From assembly GCA_025054955.1 (NCBI GenBank), contig JANWZE010000099.1, positions 1-49,483 on the forward strand: DNA of 49,483 nt, written 5' to 3'. The stretch is from Blastocatellia bacterium. GTDB taxonomy: Bacteria > Acidobacteriota > Blastocatellia > HR10 > J050. Both the position numbers and the translations under genes were made by a program. Shown one piece after another: positions 1 to 49,483 of this stretch (position 1 is the stretch's first letter; every line of letters starts with the position of its first letter). The notes beneath the pieces were generated by a model that was not told where the DNA came from, ran no database searches, and saw nothing but the letters and a program-made list of their open reading frames with translations.

Positions 1-173
1 CATTTCAAATCGGCACGTTTGAAATCAGCCAACTGATTTGCCGCTGCAGTAACTTACTAGCCCCTTCGCTACTGCTCGGGTCTAACCAAACCGCTGCTGC
101 GAGAGAGTGATTCTATAAAAAAAAGCCAGAGAATGCCAGACTGTGAGCCGTGCAGACTTGATGTGCCAAAAAC

Positions 174-221
174 ACGAAAACCCTCTCGGTTGACCGAGAG
201 CCGCCGGTCAAAGGTTTTCGT
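174..221. other. Nested perfect hairpin
   Basis: Outer arms ACGAAAACC (174-182) and GGTTTTCGT (213-221) pair perfectly and enclose an inner perfect hairpin CTCTCGGT-TG-ACCGAGAG (183-200). TTGACC (190-195) can instead pair with GGTCAA (206-211), so two folds exclude each other. No U-tract follows, so a classical terminator is not supported. It could be a structured RNA, an attenuator-like element or a DNA cruciform. Confidence 0.4.
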
Positions 222-284
222 CTACTCGTCTTCAGGGTATTTTCGAGAGGAAATCATCCTGATCGCAGATTGCAGACTGCCGAT

Positions 285-459
285 TGCGGGTTGATAAAAC
301 ACATACCGATTGCGGGCTGCGGGTTGATAAAACTCATGCCAGTGGTCTGGAGAAAGGCCATGCTTGAGTCAGGGGGCAGGAGTCGGAAGTCAGAAGTCAG
401 GAGCCAGAAGTCAGAGTCAGGGGCATAATTCCAATAGTCTGGAGAAAGGTCGTGTTTGA
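285..459. repeat. Short direct repeats
   Basis: The 20-base TGCGGGTTGATAAAACACAT-type unit occurs at 285-304 and 318-337 (19/20 identical by eye). A 23-base unit starting GTCTGGAGAAAGG occurs at 345-367 and 437-459 (20/23). Between them, 378-422 is a purine-rich run built from GGAGTC/AGAAGTC words. These look like decayed dispersed intergenic repeats. Confidence 0.5.
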
Positions 460-732
460 TGAAGCGACATGAGGAGCAGCAGCAGAACGTCCTAAGCAGC
501 CGCCTCCAATTTTCCATGCGTGTATGGGATTGCTTCTTCATGCCACGCTCGCTTCTGCTGAGCCGCGCAAGCGGCGCACGCGAAGGCAGCCAGACATGCA
601 ACGTCTGGAATAGCAGCGCAAGCGGCGGTGGCGCGTTGCAGAAGCGCCAGAGCAACGCACTCGTGGCCAGCGATTGCACAGCATGAACGAGCCGATGAGA
701 GAACGGGGTGGCGCTGTCGAACGCGCGACGAA

Positions 733-837
733 CTATAGCAATTTTCAATTGCCGTTACCCGGGAAGCGCCCGCCTTGCGGGCTCACGCACGCTGGAAGTG
801 CGCGCCCCAGCGTAGATTGATTCGCAAACCGCTCTAG
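733..837 (-). mobile_element. 105-bp MITE-like repeat, copy 1
   Basis: The reverse complement of this segment aligns along its whole length with 16571-16675. Both copies are 105 bases and roughly 85-90% identical by eye. The ends are imperfect inverted repeats: CTAGAGCGGTTTGCGAAT against CTATAGCGATTTTCAAAT, 14 of 18 matching in the copy at 16.6 kb. There is no coding capacity, which fits a non-autonomous element. The family is not recognised, and no clear target duplication was seen. Confidence 0.6.
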
Positions 838-1078
838 GGATGACGGCTCCCAGACGTTGCAACTCTGGCTACCATCTCACTCAGCGAGCGTCCACACGGC
901 AACGCCCCTACAAAGAACGTGGTCTTCTTCTCTCGATTGGTGTCAGATGAGAAAGCGGCCACACGCTGCTGAACTGGCGCCAAGGCCATTTGTACCAAAA
1001 GGCAAAAACAGCAGCCTCATCGTGCCAGAGGTGAGAACCTGGACAATTTCTCTGACGAGCGGCCGCGAACTCGGGTTT

Positions 1079-1906
1079 TTACTGCTGTGGTTGTGGCTGC
1101 TGTTGTTGTTGCTGTTGCTGTTGTTCAGCCTCTTTGCGTTTTGTCAATTCGATCGCCTTGTCGCGAGCTTTGTTCGCCTCATCCATGAGCGCTTTCCTCT
1201 TCTGAGGATCGCGTTCAACATAAGCCTTCTCGCGCAATAGGAGGTTCTTATAAACCCATGCATCCGAATATTCAGGGGCTAACGACAGGGCGCGATCAAC
1301 GTATTCCAAGCCCTTATTGGCAAGCTCCACTACCTTCGGCTTTTCGGCATCCGGAACATTATACTCCGGCTCAGGATATTTCATTATCCGGTATTTTGCT
1401 GTGATAGTGGTTGCCTCGCCCCAGTATTCGGTTCCGAGTGTATAGTAAACTTCTGCTTTGTCCTTATCAGTCATTCCAGGCACGTCGGCTCGCCTGAGCA
1501 TCCATTTGCGCTTTTCATCCTTATTGTTGAGGTTGCCGTAAATCGTGGCAATATAAGCAATCGCGTTGCTGAGGCTTTGAGTATCAGGATTCGGCTTCTG
1601 ACTCTCCTGCTCGTAAATCTCCTGATAGACTTGTAAGGCCTCTTTTGCCAGAGCCTCCTCACCACTCAGATTGTATTTGGCGTATAGAGTAGCCCCGTAG
1701 TAAGCCTTCAATTGGGGTAAATTGGGATCCTGCGATAGAGCTGTCTTGAGCAACTCCAATGCCGTATCATATTCGCCACGATTAAACGCATAGGCTGCTT
1801 GATTCAAGTTATCCTTGGCTTTAATCGTGTTGATAAATTGGCATCCGCTCAGTGTGAGTGCCAAGACCACTGCACCGACGGCCACGATCTGTTTATAAAC
1901 GTTCAC
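1079..1906 (-). CDS. TPR-containing lipoprotein
   Basis: A predicted lipoprotein of 275 residues. The signal peptide ends in a lipobox LSGC with the lipidated cysteine at residue 22. The segment from about residue 35 to 130, and again from 195 to 240, has helical-pair TPR-like sequence (a typical stretch is AAYAFNRGEYDTALELL). The C-terminus is a run of about ten glutamines followed by PQPQQ, encoded by a CAG/CAA tract. Translation starts at GTG, supported by AAGGAGG ten bases upstream. It is the last gene of the tonB-exbB-exbD-exbD series, 100 bases after exbD, so a periplasmic scaffold or assembly role linked to that energy-transducing complex is plausible. That role is inferred from context only. 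Confidence 0.8.
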   Translation of the reverse strand: MNVYKQIVAVGAVVLALTLSGCQFINTIKAKDNLNQAAYAFNRGEYDTALELLKTALSQDPNLPQLKAYYGATLYAKYNLSGEEALAKEALQVYQEIYEQESQKPNPDTQSLSNAIAYIATIYGNLNNKDEKRKWMLRRADVPGMTDKDKAEVYYTLGTEYWGEATTITAKYRIMKYPEPEYNVPDAEKPKVVELANKGLEYVDRALSLAPEYSDAWVYKNLLLREKAYVERDPQKRKALMDEANKARDKAIELTKRKEAEQQQQQQQQQPQPQQ

Positions 1907-2006
1907 GCTCGCTGAGCCTCCTTCACGATATTCAATGGGACCACATCGCCTCTAAGCAGGGACGTTCAGAAAGCTGTCTCGGTCAGCTATCATCCCTGTC
2001 ACCCCT

Positions 2007-2459
2007 CTAGGATTCCGGTAGATCATCTATCTGTAACCCGATTGGGGAGGCGCCGGCGCCCTTAGCGATATCAATAATTTTCACGATCTCACCATAAATT
2101 GCGCTACGAGCAGCGCGCACGAAGATCGTTCTACGATCTGAAGGCAATGGGTCAAGAATTTCTTTCAACCGTGCTCCAAGCCTGTCAAGGGTAACATCCT
2201 CTTGGTTGATTTTGGCGCCAGTCACGATCCCTTGTGGATTGACATCCAAGCCCAGCACAATCACCAACGGATTGACCACGTCAACATTGCCTTGCGCCCG
2301 CTCGGGAATTTTCGACTCAATCTTGTGCGGCTTCAACGGGGTGATGACCATGAAAATGATCAGTAACACCAATAATACATCAATCAGAGGCGTCACATTA
2401 ATATCGGGTTCTGCATGCATACCCCGATCAACCGGTTTTTCTTCAACATCAATCGCCAT
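2007..2459 (-). CDS. exbD: ExbD/TolR-family biopolymer transport protein (second copy)
   Basis: 150 residues. It has a short cytoplasmic N-terminus, one membrane helix at about residues 25-42 and a periplasmic ExbD/TolR domain. The helix begins with the NVTPLIDVLLVLLIIFMV motif, whose aspartate is the proton-pathway residue of the family. The ATG is preceded by GAGGAG at good spacing. It follows another exbD by 142 bases. Tandem ExbD genes after one ExbB are common in Acidobacteriota and Myxococcota, where the two may form mixed subunits. It should work in the inner membrane with ExbB to power TonB using the proton gradient. Confidence 0.92.
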   Translation of the reverse strand: MAIDVEEKPVDRGMHAEPDINVTPLIDVLLVLLIIFMVITPLKPHKIESKIPERAQGNVDVVNPLVIVLGLDVNPQGIVTGAKINQEDVTLDRLGARLKEILDPLPSDRRTIFVRAARSAIYGEIVKIIDIAKGAGASPIGLQIDDLPES

Positions 2460-2601
2460 ATTTACTCCTCAAAACTCTCAGTAGCTTTGCCGAAAGAAGC
2501 CGTACTCGACAAGCTACTGCCCTCCCTCACACGAACGCCGCATCAAATTGAGATGCCGCGCCAGTGCAAGGGCTAGCCCAAGGAATCAGCCTCCAGCCAC
2601 G

Positions 2602-3045
2602 TCATGGCTTTGGGGCTTCGCCTTTTTTGCCTGGATCAACAACGAGTCCGACTCGATCAATACCGGCGCTTCGGATGGCATCCACGGCTGAAACCACATA
2701 TTGATACTTGACGCGATTGTCACCTTTGACGTAGACGACGCGCTCGCCGATTGGCTTATTTTCCATCATCTTTTCAATGCGCGTCTTCATCTGTTCCAGT
2801 GTCACAGAATCGCGTCCCAAAAAATAGGTTCCATCCGCCGGGATCGCCACAATGACCGCTGACTCCTTGTTGATGGCCTGATCTTCCTCTCCATGCGGTC
2901 CCTTGGGCAGCACAACTGTCACGCCCTGTTGCAAGAAGGGTGTCACCACCATGAAGATGATGAGCAACACCAACATCACATCCACCATGGGCGTGACATT
3001 GATGGTGGCGACAAGCCCCCTATTGGCGCCAACTTGCATGCCCAT
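2602..3045 (-). CDS. exbD: ExbD/TolR-family biopolymer transport protein (first copy)
   Basis: 147 residues. A single membrane helix near residues 17-37 carries the conserved NVTPMVDVMLVLLIIFMVV motif with the proton-relay aspartate. A periplasmic domain follows, ending in a lysine/proline tail. It starts two bases after the exbB stop, so the two genes are very probably translationally coupled. The N-terminus and periplasmic domain differ clearly from the downstream exbD, so the pair is an old paralogous duplication. It forms the ExbB-ExbD proton channel that energises TonB. Confidence 0.93.
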   Translation of the reverse strand: MGMQVGANRGLVATINVTPMVDVMLVLLIIFMVVTPFLQQGVTVVLPKGPHGEEDQAINKESAVIVAIPADGTYFLGRDSVTLEQMKTRIEKMMENKPIGERVVYVKGDNRVKYQYVVSAVDAIRSAGIDRVGLVVDPGKKGEAPKP

Positions 3046-3047
3046 AG

Positions 3048-3782
3048 CTATTCACCTCGCTTCTTGAGGAAGTAATCAATCAACTCGGATGAAGAGTTCT
3101 CCATCTCGACAACGAACGAGTCCACACGGCTGGTGAAATAGTTAAACATCCACACCGCCGGCAGCGCCACGAAAATGCCAAATGCTGTGGCCACCAATGC
3201 CTCAGCAATTCCACCGGCGACAGCGCCGATACCAGCCGATTCAGCCAGCTTCAGGCCCTGAAATGAATTGACGATGCCGACGACCGTGCCAAACAATCCA
3301 ACAAACGGGGCCGTCGAACCAATCGTGGCAAGCGCCGACAAGCCACGTTTGAATTCAGCCGTCTTCACCGCGATAGCTCGCTGCAAGGCACGCTTGGCCG
3401 AATCAATAATTTCTCCAGGAATCTCCTTTGAGAGTTTGTGGGCTTGAAATTCTTGGAGACCCGAATTGACGACCATCGCCAGATGGCTCTTCTTGAACTT
3501 ATCCGAAATGCTAATGGCTTCGTCAATCTTTCCGGTGCGCAGCGCATTGGCTACTTTCGGCGCAAATTCCCGCGACTGCTTCTTTGCAGCATTGAAACTC
3601 AACCACCGCTCAATCGTCACGGCAATTGAGTACATAGACATGATCGCCAAAATGATCACTGTCGCCAATGCCACGCCACCCATACGGCGCAACATATCCC
3701 ACAAGGTGAAGCTAATTTCCTGTCCCCCTTCCTGCAACCAGAGAGCCAGCGGCCCTCCTGCTCCAAACAACATCTCAATCAT
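3048..3782 (-). CDS. exbB: MotA/TolQ/ExbB proton channel protein
   Basis: 244 residues with three membrane segments (about 33-55, 150-175 and 195-218). The family signature is present in the last two helices, with the GSTAPFVGLFGTVVGIVNSF stretch near residues 153-172. ExbB pentamers surround ExbD helices and convert proton flow into movement that drives TonB. The ATG has GAGGAGG about 11 bases upstream. It lies 41 bases after tonB and two bases before exbD, forming a compact operon. Confidence 0.95.
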   Translation of the reverse strand: MIEMLFGAGGPLALWLQEGGQEISFTLWDMLRRMGGVALATVIILAIMSMYSIAVTIERWLSFNAAKKQSREFAPKVANALRTGKIDEAISISDKFKKSHLAMVVNSGLQEFQAHKLSKEIPGEIIDSAKRALQRAIAVKTAEFKRGLSALATIGSTAPFVGLFGTVVGIVNSFQGLKLAESAGIGAVAGGIAEALVATAFGIFVALPAVWMFNYFTSRVDSFVVEMENSSSELIDYFLKKRGE

Positions 3783-3823
3783 GGTATCAAATGCCTCCTC
3801 ATCAAGATTTGTTCAATTGAGAC

Positions 3824-4600
3824 TCATAGTCTGAAATTGAAAATCAAAACTCCAGTGACTTTAATCGGCACACCGCTGAGCAATGTCGGGCGGAACTTCC
3901 ACCCATGCGCCGCTTCCAGCGCCGCTTGCCGCAACAGCGGATGCCCTTCAATGACGCTTGCTGAAATGACATTCCCTGCCTCATCAATCACCACTTCGAC
4001 TTGAACCGTACCGGACACGCGCGCGCTGCGTGCAATGGCCGGGTACGTCGGTTCAACGCGACGGATGGCGTTGCCCTGAAGCACTCCGCCAGAAACGCGA
4101 CGAGGCGTTTTGGGAACCTCAACCTTCGGCTCTTCTTTTGGCGGCGGTGGTGGCGGCGCAGGCGCTGCTCCCGTGCCACCTAACACACCCCCTACAACTC
4201 CACCAATGACACCACCGGGCACACCACCCGGAACGCCGCCCGGGACACCAAAGCCTGCTCCGGTTGTCTCTACCTGCACTACAGGCATGTCAGCCTTCGG
4301 GAGCTCTTTCAGGACTTTGGTCGGAGCGACAAATCCCTTGGGAACGATGATCGCTGATTTGGGGATAACCGGTGCAGCAGGAGCTGCAGCCGGTGGCGGT
4401 GGTGGTGGCGGCGGCGGCGGTGGCGCTACTAATGCTGCCGACATCACCTGTTCCTTAAACTCAGGGTTCGCCAGCATAATGCCGGTCACGATTGAGACCA
4501 ACAAAGCCACCGCATAAGCGACCATCGTGCCAAGAAAATACCATTTGGTCTGAGTTTTGACCTTCTTCGTGGTTGATTCGATCAAAGAATTCTCAAACAT
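3824..4600 (-). CDS. tonB: TonB-family energy transducer
   Basis: 258 residues from the ATG at 4600, chosen because AAGGAG lies 11 bases upstream; an in-frame upstream start lacks this. It has an N-terminal membrane anchor (about residues 20-43), a run of eleven prolines (60-70), a glycine-rich GVPGG repeat block (about 118-148), a second polyproline tract and a C-terminal TonB domain (about 185-258) with the typical RVEPTYPAIAR entry and GWKFRPTLLSG end. The proline-rich segment should span the periplasm so that the C-terminal domain reaches TonB-box receptors such as the one at 32.8 kb. The elastin-like GVPGG linker is unusual. It heads the exbB-exbD-exbD series and has its own promoter. 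Confidence 0.92.
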   Translation of the reverse strand: MFENSLIESTTKKVKTQTKWYFLGTMVAYAVALLVSIVTGIMLANPEFKEQVMSAALVAPPPPPPPPPPPAAAPAAPVIPKSAIIVPKGFVAPTKVLKELPKADMPVVQVETTGAGFGVPGGVPGGVPGGVIGGVVGGVLGGTGAAPAPPPPPPKEEPKVEVPKTPRRVSGGVLQGNAIRRVEPTYPAIARSARVSGTVQVEVVIDEAGNVISASVIEGHPLLRQAALEAAHGWKFRPTLLSGVPIKVTGVLIFNFRL

Positions 4601-4675
4601 ATATCCCCCGTCTCCTTGCCAATGGGTCAACGGCTATTTTGCTCTCATTGAATTGTCAGGCCAACAAGCGCCCTC

Positions 4676-4704
4676 AGTATAATCCGATTTGAATTGCCAG
4701 TCAA
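4676..4704 (-). promoter_or_regulatory. Putative sigma-70 promoter of tonB-exbB-exbD
   Basis: On the minus strand TTGACT and TATACT are separated by exactly 17 bases. The site sits just after the secF stop and about 76 bases before the tonB ATG, so the tonB cluster can be transcribed separately from tgt-yajC-secDF. Confidence 0.6.
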
Positions 4705-4711
4705 GCAGAAC

Positions 4712-6217
4712 TTAACTGGCAACCATCTTACGTTTTACATCACGCCGAGCTGATGCAACCTCCTGGTGACCAGAGGCGCGTAGCTCCTTGCGTTGTTGCC
4801 ACCAGACCATAATCGGACTGGCAATAGCCAGCGTTGAATAGGAGCCAACGACAATACCAATCGTCAACGCTAACGCCAAACCACGCAATACTGGCCCTCC
4901 CCAAATCAGCAATGCCAACACGGCGAGAAAGGTCAGCCCAGAGACTAAGATTGTGCGCGAGAGCGTCTGATTGATGCTATCGTTGACCAGTTGCGGCAGA
5001 CTGTCTTTACGTCTTAGTTTCAGGTTCTCGCGAATGCGATCAAAGATAACGATCGTATCATTGACCGAGTAACCGGCTAAGGTCAACAATGCGGCCACAA
5101 CATTGAGAGAAATTTCTTCCTGTAAGATGGAAAACACACCCAGCGTTACTAACAAATCATGACAAACCGCCACAACAGCCGCTACACCATAAATCCATTC
5201 AAAGCGAAATGCCATGTAGAGAAGAATTCCGACAAACGATGCTAACGTGACATAAATCGCGCGCTGTTGCAATTCCGCGCTGATCTGAGGGCCGACCTCT
5301 TCATAGCCGGTCAACGCCACATTGCCGGCAAAAAACTGTTTCGGCAATGCATCGGCCAGCGCCGAAGAAAAGCCCGATATATTTTTTAAGTCGGCGATTT
5401 GATTGATGAGTCCACCACTCTGTTTGTCTCTATAATCAATGATCAGGTCAGCGTACTTGGTGTACTCAGCGGCAGCGGCTGATTGTCCTGAGGCATTGAG
5501 TCCGAGGGGGTCCGACTCAATCAATTTATTGCGCAAAGTCTCACGTCCAACTGTATTGAGGTCAGTTTTGCTGGCGGCATCAGCCGGATCATTAAAGCTG
5601 GCCAGCGCGGCTAAAATAGCCCGTTTTTCCTCGCCAATTCGCTCAACGGGTTCAGGCGCGGCAGAGGTTGCCGGTGAAGCCGGCGCCGGTGAAACTGCAA
5701 CGGGCGGCGTGCCAGCCTGACCTGACGAGTCGGTTGGCGCTTGCGGTTGGGCACCCGATGCTGGCGATGCCGTCTCACCAGACTGAGGCCGGTTGGTCCC
5801 GGACTGTGGTTGCGCTGAGGGCGTTGTTGCCTGAGGTGGCTGAGCCTGTTGTAATGAAGCAGCAAGCACGTCTCCTGCCGATGGTCTATAGCCAACGTTG
5901 GTCGCTCCCTGTCGTTGCGGCAAGCGAATTAAGACTTGATTCTCATTGCCTGTGATCGGATCACTAATGGGTTGAATGATAACCTTACCTACATCAATTC
6001 CATGTTTACTCAAAGCCTGACGGATTTGATCCTCCGATGGACGCCGTTCTCTAAACTTGACAGTGGCCAGCACGCCGCCAGAAAAGTCAATGCCTAAATT
6101 GAAGCCTTGAACAACCACGGAGATCATGCCGGCCAGGAGCAAGGCAATTGAGAGCATAATAAACGGACGCTTGAGGCCCAACCAGTCAACGTTTGGATTC
6201 TTAATTAGCTCGTACAT
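4712..6217 (-). CDS. secF: Protein translocase subunit SecF
   Basis: 501 residues. The first membrane helix (about 18-40) is followed by the conserved GIDFSGGVLATVKF strand. Five more helices lie between about 325 and 490, including the SVNDTIVIFDRIREN motif. SecF pairs with SecD in the inner membrane and uses the proton gradient to pull secreted proteins through SecYEG. At 501 residues it is far longer than the usual ~300. The extra length includes a Pro/Gln/Ser/Ala-rich linker at about residues 122-192 and a further segment before helix 2, both in the periplasmic head. It begins 10 bases after secD. Confidence 0.95.
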   Translation of the reverse strand: MYELIKNPNVDWLGLKRPFIMLSIALLLAGMISVVVQGFNLGIDFSGGVLATVKFRERRPSEDQIRQALSKHGIDVGKVIIQPISDPITGNENQVLIRLPQRQGATNVGYRPSAGDVLAASLQQAQPPQATTPSAQPQSGTNRPQSGETASPASGAQPQAPTDSSGQAGTPPVAVSPAPASPATSAAPEPVERIGEEKRAILAALASFNDPADAASKTDLNTVGRETLRNKLIESDPLGLNASGQSAAAAEYTKYADLIIDYRDKQSGGLINQIADLKNISGFSSALADALPKQFFAGNVALTGYEEVGPQISAELQQRAIYVTLASFVGILLYMAFRFEWIYGVAAVVAVCHDLLVTLGVFSILQEEISLNVVAALLTLAGYSVNDTIVIFDRIRENLKLRRKDSLPQLVNDSINQTLSRTILVSGLTFLAVLALLIWGGPVLRGLALALTIGIVVGSYSTLAIASPIMVWWQQRKELRASGHQEVASARRDVKRKMVAS

Positions 6218-6227
6218 GACACGTTTC

Positions 6228-7895
6228 TCAGATACTCAACCGTTCCGGAGCCGCCCCTTGTCGGCTCAGCAGCCACAGGAAAAATGTCTTGGAGGCAAAC
6301 ACAGCCGTAAACAGATTGGCGAGCAACCCGCACACCAGCGTGACGGCAAATCCGCGAATTGGCCCAGTGCCGAACACAAAGAGAAACAGGGCAGCGATAA
6401 TCGTGGTGACATTGGAGTCGAAGATGGTGACAAATGCGCGATCGAATCCCAGCGTCACCGCCGACATCACCACCTTACCGCTTTTGAGTTCTTCACGAAT
6501 ACGCTCAAACACAAGCACGTTGGCATCCACAGCCATGCCAATAGTCAGCGCAATACCGGCAATGCCAGGTAGTGTCAGCACCGCGCCGAACAACCGTAAA
6601 GCGGCCAGCAACAGGAAAACATTCAGCACCAGGGCGACCACCGCGTTGACGCCGGAGAGACGGTAATACAGGATCATGGCCACAACGACTAACGCGAGTC
6701 CGACAAGCGCCGCCGCCACGCCCTGCCGAATTGAGTCAGCACCCAGGCTCGGTCCGACGGTGCGCTCCTCTAAATAGGTGAGGCGAGCCGGCAGTGCTCC
6801 TGAATTCAACGTCAGAGCGAGGTCATCAGCTTCTTCCTTGGTAAAATCACCTTCAATTACACCTTCAGCCTCAATGCGACTTTTGATATTGGGCGCGCTT
6901 TTGATGACGTCGTTCAGCACAATTGCTAATTGTTTGCCAATGTGACTGCCGGTGAACTCGCCGAATTTCTTGGCGCCTTCCGGGCGTAACGAAAAGAGAA
7001 TTTCGTAGGTGTTGGCCCCAGTTCGTGAGATGACACCTTGAGCGCGTCGCAGTTCAGCGCCCGTCACCACTGGCGTTTTTTCCACAACGTAATACTGCTC
7101 TGTCTTCGGCTCATCGGCACTGCGACGGCGTGATTCGACCGGCAAAATTTGCTTATCCGGCGGAACGGTTCCACCCAACTCTTTCAGCGCTTCGTCGCGG
7201 GAGGCAAACGGGCCGTTGGTGACCAGCTTTAACTCCAGGCGCGATTCGGCGCGAATCAAATTCTTGACGCGCTCCGGGTCATCCACGCCGGGCAATTGCA
7301 CCAGAATTTGATGCGCCGAGGCCGGCCCGTGTCGTTGAATGGTCGGCTCAGCCACGCCAAACTCGTTGACGCGCGTCTCGATGATGCGCAACGCTTGCTC
7401 AGTGGCGCGATTGGCTAACGCAGCGGCTTCTTCAGGCTTGATCGTGAAGACGACGTTCTTGCCTTGTGTTTCCACAACCCAGCCGGGCCCAAAATCCTCG
7501 CCAATAAATTTCTTCACGTCCTCGATGCGGGTGGTGTCGTCCATCTCGACAACGACCTGCCCAATGCGCGGCGAGACGACGTTCTTCACTTGAATGTTTT
7601 CCTTTTGCAAGATATCGCGGGCCTTGGCGATGTTGCCATCGGTGACGGCTTGCAGGGCGTCGGTTGTCTGTACCTTGAGGATTAAATGACTCCCACCCTT
7701 GAGGTCCAAGCCAAGCTTGATATTATCAGCCAGGTTCTTTCTCAGTTGCGTCAGCGTGAAGTTACTTTTGAAGACGGAGGCCGAGAACTCCCCAGTTAAC
7801 GGATCGGTCAGGCGGAATGGACCAAACAGGAGAAACAACGCCAGTAACATTACACCCAGAATGATGTAGAGACGAACACGAACATTTTTGGTCAT
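6228..7895 (-). CDS. secD: Protein translocase subunit SecD
   Basis: 555 residues. It has an N-terminal membrane helix (about 9-27), the LGLDLKGGSHLIL motif near residue 62, a large periplasmic P1 domain, and a C-terminal block of five helices with the signature LTIGMAVDANVLVFERIREE. With SecF and YajC it forms the proton-driven complex that assists late steps of Sec export. Length and domain order are normal. The ATG lies 16 bases after yajC, and no strong Shine-Dalgarno sequence is visible, which suggests coupled translation. Confidence 0.97.
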   Translation of the reverse strand: MTKNVRVRLYIILGVMLLALFLLFGPFRLTDPLTGEFSASVFKSNFTLTQLRKNLADNIKLGLDLKGGSHLILKVQTTDALQAVTDGNIAKARDILQKENIQVKNVVSPRIGQVVVEMDDTTRIEDVKKFIGEDFGPGWVVETQGKNVVFTIKPEEAAALANRATEQALRIIETRVNEFGVAEPTIQRHGPASAHQILVQLPGVDDPERVKNLIRAESRLELKLVTNGPFASRDEALKELGGTVPPDKQILPVESRRRSADEPKTEQYYVVEKTPVVTGAELRRAQGVISRTGANTYEILFSLRPEGAKKFGEFTGSHIGKQLAIVLNDVIKSAPNIKSRIEAEGVIEGDFTKEEADDLALTLNSGALPARLTYLEERTVGPSLGADSIRQGVAAALVGLALVVVAMILYYRLSGVNAVVALVLNVFLLLAALRLFGAVLTLPGIAGIALTIGMAVDANVLVFERIREELKSGKVVMSAVTLGFDRAFVTIFDSNVTTIIAALFLFVFGTGPIRGFAVTLVCGLLANLFTAVFASKTFFLWLLSRQGAAPERLSI

Positions 7896-7911
7896 ACTTT
7901 AATCTACCGCT

Positions 7912-8187
7912 CTAATTATTAGTTGAGTCAGACCGCGAATCCAACCCAGCCACCGCCGAGCGTGAAACCTCCAGCCGAGATTGATCCGAGCGAATCGTCA
8001 GCCGGTCGTCACGTACACTGAGGATCGTCCCATGAATCCCGCTGACCGTAACAATTTTGTCTCCGACCTTCAGGTTGTTAATCAGCTCTTGCAATTTCTT
8101 TCGCCGAATTTGCTCGGGGCGAATGATCAGCAGATAGAAAATGGCCAGGACAATTAGAAAGGGGATAAATGCTGTCAATGCGTTCAT
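7912..8187 (-). CDS. yajC: Preprotein translocase subunit YajC
   Basis: 91 residues. One N-terminal membrane helix (about 6-23) is followed by the conserved IIRPEQIRRKK stretch and the small cytoplasmic barrel with KVGDKIVTVSGIHGTI. YajC is the small partner of SecD-SecF. It sits between tgt and secD with gaps of 18 and 16 bases, the gene order found in very many bacteria. Confidence 0.96.
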   Translation of the reverse strand: MNALTAFIPFLIVLAIFYLLIIRPEQIRRKKLQELINNLKVGDKIVTVSGIHGTILSVRDDRLTIRSDQSRLEVSRSAVAGLDSRSDSTNN

Positions 8188-8205
8188 AACAACCGACCCA
8201 CATCG

Positions 8206-9363
8206 TTATGTTGGATTGTTGGAATTCGCTTGATACCGGCCAGTGAACTCAGCGTAAAACTCCGCGAATTTTTTAAGCGCGATAGCATGCCTCATTTTAC
8301 TTATTGTGTCAAGATAAAAATAGAGGTTGTGATGGGTGCAAAGGATCGCGCTAAGCATTTCATTGGACATATATAGATGCCGCAGATACGCCCGTGAATA
8401 ACGCCGGCAGACAAAGCACTGGCAGCGCGCATCAATAGGATTTGGATTGCGCGCCCACGTGGCATTTTTGATATTGACCGGTCCGTCGGTGGTGAACACT
8501 TGCCCATTGCGCGCATGGCGGGTCGGCATCACGCAATCGAACATATCCACGCCGCGGGCCACGCACTCGAGTATATCCAACGGCGTGCCGACACCCATCA
8601 AGTAGCGCGGCGCTGACTCCGGCATGCTGGCTGTCGTCGCCTCGACCGTGTCGTACATCTCTTGCTTGCCTTCCCCGACACTTAATCCGCCAATGGCGTA
8701 TCCATCAAATCCGATCTCCACCAGTGCCTCCAGACTGCGCTGTCGCAAATCAACAAACGTGCTGCCTTGGATAATACCGAACAGCGCCTGCCGTCGCGCA
8801 GCGTCCCGTTCATCAAAGCGCTGTCGGCAACGCCGCGCCCAGCGTGTTGTCAGCGCGACAGCTTGCTCGGCCACAGCGTACGGGCTTGGGTTGCGGACAC
8901 ATTCATCGAGCACCATGGCCACGTCTGAACCGAGCGCAATCTGGATATCCATCGCTGTCTCAGGCATGAGCAAGTGCCATGAGCCGTCCAAGTGCGATTG
9001 AAATTGAACGCCTTCCTCAGAGACCTTGCGCAGCGGCGCCAAGCTGTAGATTTGAAATCCGCCGCTGTCGGTCAGAATCGCGCGGTCCCACGAGATGAAT
9101 TGATGCAAACCTCCCATCTGCTCAATCACTTCATGTCCAGGCCGCAAGTATAGATGGTACGCATTCGCTAAGATGATCCTGGCGTCCAATTGTTCCAGCA
9201 TTTCCTGCGTTTGCGATTTGACAGTCCCACCTGTGCCGACAGGCATGAAGACAGGGGTTTCAATTGAGCCATGCGCTGTATGAAGCAATGCCAGGCGCGC
9301 ACGGCTCGTGGCATCGGTGGCGATGACTTCAAACCCAAACGGGCGGCTCGAATCGCGACTCAT
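8206..9363 (-). CDS. tgt: tRNA-guanine transglycosylase
   Basis: 385 residues, the usual length. It exchanges guanine-34 for the queuine precursor preQ1 in tRNAs with GUN anticodons. Visible motifs are TDSGGFQ around the catalytic aspartate, GVDMFDCVMPTRHARNGQ around the nucleophilic aspartate, and the zinc site CxCxxC followed by a histidine near the C-terminus (CQCFVCRRYSRAYLRHL). It is first in the tgt-yajC-secD-secF operon. A perfect TATAAT lies upstream. Confidence 0.97.
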   Translation of the reverse strand: MSRDSSRPFGFEVIATDATSRARLALLHTAHGSIETPVFMPVGTGGTVKSQTQEMLEQLDARIILANAYHLYLRPGHEVIEQMGGLHQFISWDRAILTDSGGFQIYSLAPLRKVSEEGVQFQSHLDGSWHLLMPETAMDIQIALGSDVAMVLDECVRNPSPYAVAEQAVALTTRWARRCRQRFDERDAARRQALFGIIQGSTFVDLRQRSLEALVEIGFDGYAIGGLSVGEGKQEMYDTVEATTASMPESAPRYLMGVGTPLDILECVARGVDMFDCVMPTRHARNGQVFTTDGPVNIKNATWARNPNPIDARCQCFVCRRYSRAYLRHLYMSNEMLSAILCTHHNLYFYLDTISKMRHAIALKKFAEFYAEFTGRYQANSNNPT

Positions 9364-9380
9364 AGGCTGGTGTTGATCGT

Positions 9381-9409
9381 TTGACGGGTTGGCATGGGAG
9401 GGCTATTAT
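9381..9409 (+). promoter_or_regulatory. Putative promoter of the 9446 gene
   Basis: TTGACG and TATTAT are separated by exactly 17 bases on the plus strand. The predicted start of transcription is about 30 bases before the ATG at 9446. Its -10 box overlaps that of the opposing tgt promoter. Confidence 0.55.
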
Positions 9410-9433
9410 AGAAAGCGCTGTCAACCTTGAGAA
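9405..9433 (-). promoter_or_regulatory. Putative promoter of tgt-yajC-secDF
   Basis: On the minus strand a perfect TATAAT (9405-9410) is preceded, after 17 bases, by TTCTCA (4/6 to TTGACA). Its -10 shares bases with the divergent plus-strand -10, so polymerase could occupy only one of the two at a time. Confidence 0.5.
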
Positions 9434-9445
9434 GCGAGGACGATC

Positions 9446-9868
9446 ATGAAACCGCTATTGTTATCGGTGGTACTATTGACCATCGCGTCAACGGTAAGCG
9501 CGCAAACAACCGGTTCATTGTTGGGCACGCTTCGTGAAAACGGAACAATGGCTCCGCTGGTCGGAGCCCACATCCGTATCATGGCAATGGCTTTTGATCA
9601 CGAATTCGCCACTACGACTGATGAGCGAGGCCGCTTCGCATATCTTGGACTATGGCCGGGGCGTTATCTGGTCACCATCACCAAGAGCAACTACGCGACG
9701 ATAGACGTGTTCGATGTGGTCATCGAGCGCAGTGAAACAACGCGGCTGGACTTAACGATGACGCCGGCAGACCGGGCACCTTTCAAACGCCAGATGATGC
9801 GCTATCGCCGCCCGCTCGTCTGTCTGGATGATGCGAATATCAAATATGTCTTTCGCGCAGGTTTCTGA
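9446..9868 (+). CDS. Secreted carboxypeptidase-regulatory-like domain protein
   Basis: 140 residues. A signal peptide (about 1-19, ending VSAQ) is followed by one carboxypeptidase regulatory-like beta-sandwich (about 22-112). The recognisable strands are GTLRENGTMAPLVGAHIRI, TTDERGRFAYLGLWPGRYLVTI and the closing TRLDLTMTP. Such domains occur as stand-alone periplasmic proteins and at the N-terminus of TonB-dependent transporters in Acidobacteriota and Bacteroidota. No catalytic domain is present. GAGG lies upstream of the ATG. It is transcribed divergently from tgt and its substrate is unknown. Confidence 0.8.
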   Translation: MKPLLLSVVLLTIASTVSAQTTGSLLGTLRENGTMAPLVGAHIRIMAMAFDHEFATTTDERGRFAYLGLWPGRYLVTITKSNYATIDVFDVVIERSETTRLDLTMTPADRAPFKRQMMRYRRPLVCLDDANIKYVFRAGF

Positions 9869-9925
9869 GCATGGCGGCGCCACTGGTTCCCTGGAGCGAT
9901 CTGTCTCAGCAGCGGCCGGCGCTCA

Positions 9926-11089
9926 TCACCGAGACTGAACGGCCGCAGCCACCTTTTCCGCAGCATCGCGCATACTGGTTGCGCTCGTAATCGTCAATCC
10001 TGAATTGTCGAGCATCTGGCGAGCTTTGTCGGCATTGGTTCCTTCCAATCGAACGACCATCGGAATCTTCAATCCGATCTTTCGCGCCGCTTCGATAACC
10101 CCTTCGGCCACCACATCGCACCGCACGATGCCGCCAAAGATATTGATCAGCACTGCCTTGACATTGGCATCCGAGAGCAAAATCCTAAAGGCATTCTCCA
10201 CCCGCGTCGTCGTGGCTGTGCCGCCGACATCGAGGAAGTTGGCCGGCGCGTTCCCGGTCAATTTGATGATGTCCATGGTGGCCATCGCCAGCCCTGCGCC
10301 GTTAACCATGCAGCCGATATTGCCATCCAGCTTGATGTAATTGAGGTCGTACTTCGAGGCTTCGACTTCCAACGGCGCTTCTTCATTCAGATCACGCAGC
10401 GCCGCATACTCTTGATGACGGAACAGCGCGTTGTCATCGAAATTCACCTTGGCGTCAAGCGCCAGCAGGTGACCTTCCTGTGTCAGCAAGAACGGATTGA
10501 TCTCGGCCAGCGAAGCATCCAGCTTGACAAACGCATCAGCCAACGCCGTCATGAACTTGGTGGCCTGGCCAACCAGCTCGCCGGAGAAGCCCAATCCGAA
10601 CGCCAATCGTCGAGCTTGAAACCCCTGCAATCCAAGCATCGGGTTGAACGGTTCTTTGAGAATCGCTTCAGGATTGGTGGCTGCGACTTCTTCGATATCC
10701 ATACCGCCGGCAGCGCTGGCCATGAAGACGGGCAATTGGAGGCTGCGATCCACCACGATACCCAGGTAAAATTCCTGCTTGATGTTGAGCGCTTCTTCGA
10801 TCAGCAGTGTTCGTACCTGCCGGCCTTCTGGCCCCGTCTGATGCGTCACCAACGTCATGCCCAGCATGGCGCGGGCCAGTTCGACAGCTTCCTCGGGCGA
10901 AGCAGCCAGTCTGACGCCGCCGCCTTTGCCGCGACCACCAGCATGAATCTGCGCTTTGACAACGACGCGACCACCAAGCTGCTCAGCCGCCGCACGAGCC
11001 GCTTCTGGCTCGGTGATCACGATCCCACGCGGCACAGTCACGCCGAACTGCTTCAGTAATTGCTTGGCTTGATATTCATGAATCTTCAT
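9926..11089 (-). CDS. sucC: Succinate-CoA ligase (ADP-forming) beta subunit
   Basis: 387 residues from the ATG at 11089, the usual family length; the protein begins with the classic [17 protein letters not shown]. An ATP-grasp domain occupies the first ~240 residues, with [13 protein letters not shown] as the glycine-rich nucleotide loop. The C-terminal ligase domain carries [11 protein letters not shown] and FLDVGG. It makes succinyl-CoA or runs the reverse substrate-level phosphorylation step of the TCA cycle. The alpha-subunit gene sucD, usually adjacent, is absent on both sides. It has its own promoter at 11142-11170. Confidence 0.96.
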
Positions 11090-11141
11090 AGTCTGAACGT
11101 TCCTAATCCGTTGCCACTTTTCGACCGGCAACGAGAGCGGC

Positions 11142-11170
11142 ACTTTATGGCGTGCTCTAGTAAAAGTCAA
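11142..11170 (-). promoter_or_regulatory. Putative sigma-70 promoter of sucC
   Basis: On the minus strand TTGACT and TAAAGT are separated by 17 bases. The predicted transcription start lies about 45 bases before the sucC ATG. Confidence 0.5.
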
Positions 11171-11242
11171 GGCTCGCACCGACAGCCCGTAGACACGCTG
11201 CGCCTCTAAAAATAAAATTACGCCTTACGAGGAGTGAGGGCT

Positions 11243-11833
11243 ATGAATATAACCAGCGCGTTACTCATCGTTGATGTCCAAAACGATTTCTGCGCAGGCG
11301 GCGCCCTGGCCGTACCAGACGCTGAGGCGATCATTCCGGTGCTGAACAACTACATCGAGCAATTCATGCAAGCGGGACAGCCCATTTATGCATCCCGTGA
11401 TTGGCATCCGCCGGTGACACGCCACTTCAAAGCCTATGGAGGCATCTGGCCGCCGCACTGTATTCAAGGCACAAAGGGAGCTGAATTCCATCCTGATTTG
11501 AAATTGCCCAACGAGGCGGAGATCATTTCAAAAGGCATGGCTTATGATGCTGACTCTTACTCAGCCTTTGAGGGCGTGGATAGCCAGGGCCGCAAGCTCG
11601 CCGTTGCTCTGCGCGAACGAGGCATAGACCACCTTTACATCGGCGGGCTTGCCACAGATTACTGCGTCAAGCACACAGCGTTCGATGCGCTGAAAGCGGG
11701 CTTTCATGTGACCATCCTCGAAGACGCCGTGCGCGGCGTGAACGAAGCCGATTCGGCCTATGCCATTGAAGAGCTCCTTCGCCTTGGGGCAACTAAGGGC
11801 GTTTTCCAGGATGTCACACACGCCGCTGCCTGA
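11243..11833 (+). CDS. pncA: Nicotinamidase/pyrazinamidase
   Basis: 196 residues from the ATG at 11243, which has GAGGAG eight bases upstream; a GTG three codons earlier overlaps that ribosome site. It hydrolyses nicotinamide to nicotinate for NAD salvage. The isochorismatase-fold catalytic residues are visible: Asp11 in VDVQNDF, the lysine in EIISKGMA and the nucleophilic cysteine in LATDYCVKHTA. Metal ligands lie in SRDWHPP and the following HF. The WPPHCIQG segment is typical of PncA. It is divergent from sucC, with no other NAD genes nearby. Confidence 0.95.
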   Translation: MNITSALLIVDVQNDFCAGGALAVPDAEAIIPVLNNYIEQFMQAGQPIYASRDWHPPVTRHFKAYGGIWPPHCIQGTKGAEFHPDLKLPNEAEIISKGMAYDADSYSAFEGVDSQGRKLAVALRERGIDHLYIGGLATDYCVKHTAFDALKAGFHVTILEDAVRGVNEADSAYAIEELLRLGATKGVFQDVTHAAA

Positions 11834-12068
11834 AGCGTTACCACCGTGGGCGCTCTTGGGCGGGTCGAGACCCAATCGTTCCGGCGCCACACGCTCCTGG
11901 CTGAGAGATTACCACTGGAGGCGCTGCGAATGAGCGCTCACGTTCCTGTCGCAGACCACTCCGGCGCATGAGAACGAGGAACACCGCCAGAGCCAAATGA
12001 GGCCGCGCAGAGCTTGTCGCTCCATTCACGTCGCCTGGCCAGGCTTGCCGTGCAGCGAAACTGCCCCT

Positions 12069-15000
12069 CTATTGTGGAATCTCAATTGGCTTGCCGGGCA
12101 CAATGGTTGACAACTTGCTATCTCGTAGCGCCTCGTTCAGCTTCGGCACGGTCTGCTCGATGAATTGGTTGACCTGACCGAGCTTCTGCCGAACCTCCGC
12201 TTGAAGCTCGCCGAAGAATTCGCGTTGATAGGGCGTCGGCGCGGCATTCGTGCCATCCAGATCAAAGAAGAGCGAATTGATATGCTCTAGCAGTTTCGGA
12301 CCGCTACTGAAGCCGGGTATATCGCGGGGACGGGTCAGCCCACTTTGCAACGACTCGACTTGCTTCAGATGTTCCGACAAGGCTTTCTTCAACTCCTCTG
12401 ATGTGTCTGGGGCGCGGTCTTTGACCGTCTTGTCAAGCTGGGTTAGTTGGTCTTTGATGCTATCGAGCGCGCGCAGCGCATCATTGGTTGCCGATTGCAT
12501 CTGGCGCAGTTTGAGCGTGTAATCGAGCTGCGCTTGAAGGTCAGTGGCTGGCACCGAGAACGTTGGATCAAGGCGAACCTCAACCCGTTTGGAGAGCGAT
12601 GTCTCGCCCAGCGTCAGTTTGACTGTGTACGTTCCGGGCACAACCTGTGGTCCGCGCGGGCCGCCGGTGAATTCGGTCTCTTCTTCACTGGGCGGCCGTC
12701 GCAATCGCGGGCCCTCATAGCGCAAATCCCACGCCACTCGATTCAGTCCTTTTTCTTGCGGAATGTTTTTCAGTTCGCGGATCAACCGGCCATCGGCGTC
12801 CAGAATTTGAATCTTGACGGCGTTCTTTTCGTCGGGCTTGTTTTTCAGATAGTAGGTGATGAGCGCGCCATAGGGGGGATTAGGGCCGGTGAACGGTTTG
12901 TTGCCGATCCCATAGCGCGACATGCGCGTGGCAAACCGCCAGGCCGGCTTCATGTCAAAGAGGTGAACATCGCGGCTCAGGATGTCGGCGTTCAGTTGTT
13001 GAATTGGCGTCGCATCATCAAAAATCCACAACGAGCGGCCATGCGTGGCCAGAATCAGGTCGTTCTCGCGTGGGTGCACCAGTATGTCATGAACGGCCAC
13101 AGTGGGCAGATTTTTCATGCCGAGTGAAATCCAGTTGAATCCGCCCGTGTAGGACACAAACAAACCAAGTTCGGTCCCTGCGTACAGCAGGCTGGGGTTG
13201 TTTGGGTCCTCGCGGACCACCCAGACATAGGCGTTATTGGGCAGATTGCCGGAGATGTTGGTCCAGCTTCGTCCTCCATCGGTCGTCTTGTAGATATACG
13301 GACGCAGGTCATTGAGCATGTGGCGATCAAACGAAACGTAGGCGGTGGTGGCGCTGAGGCGCGATGGCTCGACATGCGACACGGGCGAATAGGCTGGCAG
13401 ACCAGGCACGTTTTTGATGACATTGGTCCAGGTTTGACCGCCGTCGGTGGTGACCTGCAAATTCCCATCATCGGTGCCGGCCCAGATCACACCGGCGCGA
13501 ACTGGCGATTCATTAACGCTGATAATCGTGCAGTGATATTCGGCCGTGGTATTCTCGTTCCAGACTGGCCCGCCGGCTTCTTTGAGTTTATTCGGATCAT
13601 TAGTGGTCAAGTCGGGACTGATGACAGTCCAGCTTCGACCGAAATCAGTAGACTTGAACAGCACATTGCCGGCGAAATAAACCGTCTTTTGGTCATGCGG
13701 CGAGGCGATAATAGGCGAATTCCAGTGGAAGCGATACTTCAACTCGCCGGCCGGCCCGCCATCGTTCCGACGGGGCTGCGGACTGACATCTTGTTGCTCG
13801 CGGGTGCGTATGTCGGTGAGCATCAAGTTGCCACCTTGCGATTCAGTTAAAACCAGGTCGGGATTGTTCGGGTGACTGACGACGTGAAAGCCGTCGCCAA
13901 AACTGATCAGCCGCCAGTCGTCATTGAGGATGCCCGCCGGCTCGCGTGTGCGGCTCGGACCGATCCACGTGCCGTTATCTTGCAAGCCGCCGCTGACGTA
14001 ATAAAACGGCAACCGATTATCGGCATGAACCTGATAAAATTGCCCCAACGGCATATTGTTGACGTATTCCCACGTCTCGCCACGATCATAGGAAACGGCC
14101 ACGCCACCATCTTGCCCTTGCCACATGCGGTGTGGATTGGTCGGATCAATCCACAAGGCGTGATAATCCACATGCGTGCGTTGCGAAATACGACGAAACG
14201 TTCTGCCACCGTCGTTGGAGACGAACAACATGGAAGCTATCGCGTAGATGCGGTCTTCGTCTGTCGGATCAACGCGCAGGTCAGAATAATAGAATCCGCG
14301 TGAGACGATATTGGCCTGTTTAGAAATTTGCTTGAACGTCTCGCCACGATCATCAGAGCGAAAGAGCGTTCCTTCTTTGGTCTCGCCGATCACATACACA
14401 ATGCGCGGATTGCTTGGAGCCACCTTGACGCCCAATCGGCCCACCAGTTTGGGCAATCCTTGTTCGCATTTCTTCCATGTGCGGCCGCCGTCAACTGATT
14501 TGAAGATGCCGCTCTTTTCGCTGCCGCTGCGGAACGTCCAAGGCTTGCGCTCGAAATGCCACATGGCGCAAAAGAGGATATTTGGATTGGATGGGTCTAT
14601 ATCCATGTCGGCCACGCCGTGTTGCGCATCAATGAACAACGTCTTTTGCCACGAGCGGCCGCCATCAGTAGTCATGAACACGCCACGTTCCTCGTTGGGT
14701 CCGAACGCATGTCCTAATGCGCCGACATAGACGATGTTTGGATCGCGCGGATTGATCAGGATGCGCGAAATATGGCGTGTCTGTTGGAGTCCTAGGTGCT
14801 GCCATGTCTTGCCGCCGTCGGTGGACTTGTAGACGCCGTCGCCGAATGAAACGCTATTGCGCACGTTGGCTTCACCTGTGCCCACCCAGATTACGTCGGG
14901 ATTACCCGGCTCCAAGGCGATGTCGCCAATTGAAATGGTGCCCTGCCGTTCAAACAGGGGCGTCCACGTCACGCCGCCGTTGGTTGTTTTCCACAATCCA

Positions 15001-15242
15001 CCAGAGGCCGTTGCCACATAAACCAGATTAGGATTGCCGGGCACGCCTTCAACATCGGTCGTCCGTCCACCCATGTTAGCCGGGCCGATACTGCGCCACT
15101 CTAATCGCTCAAACACGGTCGCCGGAATCGGCGACTGCCCATCACTGGCAAGCCGCATTTGAGCCAGAAGCTGATTCGGGATCAAACTCAAGGCAACGAG
15201 CCAAGCCAACCAAGAAGTAACGAGTAATTTTTGGATTCGCAC
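12069..15242 (-). CDS. Secreted Asp-box (BNR/sortilin-like) beta-propeller protein
   Basis: 1057 residues from the GTG at 15242, chosen because AGGAGG lies six bases upstream; a GTG five codons earlier overlaps that site. A signal peptide (about 1-28, ending LLAQ) precedes a long run of beta-propeller blades. These have at least nine Asp-box motifs (S/T-x-D-x-G-x-T/S-W/F), for example STDGGKTW, TTDGGRSW, SVDGGRTW and STDFGRSW. A FlgD-like Ig module follows at about residues 760-850, then a helical region. The family is annotated as VPS10/sortilin-like or glycosyl hydrolase, but enzyme activity is not established. Large proteins of this kind are abundant in Acidobacteriota. It is probably periplasmic or exported, and its ligand is unknown. 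Confidence 0.85.
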   Translation of the reverse strand: MRIQKLLVTSWLAWLVALSLIPNQLLAQMRLASDGQSPIPATVFERLEWRSIGPANMGGRTTDVEGVPGNPNLVYVATASGGLWKTTNGGVTWTPLFERQGTISIGDIALEPGNPDVIWVGTGEANVRNSVSFGDGVYKSTDGGKTWQHLGLQQTRHISRILINPRDPNIVYVGALGHAFGPNEERGVFMTTDGGRSWQKTLFIDAQHGVADMDIDPSNPNILFCAMWHFERKPWTFRSGSEKSGIFKSVDGGRTWKKCEQGLPKLVGRLGVKVAPSNPRIVYVIGETKEGTLFRSDDRGETFKQISKQANIVSRGFYYSDLRVDPTDEDRIYAIASMLFVSNDGGRTFRRISQRTHVDYHALWIDPTNPHRMWQGQDGGVAVSYDRGETWEYVNNMPLGQFYQVHADNRLPFYYVSGGLQDNGTWIGPSRTREPAGILNDDWRLISFGDGFHVVSHPNNPDLVLTESQGGNLMLTDIRTREQQDVSPQPRRNDGGPAGELKYRFHWNSPIIASPHDQKTVYFAGNVLFKSTDFGRSWTVISPDLTTNDPNKLKEAGGPVWNENTTAEYHCTIISVNESPVRAGVIWAGTDDGNLQVTTDGGQTWTNVIKNVPGLPAYSPVSHVEPSRLSATTAYVSFDRHMLNDLRPYIYKTTDGGRSWTNISGNLPNNAYVWVVREDPNNPSLLYAGTELGLFVSYTGGFNWISLGMKNLPTVAVHDILVHPRENDLILATHGRSLWIFDDATPIQQLNADILSRDVHLFDMKPAWRFATRMSRYGIGNKPFTGPNPPYGALITYYLKNKPDEKNAVKIQILDADGRLIRELKNIPQEKGLNRVAWDLRYEGPRLRRPPSEEETEFTGGPRGPQVVPGTYTVKLTLGETSLSKRVEVRLDPTFSVPATDLQAQLDYTLKLRQMQSATNDALRALDSIKDQLTQLDKTVKDRAPDTSEELKKALSEHLKQVESLQSGLTRPRDIPGFSSGPKLLEHINSLFFDLDGTNAAPTPYQREFFGELQAEVRQKLGQVNQFIEQTVPKLNEALRDSKLSTIVPGKPIEIPQ

Positions 15243-15556
15243 AATAGACCTCCTCACCCGAAGAAATTAAGCATCGGACTCCGCCGCTGTCTGACCTCAG
15301 TGATAAGAATTTGCTATCGTTCGGAGAGGCTAATTCTATGGCGATCTGGCTTGGTAGGTCAAGTCAAGAACGGACACGGCGCGTGTGAACGCGACAACAT
15401 GCAGTGCTCATTCACTCTCATGAGCGTCACTCGATGCTCTGTTACTACACTGGGGTCACCATTCATCGCTTGTCACCCTCGTTTCGTCGGCCGTTCTTGC
15501 CAGAATAATCGGAGATGAAGGGAACGAAAAATGGACGCGGCTTGCCGTCGCTGTCG
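15243..15556. other. Intergenic region without a visible gene
   Basis: About 314 bases lie between the Asp-box protein start and the PDZ protein stop. Apart from the AGGAGG of the downstream gene at 15249-15254, I see no gene, repeat or strong hairpin. Confidence 0.5.
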
Positions 15557-16468
15557 TTACTCGTTCTTGCCGAGCTTGACAGGAATGACCAGCTCCTGAC
15601 CATCGCGGATGACTTTGACCTGCACGGTTGTGTATGGCGCTGTTTGACGGATGCGCCGACTCAGCTCACTGGGCGTGCGGATGGGGTGGCCGTTGAACTC
15701 AATGACGATGTCGCCATTTTTGATGCCGGCCAAATCAGCCGGATCATTGGGCAGGACGTCATTCAGTTGCACACCCCACAGCTCTCTGCCGGGCACACGG
15801 ACACGTTCGCCATCATCACCGATGCCGAAAAAACCGACCGGCCCGTCTGGCCCACGATCACGGAAATCGTCCTCGATACCCGTCACTACGATCACTTCCA
15901 TCGGTTGACCATCGCGCAGAATTTTGAGCCGAAGCTCTGAGTGTGGCGGTGTTGATCGCAGCACTCGGCGCAGCTCCCGTTCGCTGCGCACCAGCGCGCC
16001 GTTGGCTTCAACGATCACATCACCACCAATCAAGCCAGCCTGGTCGGCAGGCGTCCCGTCGTAAACCTCCTCAATCATCACTCCCTGATCTTCATCTTCG
16101 AGATTGACGCCAATATAAGAAGCGGGCAGGGTTGCCACCGCGGGCGCTGCGCGACGGTTCGATATCCGATGCGTAATGATCCCACCAACCACTACGCTGA
16201 GCGATACCACTCCAACGGCGATCCAGATAGCAAGCCGACGGCCGCGCCGTAGGCCGCCACGAGGGCGCATCTGGGTTGTTTCTTGCCCCATCGGCGCTGG
16301 CGTCATCCACGGCGGCGGTGTCGTATATGACGCTGGCTGTGTCTGATGATCTAGTGTCTCTGTGGCTACGTAATCCGGCAGACTTTGATCCAGCCGATAA
16401 CCACAATAGCGGCAGAATCGCTGGTTTTCAGTCGTTTCTGCGTTACACTGTGGACACCTTGACGTCAT
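15557..16468 (-). CDS. Zinc-ribbon, membrane-anchored double-PDZ protein
   Basis: 303 residues from the ATG at 16468, which has GGGGAG eight bases upstream. The N-terminus is a zinc ribbon, CPQCNAETTENQRFCRYCG, with two CxxC pairs. A linker and a membrane helix (about residues 82-104) follow, then two PDZ domains (about 118-195 and 220-300). Each has the GIxxGDVIVEANG or GIKNGDIVIEFNG peptide-groove pattern. No protease domain is present, unlike HtrA or RseP. With the ribbon in the cytoplasm and the PDZ domains outside, it could link a cytoplasmic partner to periplasmic protein C-termini. This is inference. Confidence 0.85.
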   Translation of the reverse strand: MTSRCPQCNAETTENQRFCRYCGYRLDQSLPDYVATETLDHQTQPASYTTPPPWMTPAPMGQETTQMRPRGGLRRGRRLAIWIAVGVVSLSVVVGGIITHRISNRRAAPAVATLPASYIGVNLEDEDQGVMIEEVYDGTPADQAGLIGGDVIVEANGALVRSERELRRVLRSTPPHSELRLKILRDGQPMEVIVVTGIEDDFRDRGPDGPVGFFGIGDDGERVRVPGRELWGVQLNDVLPNDPADLAGIKNGDIVIEFNGHPIRTPSELSRRIRQTAPYTTVQVKVIRDGQELVIPVKLGKNE

Positions 16469-17000
16469 GATGATGCTCCCCGGTATTGAGTTGGTGATGG
16501 CCACGACACATTGTACTGAGCCACAGCCTTCTACGCTACAAAGGAGAGACGAGTTTCGACCATTTCTGGACTAGAGCGGTTTGCGAATCAATCTACGCTG
16601 GGAGCGCACACTGCAGCGTGCATGAGCCCTCAAGGTAGGCGCTCCCTGGGTAAAGGCATTTGAAAATCGCTATAGTGATGCTTGGCTACTGATGCTTGGA
16701 CGCATCAACAGGTTCAGCATCAACACGTGGCTGAAGAAGACCGCCTCAAGGTTTGCCACCTCAGAGAAACGATGTGGAAAGCTTTTGATCAACCTCGGCA
16801 AGAATAGCCCAGCCCGCGTCGTGCCCCTGTGAACTCATGCAGAGGCGATCACATCGGCTTGTTGGCTACCAACCGCCAATGGAACCTCACCGAGAAATGA
16901 TCCGATAGGCGGGCGCTCGGCATCCACATCACCAGCAGCACGACGACTACATGGGCGCTCAGCGCCCCCCTCACCAGCAACGCGACGGCAGCCTCCAAGC
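16469..17000. other. Intergenic region with MITE-like repeat
   Basis: No gene is supported here. It holds the 105-base dispersed repeat at 16571-16675, a doubled TGATGCTTGG word just after it, and a small GC-rich palindrome (GGGCGC-TCA-GCGCCC at 16953-16967) downstream of hppA. That palindrome might act as a weak transcript end but has no U-tract. Confidence 0.5.
16571..16675 (+). mobile_element. 105-bp MITE-like repeat, copy 2
   Basis: This copy is inverted relative to the one at 733-837 and has the same length. Terminal inverted repeats CTAGAGCGGTTT and CTATAGCGATTT match at 10 of 12 positions. It lies in an intergenic gap and encodes nothing. Confidence 0.6.
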
Positions 17001-19046
17001 TCATTGGAAGAGGCCTTCGCCCAATACTGGCGCAATGACAAGGCTGACCACTGACATCAGCTTGATCAAGATATTCATCGAAGGTCCTGAGGTATCTTTG
17101 AAGGGATCGCCGACCGTATCACCGACGACAGCCGCCTTATGGGCTTCGCTGCCCTTGCCGCCGAACTGGCCTGATTCAATATGCTTCTTGGCATTATCCC
17201 AGGCGCCGCCGGCATTAGCCATCAATAGCGCCAGCAAAACGCCTGTCGTTGTTGCGCCGGCCAGCATCCCACCGAGCGCCTGTTTGCCGAAGATAAATCC
17301 TACCAGGATCGGCGCCAGCACAGCGAAGACGCCGGGCAGGATCATCTCCTGTAGCGCCGCCGTCGCGGAGATGTCTACACAACGCGCCGTATCGGCCTTG
17401 GCTGTGCCATCCATCAATCCAGTGATCTCACGAAACTGCCGGCGCACTTCCTCAACCATCTTGAATGCCGCCTTGCCAACCGAGGACATCGTACTGGCCG
17501 CAATGAAGAACGGCACGATACCGCCGATGAACAGACCGACAACCACATAGGCATTGGTCAGATCAATCACGCTCATGCCGGCTGAACTGCGGAATGCCGA
17601 AAATAGCGCCAGCGCCGTCAGTGCCGCTGAGCCGATGGCGAATCCCTTACCGACGGCTGCCGTCGTGTTGCCGAGTGCGTCCAGACCATCAGTGATCTTG
17701 CGCGTCTCTGGCCCCAGATGACTCATCTCGGAAATCCCCCCAGCATTGTCGGCAATCGGACCGTAGGCATCCACTGACATCACCAGTCCTGTCGTTGCCA
17801 GCATCCCGACGGCGGCAATGCCAATGCCATACAACCCGGCTACGGCATGCGCAATGAGCACTGCTGAGCAAATTCCTAACATCGGCAAAATCGTTGACTG
17901 CATCCCGACAGCCAATCCGGTGATGATGTTGGTCGCAGACCCCGTGAGCGAAGCTTCGGCAATGCGCAGAATCGGCTTTTGCGCAGTGTAGTACTCGGTG
18001 ATGTACCCGATGACTAAGCCGGCAACAGCGCCGGCAAGCACAGCCCAAAACGGACCATAGGGGACGGGGCTGTTGGGAAACTCCAACCCCATCACTGACA
18101 CGGCAACGAACGTCCCTGCCACCATCAACGCAGATGAGAGCAGCGTCACCGATTTGAGCACGCTGGCCGGATTCATCTTTTTCAGCGCGCCGACAGCGAT
18201 CACACTGATCAACGAGCTGAGCGTGCCGATGGCGGCAATCAGCAGCGGCAGCGCCATCCACATCAAGCGAGAACCGGTGAACTCCGCCGTCGTAGCTGCA
18301 ATGGCAATGGTGGCCACGATCGCGCCGACATAGGACTCAAACAAATCAGCGCCCATGCCTGCCACATCACCGACGTTGTCGCCGACGTTATCGGCAATTG
18401 TTGCCGGATTGCGTGGGTCATCTTCCGGGATACCGACTTCAACCTTGCCAACCAAATCAGCGCCGACATCGGCTGTCTTGGTGTAGATGCCGCCGCCGAC
18501 ACGGGCAAACAGCGCAATGGAACTGGCTCCCATAGCAAAACCGCTGATAATGGCTGACGCCGTTTCGGGCGGCGTTCCGGCAATGATGGTGTACAGATAG
18601 AGCAAGAACCCAACGCCCACCAATCCCAGGCTGGCCACAGACATGCCCATGACGGAGCCGCCGTTGAACGCGACGCGCAACGCCTCGCTCTGTCCCCGAC
18701 CGCGTGCCGCCTCAGCCGTTCGGACATTGGCGCGGGTCGCCGCTTTCATACCGAAGAAGCCGGCCGCCATCGAACATGACGCGCCGAAGACAAACGACAA
18801 CGCCGTCAGCCCACCGTGCGGCAAGCCGAACGTAATAACAACAGCGACGACGACGATAAAGACAAGCAAAATCGAATACTCCCGCCGCAAAAAGACCATC
18901 GCGCCATCGTGAATGGCATTAGCAATCTCGATCATCACTCCGTCGCCAGCCGGTTGGCGCAGAACCTGCCGGTAGGTGAGCGCAGCAAAGGCCAACCCGA
19001 CAAGGCCGATCAGCGGCATCATTAATATCAATGTCGCGTCATTCAT
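17001..19046 (-). CDS. hppA: Membrane-bound ion-pumping pyrophosphatase (K+-dependent type)
   Basis: 681 residues with about 15-16 membrane helices. It hydrolyses cytoplasmic pyrophosphate and pumps cations outward. Conserved substrate-site segments are visible: [32 protein letters not shown] and [16 protein letters not shown]. At the position that separates the subclasses it reads [10 protein letters not shown], with alanine rather than the lysine of K+-independent enzymes. It should therefore need K+; whether it pumps H+, Na+ or both cannot be decided by eye. It follows mazG by 30 bases, and GGAG lies about ten bases before the ATG. Pairing with MazG suggests co-expression of two pyrophosphate-linked activities. 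Confidence 0.96.
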
Positions 19047-19076
19047 GATTGTATAGCTCCAGAACCATAAATTGGG

Positions 19077-19868
19077 TCAGGCCGTTTTGGCCTCGTCCCA
19101 CAATGCGTCCATTTCTTCCAGCGAGCATTCGCGCAGCGAGCGGCCGCGCCGGTGCAGCTCGAGCTCAATGTGACGAAATCGTTGCTTGAACTTGCGATTG
19201 GCCCCGCGCAAAGCGAGCTCCGGATCAACCTGAAGCTTGCGAGCGAGATTGGCAATGGCGAACAACAGGTCGCCGACCTCTTCTTTGATCCCCTCTGGGC
19301 TTGTCTCAGCCGCTTGCATCTTCTGCCTCAACTCGCTCAGTTCTTCCTCAATCTTGCCGAGCACCTGTTCGGCATTGGCCCAATCAAATCCCACGCGCGA
19401 GGCCCGTTCGGTCAATTGGAACGCTTCCAGCAGCGCGGGAATCTTATTGGAGACACCTTCCAAGAGCGATGGAACCTCGCCGCTCTTGTTGGCGGTCTTC
19501 TCAGCTTGTTTGATTCTCTCCCAATTGTGGAGCACCTCGGCGGCCGTCTCAGCCTTGACATCGCCGAACACATGTGGATGCCGGCGCACGAGTTTCTCGT
19601 AGACATGGCTGATGACGTCATCAATGGTGAACTCGCCCCGTTCGGCGGCAATCTGCGCATAAAATGTCACGTGAAAGAGCAGATCACCGAGTTCATGTTT
19701 CAGAGCTTGGACATCCCGATGCTCGATCGCCTCCAGGGTTTCATAAGCCTCTTCGATTGTCATGGGGGCGACGCTTTCATAGGTCTGCTCTTTATCCCAG
19801 GGACAACCGTCGGGGCCACGCAGCTTGGCAGCCAGTTGGACTAACTGCTCAAATGTAATGTTGGACAT
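19077..19868 (-). CDS. mazG: Nucleoside triphosphate pyrophosphohydrolase
   Basis: 263 residues from the ATG at 19868, exactly the length usual for MazG. It hydrolyses NTPs and dNTPs to monophosphate and pyrophosphate. Two MazG domains are present, the first with LRGPDGCPWDKEQTYES and the EEAYETLEAIE plus ELGDLLFHVTF metal site, the second with KIEEELSEL and EEVGDLLFAIANLARKL. It lies 30 bases upstream of hppA, so the pyrophosphate it makes could feed the ion pump. No ribosome-binding site is visible, and the promoter lies so close that the transcript may be leaderless. Confidence 0.96.
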   Translation of the reverse strand: MSNITFEQLVQLAAKLRGPDGCPWDKEQTYESVAPMTIEEAYETLEAIEHRDVQALKHELGDLLFHVTFYAQIAAERGEFTIDDVISHVYEKLVRRHPHVFGDVKAETAAEVLHNWERIKQAEKTANKSGEVPSLLEGVSNKIPALLEAFQLTERASRVGFDWANAEQVLGKIEEELSELRQKMQAAETSPEGIKEEVGDLLFAIANLARKLQVDPELALRGANRKFKQRFRHIELELHRRGRSLRECSLEEMDALWDEAKTA

Positions 19869-19877
19869 AGGCGCGGC

Positions 19878-19906
19878 ATTATACGTGAGCCACATCCGAG
19901 CAGCAA
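19878..19906 (-). promoter_or_regulatory. Putative promoter of mazG-hppA, close to the start codon
   Basis: On the minus strand a perfect TATAAT (19878-19883) is preceded after 17 bases by TTGCTG (3/6 to TTGACA). The -10 box ends nine bases before the mazG ATG, which would give a leader of only about two to three bases. Confidence 0.5.
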
Positions 19907-19925
19907 GGAGATGACCATGCGTTCG

Positions 19926-20015
19926 TCTATTTCTTTCTGCTGCTGACCTACCGTGAGGAGCAAAATTACTGCTTACAGTTGAGCATCTGGGCTTCTATTT
20001 CTTTCCACTGCTGAC
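19926..20015. repeat. 22-bp direct repeat at the small-gene stop
   Basis: TCTATTTCTTTCTGCTGCTGAC (19926-19947) and its near copy at 19994-20015 match at 20 of 22 bases. The second copy contains the stop codon and last residues of the small basic protein gene. The first may be the remnant of a lost second gene copy. Confidence 0.5.
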
Positions 20016-20123
20016 TGAGCGGCGGGGCCGATTCGGTTGACGCAGTTGCATCGCCAGCCGCTGCACTTTATCCAGGCCAGGCTTTTGAGGTCGGGGTTTT
20101 TGCTGGTCTTTCTTCTTCGGCAT
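19995..20123 (-). CDS. Small basic protein
   Basis: A 42-residue protein starting MPKKKDQQKPRPQKPG. It is rich in lysine, arginine, proline and glutamine and ends SSGKK. The start at 20123 is fixed by GGAGGT seven bases upstream, one of the best ribosome sites in the window. No domain is recognised. The charge suggests binding to nucleic acid or ribosome, but this is not shown. It lies between mazG and the peptide-binding protein gene. Confidence 0.6.
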   Translation of the reverse strand: MPKKKDQQKPRPQKPGLDKVQRLAMQLRQPNRPRRSVSSGKK

Positions 20124-20244
20124 CGTCACACCTCCTACTAGCACAACATTGGCACCACTGAGACGAGCTGTAATTCCCTCTTCGGCATTGTCGCACTCCT
20201 TGTCACACACGTTTGTTCACGCCACGGTCGCGGCGACGTCACTT

Positions 20245-21840
20245 CTACTGAAACGTGAGCTCTTTGAAGAAGAAGAAATCACCTGAGGGCGGAATCCGCA
20301 CACTCCCGACGCGCCGGCTCATCACTGCCACATTTGATGGATACCAGAGGTAAATCCACGGCACGTCTTCCGCCACAATCTCTTGAATGCGTCCGTACAG
20401 TTTCACCTGTTCCTGGCGATCCTGGGTTGCCTCGGCTTGCTCAATCAGGCGATCCACTTCGACGTTGCGATAGCGCGCGCGGTTGAGAAAACCGGTCCGC
20501 TCCCGCTCACTGATGGTTGGGTCAAAGGGAATTGAGCGCGAACCGAAAGCAGCTTTGAAAATATCTGGAAAGTAACCGCCAACCAACCGCAGAAATCCCA
20601 TCTGATACTGCCCGCGATTGAGAAAGTTCGCATAGGTCTGAAACTCATACGACTGCAATTCAACCTCAATGCCAATGTTGCGCAGGTGCTCTTGCACGAT
20701 CGTAGCAATCTGACGGGGCTGCTCGGCTGAGGATGTTTTCAGGCTTAGGCGTAAGCGCGGCTGCGGGCCATCGCCGTCCGGGTCAGGGTAACCTGCTTGA
20801 TCGAGCAATTGGCGGGCCATCTCAGGATCATAATCGTACCTTTTGACATTGGCATTATAGGCCCAATGAGTCGGTGGCAGGACGGTGCTGGCCAATCGCG
20901 CTTGCTGCTGCAGCAGGTTCTTGATGATCGTCTGACGATCTAATCCGTAGGCAATCGCTTGACGGACGCGGCGGTCGGCCAGCACTGCGTCAGATGTATT
21001 CAAGAGTAGGTATTCCACCGGCGCGCCATCAGCAATGGTCACGTTCAACGTTCCGAGCCGACGCTGCTCTTCAACAAAATCCGGCGACAATCGCGTGTTG
21101 AGCGCAAAGTGCACAGAGCCGCTCAGTAACTCTAAGGCGAGCGTGGTCGGGTCGCGCACAACCTTCAGCCGGAGCCGTTGAATACGAGGCGCACCTCCAA
21201 ACGCCGTGGGGAACGCTTCCAAATCAATGTGCTGCCCTTGAACAAAGTTGACGACACGAAACGGACCCGTGCCAATGGGATTGGCGGCAGCCGTCGGCCC
21301 CGATCCTTCCGGGATGATGCCAACTGCAACTAAATCTACCAACAGCCCTGGGTATCGTTCACGACAGCGAAACACGACTGTACGGTCATCCACCACCTCG
21401 ACTTTGCGAAGCCGACTGAACGCGGCACGCTTGGGCGAATCAAATCCGGGCGCGATCATCGTCTCAAATGTGTATGCAACATCGTGAGCCGTGAGTTCTT
21501 TACCGTTGTGAAAGGTGATGCCGCGCGGTAGAAAGAACGTGAAATTTTTCATCTCCGCGTCCACTTGCCACCGTTCGGCCAATTCGGGAACCAACTCGAA
21601 CCGCTCGTTTTTCTGTACCAGCGTATGGTAAATGAGCTGTTGAACGCGCGCTGTATCTGACGTGGTCGCGCCACGTGGATCAAACGTCAGCGGCGCTGAC
21701 TCAATCGCGACGACCAGCGTTCCGTGATCAACCTGCCCGGAGCCAACACATCCGACACCACCACAGCAGAGCATTACAAGCCAGCACACGAGTCGCCCCA
21801 GAGCCGGTCGGTGAAGCTGACGTCGGGCGTTGAACTGCAT
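20245..21840 (-). CDS. ABC transporter peptide/nickel-type substrate-binding protein
   Basis: About 531 residues from the ATG at 21840; a longer frame to 21990 is unlikely to be translated because it lacks a signal peptide. The N-terminus has a hydrophobic segment ending in GGVGC, consistent with a lipoprotein or secreted protein although the lipobox is not canonical. The rest is a family 5 solute-binding fold (DppA/OppA-like): GTLVVAIESAPLTFDPRG, RVQQLIYHTLVQKNE, a GTGPFRVV motif and the long C-terminal lobe. It would deliver peptides or a similar solute to an ABC importer, but no permease or ATPase genes are next to it. The ligand cannot be predicted. Confidence 0.9.
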   Translation of the reverse strand: MQFNARRQLHRPALGRLVCWLVMLCCGGVGCVGSGQVDHGTLVVAIESAPLTFDPRGATTSDTARVQQLIYHTLVQKNERFELVPELAERWQVDAEMKNFTFFLPRGITFHNGKELTAHDVAYTFETMIAPGFDSPKRAAFSRLRKVEVVDDRTVVFRCRERYPGLLVDLVAVGIIPEGSGPTAAANPIGTGPFRVVNFVQGQHIDLEAFPTAFGGAPRIQRLRLKVVRDPTTLALELLSGSVHFALNTRLSPDFVEEQRRLGTLNVTIADGAPVEYLLLNTSDAVLADRRVRQAIAYGLDRQTIIKNLLQQQARLASTVLPPTHWAYNANVKRYDYDPEMARQLLDQAGYPDPDGDGPQPRLRLSLKTSSAEQPRQIATIVQEHLRNIGIEVELQSYEFQTYANFLNRGQYQMGFLRLVGGYFPDIFKAAFGSRSIPFDPTISERERTGFLNRARYRNVEVDRLIEQAEATQDRQEQVKLYGRIQEIVAEDVPWIYLWYPSNVAVMSRRVGSVRIPPSGDFFFFKELTFQ

Positions 21841-21853
21841 AGCACGGACGAGA

Positions 21854-21882
21854 CTTATATCACAGTGACGATGCTCCGTCCA
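21854..21882 (-). promoter_or_regulatory. Putative promoter of the substrate-binding protein gene
   Basis: On the minus strand TGGACG and TATAAG are separated by 17 bases (4/6 and 5/6 to consensus). The -10 box lies 13 bases before the ATG at 21840, so the leader would be about seven bases. Confidence 0.45.
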
Positions 21883-21923
21883 GCACAGCAGTCTCAATGT
21901 GAACTCCACGTGAACGCCGGATT

Positions 21924-22025
21924 GCACAAAAATTATGCAAAATGCTAAACCTGATTGAAAAATCGGAATTTGAGACGCGCTGAGCCCCACTTTTCCACAG
22001 ACTTTTCCACAGATATTGTGGAAAA
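21924..22025. other. DnaA-box cluster next to an AT-rich tract (candidate origin or DnaA locus)
   Basis: Three copies of TTTTCCACA, which fits the relaxed DnaA box TTWTNCACA, lie at 21991-21999 (+), 22003-22011 (+) and 22017-22025 (-). The last two form a perfect inverted repeat with a five-base spacer. A one-mismatch box (TTATGCAAA) is at 21933-21941. The 51 bases from 21924 are about 31% GC by count, much lower than the surroundings. The stretch lies in a 453-base gene-free gap at which gene orientation switches from minus to plus. No dnaA, dnaN, rpmH or gidA is nearby, so the origin call is inference. Confidence 0.5.
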
Positions 22026-22293
22026 CTCAGCCTACCTCTTCGAGAGGCGTCACGCTGAAAAACGGTTTTCAACCTTGAAAGAATGTCTCAGACAGGGTGG
22101 GTTAGTGGCTGTTACCGGCACGCTGATACGGGTCGGCCCAACCACGAGTCCGGTGCTGATTCCAAAAGAGTTAATCGGTTCCATGTCACCCAAGCGGGCA
22201 CGCCTGTGGCATGGCACAGCAGTTGCACAACTGACTAGCCGGTGCAAGACCATGGGTGCCTTATTGAACAACGTGTTGAGCAATGAACACTCC

Positions 22294-23538
22294 ATGTCGC
22301 ACTTTCTTATCTTGAGCCGCGATACCGAGTTGGCCAAGAGCATTCAAGCAACGTTGCGACGTGGCAACTATCGCTCGACTATTGTCCGCAATCCCCGGCA
22401 GGCCACGCTTGCCATTCTAAGTCATCGCGACATTGAAGCGGTCATCTGTGACGCACGACTCCGATTTGGCCGTGAGGAGGAAAAGGCGTTTTATCAACTG
22501 AGGCAAGACCTGATTGGTTTGAGCATTCCCTTGGTGCTGTTGGTGGACCCGCAAGACGAACTGCACTGGCACCGAGCCAATCAATGGGCTACAGATGAGT
22601 TTGTGGCCACACCGGCTGACGAGGAAGAATTGCTGGTGAGAATGAAAGGGGTGCTCTGGCGTAAACAGATGCAAGCCAGCCCACATCGCCGCACTCCGTC
22701 GCCGGACTTACTGCAAGGATTCATTCATTACGTCACCAATGATCTGGAAACGCGCTTTGAAACCCATTCGGTCGCCACATTGACTTTGTTGGAAGCGCAG
22801 GGCGCATGGGATTTGTTGATGGCAGAGGATGATCGCTGCGACAGTCTGACCAATCACCTGCTAGAGCTGTTGGCCGATCACCTGCAACGGGAGGATCGGC
22901 TGGCTCACCATGGTCGCGTGACGCTGGCTGTGTATATGCCGGGCCACGACGTTGACCAAGTCCACGGCGTGTTGGAGTCACTGTCGGCCACGTTTCAGCG
23001 AATGATCGGCGTCGGCTTGTGCGCCGGTCTGGTCAGCTTTCCACAACACGGGAGCAGTTACAGTGAATTGATTCTAGCGGCCGAGCACGCCTTAGCCCAG
23101 GCTCGAACCGACGGCTCCATGCGCGTGGCCGACCAGCCTACCAATCAACAGCCACAGGCTGACCGGCGCAAGATTCTAATTGCCGATGATGATCCCTACC
23201 TGGGTGCGTTGCTCGAAGCAACGTTCAAGGCTCTTGGATACCAAACCATTGTGGCTGACAATGGCCGCACGGCCATTGACTTGATTCAAACGAATCCACC
23301 GGACCTGGTGATCTTAGATCATCTGATGCCCGGCCTGACCGGCTTTGAGCTTCTTGAACAGCTCCGTGAGCAAGCTGGTGATCGGCAATTGCCTGTGCCG
23401 GTGATCATGTTGACGATGATGACGGCGCAGACAGACATTGTGCGCGGCTACTCGCTCGGCGTGGAGGATTACGTGGGGAAACCGTTCAACCCGCATGAGC
23501 TGATTGCCCGCGTCGAGCGCGTCTTAGGGATGCGATGA
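22294..23538 (+). CDS. Response regulator with degenerate GGDEF domain between two receiver domains
   Basis: 414 residues from the ATG at 22294, where the receiver fold begins (MSHFLILSRDTELAKSI). The first receiver (about 1-120) lacks the acidic pair and the conserved lysine, so it is degenerate. Residues about 140-285 have the GGDEF fold: LLADHLQREDRLAHHGRVTLAVYMPG, then GLCAGLVSFPQHG and AAEHALAQAR. The active-site GGDEF is replaced by HGRVT, so cyclase activity is not expected. A complete receiver follows at about 290-414 (DDD near the start, phospho-acceptor Asp342, lysine in VGKPF). It may bind a nucleotide or a partner protein rather than make c-di-GMP. A start at 22252 is possible. 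It leads the phosphorelay cluster. Confidence 0.85.
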   Translation: MSHFLILSRDTELAKSIQATLRRGNYRSTIVRNPRQATLAILSHRDIEAVICDARLRFGREEEKAFYQLRQDLIGLSIPLVLLVDPQDELHWHRANQWATDEFVATPADEEELLVRMKGVLWRKQMQASPHRRTPSPDLLQGFIHYVTNDLETRFETHSVATLTLLEAQGAWDLLMAEDDRCDSLTNHLLELLADHLQREDRLAHHGRVTLAVYMPGHDVDQVHGVLESLSATFQRMIGVGLCAGLVSFPQHGSSYSELILAAEHALAQARTDGSMRVADQPTNQQPQADRRKILIADDDPYLGALLEATFKALGYQTIVADNGRTAIDLIQTNPPDLVILDHLMPGLTGFELLEQLREQAGDRQLPVPVIMLTMMTAQTDIVRGYSLGVEDYVGKPFNPHELIARVERVLGMR

Positions 23539-23598
23539 GGTCGAACGTATCTTGGAAACGCGATGATGTCGAGCACGTCTTGGCAATGCGATGATGAG
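23515..23598 (+). repeat. Three 28-bp tandem repeats across a stop codon
   Basis: Units at 23515-23542, 23543-23570 and 23571-23598 share the pattern GAGCGCGTCTT...GATGCGATGA with several differences. The first unit holds the end of the upstream gene, including its TGA. The third ends just before the start of the next receiver gene. The unit length is not a multiple of three. Confidence 0.6.
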
Positions 23599-23604
23599 GA
23601 CTTG

Positions 23605-24048
23605 ATGATGGACGCACAACGAATCTTGCTGGTCGAAGACGAACCCGACATCCAAAAGGTGGCAAAGCTGAGTCTGACGCTTGTCGGAGGTTACGAGGTC
23701 GCCGTTGTGGACAATGGGATCGAAGCCATCCGTCTGGCTGAACAGATCAAGCCCGATGTGATCCTGCTGGACGTGATGCTGCCGGACATGGACGGCTATG
23801 AAACGCTCACACGAATCAAACAACACGACCACCTGAAAGATATTCCTGTGTTGTTTATCTCGGCTAAGGCTCAGCAGAGTGAGGTCAGTTATGGGCTCAG
23901 TTTGGGCGCTATCGGCTACATCACCAAACCATTCGACCCGATGACCCTGCCCGCCCAGGTGCAGCAGTTTTTGCGAATCTTGGAGGGTAGACCGATGGAT
24001 TTGCCTGAACTCTTCTCCGAAGAAGAACCGAGCACGATGATTTCATGA
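23605..24048 (+). CDS. Single-domain response regulator
   Basis: 147 residues from the ATG at 23605 (a second ATG follows at once); GAGG lies seven bases upstream. It consists of one CheY-like receiver with the acidic pocket in LLVEDEPD, phospho-acceptor Asp56 in DVILLDVMLPDMDG, the switch serine in LFISAKA and the lysine in YITKPFDP. A short acidic tail follows. There is no output domain, so it should act by protein contact or as a phosphate shuttle. It sits between the degenerate-GGDEF regulator and a soluble hybrid kinase. Confidence 0.9.
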   Translation: MMDAQRILLVEDEPDIQKVAKLSLTLVGGYEVAVVDNGIEAIRLAEQIKPDVILLDVMLPDMDGYETLTRIKQHDHLKDIPVLFISAKAQQSEVSYGLSLGAIGYITKPFDPMTLPAQVQQFLRILEGRPMDLPELFSEEEPSTMIS

Positions 24049-24073
24049 AGAATAACAACAATGAGAAGAATCT

Positions 24074-25285
24074 ATGAAATCACAGAGCAATCACCATGAT
24101 ATCGAACGTCTGAAGAACGAATTTGTCTCGCTTGTGTCGCACGAATTGCGCACGCCGTTGACTTCGATCAAAGGCTCATTGGGATTGATCCTAGGCGGGG
24201 CGTGCGGCGAGCTGAACAATGATCTGCGTGATCTGTTGACCATCGCCTATTCTAACAGCGACCGCCTCATCAAGTTGATCAACGAAATTTTGGACCTGTC
24301 CAAGATCGAAGCCGGGCAAGTCCCCTTGAAAACCGCCCCAACCGATTTAACCGAAGTGGTTGAACAAAGTGTCATGGAGATTGGCGGATTCGCGCAACAA
24401 CGAGGGGTCCTGATTGTCACCTCGTTGGAGCCAGACCTACCTTTGGTTCAAGCTGATGCCGACCAAATTCAACGCGTGCTGATGAACTTGCTATCGAACG
24501 CATTGAAATTCAGTCCGGCTGATGATCAGGTGGTGATCTCCAGTGAATACCGCGACGGTTGGGTAACCATTCGGGTCAAAGATCATGGCATGGGCATTCC
24601 GCCGGAATACCATGATCGAATCTTCAATAAGTTTCAGCAAGTCCAATCAGTGGTCACGCGTAAACTGGGCGGCACAGGCTTGGGACTCGCTATCTGCAAA
24701 GCCATCATTGACCAGCATGGCGGCCGAATCGGCGTAGAAAGCGAGCCCGGAGCGGGAAGCTGCTTCTACTTTTCATTGCCCATCGCGCCACCCACTGCGA
24801 CTCGTGAGCCACGAGCGCCCGCCCACCCCATCACACCTGCGCCGCCGACGGAGACGCAGCCGCCAACCGGCATCAGAGGCGGCAACCGACCACGGAACTC
24901 ATTCGTGCTCATGGTGGATGACGATCCGGGATTGCGCATGGTTGTCTCCCGCATTGTTCAGCACTCAGGCCATCAGGTGGAAACGGCGAATAATGGTGAA
25001 GAAGCAATTGAGAAGGTCAAGAAACTGCATCCTGACTTGATTATCCTGGACATCTTGATGCCTGTGCTGAGCGGTTTCGGCGTCGTGCAAACACTCAGGC
25101 GCCATCCAGACACACGCCACTTGCCGCTGTTGGTCCTGACCACCAAGGACCTCAACGACGCCGAAAAAGAAGCGCTTCGACTTGGCCCGACCAAATTCCT
25201 CACCAAATCGCTGGTCACCGTAGAGACGCTCACGCTCGCAATGAACGAATTGTTGCAACACAGGCTCGCGGAGGTAACTGCATGA
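24074..25285 (+). CDS. Soluble hybrid histidine kinase with C-terminal receiver
   Basis: 403 residues. The HisKA domain begins almost at the N-terminus, with His23 in SHELRTPL, followed by an HATPase domain (about 120-235) with N box, DHGMGIPPEYHDRIF and [10 protein letters not shown] proline-rich linker (about 238-270) leads to a receiver (about 275-395) with DDDPG and LDILMP. The usual receiver lysine lies in a diverged FLTKSLV context. There is no sensor or membrane segment, so input must come from partner proteins such as the preceding regulators. Its stop overlaps the start of the next gene (ATGA), which encodes an Hpt protein. Confidence 0.93.
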   Translation: MKSQSNHHDIERLKNEFVSLVSHELRTPLTSIKGSLGLILGGACGELNNDLRDLLTIAYSNSDRLIKLINEILDLSKIEAGQVPLKTAPTDLTEVVEQSVMEIGGFAQQRGVLIVTSLEPDLPLVQADADQIQRVLMNLLSNALKFSPADDQVVISSEYRDGWVTIRVKDHGMGIPPEYHDRIFNKFQQVQSVVTRKLGGTGLGLAICKAIIDQHGGRIGVESEPGAGSCFYFSLPIAPPTATREPRAPAHPITPAPPTETQPPTGIRGGNRPRNSFVLMVDDDPGLRMVVSRIVQHSGHQVETANNGEEAIEKVKKLHPDLIILDILMPVLSGFGVVQTLRRHPDTRHLPLLVLTTKDLNDAEKEALRLGPTKFLTKSLVTVETLTLAMNELLQHRLAEVTA

Positions 25286-25656
25286 CGTCCCATGTGGAAC
25301 AAATCTTCCGGCAAGAAATGCTCAAGCTGCGCTCTCAATACATTCAGCATAGTCTCAGTCAACTGCAGACCGTGCGCTCGGTGCTGCAACGCTGGGACCA
25401 ACCGCTGCTTGACATGGAAGAACTCACTCAACTGATGGTCATCGCTCACAAACTGCGTGGCTCAGGAAAAACCTACGACTTGCCAGAAGTGACCAGTTGG
25501 GCTGGATTGCTGGAGAGCGATTTGAAGACGGTGCTGGACAATCCCCAACGACTCACACCGGAGCGCCGTCGCACGCTCTTGTCCATCGTGACGCGCTTGC
25601 ACTCAATCATGAGCGCAGCAGCTCGTCAGGATCGAGAAGAGAGGATCGAGTCTTGA
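25282..25656 (+). CDS. Hpt-domain phosphotransfer protein
   Basis: 124 residues, all helical. The phospho-accepting histidine is His56 in IAHKLRGSGKTYDLPE, the usual Hpt signature. It overlaps the hybrid kinase gene by four bases (ATGA), so the two are translationally coupled. It probably accepts phosphate from the kinase receiver and passes it to one of the upstream receivers. A long imperfect hairpin covers its stop codon. Confidence 0.85.
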   Translation: MTSHVEQIFRQEMLKLRSQYIQHSLSQLQTVRSVLQRWDQPLLDMEELTQLMVIAHKLRGSGKTYDLPEVTSWAGLLESDLKTVLDNPQRLTPERRRTLLSIVTRLHSIMSAAARQDREERIES

Positions 25657-25706
25657 GGTAAAAATTCCCTTGCTCCGACTTGACCCTCAGGACTCGCTCC
25701 TCTCTT
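25637..25706. terminator. Long hairpin between convergent genes
   Basis: Arms at 25637-25658 and 25685-25706 pair at 20 of 22 positions around a 26-base loop. The left arm contains the Hpt stop codon. The hairpin lies between the convergent Hpt and arsN2 genes and could end transcription in either direction, although no U-tract follows. It could also mark the edge of the inserted arsenic block. Confidence 0.45.
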
Positions 25707-25744
25707 GTCGTTCCTGCTGAACAATGAGCTGTCCTCACATGAGC

Positions 25745-26200
25745 TCACAACAAGCGCAGACGCATGCAGACTGCCGAGCGGCAACAATTCGCCCGGAATT
25801 CCCACGAATCAGCCACCGGCGAAGCAACCGACTCACGTGGCACTGTCTGAAAACCAAATTTGGCGGCCAGTGGCGCGACGGTGTTGGTCAAGATCACTGC
25901 TTCGCGGGCGCCTCGCTCACGTGCGCGCGCGATGATGCGTTCAATCAACATGCGGCCAAGCCCACGCCCACGATAATCAGGATGAACGGCCAGGGAGCGC
26001 AATAAACATGACTCGCCATACTGTTCCATCCCGATACACCCGATTACTTGCTCATCTGCTCGCGCTACCAAGAACAGCCGGATGTGCAGTTGCACCTCGG
26101 CGCTCGGCAGCCCAACCTGCTCCAACAGCGACTGAATCGGCGCAAGGTCTGACGCGCTGGCCACCTCAATGGCAACGTTGTGCCCAACCGATTGAGTCAT
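25745..26200 (-). CDS. arsN2: GNAT N-acetyltransferase, ArsN2-like
   Basis: 151 residues. It has the GNAT fold with the acetyl-CoA loop in VHPDYRGRGLGRMLIERI and the segment GCIGMEQYGESCLLRSLAV typical of ArsN-type enzymes. The end, EFRANCCRSAVCM, resembles the cysteine-containing C-terminus of ArsN2 proteins, a group found in arsenic operons. The best-known relatives acetylate the arsenical antibiotic arsinothricin; the substrate here is not proven. It follows arsM by 12 bases and is the last gene of the marR-arsM-arsN2 operon. Confidence 0.8.
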   Translation of the reverse strand: MTQSVGHNVAIEVASASDLAPIQSLLEQVGLPSAEVQLHIRLFLVARADEQVIGCIGMEQYGESCLLRSLAVHPDYRGRGLGRMLIERIIARARERGAREAVILTNTVAPLAAKFGFQTVPRESVASPVADSWEFRANCCRSAVCMRLRLL

Positions 26201-26212
26201 GAGTATTCGCCT

Positions 26213-27088
26213 TCAGTTCTCATCGTGTCGTGGCTTTCGCGCCGAGATGCGCGCGCTCCAAACGTTCCCGATAAGACGGTCCCGATAACGATTCCAGAGC
26301 AACTGCGCATCGCTGTTGTCACTGTGGTTCATACTGGCCAGGAAACCCGCCAGTTGCTCTTCGGTGTAAACCATTCGCGCGGTCACGGCCACGTCAATCA
26401 AGCCAGCGTCTCGCATGGCCTGCAAGTACTCTGACTCCTTGATCGCCCCGGCGACACAGCCGACCAGCGCATCAACGCTTTGAACGATTTCATCAGGCAA
26501 GTCATCGCCCAGCACGATGTCCGAAATAGAGACGCGCCCGCCCGGCACGAGCACACGAACGACCTCGCTGAACACGCGCCGCTTGTCCGGCGCCAGATTG
26601 ATCACGCAGTTGGAAATCACCCAATCCACGCTCTCATCTTCGACGGGCATCTGTTCGGCATCGCCTAACCGAAATTCAACGTTAGTCGCGCCCGCAGCGC
26701 GCGCGTTCTCTCGCGCCCGCGCGGTCATGGCCGGCGTCATATCAAGCCCGATGACGCGACCCGTCGGCCCGACTTTCTCCGACGCCAACAAACAGTCAAT
26801 ACCGGCTCCTGAACCAATATCCAACACAACCTGCCCCGCCTTGAGCTCCGCAAACGAGAGCGGATTGCCGCACCCAAATGCTGAGACCACTGCCCCGTCA
26901 GGCAGCATCCGCAATTCTTCTGCGGCGTATCCCACAACGCTGGCCAGCTCGGTCCGCTTCCGTTCCAGCGTGATGGGAACCGGCGTAGTCGAACCGGTCG
27001 AAGCGCAACACGAGCTTGCATCAAGAAGTTTCGTATACCCTTCCCGGACGGCTTGCTTGATTTCATCAGGTGTCAACGTCCGATTCAT
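26213..27088 (-). CDS. arsM: Arsenite S-adenosylmethionine methyltransferase
   Basis: 291 residues. It methylates trivalent arsenic using S-adenosylmethionine, producing methylated and partly volatile arsenicals. The cofactor motif is VLDIGSGAGIDCLLA (about residues 88-102). The three cysteines that bind As(III) in the family are present: Cys73 (FGCGNPL), Cys161 (SNCVINL) and Cys211 (GCVAGAI). An N-terminal pair, Cys27-Cys28, is also seen. GGAGG lies six bases before the ATG. It lies 12 bases after marR. Its strand is opposite to the surrounding genes. Confidence 0.96.
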   Translation of the reverse strand: MNRTLTPDEIKQAVREGYTKLLDASSCCASTGSTTPVPITLERKRTELASVVGYAAEELRMLPDGAVVSAFGCGNPLSFAELKAGQVVLDIGSGAGIDCLLASEKVGPTGRVIGLDMTPAMTARARENARAAGATNVEFRLGDAEQMPVEDESVDWVISNCVINLAPDKRRVFSEVVRVLVPGGRVSISDIVLGDDLPDEIVQSVDALVGCVAGAIKESEYLQAMRDAGLIDVAVTARMVYTEEQLAGFLASMNHSDNSDAQLLWNRYRDRLIGNVWSARISARKPRHDEN

Positions 27089-27100
27089 AAATCCTCCATG

Positions 27101-27607
27101 TTATTTCGATTTCTTGCGAATCTTCATCAATGAGGTTGGCGTCGAGCCGGCAGCGAGCTTGGTTTGCCGCCACTGGTCTACCGCCTTGCACAGCTCGCGC
27201 AAGGCCGAGAGCAACGCCGCGCGCTCTGCCGGTTTGATCTTTCTCAGAATCTCTTTCTCTGTCGCCAGAATCTCGCCCTGAATCTGACCGAGCAACGTCC
27301 GACCAGCGGGCGTCAATTCCACCCAACAGAGTCGCCGATCATGCGCGTCCACATCCCGATGCACTAATGCCTTCGCGACCAGTTGATCCACGATTCGTGT
27401 CATTGTGCTAACCGTCAGATGAAGCTGCCCGGCCAGCTCGCCCATCGTCATGCGTCCACGCTCGCCGATTGCCTCCAGCGCGTAACATTGCGAGACTGAC
27501 ACCCCGTGACAACAAATCTCGTTCCGGTCACGAAATTGATACTTCTTCACCAACTCGCTGACGACTTGATGGAGCGCTCGCGCTTGTTGTTCTAATGTTT
27601 GGCTCAT
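27101..27607 (-). CDS. MarR-family regulator with a cysteine cluster, probable arsenic sensor
   Basis: 168 residues from the ATG at 27607 (AGGA lies upstream). A winged helix occupies about residues 38-130, with the recognition segment LHLTVSTMTRIVDQLVAK and the wing DAHDRRLCWVELT. Near the N-terminal dimer region is ICCHGVSVSQC, giving Cys32, Cys33, His34 and Cys41. This arrangement could bind As(III), so the protein may sense arsenic directly. It is first in the marR-arsM-arsN2 operon, and a palindrome overlaps its promoter, which fits autorepression. Sensing is inferred from context and cysteines. Confidence 0.85.
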   Translation of the reverse strand: MSQTLEQQARALHQVVSELVKKYQFRDRNEICCHGVSVSQCYALEAIGERGRMTMGELAGQLHLTVSTMTRIVDQLVAKALVHRDVDAHDRRLCWVELTPAGRTLLGQIQGEILATEKEILRKIKPAERAALLSALRELCKAVDQWRQTKLAAGSTPTSLMKIRKKSK

Positions 27608-27626
27608 TACTATGTCATCCTGATAT

Positions 27627-27639
27627 TTGTAGGCTACAA
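27627..27639. promoter_or_regulatory. Putative MarR operator
   Basis: TTGTAG-G-CTACAA is a perfect palindrome with a one-base centre. It lies just downstream of, and overlaps by one base, the -10 box of the marR-arsM promoter. Binding there would block polymerase. Confidence 0.55.
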
Positions 27640-27667
27640 GTATTGACGGATGCAACTGACGTGTCAA
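27639..27667 (-). promoter_or_regulatory. Putative promoter of marR-arsM-arsN2
   Basis: On the minus strand a perfect TTGACA is followed after 17 bases by AATACT (4/6 to TATAAT). The predicted transcription start lies within the TTGTAG palindrome, about 25 bases before the marR ATG. Confidence 0.6.
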
Positions 27668-28043
27668 GTCGTTCTTGTTTCCCAAAGAGAACATCGTCAG
27701 CGGCGCCCGTCACCACCGCGATGCTGGCTAACAAAACAATGCTCGTCATGGTAAAGCGAGCCACATTCGCGCTCGCGAACCTGGAAAAATACGTCATCTC
27801 TTGCTTTGTGCGTCGCTGCTGAGTCATGCTTTTCGCTCGTTTTCCACATCAACGCTAACGGTAGACAGAAATGGTATGGCTCAATCTGCACAATCCATAG
27901 ATTCGTCGCCTGGCCTGAGAAGGGCAGACCCGTTTTTTTCTGACCGCGCAACGCCAGCCACAACGGGAATACACAATCGCTGGTCCGACATACGCTACCA
28001 ATGGCAACGGACTCATCCGGCGACAATCAGCAAGGAACACCTC

Positions 28044-29012
28044 TTGTGTTGTGAGTCGTCGGTCAGAAGCAGCATTCAAACATCGAGTAACGATTGGTGG
28101 CATTCGGTCGGCATCACGGTTGGCCATGTGATTCTCTTGTTGTGCCTCTTGCTCTGCTTGAACACAACAGTGCACGCGCAACGGCAGCCAAGGAAACCGG
28201 CCACACCAGCCCCAACATCGCCGCCGCCCGATGCAAAACAGACAATTCAACGAGTCGCTCAAGCCTGGGCGAGCAACGATGCAGAGAGCTTGCGTCGGAC
28301 TTGCTCAGACGGCCTGATTGTCATCGAAGCGGGACGACGCATAGAAACGCTTCCGACCGTGCTGGAATATCTAGAGGTGAATTTTAAGAATTTTCCCAGC
28401 ATGGAACTGAAGCTGGATCGTCTCCAGACGCATGTGACAGGCACAACGGCATGGGCATACGCTGAGACCCAACAAACAATGCGCACGGCGCACGGTCTGA
28501 GCTTGCGATTGACCGGTCATTCGTTTTACATCCTCCAGCGGCAACGTCAGGACTGGAAGGTGACGCTGATCAATTTCGATCTGAAACAGGCGCCGGCTCC
28601 CGGCAGCACAACCACTTCGTCTGCGCCGAGCGTGGAGGGCGCTTGGATGCTCGTGGCGACCAAAAACCTGACCAGCGGTCAAACACCCTCGTTGGCTGCG
28701 ACGATGACGTTCACAGATCATCGCTTCTGTTATATCGTCACAGCGACCGACCGCCGTCAACCGAAGAACAAGCGCCTGCCCGATTACTCGCAGAAAGAGT
28801 TCAAAGAATTGTTGCGCGAGGTTGACGCTGCTGCCGGCACATATCGCCACGAGGGTAATAAACTGATCCTCACGTTCGGACACACACTGATGCCACAGCA
28901 AACCGGTCAAGAGCTGGTTCTGGAGAATGTTCAGGTGACAGCCGACCGCCTGAGCTTTGAAATAATCACTCCCGAAGGTCGTGTTCAGCGCGTCTGGCGA
29001 CGGGTTGATTGA
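28044..29012 (+). CDS. Secreted NTF2/SnoaL-like protein with lipocalin-like C-terminal domain
   Basis: About 322 residues from a TTG at 28044, chosen because AAGGA lies seven bases upstream and it puts a signal peptide (hydrophobic core VILLLCLLLCL, end VHAQ) near the N-terminus. ATG at 27876 or TTG at 27801 are alternatives. A proline-rich linker is followed by an NTF2-like domain (TIQRVAQAWASNDAESLRRTCSDGLIVIE through WKVTLINFDLK). After a second linker comes a lipocalin-like barrel beginning GAWMLVATKNLTSGQ. NTF2-like and lipocalin-like domains often bind small molecules. The function is unknown. Confidence 0.7.
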   Translation: MCCESSVRSSIQTSSNDWWHSVGITVGHVILLLCLLLCLNTTVHAQRQPRKPATPAPTSPPPDAKQTIQRVAQAWASNDAESLRRTCSDGLIVIEAGRRIETLPTVLEYLEVNFKNFPSMELKLDRLQTHVTGTTAWAYAETQQTMRTAHGLSLRLTGHSFYILQRQRQDWKVTLINFDLKQAPAPGSTTTSSAPSVEGAWMLVATKNLTSGQTPSLAATMTFTDHRFCYIVTATDRRQPKNKRLPDYSQKEFKELLREVDAAAGTYRHEGNKLILTFGHTLMPQQTGQELVLENVQVTADRLSFEIITPEGRVQRVWRRVD

Positions 29013-29204
29013 GGCAATCGCCACATTGGCTGCCACATTCATCATGCTCGCAGATGTTCCAGCGCCTAGCTTCCTTCTGACGAGGGCTTGGCGAGGCCAC
29101 GGATTGCGACGCAACCAAACGGCAGAGGATGAAGCCGCGCCGGCCTGACACACCACTGCATCCTCCACAGGGCACTGTATCCGCCGATCATTCTCATCCT
29201 CCAT
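28966..29204 (-). pseudogene. Possible frameshifted small cysteine-rich gene
   Basis: The start at 29204 has GGAGGT with five-base spacing and encodes MEDENDRRIQCPVEDAVVC. The frame then becomes implausible, while another frame over 28966-29175 carries ILC and ICEHDECGSQCGDC. I do not recognise a family with confidence. A frameshift is only a guess, and chance similarity is possible. Confidence 0.25.
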
Positions 29205-29544
29205 CACTCACCTCCGCTCGCTGCAATGAGGGAACAGCTACTGAACCTTTGAAGCTGAATCGTATGTTTCAAGACTGAATCAAATGTTGCCGTCATCTTA
29301 GCTGGCCGATCAGGCTTGCGCTGCTACCTCGACGCGGTTAACCGGCTACTTGCCCACAATTAACATGACGATCTCAGCACATGGGCTTACTTGCTGCAAT
29401 TGACCTGAACGGCACAGAAATTGCTCACGCTTTAAGTTCACAAGCACTCTCAGTGCGTGGTACGGGGTGGGTCTCAGTAACGCAAGAGATAGTTCATTGT
29501 CTCAGCGCAATAGAAATTAGCCTGAGCTTGTTGGAGAGCATCGC
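29013..29544. other. Intergenic region with a possible small decayed gene
   Basis: No long gene is supported. On the minus strand an ATG at 29204 has a perfect GGAGGT five bases upstream and opens MEDENDRRIQCP. A neighbouring frame reads CEHDECGSQCGDCLN further on. Together these suggest a small cysteine-rich gene broken by frameshift. Confidence 0.35.
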
Positions 29545-32265
29545 ATGGACGAAGATAACCGCTCATACAATGAATCCGAGGAATCTGGTGAGGGTCTTGG
29601 CAATTCGAGAAAGGAAACCCAACGGGGAAACCTTTTGGACTTCACTACTGAGGTTGGCATCAACTATGATGGCCATCCAGGCTCTTCAGAACCGTTGAAC
29701 CAGGAGGCGGTCAGTTTGCCATGGCCTGAAGAATGGTGGTTGGCGATGCCGCCTGAGCTAGAATCGCAGCCGGCGCTGGACGTTGCGCATTCAGTCAGTG
29801 ATAACGGGTCGAACCAAAACGCTTATGATGAAGTTCAACGACGCTTGCAGGAGCGGGTCAATGAACTGACAAATTTGATGCAGGTTGCCCATCGCACTCA
29901 CCAGCAAAGCCAGCAGCGAGCGCACGAACGTATCGGCCAACTTCAACAAGTCATCCACCGGTTGCGACAATCGCTTGAGCACATGCAGCAACAGGCTGAC
30001 GAAGCGCAGCAGCAGGCCGCCGCGCGCATTCGGGCGCTGACCGACCAGATCAACGCGCTACAACGAGACTATCAGCAGTTGCAGCAGCAAAGCGAAGAAG
30101 ACCGACGTCAGGCTGACGCGCGTATTCAGCAACTGAGCGATGAGATCAACGCGCTGCAACAGGCCGTAGCTGAAGCCCAACACCATGCCTTTGAACTGCA
30201 ACGTCAATCTGAAGAGCGCATCGCCGAATTGACGACCATCAACGAGTCGCTCCGTTGCGCTCATGACGAAGCCCAGCAGCAGGCCGCCGCGCGTATTCAG
30301 GCGCTGACCGACGAGATCAACGCGCTACAACAAGACTACCAGCAGTTGCAGCAACAGGCTGACGAAGCCCAGCAGCAGGCCGCCGCGCGCGTTCAGGCGC
30401 TGACCGACCAGATCAACGCGCTACAACAAGACTACCAGCAGTTGCAGCAGCAAAGCGAAGAAGACCGACGTCAGGCTGACGCGCGCATCCTCGAATTGAC
30501 CCAGATGGTCAACTCATTGCAACAATCGCGCGACGAGATTCAACACCACGCTGAAGAAGCGCAACGGCACGCCGATGAATATATCAATCAATTGACCAAC
30601 GCGATCAAAACCCTGCGCCACGTTCACGAGCAAGCTGAGCAGCAGGCTGCCGCGCGTATTCAGGCGCTGAGCGATGAGATCAACGCGCTGCAACGGGCCG
30701 TCGCTGACGCTCAACAGCACGCCACTGAACTGCAACGTCAATCTGAAGAGCGCATCGCCGAACTCACGGCCATCAATGAGTCGCTCCGTTGCGCTCATGA
30801 CGAAGCGCAGCAGCAGGCCGCCGCGCGCATTCAGGAATTGACGACGGCTAACGAAACACTCCAGCGCGCGCAAGCTCACGCAGCCCGCCAAGCCCAACAG
30901 CGCATCAACAATCTAATCATCTCCAATGAGGCGCTTCGGCAAGCTGAACAACAGGCGCAGACACAGATTCTGGAATTAAATGAGCGGTTGCAGGCGCTCA
31001 AACAAACTTATGAGGAAGCGCAACGCCAATGGCAAGATGCTCGACAACAGATGCAGGCTGAGATTGATCAATGGATCGCAGGCTATGAATCGCTTCAACA
31101 AGCGCATCAAGCCAGCGAACAGGCCTTCCAGCAACAGATCAACGATCTCAGGGCTAATAGCGCCACGCTCCAGCAAGTTCATGCGGAGGCCCAGTGGCAG
31201 GCGCAAAAACGCATCGAGGAGTTGCTCGCTGAAAATCAGTCGCTCGCACAGGCGCGCGATCAAGCCCAACAGCAGTGGCAGGCACAACGTGACGAACTCG
31301 CCCAGACTGTTGAGATACTTCGCCGCGCCTTGGATGACGCTGAGCAGGATCATCAACGTCGTCTGAGCGAATTGACCGAGATGCTTGACGCGCACAAGCA
31401 AGAGCGTGATGAGGCTCGCCAACAAGCCGAAGCATCCCAGCAGCAAGCGCAGGCGCAGATAGCCGAGCTTCATCAGACCATAGCCTCACTGCGCCACGCC
31501 CATGAAGAGACAGAGCGGCGATTGCAGGCGCGCATTGACGAGCTGGAAGCGCAGAACGAAACTTTGAGTCCCGCACGTGACGAGCATCAACAACAAGCTG
31601 AGGACCGACTGGCTCAGTTGCTGGCCGAAAACGAAGCATTGCGTGTCGCTCGTGATCAGGTTGAGCAGCAATCGCAAGCAGAGGTCGCAACACTGAAAGA
31701 GATGATTGCTTCGCTCCATCAAATGTGTCGCAAGTTGCAGCAGCAAGCCGAGGAGGCGACGCTTCCCTTGCACAAGCGCATCCAGGAATTGACGACGCTT
31801 CATCAGATGTTGAGTCAGGACCGTGATCACGCTGAGCAACAATGGCAGGCAGAGATCGCTCAGTTGAAACAAACCATCGAAACGCTTCAACACGAGCAGG
31901 CTGCGTCGCAGCAACGCATTGAGCAGTTAACGGCGGCCAATGAATCGCTCTCACGCGAGCTGGAAGCGGCGCGCCAACAGGCTCCATCGGCGGCCGATGA
32001 GCCCGCCGCTCAGACCAGCGGCGAGCTCGAGCGAATCAACCTCGCAGCGCAGGGGCGCATCAATGAACTGCTCAACACGATTAAGACAACCCGGCGCTCG
32101 TATGAAGAAGCCGAACGGCGCGCCCAGGAACGAATCAGCGAGTTGACATTGGCCAACGAAATGCTGCGTCGCGAGCGTGAGCGCATCGAGCGGGAGTCGC
32201 AGCAACGAATTGCTGAGCTCAATGAAATCATTGAGTGCCTGCGAGCCGCCCAACCCAGTTCATAG
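29545..32265 (+). CDS. Large coiled-coil repeat protein
   Basis: 906 residues with GGAGAG seven bases before the ATG. After an acidic N-terminus of about 95 residues, nearly the whole protein is an alpha-helical coiled coil rich in Gln, Ala and Glu. It is built from units such as ARIQALTDEINALQQ. Counted by hand, units repeat mostly every 25 or 32 residues; both equal whole heptads plus four, so each unit probably contains one stutter. No signal peptide or membrane helix is seen, so a cytoplasmic filament or scaffold role is possible. Some repeats are nearly identical at DNA level. It resembles myosin-tail-like proteins by composition only; homology cannot be judged by eye. Confidence 0.85.
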   Translation: MDEDNRSYNESEESGEGLGNSRKETQRGNLLDFTTEVGINYDGHPGSSEPLNQEAVSLPWPEEWWLAMPPELESQPALDVAHSVSDNGSNQNAYDEVQRRLQERVNELTNLMQVAHRTHQQSQQRAHERIGQLQQVIHRLRQSLEHMQQQADEAQQQAAARIRALTDQINALQRDYQQLQQQSEEDRRQADARIQQLSDEINALQQAVAEAQHHAFELQRQSEERIAELTTINESLRCAHDEAQQQAAARIQALTDEINALQQDYQQLQQQADEAQQQAAARVQALTDQINALQQDYQQLQQQSEEDRRQADARILELTQMVNSLQQSRDEIQHHAEEAQRHADEYINQLTNAIKTLRHVHEQAEQQAAARIQALSDEINALQRAVADAQQHATELQRQSEERIAELTAINESLRCAHDEAQQQAAARIQELTTANETLQRAQAHAARQAQQRINNLIISNEALRQAEQQAQTQILELNERLQALKQTYEEAQRQWQDARQQMQAEIDQWIAGYESLQQAHQASEQAFQQQINDLRANSATLQQVHAEAQWQAQKRIEELLAENQSLAQARDQAQQQWQAQRDELAQTVEILRRALDDAEQDHQRRLSELTEMLDAHKQERDEARQQAEASQQQAQAQIAELHQTIASLRHAHEETERRLQARIDELEAQNETLSPARDEHQQQAEDRLAQLLAENEALRVARDQVEQQSQAEVATLKEMIASLHQMCRKLQQQAEEATLPLHKRIQELTTLHQMLSQDRDHAEQQWQAEIAQLKQTIETLQHEQAASQQRIEQLTAANESLSRELEAARQQAPSAADEPAAQTSGELERINLAAQGRINELLNTIKTTRRSYEEAERRAQERISELTLANEMLRRERERIERESQQRIAELNEIIECLRAAQPSS
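29995..30485 (+). repeat. Nearly identical 128-bp repeats in the coiled-coil gene
   Basis: Segments 29995-30122 and 30358-30485 differ at only about six bases, with an offset of 363 bases (121 residues). A third related unit lies at about 30266-30364. Such similarity suggests recent duplication or gene conversion. Confidence 0.75.
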
Positions 32266-32759
32266 TCACCGTTAATAATCACTGCTATGCGCAGACCTGC
32301 CCTCTCTAAGCACCAACTTCATCGGCGACAGATGAGGTTCAGCTCTGTTGGCATGACGTCGGATGCGTGATCACAAGTGAACAAAACGTTTCAGCTCTGA
32401 AGCAATCATTGCGCCTTGCCGTGTTGGTTCCTTGCTCCACGCTCACTCAGTCTCCTCAAACCGCCGTCAACTTATGCTCTCCTCAGAAAAAGTGGCACAG
32501 GCATTCCTGCCTGTGGCGTTTTCATCGTTTCTGGGCGTCGTCCACACAACATGAACAACTCCTCAGAAAAAGTGGCACAGGCATTCCTGCCTGTGGCGTT
32601 TTCATCGTTTCTGGGCGTCGTCCAGACCACATGAACAACTCCTCAAGAGATTTAACGGGTCTCCACCCAATAGCTCACAATCGCTCAACACATCGTCAAT
32701 CGGCACACCAGTTGCATTGTTTCCGAGGGTCTCACATCAATATGGAGTCAAGGTGTCTT
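32266..32759. other. Intergenic region with 80-bp tandem repeat
   Basis: No gene is supported. The receptor frame extends upstream through this region, but that part is repeat-derived. It holds the two 80-base repeats at 32481-32640. Confidence 0.55.
32481..32640. repeat. Two 80-bp tandem repeats carrying a REP-like hairpin
   Basis: Copies 32481-32560 and 32561-32640 differ at about three bases; CCTCA of a third copy follows. Each holds CACAGGCA-TTCC-TGCCTGTG, a perfect eight-base stem with a four-base loop. The hairpin resembles REP-type dispersed repeats, but no RAYT transposase gene is in the window. Confidence 0.7.
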
Positions 32760-34817
32760 ATGCCTCCTCTAGTCAAGAAAACCGCAATCACAGGATGGAT
32801 CAGGCTGTTTGGGTTGACCGCCATCTGTAGCTTGCTCATGGCGACGACAAGCTGGGCGCAGACGCTGCGCAATGATCCCAGGGATCTAGCAGACCTGAAT
32901 CTAGAAGACCTGATGAAGATCGAAGTGCAAGCCGTCTACGGCGCGTCCAAATTCTTACAAAAAGTGACCGAAGCGCCCTCTTCGGTGACCATCATCACAG
33001 CAGACGAGATTCAACGCTACGGCTATCGGACGCTGGCCGATCTGTTGCGCAGCGTAGCCGGATTTTACGTCACCTATGATCGCAACTATAGCTATGTCGG
33101 TGTGCGCGGCTTTGGCCGGCCCGGTGATTACAACAGTCGCATCCTCGTGCTCATTGACGGACATCGCATCAACGATAACCTCTACGACAGCGGCTTTGTG
33201 GCAACAGAATTTGGAGTGGATGTAGACCTGATCGAGCGTGTTGAGATTATTCGCGGTCCGAGTTCGTCGCTTTACGGCACCAATGCTTTCTTCGCTGTCA
33301 TCAATGTGATCACCAAGCGGGCTGAGCAGGTCCGCGGGCTTGAGCTCTCGGCAGAGCGGATGAGCTTTGATACGTACAAAGGCCGGATCAGTTATGGTCG
33401 TCAGTTCAATAAGGGACTCGACCTCCTGCTGTCCGGTTCGTTCTATGATGCGGCTGGACCCCGGCAACTCTTCTTTGAAGAATTTGCCGACGAGGCCACC
33501 AATCATGGTATCGCTCAACAGCTCGACGACGAGCAATACGGTAGCTTCTTTGCCAATCTGCGGGTGAAAGACGTATCTGTGCAGGGGCTATTTCATAGCC
33601 GCAAAAAGGGTATTCCCACCGCCTCGTTCGGCACGGTCTTCAATGATCCACGCATGCGCACGAAAGACGAGCGCAACTATGTGGACGTGAAATACGCTCG
33701 TCAGCTTGGTCAGCACTGGAGCCTCAGCGGACGAGTCTATTACGACCGCTATTTTTACAAGGGCACCTACGTTTACGATTATTCCGAAGATGAGAGGCCA
33801 TTTCTGGTCGCCACCCGAGATTACGCGCATGGCCAGTGGTGGGGCGTTGAGGCGCAAGCGTCCAGACTCGTACTGAATAAACATAGGATCACCGGCGGCT
33901 TTGAATATCGCGATAATTTCAAACAGGCTCAAGGCGTCTACGATAGTGACCCATTCGTTGAGCATTCCAAAATTCGGAGCCGTTCTGATATCCAGGCGTT
34001 CTTCATTCAAGATGAATTCACCGTCGGCGCGAAACTCCGACTCAATCTGGGCGTGCGTCACGATCACTATGATACGTTTGGCGGCACAACTAATCCGCGA
34101 CTGGCATTGATCTACAGCCCGTTGAAAAAGACGACGTTTAAGGCTCTCTATGGTCAAGCCTTCCGCGCCCCGAACGTGTTCGAGATGTTTTATCAGGGAG
34201 CTGGCAATAAGGCTAATCCGCATCTTCGGCCAGAAGAAATCAACATGACGGAGCTTGTCTGGGAGCAATACGCCGGTGACCACCTGCGTCTGTCTGCCTC
34301 CGGCTACTACTACACGCTGAGCAACCTGATCAATCAGGAAGTGGACCCGGCGGACGGCCAAATTTTCTATAACAATGTGGATCGGGTCAAAGCCAAGGGA
34401 GTGGAGCTGGAATTGGAAACGAAGTTGCCCATTGGTCTGGAAGGCCGCGTCAGCTACGCTGTTCAGCAAGTGCGCAGCCAAGTCACTAACGACGTTCTCA
34501 CCAATTCACCCAAGCACCTAGGTAAGCTCAATCTGAGCGCGCCGCTGGTCCGCAACAAGCTGCTGGTGGGGTTTGAAGGGCAGTACATGAGCCGGCGGCG
34601 CACGGTGCAGGGTGGCGAAGCGAAATCCTTTTTCATCTCCAATCTCAATCTACTGGCTGTGCGGCTGGCCAAACGACTAGATGTATCGTTGGGCGTCTAC
34701 AACCTATTGAACACACGCTATGGCGATCCGGGCTCGGAAGAGCACCGGCAGAATGTGATCTGGCAGGACGGTCGAACGTATCGCGTGAAGCTGACCTATC
34801 GGTTTTCGCGCGATTGA
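32760..34817 (+). CDS. TonB-dependent outer-membrane receptor
   Basis: 685 residues from the ATG at 32760, with AAGG six bases upstream; an ATG at 32742 is possible. A signal peptide (about 1-34, ending SWAQ) is followed by LADLNLEDLMKIEV, typical of this receptor group. The plug domain comes next (SSVTIITADEIQRYGYRTLADLLRSV, ILVLIDGHRIND, IERVEIIRGPSSSLYGTNAFFAVINVITK). The beta-barrel ends in YRVKLTYRF with a short RD tail. It resembles colicin I or vitamin B12-type receptors. It is followed closely by a YfiR-like gene and a hybrid kinase, suggesting a role in signalling or uptake coupled to them. Its ligand is unknown. Confidence 0.93.
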   Translation: MPPLVKKTAITGWIRLFGLTAICSLLMATTSWAQTLRNDPRDLADLNLEDLMKIEVQAVYGASKFLQKVTEAPSSVTIITADEIQRYGYRTLADLLRSVAGFYVTYDRNYSYVGVRGFGRPGDYNSRILVLIDGHRINDNLYDSGFVATEFGVDVDLIERVEIIRGPSSSLYGTNAFFAVINVITKRAEQVRGLELSAERMSFDTYKGRISYGRQFNKGLDLLLSGSFYDAAGPRQLFFEEFADEATNHGIAQQLDDEQYGSFFANLRVKDVSVQGLFHSRKKGIPTASFGTVFNDPRMRTKDERNYVDVKYARQLGQHWSLSGRVYYDRYFYKGTYVYDYSEDERPFLVATRDYAHGQWWGVEAQASRLVLNKHRITGGFEYRDNFKQAQGVYDSDPFVEHSKIRSRSDIQAFFIQDEFTVGAKLRLNLGVRHDHYDTFGGTTNPRLALIYSPLKKTTFKALYGQAFRAPNVFEMFYQGAGNKANPHLRPEEINMTELVWEQYAGDHLRLSASGYYYTLSNLINQEVDPADGQIFYNNVDRVKAKGVELELETKLPIGLEGRVSYAVQQVRSQVTNDVLTNSPKHLGKLNLSAPLVRNKLLVGFEGQYMSRRRTVQGGEAKSFFISNLNLLAVRLAKRLDVSLGVYNLLNTRYGDPGSEEHRQNVIWQDGRTYRVKLTYRFSRD

Positions 34818-34849
34818 TCGCGCCGGATTGAGGCGGAGCAAGAAACATC

Positions 34850-35500
34850 ATGACACACTGGCAGCGCTTGTCGTGCGGGACAAATCGAGCCGAATTGCCA
34901 GCCAGCTTGTCCATCTCCGTTGGCAGCCCCGCGCCGAATCCGCGATGTCACATCAACGGCTGGGTGTGTCTCTGCGGCGTGCTCTTGCTCTACGTGGTGC
35001 TGACGATGCTGCCATACGCGTGGGCGCAATCAGGGACGCCCAGCGAATACGAAGTCAAAGCCGCCTTCTTATTCAATTTTGCCAAGTTCATCGAATGGCC
35101 GGCGCAACATTTGCCGCATGCGGGTTCACCGATCCTTATCGGCATCCTTGGTGAAGACCCCTTTGATGACGTGCTCGACCGAGTGATCAAAGGTAAATCC
35201 ATTGACGGACGACCGGTGCTGATCAAACGGGCCAAGACAGTCGAGCCGTTGCGGTCTTGCCACATTGTGTTTGTCAGTCGGTCTGAAAGAAAGCGGCTCT
35301 CACAGATTACGGGCGCGCTGGCCGAAGCCGGTGTTGTCACAGTCAGCGACATGGAGCAGTTTCTCGAACACGGTGGCATCATCAATTTCGTTATCGAGAA
35401 TAATCGAGTGCGGTTTGACATTAACAAACGGATGGCCGACCGCGCGGGCCTCAAAATCAGTTCCAAACTGCTCGTCCTGGCCAAGTCAGTGATGAATTAA
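34850..35500 (+). CDS. YfiR/DUF4154-family periplasmic protein
   Basis: 216 residues. An unusually long N-terminus precedes a hydrophobic signal segment (about 36-60, ending AWAQ). The rest is a YfiR-family domain: YEVKAAFLFNFAKFIEWP, ILIGILGEDPF, SCHIVFVSRSE, GVVTVSDMEQFLEHGGIINFVIENNRVRFDIN and the closing GLKISSKLLVLAK. In Pseudomonas YfiR is a periplasmic inhibitor of the CHASE8 cyclase YfiN. Here the next gene encodes a CHASE8-type kinase instead, so YfiR may repress that kinase. It lies 32 bases after the receptor gene, and GGAG is seen 12 bases before the start. Confidence 0.88.
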   Translation: MTHWQRLSCGTNRAELPASLSISVGSPAPNPRCHINGWVCLCGVLLLYVVLTMLPYAWAQSGTPSEYEVKAAFLFNFAKFIEWPAQHLPHAGSPILIGILGEDPFDDVLDRVIKGKSIDGRPVLIKRAKTVEPLRSCHIVFVSRSERKRLSQITGALAEAGVVTVSDMEQFLEHGGIINFVIENNRVRFDINKRMADRAGLKISSKLLVLAKSVMN

Positions 35501-35530
35501 CACCGAGCCACAAAATTGGAGACGCAGCTT

Positions 35531-38329
35531 ATGCGTGGATTCAGCAGTCGTTCCATCAAAACGAAGTTGACTACGGTCATTATGGTGACCAGCAGCATCG
35601 CCCTGTTGTTGGCGTGCAGCAGTTTTCTCATCTATGAGCTGATCTCATTCAAGCGAGCGATGCAACGTGATCTGGCTGCGTTGGCCAACATGATTGCCAC
35701 CAACAGCACGGCGGCGCTCACCTTCAACGATGAGCAAGCTGCCAACGAAGTCCTCAGCGCGCTGTGGGCGAAGCCTCATATCACCGCTGCCTGCATCTAC
35801 GATAAGAACGGTCTGCCCTTTGCCAGCTATCGCCGCCCGCATCAGGCGCAGGCTGCCTGGCCACCCAGGCCAGAGGCTGATGGATATACGTTCGAGAACG
35901 AGCAGCTCATCCAGTTTCATACCATCATGCTCAACGGCGAAAAAATCGGCACGATCTACTTGGCTTCAGAGCTGGCCGAGTTCGATGCGCGGCTGACCCG
36001 CTACGGCTTGATCGTGCTCGTCATCATGTGCATATCTGGCCTTGCCGCATTTCTGGTATCAGCACGTCTACAGCGTCTCATCTCCCGGCCGATTCTGCAT
36101 CTGGCGCGAACGGCTCAGATGATCTCCGCCGAAAAGAACTACGCGCTGCGCGCTGAGAAGCAAAGCGACGACGAAATTGGTCTGTTGATCGGCGCCTTCA
36201 ATGAGATGCTCGAACAAATTCAGCAACGTGACCAACGGCTGCTGCAACAACATCAGTACCTGGAGACGGCCAACTTGCAACTGGCGGCGGCCACACGCAA
36301 GGCCGAAGAAGCCACGCGTGCCAAGAGTGCCTTCCTGGCCAATATGAGCCATGAAATCCGCACGCCGATGAACGGCATCATCGGCATGACTGAATTGTTG
36401 CTGCATACGTCACTGTCGCCCGAACAGCACGAGTATGCCACCGTAGTCAAATCGTCAGCCAATTCCCTGCTCTCCCTGATTAACGACATCCTGGACTTCT
36501 CCAAGATTGAAGCGGGCAAGCTCGACCTGGATCAGACGCCGTTCAACCTCGAGCAGACGATTCGGGATGCCGCGCGGGCGCTGGCCTTGCGCGCCCATCA
36601 AAAGGGGTTGGAACTGGCCGTGCACATCGCGCCGGATACGCCCACATGGGTTGTTGGCGACGCTGGACGACTGCGCCAGATTTTGAACAATCTCATCGGC
36701 AATGCCATTAAATTCACCGATCAAGGCGAGGTTGTCCTCCACGTCAACGTGGAAGACTGGCCAGACGATGAGGTCTGCTTGCACTTTGCTGTCCGTGATA
36801 CCGGCATCGGCATTGCCAAGAACAAACAGCAACTAATCTTCGAGGCATTCGCTCAAGCTGATATGTCCTCAACCCGACGCCATACCGGCACAGGCTTAGG
36901 GTTGGCTATCTCCTCACTGCTGGTCAATCTGATGCGTGGCCGCATCTGGGTGGAAAGCGATCTGGGATGTGGCAGCACGTTCCATTTCACAGCCTACTTC
37001 GGCGTGGCCAAGCCTGAGACCACGTACACGACGCCGGTCAGCTTCGCGCAGCTTCATAACATGCCGGTGCTCGTCGTGGACGATAATGCCACCAATCGCC
37101 GGATACTGCAGGAAACACTGGCAAGCTGGCAGATGAAACCAACGCTGGCCGAAACCGGCCAAGTCGCCATCGAACTGATGAAACAAGCGTATCATGCCGG
37201 TCAACGGTTCCCGCTGGTCTTGCTTGATGGTCACATGCCCGACATGGATGGCTTCATGGTGGCCGAGCAAATCAAGCAACATGATGAACTGGCCGATGCC
37301 ACGATCATGATGCTGACCTCCGACGATCATGCCGGCGACTTGCAACGGTGCCGTCAACTGGGCATCTCGCTCTACCTGATTAAACCCATCACCCAATCCG
37401 AATTGCTTGACGCCATCATACAGGCGCTCGGTTCATCCGAGCCTCAAGAGCGCCCAGCGAGCGCCTCGCCAGAGCCGGACTGGGGCCTGAGCCAGCAGCC
37501 GCTGCGCATCCTGGTGGCCGAAGATAATCTGGTCAATCAAAAACTGATGCAAAGCCTGCTCACCAAGTGGGGACATACGTGTGTCATTGCGGCCAATGGC
37601 CGTGACGCGCTGGCCGCGCTGCACCAGCAGCCATTTGATCTGATCCTCATGGATGTGCAGATGCCCGAAATGAATGGCCTGGAGGCCACCGCTGCCATCC
37701 GCGAGCAAGAGAAAACCAACGGCGGCCACATCCCGATCATCGCTTTGACCGCCCACGCTATGAAAGGCGACCGCGAGCGCTGCTTGCAAGCAGGCATGGA
37801 CAGCTATATTCCCAAACCGATTCAGGCACACGCGCTCTTCCAGATGATTGAAGACGTGGCGCTGCATTCGCGCGCGTTCCCAACTGACGCGGTTGATGTC
37901 AGCGCAACGCCCGTCAGCAACATCATCAACACAGATGAAGCGCTCGTCCACAACGATCTCAGCGCAGCGCCCATCAACGACATCATCAACACAGAAGAAG
38001 CGCTCGCCCGCGTTGATGGTGACGCGGCGCTGCTAGCCGAGATGGTGGACATCTTCCAAGAAGAATTGCCTGACATGATGCAGGCTCTTGAGTCTGCCAT
38101 TGCCCAACACGACGGCGAAGCGGCAGCCCGCGCCGCGCATCGGCTCAAAGGCGCAGTGGGCAATTTTTCAGCCCATGCGACGTTCGACGCCGCCCTGCAA
38201 CTGGAAACGCTCGCGCGCCACAATGACCTGGAGGCAGCAAGCCGTGCCTACAATCATCTCATGAAGGAACTGGAGCGACTCCAGCCCGCTCTGCTGCGCC
38301 TGAAGCACTTGCAGACGGAACACGCTTGA
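35531..38329 (+). CDS. CHASE8-type hybrid histidine kinase with two receivers and an Hpt domain
   Basis: 932 residues from the ATG at 35531 (GGAG nine bases upstream). Two membrane helices (about 15-37 and 155-178) flank a periplasmic CHASE8-like sensor ([19 protein letters not shown]). Then come HAMP, HisKA with His274 in [12 protein letters not shown], HATPase with GTGLGLAIS, and two receivers (LVVDDN/LLDGHMP and LVAEDN/LMDVQMP). A C-terminal Hpt domain carries His870 in [12 protein letters not shown]. This BarA/GacS-like layout gives a complete internal phosphorelay. It follows the YfiR-like gene by 30 bases. A 60-base tandem duplication lies in the linker before Hpt. Confidence 0.95.
37901..38020 (+). 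repeat. 60-bp in-frame tandem duplication before the Hpt domain
   Basis: Segments 37901-37960 and 37961-38020 encode [20 protein letters not shown] and [20 protein letters not shown]. The second copy is the start of the Hpt domain. The unit is a whole number of codons, so the reading frame is kept. Confidence 0.75.
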
Positions 38330-38385
38330 TCAATTGCATGACGGTGCAGACCACGCCGATGATTATGAGCGCCGGAGAATCAACG

Positions 38386-39027
38386 ATGCGAATCTTAATT
38401 GCTGAAGACGACGCAATCTCACGCCATCTCTTGCAATTCACGCTGACCAAGTGGGGTTATGATGTGATCGCATGCGCCGACGGCCCTCAGGCCTGGCATC
38501 ACTTGCAGCAAGAGGACGCGCCGCCGCTGGCCATCCTGGATTGGATGATGCCCGGCATGGATGGCATCCAGATTTGCCAGAAAGTACGCGAGCGTAGCAC
38601 AAACCAGCCGATTTACATCATCCTGCTGACCACCAAACGAGATAAGGCCGATATTGTGGCCGGCTTGCAAGCGGGCGCCGATGATTACGTCATCAAGCCA
38701 TTTGATCGGCAGGAACTGCACGCCCGCGTTCAAGTGGCGGTTCGTGTCGTGCAGTTACAACAGAAGCTGGCCGAACGTGTCAAGCAACTGGAAGAAGCGC
38801 TGGCGCACGTCAAACAATTGCAGAAGCTGTTGCCGATTTGCTCCTATTGTAAACGCATCCGCAATGACCAAGATTACTGGGAGCAAGCCGAGAGTTACAT
38901 TAGCGCTCATTCAAATACACGGTTCAGCCATAGCATTTGCCCTGATTGCTATGTCAAAGTGATGAACGAACTGAACCGACTGGAAGAATTGCAAGCCGAA
39001 ACGCTCCATCTGAGCCACCCGCTATGA
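38386..39027 (+). CDS. Response regulator with C-terminal zinc-binding-like motif
   Basis: 213 residues from the ATG at 38386 (GGAG eight bases upstream). The receiver (about 1-120) has AEDDAISR, phospho-acceptor Asp52 in AILDWMMPGMDG and lysine in DYVIKPFDR. A short coiled coil (about 122-148) leads to LPICSYCKRIRNDQDYW and HSICPDCYVK. These give CxxC pairs at Cys152/155 and Cys185/188 that could bind a metal. This tail is known from many receiver and PAS proteins, but its role is not established. Its stop overlaps the start of the following kinase gene (ATGA). Confidence 0.9.
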   Translation: MRILIAEDDAISRHLLQFTLTKWGYDVIACADGPQAWHHLQQEDAPPLAILDWMMPGMDGIQICQKVRERSTNQPIYIILLTTKRDKADIVAGLQAGADDYVIKPFDRQELHARVQVAVRVVQLQQKLAERVKQLEEALAHVKQLQKLLPICSYCKRIRNDQDYWEQAESYISAHSNTRFSHSICPDCYVKVMNELNRLEELQAETLHLSHPL

Positions 39028-41363
39028 ACAGCAACAATAATAAACAATCAACCGTGATGATCCTCAACGACGTTCCTTCGCAACGCCGCTTGATGACCAG
39101 CGCCTTAGAGAAAGATGGATGGCGCGTTGTGCCTTGCGCAAGCGCTGAGCAAGCGTTTGAAGTCTTGCAGAGTGAGGAACCAATTGACCTCATTCTGACA
39201 GAGCTGTGCATACCCGGCACGCAGGGGTGGCAGCTCTGTTGTCTGCTCCGCTCAGCAGAGTATGCGGCGTTGCGCAACATCCCGATTCTGGCCGTCTCGG
39301 CGATCTTTTCAGGCAGCGACCCTCACCAGCTTGCCGCTGAGCTTGGGGCTGACTCGTTTCTCGGTTCTCCTTACACGCCAGCAATGCTCAGCGAACGTGC
39401 GCGGACGCTGATGCAAGAGCGCCCAGCCAAGCGCTCGCGCCCCGTGCTGATCGTCGAACCTGACGGCACGCAAGCGATGGCATTGGCCGAAGCGTTTGAA
39501 CGCCACGGCTACGAAGTTCACCATGCGACGACCAGCCAACAAGCGCGGCAACAGGTCCAACACGTCAACCCGGTCGTCATTGTGCTTGCCCATCCACTGC
39601 CTGATCTCTCAACCGAAGACCTGCTGATTGAATTGAAGCAATCGGCTCACGAGGCCGTCATCATGATGACTGCTGGTGAGACTGATCCGGCTCAGCCACT
39701 GCTCTGGACGCAACAAGGCGCCGATGGTTGCTTGCGCAACCCATTTGACCCGGAATACCTGATCGAGCTGAGCCGCAAAGCGCGCAGCGCCCGGCTCCTG
39801 ATGCGCATCAACGAACGGCTCGCAGAACAAATCCTGAAGCTGCGCGCAATGATCGAAAACCAGGATGAAGGCATTGCCATTGTCAACCCAGATGAAGTTG
39901 TCACTTTCAGCAATCCGGCCAGCGACGCAATCTTCGGGGTGGCGCTGGGCACGTTGGTGGGACGGCATCTTAGCGAGTTCACTGACGCTGAACAGATGGA
40001 AATCATCCGGTCGCAAACAGAGCGGCGACGCCGCGGCGAGCACAGTCGGTATGAGCTGGATATCATTCAACCCGGCGGCTGCAAGCGTCGGCTGCTGGTC
40101 ACGGCTACACCACAATATGATGACGCCGGACAATTCTCCGGCACGCTGGGCATCGTGCGCGACATCACCGATCAACGCAAGATGGAAGACGAGCTGCTGA
40201 AGATACAAAAACTCGAATCCCTGAGCATTCTGGCCGGCGGCATTGCTCACGATTTTAACAATTATCTGGTGGCCATCCTGGGCAACATCTCGCTGGCCAA
40301 GCTCGCGCTGTCGCCAGAGGATGAGGCGTACCAACGGTTGGGTGCAGCCGAAAACGCGGCCAGCCGCGCCAAAGACCTCACGCAACAATTGCTGAGCTTC
40401 TCCAAAGGCGGCGCGCCAATCAAAAGAGCCGCTTCGCTGGCTGCCATCTTGCAGCAAACGGCCGAATTCGCGCTGCGCGGCTCCAATGTGCGTCTAGACC
40501 TTGCTGTGGCAGACGATCTGTGGACAGCAGAATTCGACCACGGTCAAATCAGCCAACTTATCACCAATCTCGTCATCAATGCCGATCAAGCCATGCCTCA
40601 TGGAGGAACCATCCAGATTAAAGCCGAGAATGTGACGTTAGATCATCGCCACACGCTGCCGCTGAGCGGTCGTCATTACGTCAAGCTCACCGTCCGGGAT
40701 CACGGCGTCGGCATCCCAGAGGAATATCTCGATAAGATTTTTGATCCCTACTTCACCACTAAGCAAACAGGCAATGGTTTGGGACTGGCCACCTGTTACT
40801 CCATCGTGAAAAAACATGACGGGCACATCACTGTGGAATCGCACCCGGGCGTCGGAACCACATTTACTGTCTATCTGCCAGCGTTGCCACATCAACAACT
40901 TCCTCCTGATCCTCCGGCTCAACCGCAACACCCGAGCAGGCGCGGCAAAATTCTCGTGATGGACGATGATGAAATCATCCGCGACGTCACGGCCCACGTC
41001 TTACGCCGCCTCAACTACCAAGCCGAATTTGCTCAGGACGGCCTGCAGGCTATCGAAATCTATCAACGAGCGCGTCAAGAAGGTGAGCCGTTCGATGCGG
41101 TCATCCTTGACCTGACTGTTCCTCATGGTTTAGGCGGTAAGGAAACAATTCAACGGCTTCTGCAAGTTGATCCGCAGGTGAACGCGATTGTATCAACCGG
41201 ATACTCAAACGATCCGGTTGTTGCTGATTTTGAAAAGTTCGGCTTCAAAGGATGCGTGATCAAACCCTACAAAATGCACGAGCTTCATTCGCTGTTGCAA
41301 CAACTCATCAATCAATCACCAGCAACCCAAACAACTGAGTCCATACCGAGCGGCAATAGGTAA
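39024..41363 (+). CDS. PAS hybrid histidine kinase with two degenerate N-terminal receivers
   Basis: 779 residues from the ATG at 39024, overlapping the preceding gene by four bases. The first receiver-like domain (about 10-125) has glutamate instead of the phospho-acceptor (LILTELCIPG) and no lysine. The second (about 138-255) has lost both the aspartate (VIVLAHPLPD) and the lysine (LRNPF). A PAS domain (about 275-385), HisKA with His409 in GGIAHDFNNYL, HATPase with GNGLGLATCYSIVKKH and an intact C-terminal receiver (Asp696 in VILDLTVPHG) follow. It has no membrane segment. The pseudo-receivers may serve as docking sites for partner kinases. Confidence 0.93.
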   Translation: MNSNNNKQSTVMILNDVPSQRRLMTSALEKDGWRVVPCASAEQAFEVLQSEEPIDLILTELCIPGTQGWQLCCLLRSAEYAALRNIPILAVSAIFSGSDPHQLAAELGADSFLGSPYTPAMLSERARTLMQERPAKRSRPVLIVEPDGTQAMALAEAFERHGYEVHHATTSQQARQQVQHVNPVVIVLAHPLPDLSTEDLLIELKQSAHEAVIMMTAGETDPAQPLLWTQQGADGCLRNPFDPEYLIELSRKARSARLLMRINERLAEQILKLRAMIENQDEGIAIVNPDEVVTFSNPASDAIFGVALGTLVGRHLSEFTDAEQMEIIRSQTERRRRGEHSRYELDIIQPGGCKRRLLVTATPQYDDAGQFSGTLGIVRDITDQRKMEDELLKIQKLESLSILAGGIAHDFNNYLVAILGNISLAKLALSPEDEAYQRLGAAENAASRAKDLTQQLLSFSKGGAPIKRAASLAAILQQTAEFALRGSNVRLDLAVADDLWTAEFDHGQISQLITNLVINADQAMPHGGTIQIKAENVTLDHRHTLPLSGRHYVKLTVRDHGVGIPEEYLDKIFDPYFTTKQTGNGLGLATCYSIVKKHDGHITVESHPGVGTTFTVYLPALPHQQLPPDPPAQPQHPSRRGKILVMDDDEIIRDVTAHVLRRLNYQAEFAQDGLQAIEIYQRARQEGEPFDAVILDLTVPHGLGGKETIQRLLQVDPQVNAIVSTGYSNDPVVADFEKFGFKGCVIKPYKMHELHSLLQQLINQSPATQTTESIPSGNR

Positions 41364-41399
41364 CTGGTTCGCCTCGGTCAGCGCATCACCAATAATGAC

Positions 41400-41880
41400 G
41401 TTGCTGGCACAATGCACTGCTCAATCAAGTGGACCGACCAAGCATCAGAGCAATTTTGCCGACGACGCGGCAGCAGGTCGTTTCCGGGAAAGTCTTTTCC
41501 GGTTAAACGCGTTTCGATATGACCTGGACCCCCTGCGGAAGCGACGAGAACAGATTCTGCTGGGAGCACGCCACTTTCTCGACGCGTTTCATGGCGCTCA
41601 AGCTTCATTGCCGGCCATCTCTCCAGCGAAGTGTGGAAATTCTCATGAGCCACGCCTGGCCGGGCAGTGTGCACAGTAACGTGACAAAAGTTCGGAGCGT
41701 TTTTGGAGTGCTGCGACTTGTCGCAACTTTGGCCGGAAAGCGGTGACACGTCACCGCACTGCAAAGCTTCCCGTCCCTCCAACTCGTCCCCCAAAATGTC
41801 CCGGAACTTTTGTCCACCTACTACGAACTCAGAAACCTGATGGAACGCGCTTGGTTCCTGCGTTCGCCTGACACGGAAGC
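41400..41880 (+). pseudogene. Decayed sigma-54-dependent (NtrC-type) activator
   Basis: The frame starting near 41395 reads GRFRESLFRLNA and DPLRKRREQILLGARHFLDAF, the second half of the AAA+ domain of sigma-54 activators. Near 41630 the similarity shifts frame and continues SVEILMSHAWPGSV. It is then interrupted by an inserted element and resumes ELRNLMERAWFLRSPDT. The receiver, the Walker and GAFTGA parts, and a Fis-type DNA-binding domain are missing. It was probably a response-regulator-type activator, possibly of the sigma-54 promoter 700 bases downstream. Confidence 0.75.
41675..41822. mobile_element. 148-bp MITE-like insertion in the activator pseudogene
   Basis: The ends are inverted repeats: AGTAACGTGACAAAAGTTC at the left and, on the other strand, AGTAGGTGGACAAAAGTTC at the right (15 of 19 identical). 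AC occurs on both sides as a possible two-base target duplication. Removing 150 bases (the element plus one AC) rejoins the host frame to WPGSVHELRNLMERA, as expected for NtrC-type proteins. The inside holds further palindromes such as CGGTGAC-AC-GTCACCG. No transposase is encoded. Confidence 0.75.
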
Positions 41881-42017
41881 TCTGGCCTCGATCCTGTCCG
41901 CGCTCAACGTGGCGACAGATTTCAGTCTTCGCCACGCTACCCCCGCTCGTCCTAATGCTGAGGCCTTCCTGCCGAACACATTGGCCCAGACGGAACGCCA
42001 ACGCCCGCAGGTCACTC

Positions 42018-42127
42018 ACCAAAACCACCCTCCGAAGCCAGTCTATAAACGCGCTTACGCAGGGCAGAGTGGTGATGATGGTCGGTTCTTACCAAGACTA
42101 CCGTCCGAAGCCAGTCCATAAACGCGC
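42018..42127. repeat. 37-bp direct repeats
   Basis: Segments 42018-42054 and 42091-42127 share ACCAA-ACCACC-TCCGAAGCCAGT-TATAAACGCGC with about five differences and a 73-base offset. They lie after the pseudogene, and their origin is unknown. Confidence 0.55.
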
Positions 42128-42432
42128 CGCGCTGCGGCGGGCCTGAATGTAGCCGGGCGCTTAAACGCCGAAAACGCCCCATCGGCCCATATCTGCTTCG
42201 CGTCAGCGACGCTTGAGCAGTGCTCGCAGATAGACCCCGCCGTCGCTAACGCGACAAAACGCCGCTAAGGATCCTGCCCATCGTGCACAGAAGTACACGG
42301 CTACAGTCGTTGAGCCGCGACGCGGCCGCGGCATGACCAAACTCAGGATTCATGCGCGGTCTTGCGTTGCCTTTAATCCGTCCGTTGCGGACTTATTGCC
42401 CATGAGCGATTCCTTGGTGCTCCGCGGGCTGT

Positions 42433-42496
42433 GTCAGAAAAATCTGACATGTCAGAAAAATCTGACAGAAAAGTGTCCGAACTTTCGGACACTTTG
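42433..42496. promoter_or_regulatory. Three palindromes, probable activator-binding sites
   Basis: TGTCAGAAAAATCTGACA occurs twice head to tail (42433-42450, 42451-42468), each with perfect seven-base arms. It is followed by a perfect 12-base-arm palindrome AAAGTGTCCGAA-CT-TTCGGACACTTT (42471-42496). They lie about 90-155 bases before the sigma-54 promoter, the usual place for enhancer sites of sigma-54 activators. The last palindrome could instead act as a hairpin. Confidence 0.65.
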
Positions 42497-42588
42497 TCCA
42501 ATGGCTTGACCTGCGCCTGCATGGAACGTTTCTCCCAACTGGTGTACATTCAATCAATTAGCCGATGGCCGTCGCCATGCGCGAACTA

Positions 42589-42604
42589 TGGCATACCATT
42601 TGCA
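42589..42604 (+). promoter_or_regulatory. Sigma-54 (-24/-12) promoter
   Basis: TGGCAT-ACCAT-TTGCA matches the consensus TGGCAC-N5-TTGC(A/T) at all but one position, with exact GG-GC spacing. It is 49 bases before the ATG of the receiver gene and should drive the receiver, the small gene and the RHS gene. Confidence 0.7.
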
Positions 42605-42652
42605 CTATGAGTGGCCGGAGCTGATGGCCCGAATGAGATGAGAGAGGCACCA

Positions 42653-43063
42653 ATGGAGAGAAAAAGGATACTTGTGGTGGACGACGATGATGCTATGAGG
42701 ACGGGTTTGGCATCATTGCTGGCATCAGATACTGTAGTGATTCGGACGGCATCATCGCGCGAGGAAGCCGAGGCGCTGTACAGCGCTGAGACCTTTGATT
42801 TGGTGATTACGGACCTGCGGCTGAAGGGCGGCCGCGATAGGGAAGGACTTGATCTCATTCGCGAAATCAAGCAACAGTCCCCAATGACGCGTGTCGTGCT
42901 GTTGACGGGCTATGGATCGGCGGAGATTGAACGGGAAGCCCGGCAGCGCGGCGCCGATGATTACTGGGAGAAGGCGATCCTGATACCTGAATTGCTGGCG
43001 CGGCTTCACGCTCTGGGAATTTCCCTCAAGCCTCAGGTTGACCAGGACTCATGCAAATCATGA
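42653..43063 (+). CDS. Single-domain response regulator upstream of the RHS gene
   Basis: 136 residues from the ATG at 42653, with AGAGAGG five bases upstream. It is one receiver domain: LVVDDDDAM, phospho-acceptor Asp54 in DLVITDLRLKGG, the threonine in LLTGYGS and DDYWEKAI with the conserved lysine. The inserted KGGRDREG after the phosphorylation site is unusual. It has no output domain. It is the first gene after the sigma-54 promoter and lies 16 bases before the next small gene, so it may link the phosphorelays to the RHS locus. Confidence 0.88.
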   Translation: MERKRILVVDDDDAMRTGLASLLASDTVVIRTASSREEAEALYSAETFDLVITDLRLKGGRDREGLDLIREIKQQSPMTRVVLLTGYGSAEIEREARQRGADDYWEKAILIPELLARLHALGISLKPQVDQDSCKS

Positions 43064-43079
43064 TGGAGGAGAAAACCCC

Positions 43080-43313
43080 ATGAAGCACTCAAAAGATTGG
43101 GACGTGCGCCGGGTCATCAACGGCGACGCGCTGACGCTGACACAGGAATGGCAAGGACAAACGGCCACTATTTCGATCCGCAGGTGGGCAACTTGCGCCA
43201 CATCCGAGGAGGAGGAGTCGGGAGCCAGGAGGCGGGAATTTAGCAGCCGGGGTACGAACGATGAAAATTCTTCATGGGAATCGTCCATGTGTATGGCCCG
43301 CCACGAAGCATGA
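43080..43313 (+). CDS. Small hypothetical protein between receiver and RHS genes
   Basis: 77 residues from the ATG at 43080, which has GGAGGAG eight bases upstream. The first ~40 residues (MKHSKDWDVRRVINGDALTL...) look like a folded beta-rich unit. The rest contains an EEEESGARRRE segment encoded by a purine-rich tract like that at 378-422, possibly a repeat insertion. No family is recognised. It lies 17 bases before the RHS gene and is probably in the same transcript. Confidence 0.6.
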   Translation: MKHSKDWDVRRVINGDALTLTQEWQGQTATISIRRWATCATSEEEESGARRREFSSRGTNDENSSWESSMCMARHEA

Positions 43314-43330
43314 AAACTTGGGAGGAGACT

Positions 43331-46300
43331 ATGATGAAGAAATTTCACACCAACACGATTTCGCAGAGGCTCACGCAGGCGAGCAGACTGGTTCCAGCAG
43401 CAGACACGATCCGCGCTTATCATTCCAGCATGGCTAGGAGTTTGCTTGTCGGGATGCTGCTCGGGCTGCTGCTGTGGCCAGCAAGTGGAGCGAGGCTGGC
43501 AACAGGCTTGACCACAGCATCCACATCAGCGGCGACGCTCACACAAACAGCCGTGCCTTGTCAAATTGAACCGAACCGTGGCCGGCAGGCAGCAACCGTT
43601 TCTGTCACACTCACCTTGGGGCCGGATGTAGCACTCAACCCACTGGCCCTAGCACTCCTATTGTTTCAACCCGAACTCGTGCTGAATGCGACCACAGTCA
43701 GCTTTCGGCCGGCAGGGATTCAGGCTCGATTATTCCAGGTTAGTCTGGACCCGACAGGAAAGGTCACCTACACGGGCGCGTTCGTTGTTGACTCGAATGC
43801 TGAAGTCGGACCACGGGATGTCACTCTACGGGCTGACTTATCGCCGTTGGGCGGACCGGTGTTGGAATATGGTTGCTCACGCGCCTTCACGGTGGAAGGT
43901 GGTGGATTCGTTTCCTTCTACAACGGTCCGCCGATTTTCACGCTGCCGATGGAGAATCCCAGTGAGCCGTCCTGCGGCTGCCGCGCGGAGCCGACCTACA
44001 GTCGCGGTATCGGTCAAGTCGAGGTCCCCGAACGATGTGGCCGCCGACGGCCGCCGATCATCAACATCCTGTATCAGGGCATCAGCAATGACGCCGGCGC
44101 TGCGACCGTCTTCCTCCACAGCGGCGAGTTCAATCACATGGTGACTGATCTGGAGATTCCCGGACGCGGGTTTAATTGGAAATTCGAGCGAAAATATCGC
44201 AGCGGTGTCATCTTCGAAGGACCGCTCGGCCACAACTGGGAGTTCAACTACAATCGGCGATTGTTTGTCCAACCCGACGGCGCAGTCGTGCGCATGGACG
44301 GTTACGGACGGGCCGACCGCTATGAGCTCGTTGAGAATCGCTATGTTTCGCCCAACGGGTTTTATACCACGTTGGTGAGAAACCGTGATGGCTCATTCAC
44401 CGAGCGCGACCGTTCTGGCACGACCGTCACCTACGCCGTGCCCTTCCCCAACGGCCTGGCGCCGATGACCAGCCTGAGCGACCGGGACGGCAACACAATG
44501 CGGTTTATCTACAATGACCTCGGCCAGTTGGTTCGCGTGCTGGACACGCTCGGTCGGCCTATTGAGTATCGCTACAACGCGGATACAGGGCGTTTGATCG
44601 AAGTGCAGGATTTCGCCGGTCGCTCCATCAAATTCAGTTACGACGGGGACGGCAATTTGGTGGCCGTCACGTCGCCTGCCGTCACCGGCACACCCAACGG
44701 CAATGACTTCCCGCAGGGCAAAACTGAACGGTACGGTTACATCGTCGGTTCTGGTGTGCACGAACAACTGCAACACAATCTGGTCAGCATCACGGCGCCA
44801 AACGAAGTCGCCGCAGGCGGACCGCCGCGTATCCGCATCGAATACGACACCAATCCCCGCTCGCCCACGTTCGAGCGCGTGCTGAGGCAAACCATCGGCG
44901 GCATCAATGAAACGGGCGTCCCGGCAGGCGGCACGATCAGCTATCAGTATCAATCGCTGGGAACGGCTCCAGCCAATGATTTCATCACGCCGGTAGCGCA
45001 AACCACTGTAACCGACCGCAATGGGAATCGGACCGAGTATCAGTTCAATCAACTGGGAAACATCGTGCGTATCCGCGAGTTCACCAATCGTCAGATTCGA
45101 CCGGACGATCCGGAGTTCTTCGAGACGCGCTATGAATATAACAAGGATGGAGAGGTGACGCGAATCATCTATCCTGAAGGCAACTCGACCGAGTACGTTT
45201 ACGATAGCAACAACCCAGATCGCTTGCAGCAAGGCAATATCCTACGCGAGATTCGCCGGCCCGACGCCCGACGCGGCGGCGATCAACAGACGATCATCAC
45301 GAGCTACACGTATGAGCCGATCTACAATCAAGTGCGCAGCGTTACTGAAGCGCGCGGTAATGACCCGCGCTATCTACCGCAAAACGGCGGCGCGACCTCT
45401 CCGGCTCGATATACTACGACCTACACGTTTGATTATCAGGAAGGCAATAACCTGGCGGCGCTGGCCACGCGAACCGGCCTCACTCAGAGCCAGGTTTCGG
45501 CGCTGCTTCAAGCGGCAGGCGTGCAGCTCAACCTTGGCGACCTCAACGGCGACGGTGTGACCAATCAAATCAACGGCAAGGTTATCCGGCAGCAATCGCC
45601 TACGGTGCAATTGCTGCCCGGCTCGAATCAAGCCACCGTTGAAGGGGCCACACAACAACCGATTCAAGAGCTCTACACCTATAATCGAGTCGGACAGATC
45701 ACCAGGAAAGTTGATCCCGAAGGCAACGTCGAGTTGTATGACTACTATCCGCAGAATGACCCGGATGGCGACGGTCGGGATTTGACGCCGGGCCTCAACG
45801 CCGACCCATTTGGTTATCTGAGGAGCATCACGACCGACGCAGTGAGTGCCGCCGTGCGCAATTCGCGCACCAACCCGCCGCCAGCGCAGATTCGGCTTCG
45901 CTTCTTCTATGATCGCGTCGGCAATGTCATCCGCGAGATTGACGGGCGCGGCGTAGCGACTGACTACAGCGTTAATCAACTCAATCAAGTCGTGCAGATC
46001 ATTCGCGCCGCCGACGTGAGCGCGGCGCTCGGCAACCCGGAAGAGCCGCGCTGGGGCGGCTGCGCGGATACGAATTTGGTTGAATGTCGCGCCGGCATGG
46101 TCGCATTCCGCTACCTGGTCAACATCTTCTACGATCACAACAACAATGTGATTCGCCGCGAGGTGGAGAATCGTGACTCGAACAACCGGGCGTTGGTCGG
46201 CGATTTCGTCGAAACCGCCATGCGCTACGACATCCTGGACAATCTCATCGAGGTGCGCGAAGAGATTAGCGCGCAGCCGAGGCTCGAGCAGGTGACGCGG

Positions 46301-49300
46301 TATCGCTACGACCGGAATGAGAATCTGGTGCTGGAGATCAGTCCGATGGCCGTCGCAAACCGACAGCCGAGTAACGTCGTTTCGCAAGTGTTTGATGAGC
46401 GCGATCTGCTGTTCACTGTAACGCGCGGGGGCTTGACCGATCAATTCGTGCGCCTGGACGCTCACGCCGACATCCCGGAGTTGAGCCAGATCACCGACAG
46501 CCGCGAGATTTCTACGACATCGCGGGTCTATGATGGCAATCGGAACTTGACTATGTTCATTGACGCCGCGGATAACACCGGCGACGGTCAACCGGAAGCG
46601 ACCATCACGCTCTATGACGGCTTCGACCGGCCCGTCTCGACTATTGATGCTGTCGGCAATCAGAGCTTCATCAACTATGATCCGGCAGGCAACGTGGTGC
46701 GCCTGTCGCACTTCGGCCCCGTAGGCGGCCCAACTCCGCGCAACAATGCAGCCGCCACGTTTACACAGCCGCTCACGCCCCAATCATTTCGTCAGCCGCT
46801 GCTCGGTCAGGTCGAATACAAGTACGATGAATTGAGCCGCCTCTTTGAGCAGAACGATATTCTGTTCGATTATCGGCAGAGCGGCGTTACCTACGTTCGC
46901 CCGCCCGTGCTAACAGACGGGCCACTAGGCGCAGCGAACGATGGCCGCGTGGTGACGCGGTTTGAGTATGACCGCAATAGCCGCATGACGTTTCTGGTCG
47001 AAGATGATCTGGACACATCGCGCACGTTCTATGACGGCGTCGGTCGCATCATTCGTCAGGTTGATCCTGAGCAGAATGAAGTGCTCACGACGTATGACGA
47101 CAACAGCAACATCGTGCGCGTGGTCGAAGTGGACGTCACGCAACCTGCGGACGTGCAGGCAGGCCGCGTGCCTAATCTGCGCCAAACCTTCACCACGATC
47201 AACGTTTATGACTCGCTCAACCGGCTGATTCGCACAACCGATAATGTCGGTCAGACGTTGCGCAATCATTACGACAGCCGAGACAATCTGATCTTCACCA
47301 GCGACGCACAACACTCGGCCAATCCGGCTGATCTGATTGCTGACCCGCTGGGCTTGGTTGCGGCAACAACGCGAATCAATCGGCCTGGCAACACGATGGA
47401 GATGTTCTACGATGGCCTTGACCGCAAGCTGGCCGACGTGCTCCATCTGCGCGTGGACGGGCAAGGCCGCAATCCCATTGACACAACCAATCCGGCCAAT
47501 CCTGATGGGTTGATCTGCATTGACTATGAGTGGGACTTGAACAATCGGCTGGTGGCGCGCGCCGATGATGGCAGCATGCCCGGCGATCAGAACACGAGCA
47601 TCGGCATCATCGAAGCGACCAATCCCAGAGGCAACGTCTGCCGCTACGTTTACGATGATCTGAATCGCATGACGCGAGAGATCATGGATGACGGCACGAT
47701 CAACGTCGCCGAGTATGACGCTGATGACAATCTGGTCCGCGTGATTGATGCAAACGGCAATGTCATCCGCAACACGTATGATGGCATCAACCGGCCGGTC
47801 CGAGCTGACGTCACGCGAGCCACGTCCTCCACGCCGCATCCAGCCGGCGGCTTCAAAGACCCGAACCTCACCTGGTCAGTCATCGGCACGACGCTCCAAC
47901 AGGTCGAATACGATGGGCTGTCGCGGCTGACACGCGCGTTCGACAATAACGACCCGAATGATCCGGGCGACGACGCGACGGTCACGGTAGCTTACGATTC
48001 GTTGGATCGAAAACTGGAAGAGGTGCAGAACGGCTTGGCTGTCTCCAGCCGCTTCGCCGGCGATGACAATCGCGTTGGCTTGGTCTACCCCAACAACCGA
48101 GCGATCACGCACACGTTTGATCGCCTCGACCGTCTCAATCAGGTCACCGAGGGCGGAACACGGCTCGCCGATTACGATTACATCGGCCCTGATCGCGTGT
48201 TGGAGCGCAGCTTCTCAAACGGCGTTCGGCTGACGTATCTTGACAACGCGCGGCAGCAGGATGTCGGATACGATGGCGTGCGGCGCATCGTGCAGCACCG
48301 ATTCCTCCGCGCGAATAACACGCTCGTGGCCGGATTCACCAACGATTTCGACCGCGCCAACAACCCCGTGTCTGAAGTCAAGCAGCATCTGGGCAACCTG
48401 CGCGAAGATTACGCTTATGATTCAGCCTATCGCTTAGGACGCTTTGCCCGGCAAGGTGAACAGCCGGACACCTGGCAGATTGACGGCGTCAACAACTGGG
48501 TCAATCGCCGTGGCGTGCCGAATCGGGCAAACAACCTAAACGAGTACGTATCGCTGGCTGGCGTGGCCCGGCTGCACGATGACGAGGGCAATCTGATTGA
48601 CGACGGCACGTTCCGCTACGAATACGATTTTGCTAATCGGCTGCGGCGCGTGGTGCGCAAAGCCGATAACGCCGTCATCGCCGTTTATCATTACGATGCA
48701 TTCGATCGTAGGACCGAGCGTATCGTGACCAACGCTGGCGCATTGAATGACCGCGTGCGTTATCTTTACGACGGCTGGCGGGAGATCGAAGAGCGACGAG
48801 CTAATGCGACCCAGCAGTACGTTTACGGCGACTGGATAGACGAGCCGCTGACGCTCGACCGCGATGACAACAATGACGGCCGAGTAGACCGGACGTTCTT
48901 CTATCATCAGGATGCGAAGACTTACGTTGTAGCTTTGACCGACACCAACGGCATGGTGGTGGATCAAGTGATGTACGATGCGTATGGTCGGCCCAGCGCG
49001 TTGAGCGCAGTCGGCAATCCGTATCTGTTCACCGCTCGCCGGTATGATCCTGAGACGGGTTTCTACTACTATCGCACCCGGTACTACGATCCGCTGGTCG
49101 GGCGCTTCATCACCCGCGATACAATCGGAATGTGGGGTGATGAAACTGAGTTTGGCAATGGGTATTCGTATGTTGGCAACGCTCCGGTTTCGTTGACTGA
49201 CCCCTTCGGCCTGGCCAAAACCCTTATAAGCAGTAACTCCAACTCAGACAATTGCATCTGCGCAGGCGGGGCAGGAGACACCCCAGGGCCACTCTTTGTC

Positions 49301-49483
49301 ACAACCGTCAAGAGCATTAAATCCAACTCAGACAATCGCATCGGTGTGGGCGGGGCAGGAGACACCCCAGGGCCGCTCTTTGTCACAACCGTCAGGAGCA
49401 CTAAATCCAACTCAGACAATCGCATCGGTGTGGGCGGGGCAGGAGACACCCCAGGGCCACTCTTTGTCACAACCGTCAAGAGC
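43331..49483 (+). CDS. Giant RHS/YD-repeat surface protein, 3' end outside the window
   Basis: An open frame of at least 2051 codons from ATG 43331 or 43334 (GGAGGAG just upstream) to the window edge. Frame was checked at the start, at several internal points and at the end. A long N-terminus with a hydrophobic signal segment (about residues 35-55) is followed by an Ig-like part and a cysteine-containing stretch. An RHS N-terminal region (FNHMVTDLEIPGRGFNWKFERKYRSG, near residue 266) leads into dozens of YD repeats. The conserved RHS core end lies near residues 1903-1961 (YDPETGFYYYRTRYYDPLVGRFI...DPFGL). Aspartate-rich loops (DRDDNNDGRVDR) may bind calcium. Beyond the core it has 28-residue repeats instead of a recognisable toxin. 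It is probably secreted or surface-bound. Confidence 0.93.
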   Translation, partial: MMKKFHTNTISQRLTQASRLVPAADTIRAYHSSMARSLLVGMLLGLLLWPASGARLATGLTTASTSAATLTQTAVPCQIEPNRGRQAATVSVTLTLGPDVALNPLALALLLFQPELVLNATTVSFRPAGIQARLFQVSLDPTGKVTYTGAFVVDSNAEVGPRDVTLRADLSPLGGPVLEYGCSRAFTVEGGGFVSFYNGPPIFTLPMENPSEPSCGCRAEPTYSRGIGQVEVPERCGRRRPPIINILYQGISNDAGAATVFLHSGEFNHMVTDLEIPGRGFNWKFERKYRSGVIFEGPLGHNWEFNYNRRLFVQPDGAVVRMDGYGRADRYELVENRYVSPNGFYTTLVRNRDGSFTERDRSGTTVTYAVPFPNGLAPMTSLSDRDGNTMRFIYNDLGQLVRVLDTLGRPIEYRYNADTGRLIEVQDFAGRSIKFSYDGDGNLVAVTSPAVTGTPNGNDFPQGKTERYGYIVGSGVHEQLQHNLVSITAPNEVAAGGPPRIRIEYDTNPRSPTFERVLRQTIGGINETGVPAGGTISYQYQSLGTAPANDFITPVAQTTVTDRNGNRTEYQFNQLGNIVRIREFTNRQIRPDDPEFFETRYEYNKDGEVTRIIYPEGNSTEYVYDSNNPDRLQQGNILREIRRPDARRGGDQQTIITSYTYEPIYNQVRSVTEARGNDPRYLPQNGGATSPARYTTTYTFDYQEGNNLAALATRTGLTQSQVSALLQAAGVQLNLGDLNGDGVTNQINGKVIRQQSPTVQLLPGSNQATVEGATQQPIQELYTYNRVGQITRKVDPEGNVELYDYYPQNDPDGDGRDLTPGLNADPFGYLRSITTDAVSAAVRNSRTNPPPAQIRLRFFYDRVGNVIREIDGRGVATDYSVNQLNQVVQIIRAADVSAALGNPEEPRWGGCADTNLVECRAGMVAFRYLVNIFYDHNNNVIRREVENRDSNNRALVGDFVETAMRYDILDNLIEVREEISAQPRLEQVTRYRYDRNENLVLEISPMAVANRQPSNVVSQVFDERDLLFTVTRGGLTDQFVRLDAHADIPELSQITDSREISTTSRVYDGNRNLTMFIDAADNTGDGQPEATITLYDGFDRPVSTIDAVGNQSFINYDPAGNVVRLSHFGPVGGPTPRNNAAATFTQPLTPQSFRQPLLGQVEYKYDELSRLFEQNDILFDYRQSGVTYVRPPVLTDGPLGAANDGRVVTRFEYDRNSRMTFLVEDDLDTSRTFYDGVGRIIRQVDPEQNEVLTTYDDNSNIVRVVEVDVTQPADVQAGRVPNLRQTFTTINVYDSLNRLIRTTDNVGQTLRNHYDSRDNLIFTSDAQHSANPADLIADPLGLVAATTRINRPGNTMEMFYDGLDRKLADVLHLRVDGQGRNPIDTTNPANPDGLICIDYEWDLNNRLVARADDGSMPGDQNTSIGIIEATNPRGNVCRYVYDDLNRMTREIMDDGTINVAEYDADDNLVRVIDANGNVIRNTYDGINRPVRADVTRATSSTPHPAGGFKDPNLTWSVIGTTLQQVEYDGLSRLTRAFDNNDPNDPGDDATVTVAYDSLDRKLEEVQNGLAVSSRFAGDDNRVGLVYPNNRAITHTFDRLDRLNQVTEGGTRLADYDYIGPDRVLERSFSNGVRLTYLDNARQQDVGYDGVRRIVQHRFLRANNTLVAGFTNDFDRANNPVSEVKQHLGNLREDYAYDSAYRLGRFARQGEQPDTWQIDGVNNWVNRRGVPNRANNLNEYVSLAGVARLHDDEGNLIDDGTFRYEYDFANRLRRVVRKADNAVIAVYHYDAFDRRTERIVTNAGALNDRVRYLYDGWREIEERRANATQQYVYGDWIDEPLTLDRDDNNDGRVDRTFFYHQDAKTYVVALTDTNGMVVDQVMYDAYGRPSALSAVGNPYLFTARRYDPETGFYYYRTRYYDPLVGRFITRDTIGMWGDETEFGNGYSYVGNAPVSLTDPFGLAKTLISSNSNSDNCICAGGAGDTPGPLFVTTVKSIKSNSDNRIGVGGAGDTPGPLFVTTVRSTKSNSDNRIGVGGAGDTPGPLFVTTVKS
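49235..49483 (+). repeat. 84-bp tandem repeats in the RHS C-terminus
   Basis: The word AACTCAGACA recurs at 49241, 49325 and 49409, giving an exact 84-base (28-codon) period. Units encode SNSDNRIGVGGAGDTPGPL followed by FVTTVKS or FVTTVRS. The second and third units are almost identical at DNA level; the first is more diverged. The array is cut by the window end, so the copy number is unknown. Confidence 0.85.

Follow-up and report, generated by a model that had tools for sequence, protein, structure and literature searches.

The window analysed here is a 49,483-bp stretch of a Blastocatellia draft genome. It contains a gene-free gap of 453 bp (21841–22293) between two divergently oriented genes, and three exact copies of the DnaA box TTTTCCACA lie within this gap. 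The gene to the left encodes an extracellular solute-binding protein of family 5; its reading frame is open to 21990, and a lipoprotein-type signal makes a start at 21840 likely. The response regulator gene to the right has a frame open from 21955 and probably starts at 22294. These genes and the parts of the element between them are as follows, with the boxes numbered by analogy with the DARS sites of E. coli.

20245–21840, minus strand: extracellular solute-binding protein family 5 gene, outside the element (PF00496, E 5e-81)
21928–21975, no strand: AT-rich tract, 27% GC by base composition, overlapping the partner motif and the middle element
21933–22026, plus strand: whole composite of partner motif, spacer and three DnaA boxes (match to model R1, described below; 63.1 bits, E 1e-16, model positions 3–95 of 96)
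21934–21952, plus strand: partner motif TATGCAAAATGCTAAACCT, consensus TGTGCAAAATGCTARAAGT, from positional conservation in 37 aligned loci
21961–21974, plus strand: middle conserved element AATCGGAATTTGAG, weakly similar to the IHF consensus WATCAANNNNTTR
21991–21999, plus strand: DnaA box III, TTTTCCACA, exact match
22003–22011, plus strand: DnaA box II, TTTTCCACA, exact match, 12 bp from box III
22017–22025, minus strand: DnaA box I, TTTTCCACA inverted, exact match, 14 bp from box II
22294–23538, plus strand: response regulator gene, outside the element (PF00072)

Boxes II and I are perfect inverted repeats of each other, separated by a 5-bp loop. The window holds six exact copies of TTTTCCACA where dinucleotide shuffling predicts 0.38 ± 0.62, and none of 300 simulated windows contained a three-box cluster within 40 bp; the cluster is thus beyond chance. 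Its 35-bp string (21991–22025) occurs once in the 4.69-Mb draft genome, in which the 9-mer itself is found 60 times, compared with 9 for a reversed control. A preliminary description of this DNA had reported three boxes within 35 bases, two of them inverted, in a 453-base gene-free gap, with 16 of the 18 genes to the left on the minus strand; each of these statements was borne out, the last by the same count from the list of open reading frames. The AT-rich tract that it placed beside the boxes is also present, at 27–28% GC on recomputation instead of about 31% (the lowest 51-bp stretch, 27.5%, starts at 21921). Genes to the right are mostly on the plus strand, with exceptions at 26213–27088 (methyltransferase) and 27101–27694 (MarR family). 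Nearest the site on that side is a phosphorelay cluster (22294–25656) of response regulator, second response regulator, hybrid histidine kinase and Hpt protein, conserved within the same family. At the far end, a plus-strand frame of 2070 aa (43274–49483) runs off the contig, and the smaller minus-strand frames within it are probably spurious.

An RNA at the site is unlikely. A search of the site against Rfam gave no match, the covariation term was -0.08 and the sole hairpin consists of the inverted boxes themselves; a structured or non-coding RNA was rejected on these grounds. A tRNA search of the window found none.

The DnaA boxes, the AT-rich tract and the divergent gene strands had together been read as a replication origin. 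A complete oriC is present elsewhere in the same genome, on contig C31 at about 25.0–26.7 kb, where dnaN, dnaA, parB and parA follow in succession (confirmed with NCBIfam models). It contains seven exact TTTTCCACA boxes, five in a 176-bp segment of the dnaN–dnaA interval and two just upstream of dnaA, and a DnaA-trio tract of repeated TAG (TAGTAGTAGTAGTAG; repeat AGTAGTAGTAGTAG) abuts one of them. No TAG repeats were found beside the boxes in the window, although the 27% GC tract does adjoin them, and the site has no neighbours of the dnaA, dnaN or gidA type. Cumulative GC skew was calculated for the window and for the first 40 kb of C31. A minimum near the site would have supported an origin; the curve instead falls throughout the window, from 0 to -2.15, with no turn at 22 kb, while on C31 it turns from falling to rising at the dnaA locus. 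In Pyrinomonas (G023, contig C1) the skew rises steadily over 360 kb through the orthologous site, again with no turn. The skew of one further genome, G060, was too noisy to use. Skew, gene content and the intact oriC on C31 led us to reject the origin reading, and a second or alternative origin at this site, for which the boxes, the AT-rich tract and the strand switch had spoken, is highly improbable given the lack of a skew turn and of a TAG-repeat unwinding tract.

The boxes proved to be one end of a larger unit. An exact scan for the triplet in 84,980 species genomes returned 57 stretches, mostly from Blastocatellia and other Acidobacteriota, and alignment of their flanks, which lay outside the search pattern, exposed a second conserved block, TGTGCAAAATGCTARAAGT, starting 54–56 bp before box III. 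The conserved unit, at 21933–22026 in the window, thereby extends to the left of the three boxes in a 92-bp layout: a TGTGCAAAATGCTA(R)AAGT motif at a constant distance of 54–56 bp, box III (+), 12 bp, box II (+), 14 bp, box I (-). When the window was scanned with a matrix for the partner motif, this copy scored 22.3 and the runner-up 9.2. Read on its minus strand, the motif looks like one more DnaA box, a degenerate fourth (TTTTGCAYA). Between it and box III lies the middle element, which ends in a nearly invariant TTR in the aligned loci; its IHF-like offset scored highest in Blastocatellia (6.1 of 9, against a mean of 3.2) and second best in other classes, so that its likeness to an IHF site is suggestive only. 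A short inverted repeat, TTGCAC...TATGCAA, is located just left of the partner motif (21922–21940) and is also present in G001 and G002, which belong to the window's family.

To describe the whole unit we used a sequence model, R1, with 96 positions and 22 training rows, none from E. coli and two (L068 and L090) from outside Blastocatellia; genome G166 matches it by construction, because row L068 is the same site. Within the class, R1 matched 154 of 162 genomes and all 53 genera (E ≤ 0.01), some of the matches, weaker ones, being oriC box arrays. At E ≤ 1e-4 it matched 198 of 396 sampled genomes of the phylum, many over model positions 3–94, which include the partner motif. At 20 distant sites individual boxes have decayed and the 12/14 register is kept in most. 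When box spacing was left free (1–20 bp), 43 full composites were recovered, of which 29 had exactly the (3,5) spacing and 12–13 were off by 1 bp. No full-length copy was found in Chloracidobacterium (G020, G024 and G028, with oriC-type matches only) or in several Pyrinomonadaceae genomes; in Chloracidobacterium the composite seems to have been lost or to have diverged strongly. One composite lies outside the phylum, in an uncultured Geobacteraceae (L090, 1900–2100), with the partner CTGTGCAAACCGG and the 12/14 box geometry. The preliminary description had tied its reading to conservation of the boxes in relatives, and they are indeed conserved in Blastocatellia and other Acidobacteriota.

The genes around the element are far less constant. 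Homologues of the solute-binding protein adjoin the site in G001, G002 and G006, an association found in the same order only; in G006 this protein is the sole neighbour in common with the window site, while the response regulator adjoins the site in G001 and G002. At 24 other Blastocatellia loci the 3′ end of ftsK is at the site, reaching it from the left in f4 and f8 genomes and from the right in Pyrinomonadaceae, and the opposite side carries mqnA, an OMPdecase-family gene or a ComEA-like gene. The element thus flanks the ftsK end on either side (L036, 7069–9705, is an example), which implies that it was inverted or moved relative to ftsK and still adjoins it. Beside 19 further sites, mostly in other classes, we found no match to the solute-binding, response-regulator, ftsK, mqnA, OMPdecase or ComEA-like reference proteins. 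A constant element in changing gene company argues for a cis-acting chromosomal site and not for the promoter of one gene.

These neighbourhoods bear on two further readings. In the window's order the site separates two divergent genes, and in some relatives the partner motif is similar to an extended -10 element (TGCTATAAT), as might be expected of a DnaA-controlled promoter region serving the solute-binding protein and response regulator genes. The neighbours are nevertheless wholly different between families, and ftsK ends toward the left side in f4 and f8 genomes or the right side in Pyrinomonadaceae, which leaves no constant gene served in either direction; the promoter of a fixed gene was rejected because the neighbours change, and control of these two genes is an unlikely function. 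Somewhat less likely still is a role in some other cell-cycle process acting on DNA, for instance FtsK-linked chromosome segregation or organisation of the terminus, with another protein using or sharing the DnaA boxes. The adjoining ftsK ends in 24 loci of several families and the conservation of the partner motif beyond any DnaA box would suit such a role. On the other hand, ftsK lies on another contig than the site in the window's genome and is not adjacent at 20 loci mostly from other classes, and the distance of the site from dnaA varies.

We next compared the triplet with the DARS sites of E. coli. Each has a core of three DnaA boxes in which box I points against the other two; the spacing is the same at both sites, and head-to-head AAA+ contact of DnaA leads to ADP release (PMC5742627; PMC8682772). 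The DARS1 and DARS2 cores of strain MG1655, read from the sequence, both run + / 14 bp / - / 12 bp / -. Read on the minus strand, the window triplet runs + / 14 / - / 12 / -, identical to both: three boxes, with box I in the reverse orientation to the other two, and start-to-start distances of 14 and 12 bp. Shared with DARS1 and DARS2 are also a mostly intergenic position away from oriC (here a 453-bp gap on a contig without dnaA, with oriC on C31) and more than one copy in some genomes; the strongly conserved partner region beside the core may be a counterpart of their accessory regions. Applied to 9 kb of E. coli DNA preselected for DARS, R1 gave its best match to the DARS1 core (E 0.0005) and its next best to the DARS2 core (E 0.012).

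The likeness has limits. Unlike DARS1 and DARS2, the acidobacterial element has the conserved partner motif TGTGCAAAATGCTA(R)AAGT at 54–56 bp, no recognisable Fis sites, other flanking genes and boxes of the TTTTCCACA type. A matrix scan did not find the partner motif in DARS1 or DARS2, so the conserved region beside the core is present but non-homologous to their flanks by this measure; GTGCAAGCCGC, a candidate beside DARS1, was dropped because its matrix score was unremarkable (-8.8). In addition, the 12/14 geometry recurs in the dnaA-dnaN spacer, that is oriC, of about 12 Pyrinomonadaceae loci, which shows that geometry alone is no proof of DARS function. Those origins differ from the window site in adjoining dnaA and dnaN, in having more boxes and a DnaA-trio tract, CTACTACTACT, and in lacking the partner motif. 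The triplet is followed by the CTACTACTACT tract in L047, L049, L051, L056, L065, L070, L077, L079, L081, L085, L093 and L099. Because the oriC of some relatives shares the geometry and the partner motif is absent in E. coli, we claim a DARS-type layout and not proven membership. No Hda was recognised in the window's genome, where a second PF00308 match is an IstB/DnaC-like ATPase. In G060, a DnaA-box cluster (C1:2278449-2278535, L128) lies about 1 kb from the gene of a small DnaA-domain ATPase, Hda-like or DnaC-like.

DARS sites are known from E. coli and related beta- and gamma-proteobacteria (PMC5742627), and B. subtilis has neither DARS nor any known equivalent (PMC13220808). For Acidobacteriota, literature searches that covered few subscription papers did not turn up any DARS-like site.

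Position and copy number were examined in the same terms. In four closed genomes the site lies at 0.52, 0.67, 0.87 and 0.78/0.98 of the replichore from dnaA; these matches are weaker (E 1e-5 to 1e-8), and the two lowest-scoring genomes, which are related, still have the 12/14 register. By the same measure DARS1 and DARS2 of E. coli are at 0.66 and 0.41. In G060 the site and dnaA share a contig and are 229 kb apart. Several Acidobacteriota carry multiple full-length copies: three in G217 (C5, C6 and C20; L248–L250), two each, away from dnaA, in G356 (C4 and C7) and G274 (L263 and L264), and two or more in G247, as E. coli carries both DARS1 and DARS2.

That the locus binds DnaA, which the preliminary description had offered as its other reading, a datA-like site or similar, is supported because the boxes are the 9-mer of the genome's own oriC and because conservation of the element across the phylum does not depend on gene context. 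Its datA-like version came close, but the layout fits DARS rather than datA. A titration site, or one promoting DnaA-ATP hydrolysis, would soak up or inactivate DnaA after its own duplication and so delay re-initiation. This is the function that B. subtilis DnaA-box clusters outside oriC are thought to have (PMC13220808), and a conserved high-affinity cluster away from oriC with an IHF-like middle element would be compatible with it. Titration, however, needs neither a fixed 12/14 register nor a partner at 54–56 bp, both of which are kept across the phylum, and we came across no description of B. subtilis clusters with a fixed DARS-type register or a partner motif. E. coli datA likewise combines a DnaA-box cluster outside oriC with IHF, which the middle element may resemble, but its boxes flank the IHF site over about 260 bp (PMC4585315) without the I/II/III core arrangement; in the window the IHF-like element sits between partner and box III and the boxes are arranged differently. 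We consider a titration or datA-like function possible, at perhaps one chance in a few.

Taken together, identity of the geometry with DARS1 and DARS2, fixed spacing in the composites and the ranking of the DARS cores by R1 make a DARS-like site the most likely function. We favour, by a slight balance of probability, a chromosomal, non-coding element of DARS type that controls DnaA and is not an origin, a DARS-like function being about evenly matched with all its rivals together. The geometry could have arisen by convergence. In such a site DnaA would fill the three boxes in a fixed frame, as their identity with the boxes of the genome's own oriC suggests. Protomers on boxes I and II would make head-to-head contact through their AAA+ domains, and DnaA on box III would extend the complex. 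A second factor, or further DnaA, presumably bound at the partner motif 54–56 bp away, would complete it, possibly with an HU/IHF-type bend between partner motif and boxes. By analogy with E. coli, and judging from the geometry, this arrangement would drive ADP off DnaA, and the freed protein would reload ATP for the next initiation. Whether DARS-type reactivation with a partner protein at TGTGCAAAATGCTA(R)AAGT operates across Acidobacteriota is a closer call, which we put a little short of even.

For the interpretation of genome sequences, the case shows that a cluster of DnaA boxes at a strand switch should not be annotated as an origin unless skew and gene context are taken into account. 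If the proposed function is correct, nucleotide recycling of DnaA by chromosomal sites would be ancient or convergent and not a proteobacterial peculiarity, and the recharging step of E. coli may have a much greater age or a wider distribution than has been assumed. The exact DARS core geometry, together with a new partner motif in a distant phylum, would constitute sequence-based evidence for widespread DnaA recharging. It would point to a second DNA-binding factor and open the question to experiment in a phylum that grows slowly and has been little studied.
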